Source: an uncultured Christensenella sp.
Lineage (GTDB): Bacteria > Bacillota > Clostridia > Christensenellales > UBA1750
Direction: 5' to 3'
DNA length: 41,099 bases
NCBI GenBank assembly: GCA_948468595.1
Contig: CAOKIU010000014.1
Span: 1-41,099 of the forward strand
Shown here: one piece after another, positions 1-41,099 of the stretch
How the letters are laid out: the number at the start of each line of letters is the position of its first letter
Position numbering within the stretch: the first letter of the stretch is position 1
The notes under the pieces: generated by a model
What the model was told of the DNA's origin: nothing
Database searches by the model: none
The model's input: only the letters and a program-made list of their open reading frames with translations
Position numbers and translations under genes: made by a program

Positions 1-2
1 CC

Positions 3-254
3 AACGACAACAAGGTGTATGATTCTTCTTCCATGAAGATCATCGTCACCGCTGGCGAAGTCGTGGATGAGACCGCGACCACCGCTTACACCGTGACCTG
101 CCGCAACCTGAACGTGCGTAAGGGCCCCGGCACCTCTTATGCCAAGGCTGGCATGATCCACCGCGGCGATACCGTTAAGGTTGTCTCCATCGCCAACGGC
201 TGGGCCAAGCTGGACAATGGCACCTACGTTGCATCCAAGTACATTGCGAAGTAA
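3..254 (+). CDS. Secreted protein with bacterial SH3 domain, C-terminal part only
   Basis: The frame is open from the left edge and ends at TAA 252-254, so only the last 83 residues are visible. A short beta-strand stretch (DSSSMKIIV) is followed by a linker and a bacterial SH3 (SH3b) domain: CRNLNVRKGPGTSYAKAG, then GDTVKV, GWAKL and a closing YVASKYI. This is the usual SH3_3 pattern of proteins that bind or act at the cell wall. The next gene ends with the same strand-linker-SH3 arrangement (SPALKIVV, then an SH3b domain), so the two are probably tandem paralogues. SH3b identity is secure; the role of the full protein cannot be judged because its N-terminal part lies outside the window. Confidence 0.85.
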   Translation, partial: NDNKVYDSSSMKIIVTAGEVVDETATTAYTVTCRNLNVRKGPGTSYAKAGMIHRGDTVKVVSIANGWAKLDNGTYVASKYIAK

Positions 255-287
255 TTGATGCAAGCAGGGAACCAGGCTGTGAATAAG

Positions 288-320
288 GAAGGTCCGCATC
301 GAAAGATGCGGACCTTCTTT
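288..320 (+). terminator. Intrinsic terminator after first SH3 gene
   Basis: A perfect 13-bp stem (GAAGGTCCGCATC, 288-300) closes on a GAAA tetraloop and is followed by TTT. It ends transcription of the upstream gene. The AT-rich stretch from about 340 to 509 then carries the promoter of the next gene. Confidence 0.85.
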
Positions 321-439
321 GCGTAGGAGTGATGGAAGGGTGCTCGTACAAAAATCAATACTAAAAGAATTTATTTAATACTTATAGTTAATGTATTCTA
401 AAATAAAAGAGAATTATTGCATATAATACTTACAGAATA

Positions 440-468
440 TTTACTCATTCGGAATTTCATGCTATATT
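440..468 (+). promoter_or_regulatory. Predicted extended -10 promoter for the second SH3 gene
   Basis: TTTACT (440-445), a 17-bp spacer and TATATT (463-468), with TGC directly before the -10. It lies about 40 bp before the start codon in an AT-rich stretch. Confidence 0.5.
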
Positions 469-509
469 TTGGATAAATTCCAGAATTTGACAAATGACAT
501 GAAAGGCGG

Positions 510-1997
510 ATGGGTTTTTGGATGAAGAGAATCTGTGCGGTGATTCTGTCCTTGACTCTGCTCGCGCTTTCCGTCCCGCAGGCGCTTGCGAGCGGCGTGA
601 AGCGCGTTTCCGGCAAGGCGTATAACGTTGAGGTCAAGAGCATTGATGTTGTCTGGAACATGAGTGGTACGTTTAAGGTCGTGGAGACCTTCAAATCCAG
701 CGGGCGCAAGACAAATGTCAACCTCGTTGGCTTTTCGTATGACTATGAGGAGGAACGGCCTGAGGCGGCGGGGAAATTCGTCGAGGATCAGAAGGTGGCG
801 TTGGTCTGCGTTGATGGATTTGAGGAGGCTCTTGGAGAGATTGCCGATGAAAAGAAGGTCTCCATAACCGTGGACGGCGAACCGATTGAGGCCGACGCGG
901 CGACCGATTATGCGGAATACATCGGCTGGCAGAACGTGCATAGCGGCAGTTACGGCGTTGTCTTCCCCATCTTTCTGACGCAGGAGGGCGGACGGCGCAG
1001 CTATACCGTGGTCGTTCGGGCGGATTCATCCACAGGTTGGGAGATCGAAGAGCGCGCGGAAATTGAAATCGATCTAAAGAACGAGCGGCCGGCGAAGGAG
1101 GTGCGGCGAGCGCGAATTGTGAAGATAGAGGGCCGGCATGTGGAAGCCTATCAGGTGAAGGACCGTATATACTTAGAGTATCCTGATGAGCCGTATTATT
1201 GGATAGACGATGCCGAACCATCGGTGGAGATCACGTTCGCGGACGGGGAGGGGCGCAGCATCGAGGGCGCCGTATGGGCAGCGCAGACAAGCTGTGAAGC
1301 GGACGATCCCTCCGGCGCGGCCCTGTATCGAAAGGCGGAAGGGAAGCTCGACGGGGCGAAGGCCGTCTACGCGGTGCGCGCCGGGAGCGACGAAGCCCAC
1401 CGCTCCCATGTCGTCTTTCACTTGGAGACGGAGGGTGCGATCTACCAAACACAGGAATACACGCTAGTTGAGCGCAGAAATGTGCGGCAAAAGGACCCCG
1501 AGGGCATCTATTTTGCGAAGGACAGCATTTCGATTGCCGTGGGAGAGTCCTACGTGCCCGAGGTGTTGGCGGTTTGCGACGGCTTGCCCGTTCGGCAAGG
1601 AGGTACGCAGATCCTGCGGCTGCGAACCGCGGCAGACACACGGGGAAACGTCGTGGAGATCACGCAGGAGAATGCCGTCATTGGCACGAAGCCGGGCATA
1701 GTTTATGTGGAGGCGGAGCTCGTCACCGATGAGGTGCTGGAAAACGACGTGGGCTTGATTCTGCGCAAGGCGTATCGCTCGCCGGCGCTCAAGATCGTTG
1801 TGGAGGAGGCGGTTGCGAGCGCGGATTGGCGCGTGGCCTGCCGCCGCCTCCATGTCCGCTCGGGCGCAGGGACGCAGTATGGGATTGTGGATAGGCTGGA
1901 ACGCGGAGACCGGGTGAGCGTCATTGCCGCCGACGGCGACTGGTTCGAACTGAAGGACGGCGGATACGTCTGCGCAAAATACCTCGCGCCAGCGTAA
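510..1997 (+). CDS. Secreted protein with C-terminal bacterial SH3 domain
   Basis: A 495-residue exported protein. Residues 1-27 form a signal peptide (MKR, then a hydrophobic run ending ALA, with cleavage expected after A27). The middle 400 residues are rich in Glu, Val and beta-strand patterns, like Ig-like or wall-associated domains, but I do not recognise a named family there. The last 60 residues are an SH3b domain (RLHVRSGAGTQYG, then GDRVSV, DWFEL, YVCAKYL), known from cell-wall binding proteins. The start is ambiguous: ATG 510 has AAAGG only three bases upstream, while ATG 522 (MKRICAV) leaves a long spacing; both keep the signal peptide. It follows a probable paralogue and ends at a strong terminator shared with the convergent oxidoreductase gene. 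Confidence 0.85.
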   Translation: MGFWMKRICAVILSLTLLALSVPQALASGVKRVSGKAYNVEVKSIDVVWNMSGTFKVVETFKSSGRKTNVNLVGFSYDYEEERPEAAGKFVEDQKVALVCVDGFEEALGEIADEKKVSITVDGEPIEADAATDYAEYIGWQNVHSGSYGVVFPIFLTQEGGRRSYTVVVRADSSTGWEIEERAEIEIDLKNERPAKEVRRARIVKIEGRHVEAYQVKDRIYLEYPDEPYYWIDDAEPSVEITFADGEGRSIEGAVWAAQTSCEADDPSGAALYRKAEGKLDGAKAVYAVRAGSDEAHRSHVVFHLETEGAIYQTQEYTLVERRNVRQKDPEGIYFAKDSISIAVGESYVPEVLAVCDGLPVRQGGTQILRLRTAADTRGNVVEITQENAVIGTKPGIVYVEAELVTDEVLENDVGLILRKAYRSPALKIVVEEAVASADWRVACRRLHVRSGAGTQYGIVDRLERGDRVSVIAADGDWFELKDGGYVCAKYLAPA

Positions 1998-2024
1998 AAC
2001 CGAGAGCTCGATCTAAACAGGTAC

Positions 2025-2059
2025 AAAAAGGGAAGGGGGTTAACCCCCTTCCCTTTTTT
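2025..2059. terminator. Bidirectional terminator between convergent genes
   Basis: A 15-bp stem, AAAAAGGGAAGGGGG paired with CCCCCTTCCC plus T residues, loop TTAA. T-runs lie on both strands, so it can serve both the SH3 gene and the convergent oxidoreductase gene. Confidence 0.85.
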
Positions 2060-2068
2060 GCTTCGTCG

Positions 2069-3043
2069 TCACATGCAATCGGCGGGGAAGACAATGCCCA
2101 TCTGGCGCCGCGCCTCGTCCATGACCATCGCGGCCTCCAAGGAGGCGCGATCGTGCGCCGAGGTATCGCCGCCGGGGACCATGCGTTGGAAGGCTTCAAT
2201 TTCAAAGCGCATGGAGGAGGGCTCCTTCAGGGTTTCGAGCTCCTGCCGCTGCTGACCGCGCAAGCACAGCGTCAGCTCCTGCGGCACGCTGATACGGCCC
2301 ACCAAGAGGCTTCCCGCCTCGCCCTGGAACTCACTGGGCAGCGCGCCGTCCGCGATCTTGGAGTACAGCAAATCCACGGTAAAATCCTCATATCCCAAGA
2401 TCAGACTGCCGGAGCCGTCCACGCCGCCCGCGAGCTTGACGCCGGCGGCCTGAATGCTTTTTGGCAGTCCGAAGAGCATGACCGCCGGGTGGACGCAGTA
2501 GACGCCAATGTCCATCAGCGCGCCATTGGACAGCTCGGGCTTAAAGGCGTTGAGCACCACACCCTGCTTGAACTTATCATAGCGAGAGGAATACTGACAG
2601 TAGGAAAGCGTGGCGCGCCGCAGCTTGCCCAGCAGGGGCAAGGAGCGCCGCAGCAGATCAAAGGAGGGTTCGAAAACCGATTTCATTGCCTCCAAAAGCA
2701 CGACGTTGTTCTCCTTGGCGCACGCCTGCATCCGGCGTACCTCCGCCGCGTTGCTGGCCAGCGGCTTTTCACAGAGCACGTGCTTTCCCGCGGCCATCAT
2801 GATCAGGGACTGACCGCAGTGCGCGTAGTTGGGGCTGGCGACGTATACCGCGTCCACCTCGCCGCAGGCGGCCAGGTCCTCCAGGCGGTCAAAAGCCAGG
2901 GGCGCGCCATGGGCCTGCGCAAAGGCCTGCGCCCGCTCCATGGTGCGGCTGTAGACCGCCTGGAGGGTAAACCCCTCGCACTTGCGGCCGGCTTCGATGA
3001 ATTTTTCCACGATGGCGCCCGTGCCAATTACGCCAAACCGCAT
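2069..3043 (-). CDS. Gfo/Idh/MocA family NAD(P)-dependent oxidoreductase
   Basis: A 324-residue dehydrogenase of the Gfo/Idh/MocA family, which oxidises or reduces sugars, inositols and related polyols with NAD(P). The N-terminal Rossmann fold starts at once (GVIGTGAI, residues 4-11), and the family's CEKPLA motif is at 91-96 with the usual catalytic Lys93. The C-terminal half fits the family's alpha/beta substrate domain. The open frame extends upstream to 3262, but ATG 3043 is chosen because AAAGGAGGGGG lies at good distance before it and the Rossmann motif starts right after it. It overlaps the upstream amidotransferase-like gene by 16 nt, so the two are translationally coupled. The substrate cannot be told from sequence. 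Confidence 0.9.
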   Translation of the reverse strand: MRFGVIGTGAIVEKFIEAGRKCEGFTLQAVYSRTMERAQAFAQAHGAPLAFDRLEDLAACGEVDAVYVASPNYAHCGQSLIMMAAGKHVLCEKPLASNAAEVRRMQACAKENNVVLLEAMKSVFEPSFDLLRRSLPLLGKLRRATLSYCQYSSRYDKFKQGVVLNAFKPELSNGALMDIGVYCVHPAVMLFGLPKSIQAAGVKLAGGVDGSGSLILGYEDFTVDLLYSKIADGALPSEFQGEAGSLLVGRISVPQELTLCLRGQQRQELETLKEPSSMRFEIEAFQRMVPGGDTSAHDRASLEAAMVMDEARRQMGIVFPADCM

Positions 3044-3732
3044 GCCAATTCCCCCTCCTTTGCGCAAGCGCCGATAAACCAATCCCAAATGGGCATCATG
3101 CCCTCGTCCAGAAGGCGTTCGGGATGCCATTGCGTGGCCAGAATGCGATCGCCGTATTCGTAGGCCTCGATGACGCCATCGTCGCTCACGGCGGAAAGCG
3201 TGAAGCACGCGGCCAGCGTCTCCACCGCCTGATGGTGCGTGGAATTGACGCGAAGATTGCACGCGCCGCCGAAAATGCGCGAGAGCATCGTGCCGGGAAC
3301 AACCTGCACGTTATGGCGCGTCTCGCGGTTTTGGTGCTCGATGACGACCTGAGGACGGTCGAAGATGTGCTGGCAATGCGTGCCGCCCATGGCCACGTTG
3401 AGCACCTGCTCCCCGCGGCAAATCGCCAGGATGGGCTTGCGGCTGGCGGCAAAGGTGCGCGCTAGGAGCAGCTCCGTCTCGTCCCGGTCGGAGGGGACGG
3501 GCACGGTCTTGGGATGCGCAGGGCAGCCCAGCGTTTCGGGACGCAGATCACCGCCGCCCGTGAGCAGCAGACCGTCAAAGTGCTTTAGAAGGTGCTGGGC
3601 ATCCTCCGCGCCGGTCACGCCCACGAGAAACGGCCGGCCGCCCGCCCGCTCCACTGCGTGCAGATAGTTCGCGCCCGGCGTAAACTCATCCCCATAGATG
3701 AGGGATGCAATGGCAATATTCGGCTTGCTCAT
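3028..3732 (-). CDS. Peptidase C26 / gamma-glutamyl-GABA hydrolase-like class I amidotransferase
   Basis: 234 residues of the C26 branch of class I glutamine amidotransferases, which hydrolyse gamma-glutamyl amides (PuuD-like proteins). The nucleophile elbow is ILAICRGEQVLNVAMGG with Cys105; the His/Glu pair is in TQWHPE (His203, Glu205). The N-terminal FDGLLLTGGGDLRP is the usual lead-in for this family. It is the first gene of a two-gene operon with the overlapping oxidoreductase. No polyamine genes are nearby, so the substrate is open. RBS AGAGAGG lies rather far (about 12 nt) from the ATG. Confidence 0.88.
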   Translation of the reverse strand: MSKPNIAIASLIYGDEFTPGANYLHAVERAGGRPFLVGVTGAEDAQHLLKHFDGLLLTGGGDLRPETLGCPAHPKTVPVPSDRDETELLLARTFAASRKPILAICRGEQVLNVAMGGTHCQHIFDRPQVVIEHQNRETRHNVQVVPGTMLSRIFGGACNLRVNSTHHQAVETLAACFTLSAVSDDGVIEAYEYGDRILATQWHPERLLDEGMMPIWDWFIGACAKEGELACGLA

Positions 3733-3770
3733 GGTTAAAAACGACCTCTCTCCATAGGATCTTCCGCCTC

Positions 3771-3799
3771 ATTTTACATGACGCGCGACGTACATGCAA
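3771..3799 (-). promoter_or_regulatory. Predicted promoter for the C26/oxidoreductase operon
   Basis: On the minus strand: TTGCAT (3799-3794), 17-bp spacer, TAAAAT (3776-3771). It is placed about 40 bp before the ATG at 3732. Confidence 0.55.
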
Positions 3800-3887
3800 G
3801 CAGAAAAGTTTCGCCCTGAAGAAATTACCAATGGACGAGAATTCAGGCGTTTATGAAGATTATTGCATAGGATGGAAGAAACATCCA

Positions 3888-3917
3888 TTGAAAACGATGG
3901 GTTTTTAGTGATATGCT
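3888..3917 (+). promoter_or_regulatory. Predicted promoter for the CAP-domain gene
   Basis: TTGAAA (3888-3893), 18-bp spacer, TATGCT (3912-3917), followed by the RBS GGGAGG at 3931-3936. Confidence 0.45.
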
Positions 3918-3945
3918 GTAAAAAACGAAAGGGAGGTAAGACCAA

Positions 3946-4875
3946 ATGTTCAAAATTGCAGCAATTCTTACATCGGCAGCCATCGCTTGCTCCGGCGCGG
4001 CATGCGCCCAGCAGGATAGCGCCGCTTGCCGTATCGCCGCGGCGCGATGCGGGAGGCCCTCGGCCATCGTCGCCCAATGCCCGGATAGCCTGCGCCCCAA
4101 TAACGGATGCCAGATCGGCATCTGGGGTGAAGACGGCATGTTTGACAATAGCTGCGGGTCGCAGAAACATAAGCATTGCTTCCGCAACGGCTGCACCATT
4201 GACCCGGATGCGCCGGCGATTGACCCGGATGCGCCGGCTGTCGATCCGGACGAGCCGGCGATTGACCCAGACGAGCCGGCGATTGACCCGGACGAGCCCG
4301 TTGTCAACCCGGACAAACCCGTAATCGATCCCGATCAGCCCGCGATTGATCCGGACAAGCCCGTTGTCGACCCGGACGAGCCCGCGATTGATCCGGACAA
4401 GCCCGTTGTCGACCCGGACGAGCCTGCGATTGATCCGGACAAGCCCGTTGTCGATCCGGATCAGCCCGGAGATAACCCGGTTAACCAGGACCCCTCCATC
4501 AGCGCGTATGCGCAGGAGGTCGTTCGCCTGGTCAACATCGAGCGTGAGAAGGCGGGCCTGAGCGCCCTGAAGATGGACGCGCAGCTCTCCCAGGCGGCGC
4601 AGAAGCGCGCGGTGGAGATCTCCTCTTCCTTCGCGCACACCCGTCCCGACGGCAGCTCCTGCTTCACCGTGCTCAAGGAGTATGGCATTGCCTATAGGGC
4701 CAGCGGGGAAAACATCGCCAAGGGCCAGACCACGCCGGAGCGCGTGGTGACGGGCTGGATGAACTCCGAGGGTCACCGCAAGAACATTCTCAATGCGAAC
4801 TTCACCACCATCGGCGTGGGATACTACGTCGATAACATGGGCACCGCGCACTGGTCGCAGTTGTTCACCGCGTAA
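3946..4875 (+). CDS. Secreted CAP (SCP/YkwD-like) domain protein with Cys-rich head and 7-residue repeats
   Basis: 309 residues, three parts. Residues 1-22 look like a signal peptide. Residues 15-83 hold nine cysteines (15, 20, 28, 35, 45, 55, 70, 78, 83), which is odd for a bacterial CAP protein. Residues 85-175 are thirteen copies of a 7-residue unit, consensus (I/V)DPDxP(A/V), an acidic proline spacer. From about 180 to the end is the CAP domain: FAHTRPDG, GENIA, and GWMNSEGHRKNILN with the conserved His/Glu residues. CAP proteins are extracellular and occur in sporulating Clostridia and Bacilli, often with unknown ligands. RBS GGGAGG is nine bases before the ATG. Cys15 or Cys20 might make it a lipoprotein, but neither site fits a good lipobox. 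Confidence 0.9.
   Translation: MFKIAAILTSAAIACSGAACAQQDSAACRIAAARCGRPSAIVAQCPDSLRPNNGCQIGIWGEDGMFDNSCGSQKHKHCFRNGCTIDPDAPAIDPDAPAVDPDEPAIDPDEPAIDPDEPVVNPDKPVIDPDQPAIDPDKPVVDPDEPAIDPDKPVVDPDEPAIDPDKPVVDPDQPGDNPVNQDPSISAYAQEVVRLVNIEREKAGLSALKMDAQLSQAAQKRAVEISSSFAHTRPDGSSCFTVLKEYGIAYRASGENIAKGQTTPERVVTGWMNSEGHRKNILNANFTTIGVGYYVDNMGTAHWSQLFTA
4198..4470 (+). repeat. In-frame 21-bp tandem repeat, 13 units
   Basis: Thirteen in-frame 21-bp units encode (I/V)DPDxP(A/V). In the second half a 42-bp super-unit (IDPDKPVVDPDEPA) recurs about three times with very high identity, a sign of recent slippage or unequal recombination. Copy number is likely to vary between strains. Confidence 0.95.
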
Positions 4876-4889
4876 AGCTGATACGCAGC

Positions 4890-4921
4890 AAAGGGAAGGG
4901 GGCGTACCCCTTCCCTTTGTT
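4890..4921 (+). terminator. Terminator after the CAP gene
   Basis: A 12-bp stem, AAAGGGAAGGGG paired with CCCCTTCCCTTT, loop GCGTA, then TTTGTTG. The stem is nearly the same as that of the terminator at 2025-2059. Confidence 0.75.
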
Positions 4922-5009
4922 GCGCGGCGGAAGAAGATTCTCCTAGGCGCTCTTTTGTTTCGCGGCGCAATGCGGTATACTGGAAGAAAAAAAGGGAGGC
5001 GGGGACCCA

Positions 5010-6017
5010 ATGCCGGAGCTGGGCGGAAAAAAGGGACTGCCGCTGTGCGTCCTTGAGGTGCTCAGGGCGCGCTCCACAAAGGATAAGCCCATGACCATGG
5101 CGCAGATTGAGGAAGCGCTGCGCAGTCAGTTCGGCATGGAGGCCGGGCGCAACGCCATTGCCCGCAGTCTTTCTCTCCTGCGAGAGATGGGGTATTCCAT
5201 TCCGTCCGGACGGGGCGGCAAGGGCGCTTACCTGGAGCCGCTCTTTTCGGGTACGGAACTGCGCGTGCTCATCGATAGCGTGCTGCTCAGCCGCTATATC
5301 CCCCAGGAGGAGGCCAAGGCGCTCATTGCCAAGCTAACCAGCATGGGGAGCGCGGGGTTTAGCAACGGCGCGCAGGACATCCACGCCGTGGACAAGTGGT
5401 ATCGGACGCATCACCAGGCGTTTTTCGAGCTTCTGGACGGCCTGAGCCAGGCGGTCCGCACACATGTGCAGGTGCGCTTTGCGTACAACCACGTCGGCCT
5501 TGACGGAGAGCTGACCAGCGACGGACGCCTGCGGCAGGCGCATCCCCTGGCGCTTTTGTGCGCGCAGGGACAGTATTATTTGCTGGCCTGCTACGAAAAA
5601 GAGCGAGAGCTGCGGCATTTCCGCGTGGATCACATCACGGATCTGGCGCTCACCAGCCAGCCGGCGGTGACGCCCTACGAGCTGAGCGAGTTTCGCGGCG
5701 GTGTGGATCTGGCCAAGTACGCGGCGGAACACCGCTACATGTTCAGCGGCGAGCCCATGCGCGTCACATTGCGCATGCCGCAGACCGCCGCGGGGCAGGT
5801 CTTTGACGCCTTTGGCCACCACGCGGAGCTGACCCCGCTGCCGGATGGGAAGTGGATGGAGGTTCGGCTGACCTCCAGCCTTGAGAACATGCGCATCTTT
5901 GCCCTGCAATATGCCTGGGTCTGCGAGGTCGTTGCGCCCGCCGCGCTGCGCGAGATGGTGCGCCAGGATGTGCAGCGCATCGCTCAGCGGTATGAGCGCG
6001 CGCCTGGGGCGGAGTGA
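5010..6017 (+). CDS. WYL-domain transcriptional regulator
   Basis: 335 residues. The N-terminal 80 residues form a winged helix-turn-helix (MTMAQIEEALRSQF, then RNAIARSLSLLREMGY). The middle is a WYL domain (HPLALLCAQGQYYLLACY, then LRHFRVDHI), a ligand-sensing beta-barrel found in bacterial regulators, including those of DNA damage and defence loci. The C-terminal part is the WCX extension. It stands alone, preceded by GGGAGG and a TATACT -10 at 4976-4981 with only a weak -35. No defence genes are next to it, so its regulon is unknown. Confidence 0.9.
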   Translation: MPELGGKKGLPLCVLEVLRARSTKDKPMTMAQIEEALRSQFGMEAGRNAIARSLSLLREMGYSIPSGRGGKGAYLEPLFSGTELRVLIDSVLLSRYIPQEEAKALIAKLTSMGSAGFSNGAQDIHAVDKWYRTHHQAFFELLDGLSQAVRTHVQVRFAYNHVGLDGELTSDGRLRQAHPLALLCAQGQYYLLACYEKERELRHFRVDHITDLALTSQPAVTPYELSEFRGGVDLAKYAAEHRYMFSGEPMRVTLRMPQTAAGQVFDAFGHHAELTPLPDGKWMEVRLTSSLENMRIFALQYAWVCEVVAPAALREMVRQDVQRIAQRYERAPGAE

Positions 6018-6044
6018 GAGGATGATGCCTGAAGAGGGCGTCCC

Positions 6045-6527
6045 TTATTGATAGAACCTCTCCGGGAGCCGCTTGCGCAATAGCGCATATAAAGGCAGGC
6101 CCAGCACATAGCAGACCACGGCCTGGCCCAGCGCGACGGAGCCGATGGCCGGCAAGAGCGGCAGTCCATAGACCGAGAGCACCCAGCCCACGATCAGGCC
6201 GTTTAAAATGACCACCGGCAGCAGTGCGACCCAGGCGGGCCCCCGGCGGAGACGGCGAGTACACAACCCCGCAACGAGCGTGGCCAGCGTGCCAAAGACG
6301 ACGTCCAGGATGCCCGCGCCGCCCGCCAGGTTGGCGATCAGGCAGCCAATTGCCAGGCCCGGCACGGCCTCGGGCATCAACAGGGGCAGGATGGTCAGCG
6401 CCTCGCTGATGCGGAATTGCAGCTGGCCATAGGAAATGGGGGCCAACGCAACGCACAGCGCCGCGTAGACCGCCGCAATCAGCGCGCCGCGCGTGAGGCG
6501 CAGAAGGGCTTTTCTGGTGTTGGACAC
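6045..6527 (-). CDS. queT: QueT family queuosine-precursor transporter
   Basis: 160-residue integral membrane protein of the QueT family (COG4708), predicted to be the S-component of an ECF transporter for preQ1 or another queuosine precursor. The hallmark LAPISYGQLQFRISEAL lies after the first helix, and about five hydrophobic helices follow. The open frame extends to 6629, but the start is GTG 6527: AAGGAGAGG sits seven bases before it, and the extra upstream residues would be translated through the terminator hairpin. A preQ1-I type riboswitch and a terminator precede the gene, which supports the substrate. No ECF energising module is seen in the window, so it probably uses a shared one elsewhere. 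Confidence 0.9.
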   Translation of the reverse strand: MSNTRKALLRLTRGALIAAVYAALCVALAPISYGQLQFRISEALTILPLLMPEAVPGLAIGCLIANLAGGAGILDVVFGTLATLVAGLCTRRLRRGPAWVALLPVVILNGLIVGWVLSVYGLPLLPAIGSVALGQAVVCYVLGLPLYALLRKRLPERFYQ

Positions 6528-6563
6528 GGTGAATCCTCTCCTTAATGGAAGATAAAATGGGTG

Positions 6564-6600
6564 CAAAGAAAAGAGGGAACGGCGACCGTTCCCTCTTAAA
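6564..6600 (-). terminator. Attenuator terminator between riboswitch and queT
   Basis: On the minus strand a 12-bp stem (AAGAGGGAACGG with loop TCG) is followed by TTTTCTTT. It lies after the preQ1 aptamer and before the queT RBS, the expected place for a ligand-controlled terminator. Confidence 0.8.
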
Positions 6601-6648
6601 ACACGACAAAAACCCCGAGCGGGCCCCAATGCGCCGCGCGGCGGTGAT

Positions 6649-6687
6649 CCGTAGTTTTGTTTAACGACGGGATGGTCTCGAACCGTC
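6649..6687 (-). promoter_or_regulatory. preQ1-I type riboswitch aptamer
   Basis: Read on the minus strand: P1 5' strand GACGG (6687-6683), loop TTCGAGACCATC, P1 3' strand CCGTC (6670-6666), then the A-rich tail GTTAAACAAAACTACGG (6665-6649). This matches the compact preQ1-I layout: a 5-bp stem, a C/G-containing loop, and an A-rich tail that folds back as a pseudoknot. A TGC-extended TATAAT -10 lies about 18 nt upstream of the aptamer. Its position before queT fits the known regulation of this family. The call rests on pattern and context, not on a covariance search. Confidence 0.82.
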
Positions 6688-6704
6688 TATGAAATTGCTT
6701 TCCC

Positions 6705-6710
6705 ATTATA
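6705..6710 (-). promoter_or_regulatory. Extended -10 element of the queT leader promoter
   Basis: TATAAT on the minus strand with TGC directly upstream. No good -35 is visible at 17 bp. The start point would fall just before the aptamer. Confidence 0.5.
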
Positions 6711-6795
6711 GCAGACTTGCGCGCGCTTTGTGTTACGATTTGGTGAACAAGCGCGCGGCCCGATCCCCGGGCCCTGGGCCGCCGTGATCAGGAGA

Positions 6796-7485
6796 TCAGC
6801 GATAGGTCACAAAAAAGGATTCGTCCGCCTTTAAATGCACATCCTCCGCGCAGGCGCGGGAAACCTGAATGAACTCCAGAAGCTTGGATTTGTCCGCGAT
6901 TAAGAGGCCGTAGTACCACGCAAAAAAGCGGTCGACGGTCTCCTCCAAGGGTGCGGCCAGCGTCAGACTGGGCAGATCGCGGCAGAACTGCGTCAGCATG
7001 CCGGCCATCAAGGTGGCTTTCAGCTTGACGCCATCGGGGTCGGTCTGTTCGTTTGAGGTAGCCAGGTCGGGATGGCGCTCGCCGAGCAGGCGGCAGAAAT
7101 CCATGCGATCCTGCGATGCGTGGTCAAAATACGCGCCGGTGACGCTGATTTCTCCCGCAAAGCGCGCGACGTGCGGGCAGGTGACGAGCAGCTCCAGCCA
7201 TACGCGCGTGCGGACCATGTCCGCAAGCAGAAGGTTGGCGCGGATGGCGCAGATATGCTCGGAACGCTCGATTTCCCGCTGAACCGAGAATTGCAGCTCA
7301 TAGAGAATTTGCAGCGCCAAGGATTCCTTGCTCTCAAAGTAATAGGTGAACAAGCCCAGTTTGGAGTCAATGTCGGTGACGATGTCCTTGATGGAGGCGC
7401 CGAAATAGCCTTTGGCGGAAAAGTTCTTTTGCGCGGAGGCGTACAGCGCGTCTCGCGTCTCAATTCCGTTGCGGTAGTTTGCCAT
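6796..7485 (-). CDS. TetR/AcrR family transcriptional regulator
   Basis: 229 residues. The N-terminal 50 residues are a TetR helix-turn-helix (RDALYASAQKNFSAKGYFGA, SIKDIV, then LFTYYFESKESL, the usual recognition-helix end). The remaining 180 residues are a helical ligand/dimer domain that I cannot assign to a subfamily. The frame is open to 7689, but ATG 7485 is preceded by AGAGGTG at good spacing and gives the typical TetR start. It has its own strong promoter, and no target gene is divergent or adjacent in an obvious way, so its ligand and regulon are unknown. Confidence 0.9.
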   Translation of the reverse strand: MANYRNGIETRDALYASAQKNFSAKGYFGASIKDIVTDIDSKLGLFTYYFESKESLALQILYELQFSVQREIERSEHICAIRANLLLADMVRTRVWLELLVTCPHVARFAGEISVTGAYFDHASQDRMDFCRLLGERHPDLATSNEQTDPDGVKLKATLMAGMLTQFCRDLPSLTLAAPLEETVDRFFAWYYGLLIADKSKLLEFIQVSRACAEDVHLKADESFFVTYR

Positions 7486-7539
7486 GCGGACACCTCTTTT
7501 TGTCGTTTTATCCCATACGCCCATTGTTTTACGAAATTC

Positions 7540-7568
7540 AGTATAGCATAGGCTTTTTTCTCGGTCAA
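7540..7568 (-). promoter_or_regulatory. Promoter of the TetR gene
   Basis: Minus strand: TTGACC (7568-7563), 17-bp spacer ending in TGC, TATACT (7545-7540). Confidence 0.75.
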
Positions 7569-7617
7569 TTGCGTTTGGCGCGTGCGGCGGGCGTTTTTTT
7601 CGTGCCGTCAATAGAAA

Positions 7618-7634
7618 AACAATATCCAATTGTT
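7618..7634. promoter_or_regulatory. 17-bp inverted repeat upstream of the TetR promoter
   Basis: AACAAT-5-ATTGTT, a perfect 6-bp dyad about 50 bp upstream of the -35. Its size suits a TetR operator, but it is not within the promoter, so assignment is tentative. Confidence 0.3.
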
Positions 7635-7663
7635 CAAACTTTAGTATTTTGTCGCATAAAAAG

Positions 7664-7724
7664 GCGTCCCTCCATAGAGGGACGCGCAAAAAAATAAGAC
7701 GCCCGTTTTTCGGGGGCGCCTCGG
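7664..7724 (-). terminator. Two tandem terminators after the HPr-like gene
   Basis: On the minus strand the first hairpin (about 7699-7723, an imperfect GGCGCCC/GGGCGTC stem) is followed by TTATTTTTTTT. The second (7664-7685, perfect 9-bp stem GCGTCCCTC) is followed by TTTTTA. Together they isolate the HPr-like gene from the TetR gene. Confidence 0.8.
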
Positions 7725-7731
7725 GGAAAAG

Positions 7732-7959
7732 TTACACGATGAAAGGCTTGATTTCCGCGAGCAGGTCTTCGCAGTTGTTCTCGTAGACTTCCATGGTAAT
7801 GGGCTTGTTCAGATCCAGGCTGAAGATACCCAGGATGGATTTCGCGTCAACCACATGACGACCGGAGCGAAGATCCACATCATAGGGATACTTGCTGACG
7901 ATGTTCACGAAATCCTTCACGTTTTCCGCCAAGGACAGGTGGATTGTAACCGACTTCAT
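7732..7959 (-). CDS. HPr-like (Crh-type) protein lacking the catalytic histidine
   Basis: 75 residues with the HPr fold. The region around Ser46 of HPr is clear (DAKSILGIFSLDL, Ser41 here), as is the SKYxxDVDL segment. The phosphorylated His15 segment of HPr (GIHARPA) is replaced by SLAENVK: no histidine is present at that place. It therefore cannot carry phosphate in the PTS relay, but it keeps the serine that HPr kinase modifies. This is the state of Crh of Bacillus, which acts only as a CcpA corepressor. That role here is inference. The gene is monocistronic, with RBS AAAGGAGG, its own promoter and a double terminator. Confidence 0.82.
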   Translation of the reverse strand: MKSVTIHLSLAENVKDFVNIVSKYPYDVDLRSGRHVVDAKSILGIFSLDLNKPITMEVYENNCEDLLAEIKPFIV

Positions 7960-7990
7960 AATTGCTCAACCTCCTTTCGATTACGCTACC

Positions 7991-8018
7991 AGTATAACAC
8001 AATTTGGCCCATATTCAA
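7991..8018 (-). promoter_or_regulatory. Promoter of the HPr-like gene
   Basis: Minus strand: TTGAAT (8018-8013), 16-bp spacer, TATACT (7996-7991). Confidence 0.65.
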
Positions 8019-8058
8019 GGGCTTTCGAAAAAAGTTACAAAAAAGTTGATTTTGGGTA

Positions 8059-8086
8059 TTGCAAAAAAGAAAAGAACGTGTATAAT
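8059..8086 (+). promoter_or_regulatory. Promoter of tRNA-Val
   Basis: TTGCAA (8059-8064), 16-bp spacer, TATAAT (8081-8086), 12 bp before the mature tRNA 5' end. Confidence 0.7.
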
Positions 8087-8098
8087 AATAAAGGCAAC

Positions 8099-8175
8099 GG
8101 GGTTATAGCTCAGTTGGTTAGAGTGTCACGTTGACATCGTGAAGGTCGATGGTTCGAGTCCATTTAACCCCACCA
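8099..8175 (+). tRNA. tRNA-Val (anticodon GAC)
   Basis: 77 nt including encoded CCA. Acceptor GGGGTTA/TAACCCC, D-arm GCTC..GAGT, anticodon stem TCACG/CGTGA with loop TTGACAT (anticodon GAC), T-arm GATGG TTCGAGT CCATT. It reads GUC valine codons. It has its own promoter and terminator. Confidence 0.93.
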
Positions 8176-8178
8176 AGA

Positions 8179-8218
8179 AAAGCGCCTGGAATCAAGCATT
8201 CCAGGCGCTTTATTTTTT
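8179..8218 (+). terminator. Terminator of tRNA-Val
   Basis: Stem AAGCGCCTGGAAT with its complement, loop CAAGC, followed by TATTTTTT. Confidence 0.9.
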
Positions 8219-8474
8219 CCCATAACCCACTTTGCCCGCGTTGACGCCATCCGCTGGTTTGGGACGCGATACAGCCAAGGCGCCTTTATTGCGAAAAACG
8301 GAGCGACGCCGGATGCAGGCGACGGATCTTCCCCCGAGTACCGAGCGCTGGATGCTTATCGTTTAGGACGTGAGTCACTTTGGCGTCAATGGGATTGGGG
8401 AGAGCGTTGAGCGCAATTCGTCCCGAAAAAATGAGTTCAATGCGATTGCACTTGATGAAAGGGAAGCAAGGCAG
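8219..8474. other. Gap between tRNA-Val and tRNA-Arg, no convincing gene
   Basis: No feature with a start codon and RBS is seen. A plus-strand frame is open for about 60 codons and ends at TGA 8408-8410. It has some protein-like composition (FARVDAIRWFGTRYSQGAF) but no ATG, GTG or TTG start; it could be a remnant of a lost gene. Confidence 0.4.
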
Positions 8475-8516
8475 TGAAAAATAAATGCCCTGAAATCAGA
8501 TGATTTCAGGGCATTT
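8475..8516 (-). terminator. Terminator of tRNA-Arg
   Basis: Minus-strand stem of at least 13 bp (ATGCCCTGAAATC with its complement) starting right at the CCA end, followed by TTATTTTTC. Confidence 0.85.
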
Positions 8517-8592
8517 GGCGCACCTGGCGCGATTCGAACGCGCGGCCTTTCGCTTAGGAGGCGAATGCTCTATCCTGCTGAGCTACAGGTGC
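8516..8592 (-). tRNA. tRNA-Arg (anticodon CCT)
   Basis: 77 nt with encoded CCA. Acceptor GCACCTG/CAGGTGC, anticodon stem TTCGC/GCGAA with loop CTCCTAA (anticodon CCT), T-arm CGCGC GTTCGAAT region. It reads the AGG arginine codon. Confidence 0.93.
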
Positions 8593-8663
8593 ATGGCGCA
8601 GGACAGCCCAACGGGCGTTGCGAAGGGGAAGCAATTCACCTCTCCCACATCCATACTTTCATT

Positions 8664-8692
8664 ATTATAGGCGATTTAGGCAGGTCTGTCAA
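8664..8692 (-). promoter_or_regulatory. Consensus sigma-A promoter of tRNA-Arg
   Basis: Minus strand: TTGACA (8692-8687), 17-bp spacer, TATAAT (8669-8664), a perfect consensus match. The tRNA begins about 70 nt downstream, giving a long 5' leader. Confidence 0.85.
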
Positions 8693-8716
8693 TTGAAAAA
8701 TGCGGGGGAGAAGTCC

Positions 8717-8745
8717 TTAACAAAAGGCGGCGCAGGGCGTATAAT
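8717..8745 (+). promoter_or_regulatory. Promoter of the glycosidase gene
   Basis: TTAACA (8717-8722), 17-bp spacer, TATAAT (8740-8745), about 35 bp before the ATG and divergent from the tRNA-Arg promoter. Confidence 0.75.
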
Positions 8746-8780
8746 CAAGTGTACGATAGACGCGACAAGGAGGCCGCTTT

Positions 8781-10379
8781 ATGAACGGATTTTTCAAGGA
8801 CAAGCAGGGAAATCCCCTCTTTTTGCTGGGATTGCAGGCGCATAATTCCTCCACGGGCACATCGATGCTGGACAAGGCCATCGCCGCGGTCAAGCTCTAC
8901 GGCGGCAACGTGTTGGAGACGCCCCTATACTGGAACGCAATTGAGCCGGAAATGGACCGTTACGACATGACCTTGGTCCGGGATACGGTGGACCGGGCGC
9001 GCGCGGCGGGGCTCAAGCTCGTGCTGCTCTGGTTCGCCACCAGCAAAAATGGCCATCCCAATTACGCGCCTGAGTACGTCAAGCTCAATCCCGGCGTCTA
9101 CCGGGTGGCGCTGGGGCCGGACGGCGCGCCCGTGCCCTCCCTTTCCCCGCATTGCGAAGCCACTTTGGAGCGCGACGCGCGCGCCTTTGCGCGCGTGATG
9201 GCGTTTCTCAAGGACTACGATGAGGAAGGCACGGTTGTGGCCGTGCAGATTGAAAACGAGATGGGGCTGAGCAACACCGACCGCGACTATTCCGCTCTGG
9301 CGCAGCGCGACTATGAGCAACCGCTGCCCGAGGCGCTGTGGGACGTGGAGCTGGAGGACTGCGGCGCATGCGACGGCGCCCGCACCTGGCGCGGCCGCTT
9401 TGGCCGGCACGCGCACGAAGCGTTCAGCGCTTGGCATCACGCGCGCTACATCGGCGCCATCGCCAAGCGGGGGCGCGAGGCCTACGGCTATCCCGTGCTG
9501 CTGACAAACGTCATGGTGGGCGAGAGCCACTATGAGGAGGCGGGCAAGTGCTACAACAGCGGCGCGGCGGTGGGCCGAATGATCGACATTTGGAAAAAGG
9601 GCGCGCCGGAGCTGGACCTCGTCTGCCCCGACATCTACAGCCCGGTTGCCAGCGTGTACGCGCGCATCTGCGATCGCTACGACCGGCCGGACAACGCGCT
9701 GTTTATTCCGGAATCCGCGGCCACGGGTGAGGCAAACGCCCTCAACGCGCTGCGCGCCGCGGCTCAGTTCGGTGCCGTGGGCATCTGCGGATTCGGCGCG
9801 GAGAGCGCTCTGGACAACGAGGGAAATTTGACCGAGGACGCCTACCCCATGATGGTGACGATGCGCACCCTCAAGAGCCTGGCGCCGCTGCTGATCCGCT
9901 ACCGCGGCACGGGCCGCGTCCACGCCTTCCTACAGGAGGAGTTTGCCGACGAGCAGTATCTCAAGCTGGACAAATACCACGTCTTGGCGCACTTTTTCAG
10001 CGCCGCACCCGAGCAAAGGCGCGGGTTGGGATCGCGCATCAACCTGCGCAACCCTGCCAATAGAGGCCACCTCATGGCCCGGGGGCGCGGCATCCTGATT
10101 GAGGCGGGCGAGGACGAGTTCTTCCTGGCGGGCGCGGGGCTTGCGCTGGACTTTATCCGCCGACCCGAACCCGGCGATGAAAACGCATACGCCCATCTCT
10201 CCTCCCGCCAGGCAGGACAGCTCAACTTCCTATCCGTGGAAGAGGGGCATTTTGAGGGCGAAAAATGGGTGGTGGACTACCTGCGCAATGGGGATGAGAG
10301 CAACTTTTCCCTCTACGCGCATGAAGGCGGCGCGGTGCGCCTGCGCCTCAACCCGAACATGGGAATGGACCTGCATTGA
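8781..10379 (+). CDS. Beta-galactosidase-like glycoside hydrolase (GH35/GH42 clan)
   Basis: 532 residues, no signal peptide, so cytoplasmic. The N-terminal 350 residues form a (beta/alpha)8 clan GH-A barrel: GLQAHNSST, YGGNVLETPLYWNAIEP, and VAVQIENEMG, where the Asn159-Glu160 pair is the expected acid/base. The nucleophile is probably Glu311 in FIPESAATG. The C-terminal 180 residues resemble the extra domain (DUF5597-like) of such enzymes. It would split beta-linked galactosides or similar sugars taken up elsewhere. RBS AAGGAGG is eight bases before the ATG. It is a single gene with promoter and terminator; no transporter or regulator is linked. Family level is firm, substrate is not. Confidence 0.85.
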   Translation: MNGFFKDKQGNPLFLLGLQAHNSSTGTSMLDKAIAAVKLYGGNVLETPLYWNAIEPEMDRYDMTLVRDTVDRARAAGLKLVLLWFATSKNGHPNYAPEYVKLNPGVYRVALGPDGAPVPSLSPHCEATLERDARAFARVMAFLKDYDEEGTVVAVQIENEMGLSNTDRDYSALAQRDYEQPLPEALWDVELEDCGACDGARTWRGRFGRHAHEAFSAWHHARYIGAIAKRGREAYGYPVLLTNVMVGESHYEEAGKCYNSGAAVGRMIDIWKKGAPELDLVCPDIYSPVASVYARICDRYDRPDNALFIPESAATGEANALNALRAAAQFGAVGICGFGAESALDNEGNLTEDAYPMMVTMRTLKSLAPLLIRYRGTGRVHAFLQEEFADEQYLKLDKYHVLAHFFSAAPEQRRGLGSRINLRNPANRGHLMARGRGILIEAGEDEFFLAGAGLALDFIRRPEPGDENAYAHLSSRQAGQLNFLSVEEGHFEGEKWVVDYLRNGDESNFSLYAHEGGAVRLRLNPNMGMDLH

Positions 10380-10384
10380 CCCTG

Positions 10385-10420
10385 ACCGCTCTCCGCTTTT
10401 TGCGGGGAGCGGTTGCCTTT
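10385..10420 (+). terminator. Terminator of the glycosidase gene
   Basis: A 12-bp stem (ACCGCTCTCCGC with its complement, one wobble pair), loop TTTTT, then TGCCTTTTG. Confidence 0.75.
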
Positions 10421-10438
10421 TGCGCGGCGCGCTTTCTC

Positions 10439-10467
10439 TTGTATTTTGGGCCTATATGCGGTAAAAT
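10439..10467 (+). promoter_or_regulatory. Possible promoter of the c-di-GMP protein gene
   Basis: TTGTAT (10439-10444), 17-bp spacer, TAAAAT (10462-10467). This would leave a leader of almost 190 nt with no recognised element in it. Confidence 0.4.
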
Positions 10468-10662
10468 AGGAGAACCAAATGGGTTCCTCAATGGGTTGAA
10501 CAATTTGCACAGCGCGTGTCAGGAAGGGCGCAGGATTCTTCTCCGGCCGCGCCGAGAAGAGCTTTCGCATCATAGGCCGCATTTTATTCGAGCCTGCGCC
10601 CGCGTGCGGTGGAATGCTTTAGATAGTTTTATATAGGATTTAATTGAGGAAAAGGGGAAAGC

Positions 10663-14112
<3,450 letters not shown>

Positions 14113-14126
14113 GCGCAAAAACCGGC

Positions 14127-14143
14127 AAGGCACGCGCCTTTTT
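14127..14143 (+). terminator. Short terminator after the c-di-GMP gene
   Basis: 5-bp stem AAGGC/GCCTT, loop ACGC, then TTT. Weak. Confidence 0.4.
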
Positions 14144-14147
14144 CGTC

Positions 14148-14176
14148 TTTACTTCCCCGGCCAATGGCCTTATAAT
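14148..14176 (+). promoter_or_regulatory. Promoter of the small protein / lyxose isomerase pair
   Basis: TTTACT (14148-14153), 17-bp spacer, TATAAT (14171-14176). Confidence 0.65.
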
Positions 14177-14211
14177 GAAGGTATCAACGCAGAAGAAAAG
14201 GTCGTGTAAAC

Positions 14212-14553
14212 ATGTGCGCTTCTCCGCTGGCTCCCAACGCCCCGCCGGTCAAGTGCGAGCCCCCCGAATTTCGCACGCTGTACCGCCTCAACGCCCGCCT
14301 CGCCCTGCGGCTTGAGGAGACGCTCTATCTTTGCGTGCTGCGCGCGCGGGATAGCGAGGCGGCGGACGCGCTAGAGCGGCACTTGCGCACCCACCTTTGC
14401 GCCGGCGAGCTATACTGCCAGATGCAGCCCGGAGTGATCTACCTTCAGGTCTTTGCCAAGAGCGAGGAGCGGGCGCAGGTATTGCTGTGCGATGCGACCG
14501 ACTGCGTGCCCGGGGTGACGGCGCAGCTAAAGCCCGTGCCCAAGGGGGAGTGA
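14212..14553 (+). CDS. Small protein of unknown function
   Basis: 113 residues, no signal peptide or membrane segment. I do not recognise it. The core (LRLEETLYLCVLRARDSEAA, then LCAGELYCQMQPGVIYLQVF) alternates strands and helices and faintly recalls the end of a degenerate GGDEF-like fold (a Gly-(Asp/Glu)-Leu-Tyr turn followed by a hydrophobic strand), but that is a guess. The gene has a good promoter 35 bp upstream and lies 30 nt before the lyxose isomerase gene, so the two are probably co-transcribed. The ATG has AAGG about ten bases upstream; a downstream start cannot be ruled out. Confidence 0.65.
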   Translation: MCASPLAPNAPPVKCEPPEFRTLYRLNARLALRLEETLYLCVLRARDSEAADALERHLRTHLCAGELYCQMQPGVIYLQVFAKSEERAQVLLCDATDCVPGVTAQLKPVPKGE

Positions 14554-14583
14554 CGTAAAAAAACAAGTGGGAGGGAATGCGAC

Positions 14584-15129
14584 ATGATCACAAGAGCGGA
14601 GTACGACCAAGCGGTTCAAAGCGCGCTGGATCTGTTTCAAAAGGCGCATATTGCCGTGACCCCAGAGGAAGCCGCCGCCATTGAGGTGGCGGATTTCGGC
14701 CTGTCCAACCTCAGGGAAATCGGCTTGCAGCTCCTCGTCTACATCAACACCCCGCGCGTGTGCGCCAAGGAGATGGCGCTGCTGCCGCACCAGACCTGCC
14801 CGGAGCACCGCCATCCCGACATCGGCAAGGAGCTTGGCAAGGAGGAGACCTTCCGCTGCCGCTGGGGCGTTTGCCATCTCTTCGTCTATGACCCGGACTG
14901 CAAGGAGAAGAGCGGCCTGGAGCCCGCCTCGCGCGCGGAGTATTTCACCGCGTGCAAAAAGATCACCCTTTTGCCGGGCGAGCAGTACACCATGTATCCC
15001 AATACGCTGCACTGGTTCACTGCCGGCGACGAGGGCGCGGTGATCTCCGAGTTCTCCACGATGAGTCGCGATGAGTATGATATCTTTACCGACCCCGACA
15101 TTGCGCGCGCCACCGTCGTTTCGGACTGA
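14584..15129 (+). CDS. D-lyxose isomerase-like cupin
   Basis: 181 residues, close to the usual length of D-lyxose ketol-isomerases (YdaE type), which interconvert D-lyxose and D-xylulose with a divalent metal. The cupin metal site is visible: CPEHRHPDI (His75, His77), KEETF (Glu87/Glu88) and NTLHWFTAG (His143). RBS GGAGGG is placed eight bases before the ATG. It follows the small unknown protein by 30 nt and ends before a strong terminator. D-mannose and related sugars are also accepted by some members, so the physiological substrate remains open. Confidence 0.85.
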   Translation: MITRAEYDQAVQSALDLFQKAHIAVTPEEAAAIEVADFGLSNLREIGLQLLVYINTPRVCAKEMALLPHQTCPEHRHPDIGKELGKEETFRCRWGVCHLFVYDPDCKEKSGLEPASRAEYFTACKKITLLPGEQYTMYPNTLHWFTAGDEGAVISEFSTMSRDEYDIFTDPDIARATVVSD

Positions 15130-15190
15130 CGCGCGGCTTTGCCGCAAGCCTTGCGCAAACGTGCGTTGATCCATTCAACAAATGGGCATC

Positions 15191-15221
15191 GCGCCGCGGG
15201 AAAACCTGCGGCGCTTTTTTT
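15191..15221 (+). terminator. Terminator after the lyxose isomerase gene
   Basis: 10-bp stem GCGCCGCGGG/CCTGCGGCGC with one G-T pair, loop AAAA, then seven T. Confidence 0.9.
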
Positions 15222-15479
15222 GTCTCCGGAAACCATGCGCGAGGCGGCCACAACAAGAAAAGCCGCAAAAGGCGGCGCGTTGCGGAAGGGCTGGCGCATC
15301 GAAAGATCAGCCGTGGAGGGGAGAACCTCCGGCCCCGACGGGGGAGCATTATTATCTTCAGATTAAATCCGCGCGATAGATAAATTTATATGGCGAAAAC
15401 CCTCGAAAGTATGCTATGATAAGAGGGGGATTATGCCGGCGGCATCCGCACGGCAGCATTAAATTTTGAGGGACACGGT
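15222..15479 (+). other. Leader/intergenic region before the HAD gene
   Basis: No gene. It holds a short hairpin (GGAGG/CCTCC near 15316-15331) next to CCCC/GGGG pairs, then an AT-rich stretch with TATGAT (15415-15420) preceded by TGC, a plausible extended -10 without a clear -35. I could not match the hairpins to a known riboswitch class. Confidence 0.4.
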
Positions 15480-16298
15480 ATGCAAAAGATTCGACTGATC
15501 GCCATAGATTTAGACGGGACCCTTCTTGACGAGGAGAAGAAGATCTCCGCCTTGAACCTGGACGCGCTGCGAGAGGCCGCGGACCGTGGCACGCTGATTG
15601 CGGTGGCTAGCGGGCGCAGGTTTCAGGACGCGATAGCGTATTCGCGGCAGATTGTGGACCGGCAGCCGGTGATCTGCGCCAACGGCGCGATGGCCTGCCT
15701 GAACGACCCCTATCAGTGCGTGTATTGCGAATGCATGCCCAAGCAGAAGCTGCGCTCCGTGGTGGAGGTGCTGGAGAGGGAAAAGTGCTACTATCACGTC
15801 TACTGCGATGACGGCGCCGTGATGGAGAGCCGCACCGGCAACCCCGGCAAGGGGCGCAGGCTGAATTGCTACGACTATCAGGGAGAAGTGCTCACGGGCG
15901 ACGAGATGCCCAAATACGTGGGGGACGGCGCGCTGAAGGTGGTGTGCTTTATCCCCGACGCACCCAGGCTGGCCAGGGTCCGCGCGGCCATGGAGGCGCT
16001 GGGCGGCCTGGAGATCAACTCCTCCTGGTGGGACAATTTGGAAATTTTGGAACAGAATGTCAATAAGGGCGCGGCTCTGCGCGCTCTGGCCCAGTCCTTG
16101 GACATCCCCATGAGCGAGGTCATGGCCATTGGCGACAATGAAAACGACCTCTCCATGTTTGAAGCGGCGGGCCTATCGGTGGCGATGGGCAACGCGAGCG
16201 ACCGGGTGAAGGAAAAGGCGGATTATGTAACCCAATCCAATGGAGAGGACGGCGTGGGCCGGGCGGTGCGCAAGCTGGTGCTGGGGGAGGGAAATTGA
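15480..16298 (+). CDS. Cof-type HAD-IIB family phosphatase
   Basis: 272 residues, the usual length of Cof/YidA-like sugar-phosphate or flavin-phosphate phosphatases. Motif I is IAIDLDGTLL with nucleophile Asp10 and Asp12; the final motif is AIGDNENDLSMF with Asp219 and Asp223. A C2-type cap lies in between. GAGGG lies upstream of the ATG. The stop TGA overlaps the ATG of the next gene by one base, so they form one translation-coupled unit. Substrates of these phosphatases are broad and not predictable here. Confidence 0.9.
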   Translation: MQKIRLIAIDLDGTLLDEEKKISALNLDALREAADRGTLIAVASGRRFQDAIAYSRQIVDRQPVICANGAMACLNDPYQCVYCECMPKQKLRSVVEVLEREKCYYHVYCDDGAVMESRTGNPGKGRRLNCYDYQGEVLTGDEMPKYVGDGALKVVCFIPDAPRLARVRAAMEALGGLEINSSWWDNLEILEQNVNKGAALRALAQSLDIPMSEVMAIGDNENDLSMFEAAGLSVAMGNASDRVKEKADYVTQSNGEDGVGRAVRKLVLGEGN

Positions 16299-17407
16299 TG
16301 GCGGACGTGGTGCTGTCCCGATGCGAAGAATACGACGTGGATCGCATCGAATGCCTTCTTTACGATGCGCTTGATCGCCTGGGCGGCGTTGCGGCGCTAC
16401 AGCCCGGCGCGCGGGTGCTGGTAAAGCCCAACCTGCTGATGAAGCGCGATCCGCAAAGGCACACCACCACCCATCCCGCCGTGGTGGAGGCGCTCGTGCG
16501 CGTGCTGGCGTATCGGGGATGCGACGTCACCATTGCCGACAGCCCCGGCGGGCCGTTTACCGAGGGCATATTGCGCGGCCTGTATACCGTGACGGGGATG
16601 CGGGAAGTGGCCGCGCGAACGGGCGCGCGGCTGAACGAATCCACGGACAGCGTGCAGGTGGAGGTGCCCTCCGCAAACCTATCGCACATGCTCACGGTGC
16701 TGCGCTGCGCGGCGGAGGCGGATCTCATCATCTCGGTGGGCAAGATCAAGACGCACGGATTGACGGCGTATACCGGCGCGGTCAAAAACCTGTTCGGGCT
16801 GATCCCCGGCACGCTCAAGGTGGATTATCACGCCAGGTTCCCAGACATCCGGGATTTCTGCCTGGGCCTGATGGATGTGGTCGCATGGGCCAAACCCTGC
16901 CTTTCGGTGCTGGACGGGGTGTGGGGCATGGAGGGAAAGGGACCCTCGGGCGGCAGCCCGCGCAAAATCGGCGCGCTGGTGGTCTCGGAAAACCCCCATG
17001 CGGCGGATGTGGTGGGGGCTGGCCTCATCGGCCTGGCGCCGGAGGAGGTGCCCACCCTGCGCGCCGCGCGCGAGATCGGCGTGCTGCCCGAGGTGCGGGT
17101 GCTCAAGGAGGAGCTGGCGGCGCTCCGGGTGCAGGACTTCCGCAAGGCGCCCGCCGAGTGCCAGACGGGCATTCTGGCCAATCCCCTCTTCGCCCGCATA
17201 GTGCGGTCCCATCCCTATGTACACCCGCGCGCGTGCGTGGGATGCGGCGCGTGCCAAAACGCCTGCCCGGCCAAGGCCATCGCGCTCAAAAATGGCGTTC
17301 CCCGTTTCAACTATGAAAAATGCATCCGCTGCTATTGCTGTCAGGAGCTCTGCCCGCAGACAGCGGTGGATGTGTGGCAGCCCTTCTTTATGAAGTGGCT
17401 GAAATAG
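16298..17407 (+). CDS. DUF362 domain protein with two [4Fe-4S] clusters
   Basis: 369 residues. The first 290 residues are a DUF362 domain (VLVKPNLLMKRDP, IADSPGGPF, VGKIKTHGLTAYTGAVKNLF). The C-terminal 60 residues hold two CxxCxxCxxxCP ferredoxin motifs (CVGCGACQNACP and CIRCYCCQELCP), so it binds two [4Fe-4S] clusters and probably moves electrons in an anaerobe. The function of DUF362 is unknown. ATG 16298 is chosen over TTG 16295 because GGGGGAGGG is spaced six bases from it. It is coupled to the HAD phosphatase gene. Confidence 0.9.
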   Translation: MADVVLSRCEEYDVDRIECLLYDALDRLGGVAALQPGARVLVKPNLLMKRDPQRHTTTHPAVVEALVRVLAYRGCDVTIADSPGGPFTEGILRGLYTVTGMREVAARTGARLNESTDSVQVEVPSANLSHMLTVLRCAAEADLIISVGKIKTHGLTAYTGAVKNLFGLIPGTLKVDYHARFPDIRDFCLGLMDVVAWAKPCLSVLDGVWGMEGKGPSGGSPRKIGALVVSENPHAADVVGAGLIGLAPEEVPTLRAAREIGVLPEVRVLKEELAALRVQDFRKAPAECQTGILANPLFARIVRSHPYVHPRACVGCGACQNACPAKAIALKNGVPRFNYEKCIRCYCCQELCPQTAVDVWQPFFMKWLK

Positions 17408-17484
17408 GGCGGCGCGCCCGCACCAAGGCGCAAACCCACCCCCAACCAATTTATACGCGAATCAATGATGAGGAGGAATGAATC

Positions 17485-18027
17485 ATGTTCTGTCCCAATT
17501 GCGGCACCAAGCTGGAGGATAGCGCGGTCTTTTGCACCTCTTGCGGCATTCAGCTGAACAAAGATCAGGGGAGCGCCCCGCAGCCCGCCGCCCAGCCCGA
17601 GGCGGCGAGCGAACAAACCGTTGAAGACACTTGGCAAGAGGCCCCGCAGCAAAATGCGAACCAGGACGTTTGGCAGCAGGCGGAGCCTGGCGCGCAGGCG
17701 GAAGGTCAGACCCAGCCGCCCGCGGACGTCGTCGCCCCGCCCGATTACATGACCGTCAACATCATCCTGACGGTGGTTTCCGTCTTTGCCTGCTGCTTTA
17801 GCTGCATCGGCGTGATCGGCATCATCACGGGTATCATCGGTATTGTCAGCGCCTCGGGCGTGCGCAGCGCGATGAGCGCGCACAACTACGCGCTTGCCGA
17901 GCAGAAGAGCAAGACCGCCAAGAACATGTGGATCGTCACGGCGGTGATCCTGGGCGTATCCGTCTTCTTTGGCATTCTCTTTGCCGTCATGGGCATGTCG
18001 AGCTACATTCTGGAGGAGTTCCTCTAA
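17485..18027 (+). CDS. Zinc-ribbon membrane protein (DUF4190-like)
   Basis: 180 residues. Residues 3-20 are a zinc ribbon with CPNC and CTSC (Cys3, 6, 17, 20). A disordered Gln/Ala/Glu-rich linker (about 25-85) leads to two or more hydrophobic helices (about 90-120 and 148-175), typical of zinc-ribbon/DUF4190 proteins. RBS GAGGAGG. It precedes the DUF2752 gene by three bases, a pairing that is common in Clostridia. The role is unknown. Confidence 0.85.
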   Translation: MFCPNCGTKLEDSAVFCTSCGIQLNKDQGSAPQPAAQPEAASEQTVEDTWQEAPQQNANQDVWQQAEPGAQAEGQTQPPADVVAPPDYMTVNIILTVVSVFACCFSCIGVIGIITGIIGIVSASGVRSAMSAHNYALAEQKSKTAKNMWIVTAVILGVSVFFGILFAVMGMSSYILEEFL

Positions 18028-18030
18028 TCC

Positions 18031-18432
18031 ATGGCAGGGCCTTGTTCCAAGGGCGGCCGCCTCATGCCTCTGATCGCCTGGGCGCTGGTGGCCGCGCTGC
18101 TGGGCTTTACCGCCTATGTCTACTTTCACAACCCGTTTGAAGGCGGGGTGACCTTCTGTGCGTTTCATGCCGTGACGGGGCTGGACTGCCCCGGCTGCGG
18201 CATGACGCGCGCGGCCTATCTGCTGCTGCATGGACATCCCCTTGCGGCGCTGCGGCAAAATCCCTTTATTTTCATCATCCCGGTGGTGGGCTATATGGGG
18301 CTGGCGGAGCTTTCGCCCCATCTGTTTGGCCGCCAGCTCAAAAAGCTGGTGCTGCCCAATTGGGTGCTGATCGCGCTGGGCGTCATGGTGGTGGTCTTTA
18401 CCATCGCGCGCAACATCCCCAAGTTTTTCTGA
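18031..18432 (+). CDS. DUF2752 family membrane protein
   Basis: 133 residues with three hydrophobic helices. The family signature is clear: FHAVTGLDCPGCGMTRAAY followed by a helix and a Pro-containing loop. Function unknown. It starts three bases after the zinc-ribbon gene; the first ATG gives a 12-residue hydrophilic lead, and the second Met (12th residue) is an alternative start. Confidence 0.82.
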   Translation: MAGPCSKGGRLMPLIAWALVAALLGFTAYVYFHNPFEGGVTFCAFHAVTGLDCPGCGMTRAAYLLLHGHPLAALRQNPFIFIIPVVGYMGLAELSPHLFGRQLKKLVLPNWVLIALGVMVVVFTIARNIPKFF

Positions 18433-18515
18433 CACGCCATCTCCCCGACAAAAGCGCGCGGGACGCACGGCCTATTTTCTGTCCATAAGTTCAATGCAAA
18501 AGGAGAGCTACCGCC

Positions 18516-18998
18516 TTGCATATCGTACTGGTTGAGCCTGAAATACCGCAAAATACAGGCAATATTGCGAGGACCTGCGCCGCCACGCGCACCACGCTGC
18601 ATCTGATTCACCCGCTGGGCTTTTCCATTGACGAAAAGCAGGTCCGCAGGGCGGGGCTGGATTACTGGCACATGGTCACCATTGAGGAGCACCCCTCCTT
18701 TGACCAACTCGTTTCGCAGTATCCGGACGCACCGTACTTTTTTGCCACCACCAAGGCCCCCCGCAGCTACTGCGAGGCGAGCTTCCCGCCGGACGCATTT
18801 CTGGTCTTTGGCCGGGAGTCCCGCGGACTGCCGGAGGACCTGCTGCATCAAAACTATGACCGGTGCATTCGCATCCCCATGGTGGAGGGAGCGCGGTCGC
18901 TGAACCTTGGAAATTCCGTGGCCATCGTCCTGTATGAGGCGCTGCGGCAGAACGGCTTTACGGGCCTTCAGGGCGCCGGACGCCTGACGCAATATTAA
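18516..18998 (+). CDS. trmL: tRNA (cytidine/uridine-34-2'-O)-methyltransferase TrmL
   Basis: 160 residues, the length of TrmL (YibK/CspR). This SPOUT enzyme uses SAM to methylate the ribose of wobble nucleotide 34 in tRNA-Leu species. Motifs: EIPQNTGNIARTCAA at the start, FLVFGRESRGLPEDL and SLNLGNSVAIVLYEALRQ forming the knot. The start is TTG 18516 with AAGGAGAG upstream at good spacing. A tRNA-Leu(CAA), a known type of TrmL substrate, is encoded 17 kb away. It is followed by the Na/Pi transporter gene after 31 bp. Confidence 0.93.
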   Translation: MHIVLVEPEIPQNTGNIARTCAATRTTLHLIHPLGFSIDEKQVRRAGLDYWHMVTIEEHPSFDQLVSQYPDAPYFFATTKAPRSYCEASFPPDAFLVFGRESRGLPEDLLHQNYDRCIRIPMVEGARSLNLGNSVAIVLYEALRQNGFTGLQGAGRLTQY

Positions 18999-19029
18999 AC
19001 AAGAGCTGTGTGCAAGAAGGAGAGATTGG

Positions 19030-20649
19030 ATGACTTGGCAAGATTTCTGCCTGCTGGGCGGCGGCCTTGGTCTGTTTTTGTTCGGCATGAAGATGATGGG
19101 CGACGAACTGGAGCGCGCTGCGGGCAATAGCCTGCGCCACCTGTTGGAGGTGCTCACCCGCAATCGCTTTATCGGCCTTTTGGTGGGCATGCTCTTTACC
19201 ATGCTGGTGCAGTCGTCCGCGGCCACGACGGTGATGGTCGTGGGCTTTGTCAACGGCGGGCTGATGGACCTGTTTCAAGCCGCGGGCGTCATCTTCGGCG
19301 CCAACATCGGTACCACCATCACCTCTCAGCTCATCGCATTTAAGCTGACGGACATTGCGCCGGCGATTCTGCTGATCGGCGTGCTGTTCTATTCCTTCGG
19401 CAAAAAGGCGATGCTGCGCCAAATCGGCGGCGTGATCGCCGGATTCGGCATCCTGTTTGTGGGTCTGGACCTGATGAGCGATACCATGGGCAAGCTGCGC
19501 GACATGCCGGAGGTGGCCTCTTTCATGGCGACGTTCGCACAGACTCCCATTCTGGGCGTGCTGACGGGCCTGGCCGTTACGGCGCTGCTGCAATCCTCCT
19601 CGGCCTCGGTGGGCGTATTGCAGCTTCTGGCCGCGCAGGGCGTCATCGGGCTGGACAGCGCGATTTTCGTGGTCATGGGCCAGAACATCGGCTCCACCGT
19701 CACGGCGCTGATCGCCTCGGCCGGAGGGAACAAAGTCGCCCACCGCACGGGGGTGCTGCATCTGATGTTCAACGTCTTTGGCACCATCCTGTTTTATCTG
19801 CTGGTGACGTTCCTGCCGGTGGCCGATTGGATCGCCTCCCTCTCGCCCGGAGATCCCATGCGCCAGGTCGCCAACGCGCACTTGATCTTCAACGTCTTTG
19901 GCGTCGCGGTATTCTTCCCTTTTATCAATCAGCTCGTACATTTGACCGAGAAGATCGTGCCCGGCGAGGATGCCTCCAGCAATGCGCTGCGGCTGCAATT
20001 CCTCAATGAGTCCATTCTCAAGACGCCGCCGGCCGCGCTTTCGCAGGCCATCAAGGAGATCAACCGGATGCAGTCCCTGGCCTATGAAAACGTGCAGGCG
20101 GCCATGGAGAGCTTCTTAAAGGGCAAGGCGGACGAGGAATCCGACGCCGAATTGGAGAGCAGGGAAGAGGTCATCAACTTCCTGAACCATGAGATCACCA
20201 AGTACCTGGTGCTCATCAACCAAACCGAGCTTTCCGAGCATGAGGGCGTGCTGGTCGGCGAGCTGTTCCACGTGGTCAACGACATCGAGCGCATCGGCGA
20301 CCATGCCGAGAACATCATTGAGTATGCGCAGGCGCGCAGCGTCGACAAGGTGGTTATCTCCGATGCGGCGCTGCTGGAGCTGAGGGAGATGTTCTCCTCG
20401 GTGCGCGAGCTGCTGGACATGGCGCAGGTCTCCTTCGATACCCACGACGACAACCGCCCCTCCAGGGCCTATGCGCTGGAGCAGCGCGTGGATGAGATGG
20501 ATGAGCTCCTCCGCCAGCGCCACATCGACCGGTTGACCAAGAATCTCTGCACGCCGCAATCGGGCATGCTCTTTACCGACGTTGTGACCAACCTGGAGCG
20601 CATCGCGGACCACACCATCAACATCATCAACGCTGCGGATATGGATTGA
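19030..20649 (+). CDS. Na+/phosphate cotransporter family protein with PhoU-like C-terminus
   Basis: 539 residues. Two inverted halves carry the signature QSSAATTVMVVGFVNGG and LLQSSSASVGVLQLLAAQG, and GANIGTTITSQL and GQNIGSTVTALIAS, as in NptA/YjbB-like Na/Pi cotransporters. About nine membrane helices fill residues 1-310. Residues 330-539 form a PhoU-like helical domain (ELFHVVNDIERIGDHAENI and VTNLERIADHTINI), which usually senses phosphate. RBS AAGGAG. It follows trmL and may share its transcript. Phosphate as substrate is inferred from the family. Confidence 0.92.
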   Translation: MTWQDFCLLGGGLGLFLFGMKMMGDELERAAGNSLRHLLEVLTRNRFIGLLVGMLFTMLVQSSAATTVMVVGFVNGGLMDLFQAAGVIFGANIGTTITSQLIAFKLTDIAPAILLIGVLFYSFGKKAMLRQIGGVIAGFGILFVGLDLMSDTMGKLRDMPEVASFMATFAQTPILGVLTGLAVTALLQSSSASVGVLQLLAAQGVIGLDSAIFVVMGQNIGSTVTALIASAGGNKVAHRTGVLHLMFNVFGTILFYLLVTFLPVADWIASLSPGDPMRQVANAHLIFNVFGVAVFFPFINQLVHLTEKIVPGEDASSNALRLQFLNESILKTPPAALSQAIKEINRMQSLAYENVQAAMESFLKGKADEESDAELESREEVINFLNHEITKYLVLINQTELSEHEGVLVGELFHVVNDIERIGDHAENIIEYAQARSVDKVVISDAALLELREMFSSVRELLDMAQVSFDTHDDNRPSRAYALEQRVDEMDELLRQRHIDRLTKNLCTPQSGMLFTDVVTNLERIADHTINIINAADMD

Positions 20650-20680
20650 TTCGGCGCGCCCTTTCGCGCAATACAAAACC

Positions 20681-20720
20681 CCAAAGGGAACATGACAAGC
20701 CGCTGTCATGTTCCCTTTGG
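20681..20720. promoter_or_regulatory. 17-bp perfect inverted repeat abutting a -10 element
   Basis: A perfect 17-bp stem (CCAAAGGGAACATGACA with its complement), loop AGCCGC, directly followed by TATACT (20721-20726). No T-run follows, so it is a poor terminator for the upstream gene; it could be an operator or a start-site hairpin for the downstream gene. Confidence 0.55.
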
Positions 20721-20747
20721 TATACTGGGAGAAAAAAGGAGGGTATG

Positions 20748-21191
20748 ATGATGAACGAGCAAGTTATCGCCCGCGCGGAAGCGATCCTAAACCGCAAGGA
20801 GATCCAGGAGGGGGGATGCTGCGTCCTGGCGCTGATCGACGCGGAGGGCTATCCAACGGCAGCGACCATTTCGCCGGCCAGGATCGACGGCATCCGGCGC
20901 GTGTATTTTTGCACCGGGAAGGGCAGCAATTGGGTCAAGCGCATTCAGGGATGCGGGCGCGCCAGCGTCTGTTTCAATTCCCAGGCTGAACAGTACAATA
21001 TCACGATGGTGGGTGAAGTGGAAGTGCTGGACGATCCCGCGAGCAAAGCGGAGATGTGGTACGACGGCATGGGCGCGTATTTTAAAGGGCCTCAAGACCC
21101 GGAATACTGCGTGCTGCGCTTTGTCACGCGGCGGTACAGCCTGATGCTGGACGAACACGACGTGGGCAGTCAGGCCAGGGGAACGCTATAA
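20748..21191 (+). CDS. Pyridoxamine 5'-phosphate oxidase-fold (general stress 26-like) protein
   Basis: About 147 residues with the split-barrel flavin-binding fold: CCVLALIDAEGYPTAATISP, VYFCTGKGSNWVKRIQG, then ASVCFNSQAEQYNITMVGEV. This is the pattern of GSP26/PNPOx-like proteins that bind FMN or F420-like cofactors; a true PdxH role is unlikely. Three in-frame ATGs (20745, 20748, 20751) follow AGGAGG at 20737-20742; 20748 and 20751 have proper spacing. It has its own TATACT -10 next to a large inverted repeat. Confidence 0.85.
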   Translation: MMNEQVIARAEAILNRKEIQEGGCCVLALIDAEGYPTAATISPARIDGIRRVYFCTGKGSNWVKRIQGCGRASVCFNSQAEQYNITMVGEVEVLDDPASKAEMWYDGMGAYFKGPQDPEYCVLRFVTRRYSLMLDEHDVGSQARGTL

Positions 21192-21672
21192 ACCACGGAG
21201 CGGGCTTGCTCACTTGGGGGATTTGAAGCAGGTTGCGGTGGGGGCGAGGGGGAATTCCCCCTCGCGCACCCCCAAAACCGGAAGGGATTCGCCGGCGGGC
21301 GAATCCCGGAGAATACGCGGCGGCAGGGCCGCCAAACGAGAGCGGAGGGGTCCTGCGCGCGGTTTGTTGACGGTGTGAGAGGGGGCATGAGCGCTGCCCA
21401 ACCGGAAGGGATTCGCCGGCGGGCGAATCCCGAAGAATACGCGGCGGCAGGGCCGCCGAACGAGAGCGGAGGGGTCCTGCGCGCGCGGTTTGTTGAATGT
21501 AAAGCAGAGGGAAGTGCTTACCGGAGAATGCGCGGCGGCAAGGCAACCAAACGAAGGCGAAGAGGGCTGAGGCCCCTTCGCGCTTTGCCTCGGAAGAGCG
21601 CGCGGGAATCGCCTGCGCGAGACATGATTCCGCGACGTGTCCCTCAGGGGCGGCAGTGGTGTGGCACGGAGC
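21192..21672. repeat. Non-coding repeat array with nested hairpins
   Basis: No gene is credible here. A 22-bp palindrome sits at 21244-21265. Two nearly identical direct repeats follow: copy 1 at 21276-21370 (95 bp) and copy 2 at 21400-21496 (97 bp). A third, partial and diverged copy is at about 21521-21566. Each full copy holds two hairpins: GGGATTCGCC/GGCGAATCCC, then CGGCGGC/GCCGCCG (the copy-1 stem is one pair shorter). Open frames on both strands over this stretch have low-complexity Arg/Pro-rich products and no RBS. It looks like a dispersed extragenic element. Confidence 0.8.
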
Positions 21673-21723
21673 AAAAAAAGGGATGGAACCCGCGGCAAAA
21701 CGCCGCGGGTTTCATCCCTTTTG
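21673..21723 (-). terminator. Strong terminator after the sugar isomerase gene
   Basis: A stem of about 20 bp (AAAGGGATGAAACCCGCGGC on the minus strand, one G-T pair), loop GTTTT, followed by seven T on the minus strand. Confidence 0.9.
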
Positions 21724-21727
21724 CCGG

Positions 21728-22606
21728 TTACTCCTCCCAAGGCGTCTCCACATAGTCGCCGCCCCTAGCCCATTTGAGGTAGCGGAGGGCGTGAAGCTGG
21801 CCCGTCAGCTCCCATTGCGCACGATAGCAATTGTCGTGATAGCCCTCGATGCTCACATCCCCTTCATATCCCTGGCAGTGCAGGATGTAGAAGACATCGC
21901 GCCAATTGGTATCCCCAAAGCCGGGCAGGCGGTCGGGGGTGAAGTCCTTTCCGCAATAAATGCCCTCGTGCCGAATGCCGTCCCAATCCACGGTGGTATC
22001 CTTGCCATGGACAGAGAAGATCTTGGAGGCGTATTTACGCAGCTCGGGCAGGGGGTCGATGAGTTGCTTGATGGCGTGCGCCGGCTCCCATTCCAGGCCG
22101 ATATTATCCAGCGGCACGGCTTCAAACATCATGTCCCAAGCCCTGGGGCTGTAGGCGATATTGCAGGTATTGCGCCGCCACGTCCCGCCCATGGGGCAGT
22201 TTTCAAAGGCGATGCGCACGCCGCGGTCCGCGGCATATTGGCCAAGCTCGGTAAACACGCGCTTAAAACCGGGCAGGGCGTCGGTCACGCTCTCTCCCTC
22301 CAGGGCGCCGGCAAAGGTGGAGACGATGTCCGTGCCGTAAAGAGGCGCGGCATCGATGCACCGCTTGAGGTTTTCAAAATGCTCCTGGGACTGAATGGGG
22401 TTGCAATAGTAGCCAAGGGCCGTGACGCGCTGGCCCGTGGGGGCGATCAGATCCTGAACCCGCTTGGCAAGGTCTTCGATGTCCATGCCATAGAACTCCA
22501 TGTGAAAGCAGATTTCAAACCGCTCAAAGCCCTTGTCCACCATGTGGGGCAGGTAGGTTAGCGCCTTTTGTCCAGGCACGCAGGTTCCGATGTAAATTTG
22601 TTTCAT
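21728..22606 (-). CDS. Sugar phosphate isomerase/epimerase (xylose isomerase-like TIM barrel)
   Basis: 292 residues of the AP endonuclease-2/xylose isomerase-like TIM-barrel family. Likely metal ligands lie in RIAFENCPMGG (Glu), NIGLEWEPAHA (Glu), KIFSVHGKDT (His) and GDVSIEGYHD (Glu). Such proteins isomerise or epimerise sugars and inositols and often partner with Gfo/Idh/MocA dehydrogenases, two of which occur elsewhere in this window, though not next to it. RBS GGGGGAG. Its own promoter and a strong terminator make it monocistronic. The substrate cannot be told. Confidence 0.88.
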   Translation of the reverse strand: MKQIYIGTCVPGQKALTYLPHMVDKGFERFEICFHMEFYGMDIEDLAKRVQDLIAPTGQRVTALGYYCNPIQSQEHFENLKRCIDAAPLYGTDIVSTFAGALEGESVTDALPGFKRVFTELGQYAADRGVRIAFENCPMGGTWRRNTCNIAYSPRAWDMMFEAVPLDNIGLEWEPAHAIKQLIDPLPELRKYASKIFSVHGKDTTVDWDGIRHEGIYCGKDFTPDRLPGFGDTNWRDVFYILHCQGYEGDVSIEGYHDNCYRAQWELTGQLHALRYLKWARGGDYVETPWEE

Positions 22607-22646
22607 AATCTTGCTCCCCCTTTATTGCATAGATTGCTTTACCCAC

Positions 22647-22675
22647 ATTATACCAACGGCGCCTCGCACATGCAA
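22647..22675 (-). promoter_or_regulatory. Promoter of the sugar isomerase gene
   Basis: Minus strand: TTGCAT (22675-22670), 17-bp spacer, TATAAT (22652-22647). Confidence 0.7.
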
Positions 22676-22777
22676 TGGGTTGACCTGCCTGGTTTGGGAA
22701 ACATTGCATCGAACGGCAGGCGACCGGGCATAGTTTTGGTGGTATACGGGTAACCTGTGTTTATGGAGGGATCGATC

Positions 22778-22948
22778 ATGTCTGTGCTGCCTGCCGACCC
22801 GGTCAGGGACCATTGCAAGCGCCTGCTCAAGTGGGCGCTGGCCATCGCGCTGATGGCCGCGATTTTAAGCCTTATAACCATTTCCATCCGCCTGGCGAGC
22901 AGCTTTTTCGCCGCGCTCTCTCAAATGGCGGGCAATCTCCTTGCCTAA
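22778..22948 (+). CDS. Small single-helix membrane protein
   Basis: 56 residues: a short charged N-terminus (DPVRDHCKRLLK) followed by one long hydrophobic helix (about 17-45). ATG 22778 has GGAGGG seven bases upstream, better than ATG 22757. No family recognised. It sits alone between the divergent sugar isomerase and pgk; a possible TATACG -10 lies at 22743-22748 without a good -35. Confidence 0.55.
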   Translation: MSVLPADPVRDHCKRLLKWALAIALMAAILSLITISIRLASSFFAALSQMAGNLLA

Positions 22949-23000
22949 AAGCCGGATACAAATTTTTTGTGAATTCGTTAACAATCCGGCAGAAAAGCGG

Positions 23001-23029
23001 TTGCAAATGCGGACGGTTTCAGGTATACT
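23001..23029 (+). promoter_or_regulatory. Promoter of the pgk-tpiA-gpmI operon
   Basis: TTGCAA (23001-23006), 17-bp spacer, TATACT (23024-23029), about 90 bp before the pgk start. Confidence 0.75.
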
Positions 23030-23118
23030 TTAATTGTACGAAAATTCCATCTGGGCGGCGGTGGGCCGCACCGTTCCGACAAATGCGCCTGATCTAAATT
23101 GGACAAGGAGTGTGTGCT

Positions 23119-24303
23119 ATGAACAAGAAGACGATTGAGGATATCGAGGTATCCGGCAAGCGCGTATTGGTCCGCTGTGATTTCAACGTCCCGCTGGACG
23201 GCGCGAAGATCACCGATGAAACCCGCATCGTGGCCGCGCTGCCCACGATCAAGTACCTTCTTAACAACAATGCGGCGGTCATTCTCTGCTCGCACCTGGG
23301 CCGTCCCAAGGGCGAGTTCAACATGAAGTACTCCCTGGCCCCTGTGGCGGAGCGGCTGTCCGAAAAGCTGGAGAAGAAGGTTGTGCTCGCCAAGGACGTC
23401 ATCGGCGAGGACGCGAAAAAGTGCGTGGCGGACATGAAGCCCGGCGACGTGGTGCTTCTGGAGAACGTCCGCTTCCACAAAGAGGAGGAAAAGAACGATC
23501 CCTCCTTTGCCAAGGAGCTGGCCTCCCTTGCGGAAATCTATGTAAACGACGCCTTTGGCACCGCGCACCGCGCGCATGCCTCCACCGAGGGCGTGACCCA
23601 CTATCTGCCCGCTGTGGCCGGCTACCTCATCGGCAAAGAGCTGGCCGTCATGGGCAAGGCGCTGGATAACCCCGCCCGTCCCTTCGTGGCCATCCTGGGC
23701 GGCGCCAAGGTATCCGATAAGATCGGCGTGATCAACAACCTGCTGGAAAAGGTGGATACCCTGATCATCGGCGGCGGCATGTCCTACACCTTCCAAAAGG
23801 CGCTGGGCGGCAGCATCGGCAACTCGCTGTGCGAGGAGGACAAGGTGGAGCTGGCCAAGGAGATGCTGGCCAAGGCCAAGGCCAAGGGCGTGCGGATGCT
23901 CCTGCCCGTGGACAACATCTGCGGCCAGGAATTCTCCAACGACACCATGCGCATTACCGTTCACTCCAAGCAGATCCCCGACGGCTGGGAGGGCATGGAC
24001 ATCGGCCCCAACACGCAGGCGCTGTTTGCGGCGGAGATCGCCAACGCGGCCACCGTGGTTTGGAACGGCCCCATGGGCGTTTTCGAGTTCCCGAACTTTG
24101 CCGGCGGCACCCGCTCCATCGCGCAGGCGCTGGCCGATAACACGGGCTGCGTCTCCATCATCGGCGGCGGCGACTCCGCGGCGGCCGTGGAACAGATGGG
24201 CTATGCCGACAAGATGACCCACATCTCCACCGGCGGCGGCGCGTCTCTGGAATTCCTGGAGGGCAAGGAGCTGCCTGGCGTCGCGGCGCTGAACGACAAG
24301 TAA
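23119..24303 (+). CDS. pgk: Phosphoglycerate kinase
   Basis: 394 residues, the usual length. It transfers phosphate from 1,3-bisphosphoglycerate to ADP in glycolysis, in the cytoplasm. Motifs: [14 protein letters not shown] near the N-terminus, CSHLGRPKG (substrate site), [14 protein letters not shown], and [15 protein letters not shown] for nucleotide binding. ATG 23119 is chosen over the upstream GTG 23110 since AAGGAG lies eight bases before it. It heads a glycolytic operon; gapA, often just upstream of pgk, is not here. Confidence 0.98.
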
Positions 24304-24320
24304 GCAACAACCACCGATCC

Positions 24321-24354
24321 AAACGCTCTGCGGCAGCCCCGCAGAGCGTTTCGC
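24321..24354 (+). terminator. Hairpin between pgk and tpiA
   Basis: A perfect 13-bp stem AAACGCTCTGCGG with loop CAGCC, but only a poor T-tail (TTTCGCG). It may be a partial terminator or an RNA-stability hairpin that sets pgk against tpiA/gpmI levels. Confidence 0.55.
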
Positions 24355-24397
24355 GCGAATACGCCCGTTTCACGGGTTCTTTACGGAGGTAAAAACC

Positions 24398-25162
24398 ATG
24401 AGAAAACCCATTATTGCGGGAAACTGGAAGATGAATCTGCTGCCCGGAGAGGGCGCCGCGCTCATCGCCGCGCTCAAGGACAAGGTTGCCGGCGCCAAGT
24501 GCGACGTGGTGGTCTGCGTCCCCTTTGTGGACCTTTGCGCGGCGGTGGAGGCGGCTGCGGGCAGCAACATCCGCGTTGGCGCGCAGAACATGCATTGGGA
24601 AAAGAGCGGCGCCTTCACCGGCGAGGTTTCCGCCGAAATGCTCAAGGCAGTGGGCGCGCAGTACGTCGTGCTCGGCCACTCCGAGCGCCGGCAGTACTTT
24701 GCGGAAACGGATGAGACCGTCAATAAAAAGGTGCTCTCCGCGGTGAAGAACGGCCTGACGCCCATCATTTGCGTGGGCGAATCCCTTGCGCAGCGCGAGA
24801 GCGGCGAGACCGACGGCCTGGTTTCCGCCCAGACGGTCAAGGCGCTGTCCGGCCTTGCGGGCGAGCAGGTCAAGGATGTGATCATCGCCTATGAGCCCAT
24901 CTGGGCCATCGGCACTGGCAAGACCGCGACCGACGCCCAGGCCAACGAGACCATCGGCGTCATCCGCGCCGCCATTGCCGGCGTCTACGGCAAGGAAGTG
25001 GCCGACGCCACCCGCATCCAGTACGGCGGAAGCATGAACGCCAAGAACTGCGAGGGCTTGATGGCGCAGGCGGAAATTGACGGCGGCCTGATCGGCGGCG
25101 CGTCTCTTAAGGCGGAGGATTTCTCCATCATCGTGGCGGCGGCGACCGCGACGGTTCAGTAG
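24398..25162 (+). CDS. tpiA: Triosephosphate isomerase
   Basis: 254 residues. It interconverts glyceraldehyde 3-phosphate and dihydroxyacetone phosphate. Catalytic parts are in place: AGNWKMN with Lys11, [12 protein letters not shown] with the catalytic His, and [16 protein letters not shown] with the catalytic Glu; the phosphate loop IQYGGSMN and GLIGGASL close the site. ACGGAGG precedes the ATG. It is the second gene of the glycolytic operon, 94 bp after pgk and 15 bp before gpmI. Confidence 0.98.
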
Positions 25163-25177
25163 AGAGGGAAGCATAGC

Positions 25178-26722
25178 ATGGGAAAGAAAATGACGGCACT
25201 GATCATCCTGGACGGATTTGGCGAGCGCGCGGAGGAGAGCGGCAACGCCATCAAGCTGGCGGGCACGCCCAACATCGATCAGCTCAAGGCGGAATATCCC
25301 AATACGCTCATCGGCGCCAGCGGCATGGACGTTGGCCTGCCCGATGGGCAGATGGGGAACTCCGAGGTGGGGCATCTCAACATCGGCGCGGGCCGCATCG
25401 TCTATCAGGAGCTGACCCGCATCACCAAATCCATTAAGGACGGCGACTTTTTCAGCGTGCCGGAGTTTATGACGGCCTGCGCGGCGGTCAAGGCAAACGG
25501 CGGCAAGTTGCACCTGATGGGTCTGCTCTCCGATGGCGGCGTGCACAGCCACATCGAGCACCTTTACGCGCTGATTGACATGGCCAAGCGCCAGGGCCTT
25601 GACAACGTATACGTGCACTGCATCATGGACGGCCGCGATACGCCGCCCTCCAGCGGCATTGAGTACGTCCGGCAGCTTCAGGCCTACATGGACAAGGTGG
25701 GCTTTGGCGCCATTGCCACCATCTCCGGCCGGTTCTGGGCCATGGACCGCGATAAGAGATGGGATCGCGTTCAGAAGGCTTACGAGGCCATTTCCTGCGG
25801 CATGGGCGAAACCGCCTGCTGCCCCGTTCAAGCCATGGAGAACAGCTATGGCAACGAAAAGACGGATGAGTTTGTCACGCCCTGCGTCATTTTGAAGGAC
25901 GGCAAGCCCATGGCCACGGTTTCCGCGGGCGACGCGATGATCTTCTTCAACTTCCGCCCCGACCGCACGCGCGAGCTCACCCGCGCCTTCATCGACCCGG
26001 ACTTCGATGGCTTTGCGCGCGCGGGCGGCTACAAGCCCGTCACCTTTGTGGGCATGACGCGCTACGACGATACCTTCCAAAACATCCTCACCGCCTTTAA
26101 GCCCCAGACCCTTTCCAACACCATGGGCGAGTATCTGGCGGCAAACGGCAAGACGCAGCTGCGCATCGCCGAGACCGAGAAGTACGCGCACGTCACCTTC
26201 TTCTTCAACGGCGGCGTGGAGACGCCCAACCAGGACGAAGACCGCGTGCTCATCCCCTCGCCCAAGGTCACGACCTACGACCTCAAGCCCGATATGAGCG
26301 CCAACGAGGTCTGCGAAAAGGCGGTCGAGCTGATCGGCAGCGGCAAATACGACGTGATGATCCTCAATTTCGCCAACTGCGATATGGTGGGCCACACCGG
26401 CATCATGGAGGCGGCCATGGAGGCCGTGCGCACGGTGGATACCTGTGTGGGCAAGGTGGTGGAGGCTGTGCTGGCCACCGGCGGCGCGGCGCTGATCACC
26501 GCCGATCACGGCAACGCGGACATGATGGTGGACCCCGCGACGGGGGAGCCCTTCACCGCGCACACCACCAACAAGGTGCCCTTCGTGCTGGTGGACCCCT
26601 CCCGCAAGGGCGTCGCTCTGCGCGGCGACGGGCGCTTGGCAGACCTCGCGCCCACCATGCTCGACCTGATGGGCTTGCCTAAGCCCGCGGAGATGTCCGG
26701 CGAGAGCTTGATTGCGAAGTAG
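25178..26722 (+). CDS. gpmI: 2,3-bisphosphoglycerate-independent phosphoglycerate mutase
   Basis: 514 residues, the standard length of the Mn-dependent enzyme that turns 3- into 2-phosphoglycerate. The phospho-serine is Ser62 in QMGNSEVGHLNIGAGR; Asp12 in LIILDGFGER and ITADHGNADMM supply metal ligands; GRDTPPSSG and ISGRFWAMDRDKRWDR belong to the transferase domain. It is the last gene of the operon and ends before a large bidirectional terminator. Confidence 0.98.
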   Translation: MGKKMTALIILDGFGERAEESGNAIKLAGTPNIDQLKAEYPNTLIGASGMDVGLPDGQMGNSEVGHLNIGAGRIVYQELTRITKSIKDGDFFSVPEFMTACAAVKANGGKLHLMGLLSDGGVHSHIEHLYALIDMAKRQGLDNVYVHCIMDGRDTPPSSGIEYVRQLQAYMDKVGFGAIATISGRFWAMDRDKRWDRVQKAYEAISCGMGETACCPVQAMENSYGNEKTDEFVTPCVILKDGKPMATVSAGDAMIFFNFRPDRTRELTRAFIDPDFDGFARAGGYKPVTFVGMTRYDDTFQNILTAFKPQTLSNTMGEYLAANGKTQLRIAETEKYAHVTFFFNGGVETPNQDEDRVLIPSPKVTTYDLKPDMSANEVCEKAVELIGSGKYDVMILNFANCDMVGHTGIMEAAMEAVRTVDTCVGKVVEAVLATGGAALITADHGNADMMVDPATGEPFTAHTTNKVPFVLVDPSRKGVALRGDGRLADLAPTMLDLMGLPKPAEMSGESLIAK

Positions 26723-26737
26723 CGATCGAAAAAACAA

Positions 26738-26787
26738 CGGCAAAAGAATCCCCCGGCGCGGAAACGCGCCGGGGGATTCTTTTGCCG
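26738..26787. terminator. Bidirectional terminator between gpmI and the binding protein
   Basis: A perfect 23-bp stem (starting CGGCAAAAGAATCCCCC) with a GAAA loop and T/A runs in both arms; it serves the convergent genes on both sides. Confidence 0.92.
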
Positions 26788-26814
26788 TAAGACAATCGGA
26801 AGATGCCGACGGCC

Positions 26815-28494
26815 CTATTCGACATGGGTCCAGGCCTCAATGCCGCGATAGGGTTCGCCCTGGCGGATCACGCCGGAGACCGTCACCCCTTCGCCCGCAA
26901 CCTGCGTGCGGGTGCGCATGCACAGGGTATACAGGGGCAGCTCCTGGGCGATGAGGTCGTAGACCTTCTGCATCGCGTTGTAGTATTCCTCCGCGCTCTT
27001 AGCGGCGGCGAGGCCGTCCAAAGCGGCGTCCATCTGCGCGCTGGCATAGCCCATGCGGTTGTTGCTGCCATCCGAGCGCAGCAGAGAGGAGAGGTCGCCC
27101 GTATCGGGGAGCTGATAGCCGATGAGCAGCAGGTCCCAGTTTCCCTCCTGGGCCGTCTCCTCCAACTTCTTAAAGGGCACCGATTGCACGGTTGCGGCGA
27201 TGCCCGCCTCCGCCAGCTGAGTGACGATGCGGCCGGCAGCGTCCTTGTGCGAGGAGGAGTCCTCCTCGTTGGTCAGAATCGTGAGGGTGAGGGGCTCCGA
27301 CGTCTGTCTGGGGGCAGAGGCATCGCTCCCGCCCAGCAGGCCGGAGAGCGTCCCGCTGCTCTCGGGCTCGGGATCGTCCGCCTCCGGGTCGGGGGTGGGG
27401 GCGGCGCCCCCTTCGCCCTTTTCCGCCATGCCGTCCCCGTCCAAGTCCGCCCATCCCGCCTCGGCCAGCCGCGCGCGTGCGGTCTCCGCGTCGTGCTCGA
27501 TGCCGCTGGCGCGCTCGGCGAGCCAGCTATCGGGCAGCACCGGCACGTCCACCGCCACGCCGTGGTTTTGGTAGGTGTTGGTGATGATGTCCCGCTTGTT
27601 GAGGGCATAGGCGATCGCCTGGCGCAGACGCAGGTCCGCCAGCTTACCGGAGAGGTTGGGCAGAAGCAGCTCCGCCTGCCCGGTCAAATAGTCTTGCCGC
27701 TTGACATTGCTGCGCTGCGCGACCGAGGAGACCGTGAGCATGTCCACCGTGCAAACGTCCAGCTCCCCCGTCAAAAAGGTGTTGAGCACCGATTCCGCAT
27801 CCTCGCGGGCCGTGGCCTTAATGGCGGGGATGAGCGCGGGCGTTCGCCACCAGCTCTCAAAGCGGGTGAGCTCCAAGGACACGCCCTGCGTATAGGCGGT
27901 CAGGGCGTAAGGCCCCGTGCCCGCCGGGTAAGCGGAGCCCTCCTGCGCGCTGACAACGGGGAAGGTCAGGGCGTAAAGCGCCGCGTATCCCTCCTCCGTC
28001 TCCACATTCAGCACGCGCTCGCCCTCGGCGGTCATGCTTTTGATGGGGGCGATCACCTGCTTCCAAGGGCTGCTTTCCGCGCTCTTGATGGCCTCATAAG
28101 AGCTTTTAACATCCTGCGCGGTCAGGCCCTTGCCGTCGTGGAAGAGCACGCCGTGGCGCAGGGTCACCGTGTAGCCGGTCTCCGTCCGCTGCACGCTCTC
28201 GGCCAGCCAGTTCTCCGGTTGGTAGCGGTCGCCCAGGCGCATCACGCCCTCAAAGGCGAGCTTCATCAGCCCCTGCATGGCGCTGGATGGATTGGTCAAG
28301 GGATTGAGCTCTCCCGAGGCGGCCGGCATGCTCACCGCAAGGACCTGCGACTCCTTGGAGGGCTGCGCCGTGGGCGTGGCGGAGACCGTGTTCAGCTTTG
28401 ACCAATTAAACGCCTCTTCACTCTGGCATCCCGCTGCCGTCATCAGGAAGAGTGCACACAAAAACATCAGAATAAGCCGTCTTGTATTTCTCAT
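26815..28494 (-). CDS. Oligopeptide-type ABC transporter substrate-binding lipoprotein
   Basis: 559 residues of the SBP_bac_5 (OppA/DppA) family, which binds peptides or other solutes for ABC import. The lipoprotein signal is MRNTRRLILM, a hydrophobic run, then TAAGC with Cys23 as lipid site. Family parts seen: VTLRHGVLFHDGKGLTAQDV and RLRQAIAYALNKRDII. After WADLDGDGMAEK a stretch of about 60 residues rich in Pro, Asp, Glu, Ser and Gly interrupts the fold. No permease or ATPase gene is adjacent, so it is an orphan. Its start overlaps the upstream transglycosylase gene by 77 nt; the RBS is only GAGG. Confidence 0.88.
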   Translation of the reverse strand: MRNTRRLILMFLCALFLMTAAGCQSEEAFNWSKLNTVSATPTAQPSKESQVLAVSMPAASGELNPLTNPSSAMQGLMKLAFEGVMRLGDRYQPENWLAESVQRTETGYTVTLRHGVLFHDGKGLTAQDVKSSYEAIKSAESSPWKQVIAPIKSMTAEGERVLNVETEEGYAALYALTFPVVSAQEGSAYPAGTGPYALTAYTQGVSLELTRFESWWRTPALIPAIKATAREDAESVLNTFLTGELDVCTVDMLTVSSVAQRSNVKRQDYLTGQAELLLPNLSGKLADLRLRQAIAYALNKRDIITNTYQNHGVAVDVPVLPDSWLAERASGIEHDAETARARLAEAGWADLDGDGMAEKGEGGAAPTPDPEADDPEPESSGTLSGLLGGSDASAPRQTSEPLTLTILTNEEDSSSHKDAAGRIVTQLAEAGIAATVQSVPFKKLEETAQEGNWDLLLIGYQLPDTGDLSSLLRSDGSNNRMGYASAQMDAALDGLAAAKSAEEYYNAMQKVYDLIAQELPLYTLCMRTRTQVAGEGVTVSGVIRQGEPYRGIEAWTHVE

Positions 28495-29047
28495 GGGTCC
28501 TCATTACCTTTGCCGCGTATTCTTTGACGTCCCGCCCGGGGATGACGTCCAGCCTGCGCCCGTCCGCCGAAAGCTCGGGATCGCTCAGCCATTTGTCCAC
28601 CTGCCCCTGCCCGGCGATATAGGCGGTCAGGGCCTCCTGCCACTGGCCGTCGTAGCGCCCGTGCAGGTAGTTTAGATACCAACAGCCCAGGCGCAGGTTG
28701 GTGCGGGCGTCCAGCAGCGACGCCTCGGTATAGGGCTCCGCAAGCTCAATCTTGCCTGAGAGCCATTCCCCGGTTTCCGGCATGATCTGCATCAGGCCAA
28801 CAGCGCCCACGCCGCTGACCGCTTCGGCGTCAAAGCTGCTCTCGCAGTAGACCAGCGCCGCCAGCAGGCAGGGGTCGATGGAAAATTCCTGCGCGGCGTC
28901 CAACAGCTCCTGCTCGTATTCCAGCGGATAGAGGAGCTCCTGCCGCCGGGGCGCCCAGTACCGCGCCCAAAAGGCGGCGATGCCCGCCAGCAGCAGCGCC
29001 AGCACGCCGATCCACAGAAGGCCCGCCTTCCACTTTTGCCTTGTCAC
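28418..29047 (-). CDS. Membrane-anchored lytic transglycosylase (SLT domain)
   Basis: 209 residues. One N-terminal membrane helix (about 9-28) anchors it outside the cell; the SLT fold follows, with catalytic Glu69 in LVYCESSFDAEAVSG, then GLMQIMPETGEWL and an AYIAGQGQVDKWL segment in place of the usual AYNAG. It would cleave peptidoglycan glycan chains. The start is GTG 29047, with GGGAGG seven bases upstream and overlapping the coaE stop by four bases (GTGA); GTG 29062 lies upstream of that RBS. The family's usual end (KVMRTHEKYKTAY) is followed by 20 extra residues that overlap the next gene. Confidence 0.88.
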   Translation of the reverse strand: MTRQKWKAGLLWIGVLALLLAGIAAFWARYWAPRRQELLYPLEYEQELLDAAQEFSIDPCLLAALVYCESSFDAEAVSGVGAVGLMQIMPETGEWLSGKIELAEPYTEASLLDARTNLRLGCWYLNYLHGRYDGQWQEALTAYIAGQGQVDKWLSDPELSADGRRLDVIPGRDVKEYAAKVMRTHEKYKTAYSDVFVCTLPDDGSGMPE

Positions 29048-29634
29048 CTTACTTCCTCCCACAATCGCCTGAGTTTTTCTCGTGTTTCCTCAATGGTCCC
29101 CGATGCGTCCACAGCCTTGTCCGCGCGCCGGAGCTTTTCCGCCAGCGGCATCTGGCTGTCGATGCGCGCGGCGGCGGCCTGCGCATCCAGCCCGTCGCGC
29201 AGGTAGATGCGCCGAATCTGCTCCTGCCGAGAGACATAGACCAGCCACGTCTCGTCGCACAGGCGCTCCATGCCCGTCTCAAAGAGCAGCGGCACGTCCA
29301 GCACGCATACCGCCGCGCCCTGCTGCCGCAGTTGGCGAATGCGCCGCTCCGCTTCCGCGATGACCAGGGGATGCATCAGCGCGTCCAGCGTCCGCCGCCG
29401 CTCCCGGTTTCCAAAGACGAGCGCGCCCAGCCGCCTGCGGTCAATGCCTCCCTGCGCGTCAAGAATGCCGTCGCCAAACGCGCGCACAACCTCCTCATAC
29501 CCGCGCGCGCCCGGCTCCATCAAGCCGCGGGAGATGGCGTCCGCGTCCACGACGTGGGCGCCCAACTCCTTGAGATAGGCGGACGCCGTGGACTTGCCGC
29601 TGGCGATGCCGCCCGTCAAACCGATCACCTTCAT
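29044..29634 (-). CDS. coaE: Dephospho-CoA kinase
   Basis: 196 residues, the usual length. It performs the last step of coenzyme A synthesis, phosphorylating the ribose 3'-OH of dephospho-CoA. The P-loop is GLTGGIASGKST at the start; HVVDADAISRGL and VLDVPLLFETGM are the family's substrate and lid motifs. It lies 69 bp after polA, a very common neighbour in Bacillota, and overlaps the transglycosylase gene by four bases. Confidence 0.97.
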   Translation of the reverse strand: MKVIGLTGGIASGKSTASAYLKELGAHVVDADAISRGLMEPGARGYEEVVRAFGDGILDAQGGIDRRRLGALVFGNRERRRTLDALMHPLVIAEAERRIRQLRQQGAAVCVLDVPLLFETGMERLCDETWLVYVSRQEQIRRIYLRDGLDAQAAAARIDSQMPLAEKLRRADKAVDASGTIEETREKLRRLWEEVR

Positions 29635-29703
29635 GCTCCCTTTTTCCGCCCTTTCATCTTCCGCTTCTCCCGCGCCGCATATTTCCCGGCGCAGGATAGG
29701 CGG

Positions 29704-32253
29704 CTACTTGGTCTCGTACCAACTGCGGCCCGTCTTGACCTCCGCGGTCAGCGGCACGCTCATGTTCACGGCGTTTTCCATCTCCCGCTTGAGCAGGGCG
29801 CTGACGCGCTCCGCCTCGCCGAGCGGCGCGTCCACAATCAGCTCGTCGTGTACCTGTAGGATGAGCCGGGCGTCCAGGCCTTCGTCGCGCAGCGCTTGCG
29901 CCACGCGCACCATGGCGATCTTGATGATGTCGGCCGCGGTGCCCTGGATGGGCGTGTTCATGGCGGCGCGCTCGCCGAAGGAGCGCGTTTGATAGTTGGA
30001 GGAGGAGAGCTCGGGCAGATTGCGCCGCCGCCCCAGCAGCGTGGAGACATAGCCCTGTTCGTGGCCCAGGCGCACGCATTCCTCCATGTACGCCTTGATG
30101 CGCGGATAGCGCGCGAAGTACCGGTCGATGAAGGCCGCCGCCTCCTTGCGGCTGACGCCGATGTTGCGCGCAAGGCCGAAATCGCTGATGCCGTAGACGA
30201 TGCCGAAGTTGACCGCCTTGGCGGAGGAGCGCATCTGCGCGGTGACCTCCTCCAGCGGCACGTCGTAGACCTGGGCGGCCGTGCGCGCGTGGATGTCCTG
30301 TCCCTTTAAGAAGGCGTCGATCATGTTGCGCTCATCGGCCATGTGCGCCAGCACCCGAAGCTCGATTTGTGAGTAGTCCGCATCCACCAGCACATGGTCC
30401 TCATCTCGGGGCACGAACACCTTGCGCAGCTCGCGGCCCAGCTCCGTGCGCACGGGGATGTTCTGCAAATTGGGCTCCGCGGAGGAGATGCGGCCGGTGA
30501 CGGTGACGGTCTGGTTGAGGGTGGTGTGGATGACGCCGCGCTCGTCGGAGAGCTTGAGCAGGCCGTCGACATAGGTGGACTTGAGCTTGGTAAAGGCGCG
30601 ATACTGCAAGACCAGCGGCACCACGGGGTGCGCCTGGGCCAACCCCTCGAGCACCTCGGCATCGGTGGAGTAGCCGGATTTGGTCTTGCGCCCGGCGGGC
30701 AGGCCGAGTTTTTCAAAGAGCACCGCGCCCAACTGCTTGGGCGAGAGAATGTTGAACACCTCGCCCGTCACGTCGTAAATCGACTGCTGCAATTGGGCGA
30801 TCTTGGCGCCGAAGAGGTCCTGAAGCTGAACGAGCGCCGCGCGGTCCACGCGGAAGCCCTCCTGCTCCATGTCAAAGAGCACCGCGCACAGGGGCATCTC
30901 CACCTCCTCAAAGAGCGCCTTCATGCCCTGATCTTCCAACTTGCGCGTCAGCTCGTCCGCCAGGCGGAATAGGCTCTTGGCCGAGGCGGGCGCGCCCAAC
31001 TGCCGGTCGCAGAGCTTCTCCGCGCTTGCGCTGTCCGAGGGCTCGATCAAGTATCCGGCAATGCTGACGTCCATGTAGGGCGGGGCGAGGAGGAATCCCA
31101 TCGCCTTGAGGTGCGTGCGCCAGCCCTTGACGTCGAAAAGCCGCTTTTGCGCGCCGCCCTCCAGCCAGGGCCGGAGCGCATCCAGCGCGCTGCGCTCGTC
31201 CATGCCCGGGCTGAGCAAATCGCCCTGCAAGGCGATGCGCGCTTGCCGCCCGAAGCTATCCGCCAGGCAAAGGGCGTCGCTGTCCCGGTGCAGGGAAAAG
31301 GCCGCGGGTTCTCTCTCTATAAACGAGGCAATCGCCTCGGCCGTGTCCAGCACCTCTTCCTGCGCCCATGCTTCGTCGCGCTCCTCCTCCTGGGATGCGC
31401 GCGCGTCCTCGGGCAGGCGCTCTAGGAGCGAGCGGAAGCCCAGGCGGCGGAAGGCGGGCGCAAAGGCCGGCGGCGCGGGCAGCAGCGCCTCCTGGCGGTC
31501 GAAGCGAACGGGCGCGTCGCGGTCGATGGTGGCCAGGGTCTTGCTCATGCGCGCGACCTCGCAGCCCTCCCGAACGCGCTCACCTAGCTTGCCCTTGATC
31601 GCGTCCTTGTTCGCCAGGACGGCCTCCAGCTTGTCATATTCGCCCAGCAGCTTGAGCGCGGTCTTTTCCCCCACGCCCGCGATGCCGGGAATGTTGTCCG
31701 AAGCGTCGCCCATCAGCCCCTTTAGATCCGGAACCTGGTCGGGCCGCAGGCCGTAGCCCTCCATCAGCGCCTCCGGCGTCAGATCCTCGATCTCCGACAG
31801 CCCCTTTTTGGTAAACCAGACGCGCGTCGTCTCCCCGATGAGCTGAAAGGAGTCCCGATCCCCCGTGACTAGGATGGACTCGGTCCCCTGCATGCCGGCG
31901 CTCTTGGAGAGCGTTCCCATCAGGTCGTCCGCCTCGTAGCCCGCAAGCTCCACCTGCCGGATGCCGATCTCCGCGAGCACCTGGCGCAGCATCGCCATTT
32001 GCGGGCGCAGTTCTTCCGGCATGGGCTTGCGGCCCGCCTTGTATTGCTCATACACGCCATGGCGAAAGGTGGGGGCGTGCGCATCCAGCGTCACAATCAG
32101 GTAATCCGGCCGGGCGTCCGCGATCACCTTGAGCAGCATGTTGAAAAAGCCGAAGAGCGCGTTGGTGTACACCCCATCCTTGGATAGCGCGGGAATGGCG
32201 TAAAACGCGCGGTGCATCAGCGAGTAGCCGTCGATGAGAACCAATCGATCCAT
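29704..32253 (-). CDS. polA: DNA polymerase I
   Basis: 849 residues, full length. The N-terminal 290 residues are the 5' nuclease (LIDGYSLMHRAFYAI, ELAGYEADDLMGTL, LKGLMGDASDNIPGIAGVGE). The central domain has the fold of the 3'-5' exonuclease but lacks its acidic residues (DSDALCLADS at the first motif), so proofreading is probably lost, as in many Gram-positive Pol I. The polymerase domain holds motif A (DADYSQIELRVLAH), motif B (SSAKAVNFGIVYGIS) and motif C (LQVHDELIV). RBS GGAGG; a TATACT -10 is at 32298-32293 on the minus strand. It heads the polA-coaE-transglycosylase-binding protein run. Confidence 0.98.
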   Translation of the reverse strand: MDRLVLIDGYSLMHRAFYAIPALSKDGVYTNALFGFFNMLLKVIADARPDYLIVTLDAHAPTFRHGVYEQYKAGRKPMPEELRPQMAMLRQVLAEIGIRQVELAGYEADDLMGTLSKSAGMQGTESILVTGDRDSFQLIGETTRVWFTKKGLSEIEDLTPEALMEGYGLRPDQVPDLKGLMGDASDNIPGIAGVGEKTALKLLGEYDKLEAVLANKDAIKGKLGERVREGCEVARMSKTLATIDRDAPVRFDRQEALLPAPPAFAPAFRRLGFRSLLERLPEDARASQEEERDEAWAQEEVLDTAEAIASFIEREPAAFSLHRDSDALCLADSFGRQARIALQGDLLSPGMDERSALDALRPWLEGGAQKRLFDVKGWRTHLKAMGFLLAPPYMDVSIAGYLIEPSDSASAEKLCDRQLGAPASAKSLFRLADELTRKLEDQGMKALFEEVEMPLCAVLFDMEQEGFRVDRAALVQLQDLFGAKIAQLQQSIYDVTGEVFNILSPKQLGAVLFEKLGLPAGRKTKSGYSTDAEVLEGLAQAHPVVPLVLQYRAFTKLKSTYVDGLLKLSDERGVIHTTLNQTVTVTGRISSAEPNLQNIPVRTELGRELRKVFVPRDEDHVLVDADYSQIELRVLAHMADERNMIDAFLKGQDIHARTAAQVYDVPLEEVTAQMRSSAKAVNFGIVYGISDFGLARNIGVSRKEAAAFIDRYFARYPRIKAYMEECVRLGHEQGYVSTLLGRRRNLPELSSSNYQTRSFGERAAMNTPIQGTAADIIKIAMVRVAQALRDEGLDARLILQVHDELIVDAPLGEAERVSALLKREMENAVNMSVPLTAEVKTGRSWYETK

Positions 32254-32382
32254 AGAAGAAGATCCTCCGCATCACATATTCGTCCGCTTTTAAGTATACC
32301 ACAGATGCGGCCGGACAAGGAGATGCAAAGGCGCGCGGCGAATCATTTTTTTCAGCATCATTTTCGCAAGGGGGATTGACGC

Positions 32383-32838
32383 ATGAAAATCGCCGTTGGC
32401 TCCGACCACGCGGGTTACCCGCTCAAAATCCAGCTCCTGGACGTTCTGCGCCAAAAGGGGCATGAATTGATCGACTTTGGCAGTTACGATCCCGCGCCCG
32501 TGGACTTTCCCGATATTGCAGCCAAGGTCTGCGCCGCGATTCTCTCCGGGGAGGCGGAGCGGGGCATCATGTTTTGCGGCACGGGCGTGGGTGCGGCCAT
32601 CGCCTGCAACAAGACGCCGGGCATCCGCGCCTCGGTATGCCACGACTTGTACACCGCCCATCAGTGCGTGGAGCACGACGATGTGCAGGTCATCGCGCTG
32701 GGCGCGCAGATTGTCGGCCCCACCGTGGCCGAGGAGCTGATCGACCTCTTCCTCGCGGCGCGCTTCTCCACCTCCGAGGAATTCCGCCGCCGCGTGGCCA
32801 AGCTGGACCGCATGGACGCGGCGCGCCGCGCCGAATGA
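32383..32838 (+). CDS. rpiB: Ribose-5-phosphate isomerase B
   Basis: 151 residues of the RpiB/LacAB family. It interconverts ribose 5-phosphate and ribulose 5-phosphate. Key residues: SDHAGYPLK (Asp8, His9), GIMFCGTGVGAAIACNK with the active-site Cys65, and EHDDVQVIALGAQIVG with His98. AGGGGG lies upstream of the ATG. It is divergent from polA and stands alone; a short GC-rich hairpin follows at 32932-32952. An allose-phosphate or galactose-phosphate isomerase role cannot be excluded but lacks any context support. Confidence 0.93.
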   Translation: MKIAVGSDHAGYPLKIQLLDVLRQKGHELIDFGSYDPAPVDFPDIAAKVCAAILSGEAERGIMFCGTGVGAAIACNKTPGIRASVCHDLYTAHQCVEHDDVQVIALGAQIVGPTVAEELIDLFLAARFSTSEEFRRRVAKLDRMDAARRAE

Positions 32839-32931
32839 GCGGCGAATAGAATCAAAGCCGCTCGTAAAATGCGCGGGATGCACCTGCCCCGCAACGGCAC
32901 GGTGAGGGCAACCGCCCAAAGAGCTACCCCA

Positions 32932-32960
32932 GGGCCGCCGCCAAGGCGGCCCATGCTTTT
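32932..32960 (+). terminator. Terminator after rpiB
   Basis: 8-bp stem GGGCCGCC/GGCGGCCC, loop GCCAA, then ATGCTTTT. Confidence 0.6.
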
Positions 32961-33014
32961 GAAAACCCAGCTGGCGTTTTTCGCCCGATAAAATAACTCC
33001 CTTTTCGGAAAAGT

Positions 33015-33043
33015 GTACCCACAGCTTAAAATGTGGAGTACAA
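33015..33043 (-). terminator. Hairpin at the left end of the cassette
   Basis: TGTAC(T)CCACA pairs with TGTGGGTACA on the minus strand, followed by CTTTTCC. It may end the protease transcript inside the element. Confidence 0.4.
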
Positions 33044-33110
33044 TGTATACTTTCACATATGATTACGGACTTACATTTACCCGACAACTCTTTAAACCGG
33101 AATTTGTTAG

Positions 33111-33800
33111 TCAATTTCCACCAATAAATAAAATATAAGTCAAGTCATATATGGTGTGTGCTAAAATTGGATTCCACAGAGTTTTGCTTTTTTTTAATAG
33201 CCAACAAAGTACAAGTCCCCAAATCAAAGCACTGCTACTTTGCCCTATCAGTCCCATGAAATCGAAAACTCCAAATCTATATAATTTAATAAAGTAAGCA
33301 GGACAATGCAATAATACAAAGAAAACAGTTGATATTACAGCTGCTTTTTTATGGGATACGATTTTTGATAGCGAATTATATCCCCACCCTCTGAAAACAG
33401 TCTCCTCAACCAATCCTACAACAATGTATTTAACAACAACTAATCCCAAAGTGTTCCGGCTGTTAAACCAAAACCCCTTATGATTTATAAACATTCCGGT
33501 GACAACATATCCCAACGAAATTACTATCACTATTATCAATGATTTATCAAATTTAAGTGGCTTATATAATTCGCACTTTTGAATTTTTAATTGACTGTTG
33601 TATTTGATAATGAGTAATATCGCCGGTATCGCCCATATACATCGACTAAAATAGCCATAAATATATGTTCCTGTGTTACGAAAACTGTTTCCGAAAATTC
33701 GGTCTGAATACCCCCACGCATCTGTAATAACTGCCCAAAGTGCAACAAATCCTGACAGTATAAAAATAATCCTTATGCAACTAAGTTGTTTTTTCGCCAC
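33111..33800 (-). CDS. CPBP family intramembrane metalloprotease (Abi-like)
   Basis: 229 residues, about seven to eight membrane helices. Motifs of the CPBP/Abi family are complete: VEETVFRGWG with Glu132, Glu133 and Arg137; FFVLLHCPAY with His165; and LAHTIYDLTY with His215. Members include type II CAAX prenyl proteases and bacteriocin self-immunity proteins. The start is GTG 33800: GGGAG is spaced nine bases from it, while the upstream TTG 33827 has no RBS. Its AT-rich codon use differs strongly from all neighbours, and it is the sole cargo of an inverted-repeat-bounded element, so it was acquired horizontally. Immunity or anti-peptide defence is inference. Confidence 0.88.
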   Translation of the reverse strand: MAKKQLSCIRIIFILSGFVALWAVITDAWGYSDRIFGNSFRNTGTYIYGYFSRCIWAIPAILLIIKYNSQLKIQKCELYKPLKFDKSLIIVIVISLGYVVTGMFINHKGFWFNSRNTLGLVVVKYIVVGLVEETVFRGWGYNSLSKIVSHKKAAVISTVFFVLLHCPAYFIKLYRFGVFDFMGLIGQSSSALIWGLVLCWLLKKSKTLWNPILAHTIYDLTYILFIGGN

Positions 33801-33920
33801 TATACATAACTCCCATATAATTTTCAATTTATATACTTGATTATCAAATATTTGCCTGCAATGTATATTTATAAGCCGGTTTTTAATGGATACACAATTC
33901 CGAAAAGGGAGTAAAATAAG

Positions 33921-33950
33921 AAAGAGGACCGCTCGCGGTCCTCTTTATCG
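33921..33950. terminator. Terminator of the sigma/anti-sigma operon
   Basis: A perfect 11-bp stem AAAGAGGACCG, loop CTCG. The minus-strand T-rich tail (TCTTATTTT) includes one copy of the cassette's AAAATA duplication, so the cassette landed at the foot of this hairpin. Confidence 0.85.
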
Positions 33951-35216
33951 CTATTTTTCCTGGCGACGCCTGCGCACCCGGCGCACCGCCAGCACCGCCG
34001 CCAGCGCGGCGATGCCCAGAATCACCACCCAGGTCACGATGTAGGGGATGCTGCCGTAGAGGTTGACCAGCAAGTCCTTGGCGCCCTCCTTAAAGTCGTC
34101 CCAGGAATTCGCCAGCGCGTTTTGCAGCCGCTGGGCCAGCGTGGGGTCCGCGGGCGTGACCCGCCGCACCTCGTTAAGATACACGTAAACCGTGGAGTAA
34201 TTCACCCGGCCATCCCAATAATTGAGCATGCCCTGGTTTTCCTCAATGAGGAGCTCCAGCCGCGAGAGCTCCGATTCGATCTGGATCAGCTCCTCCACCG
34301 TCGCCGTTTTGTCCATCATCGCGAGCACGCGGTCGTACTGCTTCTGGTAGGCCTGGAGCCTGCGGTCCGTGTCGGTGTATTGGCCGGTGACGTCCTGCTC
34401 GCTGACGCTGCTGACAAGGGGAATGCCCACTGCCCTGGCCTGCTCCAGGAACTCGTCCAGGCGGCTGGAGGGCACGCGCAGCACCATGGATACGTAGCGG
34501 TTGCCGCCGCCCTGATCCATCAGCTTGGCGCTGCCGGACTCCTCGCTGGAGGTGACATACCCGCCCAGGGACGAGACCAGCGAAATTAGCGCCTCTCGGT
34601 CCGCTTCGTAGTTCTCGGTCTGCATCTCCAAGCGCGCCTCGCGAATGATCTTTAGGCCGTGCTCAGCCCCTTGGGTCATTGTCTCCCCATCGGCCTCCGA
34701 CTGGCCGGAGACATCGCTGGCCCTTTCCTCTCCCGCAGGCGCCGCCTGCATGGCGTAACCCTTTTCCGCCGCCATGGTGGGCATGGGTTCCGGCATCTCC
34801 GCCATATCCGCGCTAAAGCCATTGTCCATGCCTGCGCCGGAAGCGTAAAGCGCCGTGGGGGCCTCCGCGGGCGAAGAACTCCAATTCTCCTTCATCGTGC
34901 CCATTCCGCCCATCAGCGCGGTCAAGCCCAACGTCAGGCACAGCGCCGCGGCGATGCCCCCCAGCACCCAGGGACCCCTGCGCCGGAAGGAGCGCTCCTT
35001 GTGGATGCGGTGCATCGCGCCCTCCACCAAATCGTCGGGCGCAAACACCTCCTCGTCCAAGTGTCCGAGCGCGTCCAACAGCTCCTTTTGTTCGCGATAG
35101 GCTTTTTGGCACTCCGCGCAGGCATCCAGATGCTCCCGCATCGCTTCCATTTCAATCCCGGACAGGCTCTCGTCCAAGTAACCGTCCAGGTTCTGCAAAA
35201 ACAACGCACATTTCAT
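33951..35216 (-). CDS. Anti-sigma factor with zinc finger and DUF4349 extracellular domain
   Basis: 421 residues. Residues 1-60 form an anti-sigma zinc-binding domain with HLDACAEC (His29, Cys33, Cys36). A membrane helix lies at about 85-105 (WVLGGIAAALCLTLGL). A low-complexity Met/Ala/Glu linker leads to a DUF4349 domain (about 185-390: ARLEMQTENYEADREALISL, YVSMVLRVPSSRLDEFL, with a long coiled coil) and a second membrane helix near the C-terminus. ATG 35216 follows GGGAGGGAG and gives the zinc-finger start. It lies 26 nt after the ECF sigma gene and most likely holds that sigma factor inactive until an outside signal acts on the DUF4349 part. Confidence 0.9.
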   Translation of the reverse strand: MKCALFLQNLDGYLDESLSGIEMEAMREHLDACAECQKAYREQKELLDALGHLDEEVFAPDDLVEGAMHRIHKERSFRRRGPWVLGGIAAALCLTLGLTALMGGMGTMKENWSSSPAEAPTALYASGAGMDNGFSADMAEMPEPMPTMAAEKGYAMQAAPAGEERASDVSGQSEADGETMTQGAEHGLKIIREARLEMQTENYEADREALISLVSSLGGYVTSSEESGSAKLMDQGGGNRYVSMVLRVPSSRLDEFLEQARAVGIPLVSSVSEQDVTGQYTDTDRRLQAYQKQYDRVLAMMDKTATVEELIQIESELSRLELLIEENQGMLNYWDGRVNYSTVYVYLNEVRRVTPADPTLAQRLQNALANSWDDFKEGAKDLLVNLYGSIPYIVTWVVILGIAALAAVLAVRRVRRRRQEK

Positions 35217-35242
35217 GCTCTTTCTCCCTCCCTTCCGTACCA

Positions 35243-35818
35243 TTAGACGCGCTTTTTTGCGGAAAGTTCCGCTTCCTGCTCCAACACTCGCCGCAACGCT
35301 GCGCGCGATCTGGATATGCGCGATTTAACGGTATTGAGGTTTAAACCGAGGATTTCGGCGATCTGTTCATAGGGCAAGCCCTGCACGTCCCGCAGAACCA
35401 GGGCCGCGCGCTGCTCCGGGCCGAGGGATGCAATCGCGCTTTCCAGCGTGCGCCGCAGCTCTTGGCGGTCCAGCGCCTTTTCCGGCGTCTCCTGGGGGTC
35501 CACGGGTTCAAATCCACTCTTGCGCATCTCCTGTATCGACTCGCTGTGGTCGTTGCGCCGCTTGCGCAGTTCGTCCAAGCAGACGTTGCTGGTGACGCGA
35601 TAGAGCCAGGTGGAAAAGCGCGATTGTCCCTTGTAGGTCGATAGGGAGCGCCAGGCGCGCACAAGAGCCTCCTGCGCCATATCGGCCGCATCCTGTTCGT
35701 TGCCCATCATGCGCAGGCAGAGGCGATAGGTGACGTCGGTGTATGGCCGAATGAGTTCCTCAAACGCGCGCTCGTCGCCGCGCGCGGCCCGCTTCAGATT
35801 CAGCTGATCGGTATCCAT
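35243..35818 (-). CDS. ECF-type RNA polymerase sigma factor
   Basis: 191 residues. Region 2 is about 12-90 (AFEELIRPYTDVTYRLCLRM, then DMAQEALVRAWRSLSTYKG and FSTWLYRVTSNVCLDELRKR); region 4 is about 125-185 (LGPEQRAALVLRDVQGLPY, EIAEILG-like helix-turn-helix LNLNTVKSRISRSRAALR). ATG 35818 is preceded by GGGAGGGG; the frame extends upstream without a good RBS. It forms an operon with its membrane anti-sigma factor. The target promoters, probably including its own, cannot be seen clearly. Confidence 0.93.
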   Translation of the reverse strand: MDTDQLNLKRAARGDERAFEELIRPYTDVTYRLCLRMMGNEQDAADMAQEALVRAWRSLSTYKGQSRFSTWLYRVTSNVCLDELRKRRNDHSESIQEMRKSGFEPVDPQETPEKALDRQELRRTLESAIASLGPEQRAALVLRDVQGLPYEQIAEILGLNLNTVKSRISRSRAALRRVLEQEAELSAKKRV

Positions 35819-35890
35819 AATCCCCTCCCAATACATCCATGCGCCTAGGTCCGCATGGGCGATAAAGTGCGTGCAAGATGCATTCCCCTC

Positions 35891-35919
35891 TTGCAATTTC
35901 ATGGCAAAACTGCTATACT
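35891..35919 (+). promoter_or_regulatory. Strong promoter upstream of the structured RNA / tRNA-Leu
   Basis: TTGCAA (35891-35896), 17-bp spacer ending in TGC, TATACT (35914-35919). It lies over the 5' flank of the sigma gene but points away from it, toward tRNA-Leu. Confidence 0.75.
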
Positions 35920-35923
35920 ATTT

Positions 35924-36085
35924 CCTGTGATTGCGCCGCATGGAGGGAACAATCGCTTCCCCTCGGTGTAGGCAACTCCCCCTGTGGTTTGGAGTTACAG
36001 GGTAATGAGTTCGGCGCTCACAGGTGACATTCCTCCCTTTCCATGATCCAATTTTGTGGAAGGGTGGCGGGAATTGCCATTTTTA
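35924..36085 (+). ncRNA. Candidate structured RNA / long leader of tRNA-Leu
   Basis: Directly after the promoter, CCTGTGA-TT-GCGCCG (35924-35938) pairs with CGGCGC-TCACAGG (36012-36024): 13 bp with one 2-nt bulge. Inside are a hairpin GGGAA/TTCCC (35945-35961) and two mutually exclusive hairpins, AACTCC/GGAGTT (35974-35996) and CCCTGT/ACAGGG (35980-36002). After the closing stem, TTCC..TGGAA pairing and a GTGGC/GCCAT hairpin (about 36064-36079) run into TTTTT (36080-36084), two bases before the tRNA. It could be an independent small RNA or an attenuated tRNA leader. I could not match it to a known family. Confidence 0.5.
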
Positions 36086-36086
36086 C

Positions 36087-36173
36087 GCCGGTGTGATGGA
36101 ATTGGCAGACGTAGTGGACTCAAAATCCACCGCCAGCGATGGCGTGCCGGTTCGAGTCCGGCCACCGGCACCA
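36087..36173 (+). tRNA. tRNA-Leu (anticodon CAA)
   Basis: 87 nt with encoded CCA and the long variable arm of class II tRNAs. Acceptor GCCGGTG/CACCGGC, anticodon stem GTGGA/TCCAC with loop CTCAAAA (anticodon CAA), T-arm GCCGG TTCGAGT CCGGC. It reads UUG codons. TrmL, encoded in the window, typically methylates this wobble base. Confidence 0.94.
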
Positions 36174-36176
36174 TGG

Positions 36177-36206
36177 CCGCTCAAGCATTGCTTGGGCGGT
36201 TTTTTT
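36177..36206 (+). terminator. Terminator of tRNA-Leu
   Basis: 10-bp stem CCGCTCAAGC/GCTTGGGCGG with one wobble, loop ATT, then seven T. Confidence 0.9.
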
Positions 36207-36345
36207 GCGTCCATTTGGCCTACCTGGGCGCCTGCGTACAGATGCCGCCTCCCCATACGTCATTAGACGAATGCCGCTTGTGATTTGATGCATGATTGCG
36301 CGAAAACGGCTTGCTTTTTTTCTGGGCAGGGGGCGGAGGATGCGC
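36207..36345. other. Gap after tRNA-Leu, nothing recognised
   Basis: No open frame with a start and RBS, no tRNA and no clear repeat. It leads into the promoter of the LytTR gene. Confidence 0.5.
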
Positions 36346-36374
36346 TTGAAACGAAATTACATTTGTGTTAAAAT
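36346..36374 (+). promoter_or_regulatory. Promoter of the LytTR regulator gene
   Basis: TTGAAA (36346-36351), 17-bp spacer, TAAAAT (36369-36374). Confidence 0.65.
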
Positions 36375-36392
36375 ATTTCCCACGAAAAATTA

Positions 36393-36445
36393 GAATCGGG
36401 ATGTTCTACAGATTAATGGATAGCGAAAAGGAATCGGGATGTTCT
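36393..36445 (+). repeat. 15-bp direct repeat in the LytTR leader
   Basis: GAATCGGGATGTTCT occurs at 36393-36407 and exactly again at 36431-36445, 38 bp start to start, between the promoter and the RBS of a LytTR regulator. LytTR proteins bind direct repeats, so autoregulation is a natural guess, but the repeat does not closely match published LytTR sites. Confidence 0.6.
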
Positions 36446-36487
36446 TTGTACTAAATTGTCGAAAATTATCGAATTGGGGAGAAAAGG

Positions 36488-37330
36488 ATGTTTCAAGCTG
36501 TGGAGTGCTTCAATATCGGATCGAGCCCAAGGGGCACGCGCATTCAATGCCCAAATGATGATGGCCAGCGCGCAGGAGAGGCGGTTGGGGCGATGGATAT
36601 TGCAGTGTGTGAAGACGCACAGCTTTATGTCGATGAGATGCTTGGTTTTATAGATAATTGGATTCGGATAAACGGCCATACGGATGTTCATACAACCGTG
36701 TATGCCTCTGCGGATGATTTGTGGGATGATTGGGAAAAGGGGAAGATATTCGACGCCTTATTCCTGGATATACATTTTGAATACATGAGCGGGTTTGAAC
36801 TGGCACAAAGAGTGCGGGAGACAGACCTCAACATTCCCATTATATTTGTCACCAATGACAATCGCTATTTGCGGCTTGGGTATGAAGTCTCGGCTTATAG
36901 GTACCTAAAGAAGCCGATTCGAGAAAATGAAGTGCACGCCTGTCTTGATTATTGTTTTGACAGGCGGAATACCTCGGCCATCCTGCATCAGAGCTTTTTA
37001 ATCACAAAACAAGGCTTTTCTATCCGAATGCCGTATCAGGATGTTCTCTACATTGTTTCTGGGATTCATTCGGTGAAAATCGTGACGCGCTTTGGCAGGG
37101 AATACGCGATGCCCCTGAAAGGTGCTTTCGGAAAGTACGCCGAAACGTTTCCTTCCGATTTATTTGTACGCTGTCATCGCGGCTATATTCTAAATATCGC
37201 CTACGCTGTAAAGTATACGAAAAAGGCGATCACTTTGACCAATGGGTTTGAAGTGCCCATTGGCAAAACTTATGCGGAGGAGGCGTTGAAAAGTTTGAAG
37301 GATTTTTTCTACAAGGCCGTGAGCAAATGA
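36488..37330 (+). CDS. LytTR-type response regulator (AgrA/VirR-like)
   Basis: 280 residues. The receiver domain begins at residue 36 (MDIAVCEDAQLYVDEM) with phosphoacceptor Asp94 (LFLDIHFEYMSG) and Lys141/142 (YLKKPI). The LytTR DNA-binding domain follows (about 170-270: YQDVLYIVSGIHSVKIVTR, then FVRCHRGYILNIAYAV). GGGGAG before ATG 36488 supports a 35-residue leader ahead of the receiver domain; ATG 36593 is the domain-based alternative but its RBS is far. No sensor kinase or peptide gene is linked, so it is an orphan. Its base composition is clearly lower in GC than its neighbours, hinting at acquisition. Confidence 0.88.
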   Translation: MFQAVECFNIGSSPRGTRIQCPNDDGQRAGEAVGAMDIAVCEDAQLYVDEMLGFIDNWIRINGHTDVHTTVYASADDLWDDWEKGKIFDALFLDIHFEYMSGFELAQRVRETDLNIPIIFVTNDNRYLRLGYEVSAYRYLKKPIRENEVHACLDYCFDRRNTSAILHQSFLITKQGFSIRMPYQDVLYIVSGIHSVKIVTRFGREYAMPLKGAFGKYAETFPSDLFVRCHRGYILNIAYAVKYTKKAITLTNGFEVPIGKTYAEEALKSLKDFFYKAVSK

Positions 37331-37412
37331 TGGGGACGAAGGGCCATGGGTTTGCGTTGGCTGGGCGGGGGCCTTGCAGGGAAAATTTGTAAGAAAATTC
37401 GCCCTGGACGGC

Positions 37413-37440
37413 TTACATTTTGCAGCATTCATGCTATACT
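37413..37440 (+). promoter_or_regulatory. Promoter of the second Gfo/Idh/MocA gene
   Basis: TTACAT (37413-37418), 16-bp spacer ending in TGC, TATACT (37435-37440). Confidence 0.6.
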
Positions 37441-37489
37441 AGGGTTACAAGCGGACACGCGCCGCAATGCAACGATAGGGGGAAACCTT

Positions 37490-38644
37490 ATGGCGACAAA
37501 AGGCGACGAGGTACTCAATCAATTTCAGCAAACCGAAATCGTAGAAGAGGTCGAGGTGCGCGACGAGGATAAGCTCAAGATCGGCATCATCGGCACGGGC
37601 TGGATTGCGGAATCGCACATCGAGTCCTACAAGCGCATGAAGGACGTCAAGGTTGTGGCCATGGCGGACCTGATTCCCGGCAAGGCGGAGAAGTTCGCCG
37701 CGCGGTATGGCATCGAGGGCTGCCGTTTCTATCCCGACCACAAGTCCATGCTCGACAGCGAGGAGCTGGATGCGGTCAGCGTTTGCACCTATAACACGCA
37801 GCACGCGACCTGCACCATTTATGCGCTGGAAAAGGGCGTCAACGTCCTGCTGGAAAAGCCCATGTGCGTCACCACGGATGAGGCTGTGGAGATCATGCGC
37901 GCGGAGAAGAAGAGCGGCAAGGTGCTCTCCATCGGCTTCCAGCCGCGCTTTGACGAGAACATGCAGATGATCAAGAAGATCGTCGACAGCGGCGTCCTGG
38001 GCAAGATCTACTACATTCAGACCGGCGGCGGCCGTCGCCGCGGCATCCCCAACTCCACCTTTATTGAAAAGTCCACCGGCGGCATCGGCGCTATGGGCGA
38101 CATCGGCTGCTATTCGCTGGATTGCGTGCTCAACGCCATCGGCTATCCCAAGCCGCTGACGGTGACGGGCTATACCTCCAATTACTTTGGAACCAGCACC
38201 GACTATCAGTCCGAAAAGGACGCCAAGCGCTTTAACGTGGATGACTTTGCCGCGGCGTTCGTGCGCCTGGATGGCGGCATCATCCTCGACTTCCGCATTG
38301 CCTGGGCCATGCACCTGGATACGCCCGGTGACAGCATCATCATGGGCACCAAGGGCAGCCTGCGCATCCCCTCCACCGACTGCTGGAACGGCACGGTGGG
38401 CGGCCCCATGACCATCTACCACGACGTGGCCGGCGTGCAGACGGAGACCAAGATCCCCGTCATCGAGTCCAAGGGCCCCGGCCTGTTCGACCGCAAGATC
38501 CGCTCCTTCCTGGATGCGGTGAAGAACGGCACGGGCGCGCCGATTCCCTCCAGCCAGATTCTCTATAACCAGGCCATCATCGACCACATCGTCAAGTCCG
38601 CTGAAGTGGGCCACGAGGTTGAGGTCGTCATTCCCGAGATCTAA
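37490..38644 (+). CDS. Gfo/Idh/MocA family oxidoreductase
   Basis: 384 residues. A 30-residue acidic N-terminal extension (QTEIVEEVEVRDEDK) precedes the Rossmann fold (LKIGIIGTGWIAESH). The family motif is NVLLEKPMC with the catalytic Lys, and the C-terminal half has GGIGAMGDIGCYSLD and the AWAMHLDTPGDSIIMGTKG strand pair. It would act on a sugar or inositol with NAD(P). ATG 37490 is set by AGGGGG seven bases upstream. Single gene with promoter and strong terminator. It differs from the oxidoreductase at 2-3 kb in length and extension, so it is not a recent duplicate. Confidence 0.92.
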   Translation: MATKGDEVLNQFQQTEIVEEVEVRDEDKLKIGIIGTGWIAESHIESYKRMKDVKVVAMADLIPGKAEKFAARYGIEGCRFYPDHKSMLDSEELDAVSVCTYNTQHATCTIYALEKGVNVLLEKPMCVTTDEAVEIMRAEKKSGKVLSIGFQPRFDENMQMIKKIVDSGVLGKIYYIQTGGGRRRGIPNSTFIEKSTGGIGAMGDIGCYSLDCVLNAIGYPKPLTVTGYTSNYFGTSTDYQSEKDAKRFNVDDFAAAFVRLDGGIILDFRIAWAMHLDTPGDSIIMGTKGSLRIPSTDCWNGTVGGPMTIYHDVAGVQTETKIPVIESKGPGLFDRKIRSFLDAVKNGTGAPIPSSQILYNQAIIDHIVKSAEVGHEVEVVIPEI

Positions 38645-38661
38645 TCCCCATAAGAGCGAGC

Positions 38662-38698
38662 ACAGGCGGCAGATGAATGCATCTGCCGCCTGTTTTGT
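38662..38698 (+). terminator. Terminator of the oxidoreductase gene
   Basis: A perfect 14-bp stem ACAGGCGGCAGATG, loop AATG, followed by TTTTGT. Confidence 0.9.
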
Positions 38699-38725
38699 CA
38701 ATCGCTGCCCCAGAGGGCAAAACGC

Positions 38726-38917
38726 CTATTCAGCCTTGCCGATGTTGCTGACAAGCTGCTGCATTTCCGCCTTGGATTGAACATGGCGCGCCTTATCGAT
38801 CAGCGCCTGGCGCTCAGAAGCGCTCATCGCGTTGAACCGGTTGAGCGTTTCAAGGTCCTGCGCCATCATCAGCGACAGGCCCTGGGGAATCTCCACGCCG
38901 TCTGCGGTATATGCCAT
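38726..38917 (-). CDS. Small helical protein, unknown function
   Basis: 63 residues. After a short N-terminal strand (MAYTADGVEIPQG) comes a helical pair: LMMAQDLETLNRFNAMSASE, then RQALIDKARHVQSKAEMQQL. No signal peptide or cysteine. ATG 38917 is eight bases after GGAGG, better than ATG 38923 at two bases. It lies 13 bp after the next gene upstream (38931-39116), with which it seems to share the helix-turn-helix-like layout. I do not recognise the family. Confidence 0.75.
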   Translation of the reverse strand: MAYTADGVEIPQGLSLMMAQDLETLNRFNAMSASERQALIDKARHVQSKAEMQQLVSNIGKAE

Positions 38918-38930
38918 CTTCATTTCCTCC

Positions 38931-39116
38931 CTAAATTTGATCGATATGGTCGAGGTAATCGCCGGCCATGTTCTCCACGTCCACCGCCGTGTTCATGCGC
39001 GCGGCGGATTGCTGCACCATGGACTGCACCTCTTCGGGCAGCAGGGCGTACAGCTCCGAAGCGTCGGGATCGTCCTCCAGCATGCGGTTGAGCATCACGT
39101 CTCGCGGTCTGTTCAT
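38931..39116 (-). CDS. Small helical protein, unknown function
   Basis: 61 residues, fully helical by pattern (DPDASELYALLPEEVQSMVQ, then a second helix ending GDYLDHIDQI), acidic, no signal peptide. ATG 39116 has GGAGG at eight bases; the longer frame to 39272 runs through a terminator hairpin and is not used. First gene of a two-gene operon with 38726-38917. The (F/Y)xxLxxExxQ(x)(L/M)(I/V) pattern appears in both, suggesting distant relatedness. Function unknown. Confidence 0.72.
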   Translation of the reverse strand: MNRPRDVMLNRMLEDDPDASELYALLPEEVQSMVQQSAARMNTAVDVENMAGDYLDHIDQI

Positions 39117-39185
39117 CTTCAACACCTCCGCGCTTAGCATGCGCTCTTTGGTTAAAATAATTCCCTTTGCTGGAAGCGCGCGATC

Positions 39186-39222
39186 GGCAAAAACAAAGGA
39201 CGAGGGCGCGCCCTCGTCCTTT
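39186..39222 (-). terminator. Terminator downstream of the galK-tsaEB-rimI run
   Basis: A perfect 12-bp stem AAAGGACGAGGG, loop CGCG, with TTTGTTTTTG on the minus strand. The 166 bp between it and rimI hold nothing I recognise. Confidence 0.85.
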
Positions 39223-39388
39223 GAAAGAAATGCCGGCAATGGGCAAGTGCGCAAGCCGGCTGATAGACCCAATCAGCGTGAATACCTTTTAAAATCCGAT
39301 AGAACAGGTGCGAAGGCAGCTTCGATCTTTTTACGCACAGCTTCAATTGCGCTCACGACAGCGGCCAGGCTACATCTCGGACCAGGCC

Positions 39389-39862
39389 CTAAGCCTTGGC
39401 CCGGTCAATGGACTGCTGCAAGCGGTCGTTGACCATGATGTGCGCGTCCTCGCCGTTGTCCTCGTAGTACTTTTTGCGCAGGCCCGCCTTTTTGAAGCCC
39501 AGCTTTTTGTACAGGCCCAGCGCCGGCTCGTTGCTCACGCGCACTTCCAACGTCATGTACGTTACGCCCACATCCACCGCTGCCTGCATCAGAGCCGAGA
39601 GCACCAGCGCGCCGTAACCGCGGCCGCGCCTTTGGGGGTGCACCGCGACATTGGTGATGTGCCCCTCGTCGATGATCAACCACGTGCCTGCGTAGGCCGC
39701 CACCATTCCGTCCTCGATGACGACGAAATACCGCGCCGCCGTGTTGGAGAGCTCGCCCACCAGGTCTTGCCGGGTCCAGGGCACGGCAAAGGAGCCGTGC
39801 TCGATCTCCATCACGCCGTCGATGTCCTCAAGGCACATCGGCCGCACCATCACCTCTGGCAT
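39389..39862 (-). CDS. rimI: Ribosomal protein bS18-alanine N-acetyltransferase
   Basis: 157 residues of the GNAT fold. The acetyl-CoA loop is VHPQRRGRGYGALVLSALM; YMTLEVRVSNEPALGLYKKL and GFKKAGLRKKYYEDNGEDAH are the RimI-type C-terminal motifs. It acetylates the N-terminal Ala of ribosomal protein S18 in Escherichia coli; in Bacillota it is nearly always linked to the t6A genes. It overlaps tsaB by 13 nt and is the last gene of the run. Confidence 0.93.
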   Translation of the reverse strand: MPEVMVRPMCLEDIDGVMEIEHGSFAVPWTRQDLVGELSNTAARYFVVIEDGMVAAYAGTWLIIDEGHITNVAVHPQRRGRGYGALVLSALMQAAVDVGVTYMTLEVRVSNEPALGLYKKLGFKKAGLRKKYYEDNGEDAHIMVNDRLQQSIDRAKA

Positions 39863-40545
39863 GCTTCCGCCTCCTTTTTAAGCCGTGCCGCGCGCTCCCG
39901 CTCCGCCTGCGGCGCGCGCAGGTACAGAGGGCGCAGGCGGGCGGCGGGCACCCAGGTCTCCGGCCGGGCCGCCGCAAGCGCCGCGGCAAACGAGGCGCGC
40001 AGCCCGTGCAGGGCGGGCGGCGCAACCACGGCGAAATCCGTTTGACGCAGCCGTGCCGCGTGCGCGGCCGCACCGTCGCCCAAGAACAGGCACCGGCGGC
40101 CCGACGCCGCAAGGTCCTGCAACAGCTCCTCCAGCTTGATGGGCCGGTCCTCCATCGCGCGCCGTCCGCCGTCGAATACGGCGGCGTAGACCTGGCCCGC
40201 GCGCGCGTCCAGGATGGGGCAGACGAGGCCGTCAAACGCCCCGGCCTGTGCGGCCAACGCCTCCAGGCCGTCCACCGGCGCGCAGGGCTTGTCGCCGGCG
40301 AGCCCCATCACCGTCGCAACGCCGATGCGCACGCCGGTAAAGGACCCCGGGCCCACCACGCAGCCAAAGACATCCACCGCATCGATGTCCAGACCCGCGT
40401 ATTTCATCGCGTCCTCCACCATGGGCAAGAGAAACGAGGAGTGCGTCAATCCGTTGTTCAGATACCCCTCGTAGAGCACCTTGTCATCTCGCGTCACGCA
40501 CACAGACGCCGTGCTGGATGAGGCGTCCAAAGTCAGTAAAATCAT
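39850..40545 (-). CDS. tsaB: tRNA threonylcarbamoyladenosine biosynthesis protein TsaB
   Basis: 231 residues of the ASKHA fold (MILLTLDASSSTASVCVTRD at the start, then GCVVGPGSFTGVRIGVATVMG). TsaB is the non-catalytic partner of TsaD in making t6A37 of ANN-decoding tRNAs. ATG 40545 is set by GGAGGG six bases upstream. The tsaE frame runs 62 nt into it. TsaD is not in the window. Confidence 0.95.
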   Translation of the reverse strand: MILLTLDASSSTASVCVTRDDKVLYEGYLNNGLTHSSFLLPMVEDAMKYAGLDIDAVDVFGCVVGPGSFTGVRIGVATVMGLAGDKPCAPVDGLEALAAQAGAFDGLVCPILDARAGQVYAAVFDGGRRAMEDRPIKLEELLQDLAASGRRCLFLGDGAAAHAARLRQTDFAVVAPPALHGLRASFAAALAAARPETWVPAARLRPLYLRAPQAERERAARLKKEAEACQR

Positions 40546-40966
40546 GCAATCCCTCCACCGTGATCCGGCGCTCTTCCCCCTCGCCCGCAAGCATGACGCG
40601 GATCACCTTTAAGCTGTCCCAAAGGCCGCCGGCAACCTGGCCCCACTCCACCGCGCAAACGCCCTCGCCCGAGAAGAAGTACTCCTCAAAGCCGAGGTCC
40701 TCGACTTCTTCCGGGCCGCTCAAACGGTAGAGGTCAAAGTGATAGACCGGCAGGCGCGCCTCGTATTGGTTCATCAGCGCGAACGTCGGGCTGGAAACCT
40801 CATTTTCGTCCCCGCCAAGGCCGCGCACCAGGCCGCGCACAAACGCCGTTTTGCCCGCGCCCAGGCCGCCGGAGAGCAGCAGCACCTCGCCGCCGCGCAA
40901 GCCGCTGGCGAGGAAAGCCGCCACCTCCTCGGTCTGAGCGGCCGAATGCGTCTCAAATTCCGTCAT
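40484..40966 (-). CDS. tsaE: tRNA threonylcarbamoyladenosine biosynthesis ATPase TsaE
   Basis: 160 residues. The P-loop is LLSGGLGAGKTAFVRGL; SSPTFALMNQYEARLPVYHF and DLYRLSGPEEVEDLGFEEYF are the family motifs, and AVEWGQVAG matches the usual VEWPE site. It powers the TsaBD complex. The ATG directly follows the TAA of the upstream kinase gene (TAAATG). The protein carries about 20 extra C-terminal residues that overlap tsaB by 62 nt. Confidence 0.95.
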   Translation of the reverse strand: MTEFETHSAAQTEEVAAFLASGLRGGEVLLLSGGLGAGKTAFVRGLVRGLGGDENEVSSPTFALMNQYEARLPVYHFDLYRLSGPEEVEDLGFEEYFFSGEGVCAVEWGQVAGGLWDSLKVIRVMLAGEGEERRITVEGLHDFTDFGRLIQHGVCVRDAR

Positions 40967-41098
40967 TTACAGCGCGACCTTTTTCGCGCCCACGGGGCGG
41001 ATGCCCAGCACCGTACACGCGCCCTTTCCAAAGACCTGATCCATCATCTGGACATAGGCGGCCAACTTGTAATGGGGGACAAAGGCCAGAATCGTGCC
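40967..41098 (-). CDS. Galactokinase-like GHMP kinase, C-terminal fragment
   Basis: Only the last 43 residues are in the window. GTILAFVPHYKLAAYVQMMD and FGKGACTVLGIRPVGAKKV fit the C-terminal end of galactokinases (strand, helix, then a strand ending in xIRPxG). It would phosphorylate galactose. Its stop TAA abuts the tsaE ATG, so it is upstream in the same transcript. The catalytic part is outside the window, so the assignment rests on this tail alone. Confidence 0.65.
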   Translation of the reverse strand, partial: GTILAFVPHYKLAAYVQMMDQVFGKGACTVLGIRPVGAKKVAL

Positions 41099-41099
41099 G

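Follow-up and report, generated by a model that had tools for sequence, protein, structure and literature searches.

The insert at positions 32997–33911 of the window (the whole stretch of DNA analysed, 41,099 nucleotides long) can be read, with a probability of about 0.88, as a mobile insertion cassette (MIC), in other words a DNA transposon that is non-autonomous, is moved by a DDE-type transposase acting in trans and carries a single, exchangeable cargo gene. MICs are defined by inverted repeats, the lack of a transposase, a passenger gene, a target duplication and movement in trans (PMC3913671; PMC3129680). The insert has paired inverted repeats, a passenger gene without a transposase, and a target duplication. 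Its features and neighbours are as follows.

32383–32838, plus strand: left neighbour, RpiB-like sugar-phosphate isomerase (gene named by inspection)
32989–32996, no strand: left copy of the target-site duplication TAAAATAA (from the sequence, exact 8/8)
32997–33911, minus strand: whole cassette, 915 bp; its sense, from head to tail, is that of the minus strand
32997–33021, plus strand: TAIL inverted repeat CTCCCTTTTCGGAAAAGTGTACCCA, reading inward from the left end (arm match and end pattern)
32999–33108, minus strand: conserved tail region, 3′ of the cargo gene (80–82% identity with the tails of L132 and L050)
33111–33800, minus strand: cargo CDS, predicted CPBP/Rce1-like intramembrane protease (PF02517, motifs and GTG start)
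33820–33911, minus strand: conserved HEAD region with promoter-like sequence (87% identity with the heads of L050 and L132)
33887–33911, minus strand: HEAD inverted repeat CTCCCTTTTCGGAATTGTGTATCCA, reading inward from the right end (arm match and end pattern)
33912–33919, no strand: right copy of the target-site duplication TAAAATAA (from the sequence, exact 8/8)
33951–35243, minus strand: right neighbour, putative DUF4349-like membrane protein (gene named by inspection)

The first letters of the insert, as read from the sequence, are CTCCC. The 26-bp terminal inverted repeats of the original prediction are confirmed: the arms at 32996–33021 and 33887–33912 are each 26 nt long and are complementary at 23 of 26 positions (88%). 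The flanking duplication had been given as AAAATA, but the actual repeat is the 8-bp TAAAATAA, which is exact at all eight positions. The insert measures 915 bp (917 bp in the original prediction), and its GC content is low, at 0.34 for the cassette compared with 0.62 for its flanks. A terminator-like hairpin of the DUF4349-like gene (33921–33946) abuts the insertion. A preference for terminators was tested and not supported: the hairpins beside the target were no stronger than those at AT-rich control sites (38 sites, Mann–Whitney p 0.30).

The CPBP gene is the sole substantial gene in the insert, which contains no transposase ORF, as had been predicted. Its product, encoded on the minus strand, matches PF02517 (Rce1-like/CPBP) with an E value of 8.8e-18 in a Pfam scan, and the motifs read from the translation are intact: EETVFR fits EExxxR, LLHCP supplies the downstream H, and HTIYD is of the HxxxD type. 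Judged by the PF02517 match, the catalytic EExxxR and the downstream H, the cargo is predicted to be a CPBP/Rce1-like intramembrane protease. The catalogued ORF of 238 aa begins at TTG 33827, inside the promoter-like region; an alternative GTG at 33800, preceded by GGGAG, gives 229 aa and is the likelier start. From its family membership, one might guess at a role in self-immunity or in the processing of membrane peptides. A PADLOC analysis of cassette cargos returned few and weak matches, and none for the window CPBP protein.

The presence of a CPBP protease had been singled out as noteworthy. The gene is indeed there, but it is nothing special as a cargo, being one among many that are interchangeable. 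A second CPBP cassette (L122) encodes a protein just 22% identical to that of the window, and two further cassettes, L050 and L132, have 92 bp of head (87% identity) and 106–110 bp of tail (80–82%) in common with the window cassette around a 92-aa cargo unrelated to CPBP. Cargo proteins were scanned individually in 31 cases, and 42 were included in a pooled scan. The cargos comprise NUDIX proteins, cytidine deaminases, GNAT acetyltransferases, a histidine phosphatase, a methyltransferase, an APH-like kinase, DUF4291, DUF3784, DUF5301 lipoproteins and the two CPBP proteases; many have no match at all. The polymorphic-toxin immunity domains Imm19, Imm68 and Imm1 occur as sole cargo (in L089, in L157 and in another cassette, from alignment A4, respectively), and these cassettes are mobile orphan immunity genes. 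The prediction that copies with different cargo could be found is thus borne out: dozens of cassettes share these ends but not their cargo.

Among the loci examined, 55 elements of 159–1446 bp, in 37 sequence clusters, have both ends. They have a single architecture, in which a polar head with a promoter-like region is followed by the cargo gene in head-to-tail sense and then by the tail. The inverted ends are 25–26 bp long with the signature CTCCCTTTTCGGA(A/T)NNGTGT; the head type CTCCCTTTTCGGAATTGTGTACCCA is paired with the tail type CTCCCTTTTCGGAAAAGTGTTCCCA, which is also the family tail consensus, in 54 of the 55, the remaining one being ambiguous. The longest sense ORF runs from head to tail except in phage-type and cargo-less elements. 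Within about 90 bp, the heads contain a promoter-like TTGCAA-17-TATAAT that is kept across unrelated cargo, and the tails are more loosely conserved, over about 110 bp. In the window head, a GATAAT ends at 33840, and the spacer is some 7 nt shorter than in the family consensus, so this head may be a weak promoter. Cassette GC is 0.35 (sd 0.03), although that of the flanks spans 0.28–0.65. The family also includes cargo-less members (L053, 119 bp; L140, 159 bp; L129, 243 bp), a nested insertion (L065) and two composite units (L131:5926–7413 and L146:342–1997), each of which has a third end inside and a target duplication on the outer head and tail.

Copies within the window's own genome were sought by DNA search and by a search for the end pattern. 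On contig C15, a cassette with the same ends and a 7/8 target duplication carries a NUDIX gene (20561–21234; E 8.6e-21). At the end of contig C7 there is a head followed by the start of a gene, the latter 88% identical over 34 aa to a cytidine-deaminase cassette found elsewhere, and contig C16 holds a tail part that matches this partial cytidine-deaminase-like cassette. C7 also holds an older copy with pyrophosphatase-like cargo (55775–56309) and a lone head at 59424. Because NUDIX, deaminase-like, pyrophosphatase-like and CPBP copies were all found, several cassettes with differing cargo coexist in this one genome.

In a scan of 84,980 species genomes, the ends recur at at least 119 places, almost all of them in Lachnospiraceae and other gut Clostridia; four viral contigs carry them as well. 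The query was the exact 21-nt core of the end, which makes the counts lower bounds and, in part, selects for well-conserved ends. In an even sample from one family, ends with at most two mismatches were present in 20 of 397 genomes, so the cassette family is widespread yet patchy and low-copy; a reversed-pattern control gave no matches in the 11 genomes of the family. The head consensus had no match in the plasmid and phage nucleotide collections. Several of the records come from metagenome binning and may be misnamed. Two records were not used: L077 (titled Proteobacteria, with a GC-type flank, ACCATGGC), which is probably a chance match to the pattern, and L057 (titled Muribaculaceae), a possible binning error.

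Tail-type ends also occur singly or in tandem in viral and prophage contigs, where they are flanked by small ORFs in the vicinity of repressor-like genes (L105:1805–3941; L163:4705 and 5523; L152:962; L165:7732; L248:7365; L252:8125). In L105, four lie in tandem, about 0.6–0.9 kb apart. Separately, a variant end, CTCCCTTTTCGGATTTGTGTTCCCA, occurs about 63 times in genome G108 (L174–L182, L206–L211), bounding MITE-like elements of about 84–560 bp. Some of these elements have 8-bp duplications, such as TTTTACAA in L178, and together they are a MITE-like sister family in one genome. A pattern search of G108 for an autonomous element yielded only these MITE-like relatives.

Several observations point to movement of the cassettes. 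At the 52 sites with both flanks, the 8-bp duplication is perfect in 32 and matches at 7/8 or better in 40, compared with 0.9 and 2.3 for shuffled flanks; A+T makes up 96% of the duplicated sequence. Copies of one cassette that are 97–99.9% identical are found in different genomes, at different sites and with different duplications. A 768-bp cassette, for example, is present in Lachnospiraceae A2 and, at 98.8% identity, in L084, a record titled Erysipelotrichales. The exact empty site for the A2 copy, whose duplication is TCTCATTT, exists in another species, G430, which matches at 52 of 52 positions across the junction and has a single TCTCATTT. G430 holds a 97% copy of the same cassette elsewhere, with the duplication ATTTTATA, and has cassettes at three more places, with different cargo at each. 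On these sequences, the cassettes show evidence of recent movement between species. The empty site that had been anticipated was found exactly for this sister cassette; at the window locus, the same two genes stand 75–92 bp apart in three congeners, which lack the insert and whose intergenic sequence is too diverged to display the exact empty target.

We infer a DDE-type transposase acting in trans from the 8-bp duplications, the inverted ends and the exact empty sites, which together are the signature of DDE-type transposition; the target duplications also disfavour homologous recombination of flanking genes as the sole route. The enzyme would recognise both ends, excise the cassette and paste it into an AT-rich 8-bp target, which would be duplicated in the process. 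The head would supply the promoter-like region, from which the cargo may be expressed, and the tail would close the cargo gene, so that the conserved head and tail, of about 100 bp each, would form a chassis that is reused as the gene between them is exchanged. Since the duplications of L131 and L146 bracket the outer ends, the head and tail of neighbouring cassettes appear to have moved together, taking along all that lay between them, and joint transposition of one cassette's head with its neighbour's tail is a plausible way of capturing new cargo. The result would be a pool of single-gene cassettes common to gut Clostridia, with some members also in phage contigs.

A search for the mobiliser covered the IS families ISL3, DDE_Tnp_1 and IS256. 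ISL3 was sought in 14 genomes, DDE_Tnp_1 in three and IS256 in six; the homologues found lack these ends, and none of the three was found in the window's genome. In the searched genomes, then, neither ISL3 nor IS256 has the matching ends by which the cassettes could be assigned to it, and the IS with matching ends that the original prediction called for was not among the loci of the three families. No locus examined has paired ends 1.7–7 kb apart, and none has a transposase between such ends at up to 7 kb. Pfam scans of the ORFs beside unpaired ends and of the cargo proteins revealed no transposase for the ends, and there was no transposase family among the matches shown for the 42 cargo proteins. 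The proposal of an MIC moved in trans is thus upheld as regards copies, duplications and empty sites, but not as regards a transposase with matching ends.

Three other explanations were weighed. That the inverted repeat arose by chance around an ordinary gene of low GC is so improbable as to be negligible: the idea has nothing in its favour beyond the missing transposase, and it is refuted by the many other copies, which have target duplications and varied cargo, by an empty site and by the congeners without the insert. The original prediction had named the lack of any other copy and of any empty site as the mark of such a dyad, but other copies were found, and so was an exact empty site for a sister cassette. 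A more substantial possibility, though in our view an unlikely one, is that the cassettes are MITE-like deletion derivatives of one IS, which gained host genes by accident and are moved by a known IS, with ISL3 as the best guess. ISL3 duplicates 8-bp AT-rich targets; its ends (GGCTCTTT...) distantly resemble CTCCCTTT, and an ISL3-associated inverted repeat, TGGCTCTTTGTCAAATTAG, is present in L173. The cargo-less members and the variant MITE-like ends of G108 also speak for such derivatives. The resemblance of the ends, however, amounts to just about five positions; moreover, the window's genome has no ISL3, and the ISL3 loci found elsewhere do not bear these ends.

According to the third explanation, a site-specific recombinase acts on the cassettes, whose ends would be recombination sites comparable to attC, as in integrons. 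Each unit does have one promoter-like region and one gene in a fixed orientation, its cargo families are reminiscent of integron cassettes, and the tandem tail-type ends of prophage L105 look like an array. The L105 repeats are nevertheless solo tails within a prophage region, for which reason we rejected them as an integron-like array, and nowhere do whole cassettes form an array in the loci examined. Inverted ends and 8-bp duplications at dispersed AT-rich sites point instead to DDE-type transposition, as do clean empty sites with a single copy of the duplication. In its simple form this explanation is already refuted by the target duplications, and overall we consider it very improbable. 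The MIC reading, by comparison, could be extended to a system of single-gene exchange among gut Clostridia and phages, with a polar chassis, a transposase that is either undescribed or encoded only by ICEs or phages, and capture by a head and a neighbouring tail, making it the transposon-based counterpart of the integron; we put this forward tentatively, as somewhat doubtful in its entirety.

Transposase-less one-gene cassettes have previously been scattered examples such as MIC231 and mic-qnrD, and what we describe here is one family at more than a hundred places. Gut bacteria seem to exchange single genes by means of an enzyme yet to be found, and the family would account for the spread of orphan single genes among gut Firmicutes. 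Interbacterial immunity proteins are among its cargo, as are enzyme families of the resistance type, and the 25-bp signature is an easy handle for spotting such cargo in any genome. It also poses a concrete question, namely which enzyme moves the cassettes. In the literature covered, which excludes preprints and most subscription papers, we found no paper with the end sequence and no account of cassettes of this kind from gut Clostridia or Lachnospiraceae; a MIC family in gut Clostridia is apparently hitherto undescribed.

The cassettes resemble several known systems in part. Like integron cassettes, they have one gene per unit, exchangeable cargo and a uniform orientation; they differ in having inverted repeats, target duplications, dispersed sites and an internal promoter-like region, and no integrase or attC array was identified (attC being judged without a formal model). 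Transporter IS and IS1595-type IS also hold passenger genes between IS-like ends, but retain a transposase gene, which is absent from all the cassettes here. MITEs are similarly short and non-autonomous with inverted ends, and this family too has cargo-less members, whereas most of its members carry an intact-looking gene in a fixed orientation. The closest match is with MICs, exemplified by MIC231 of Bacillus cereus, mic-qnrD of Proteeae and mic-qnrS2 of Aeromonas (PMC3913671; PMC3129680), in which inverted repeats and a target duplication likewise enclose a passenger gene with its own promoter (promoter-like here) and no transposase. The ends of MIC231 are those of IS231A, and its transposase is known, whereas no matching transposase was found here; in mic-qnrD the duplication is 2 bp and the ends are 24 bp long, in place of the 8-bp duplications and distinct CTCCCTTTTCGGAA end of this family. 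In contrast to the MICs described so far, the present cassettes have a head and tail that are both conserved and polar, hosts among the gut Clostridia, and unrelated cargos by the dozen. What is new is thus a mobiliser not found among the three IS families searched, the exchangeable cargo, the polar promoter head, and the size of the family.
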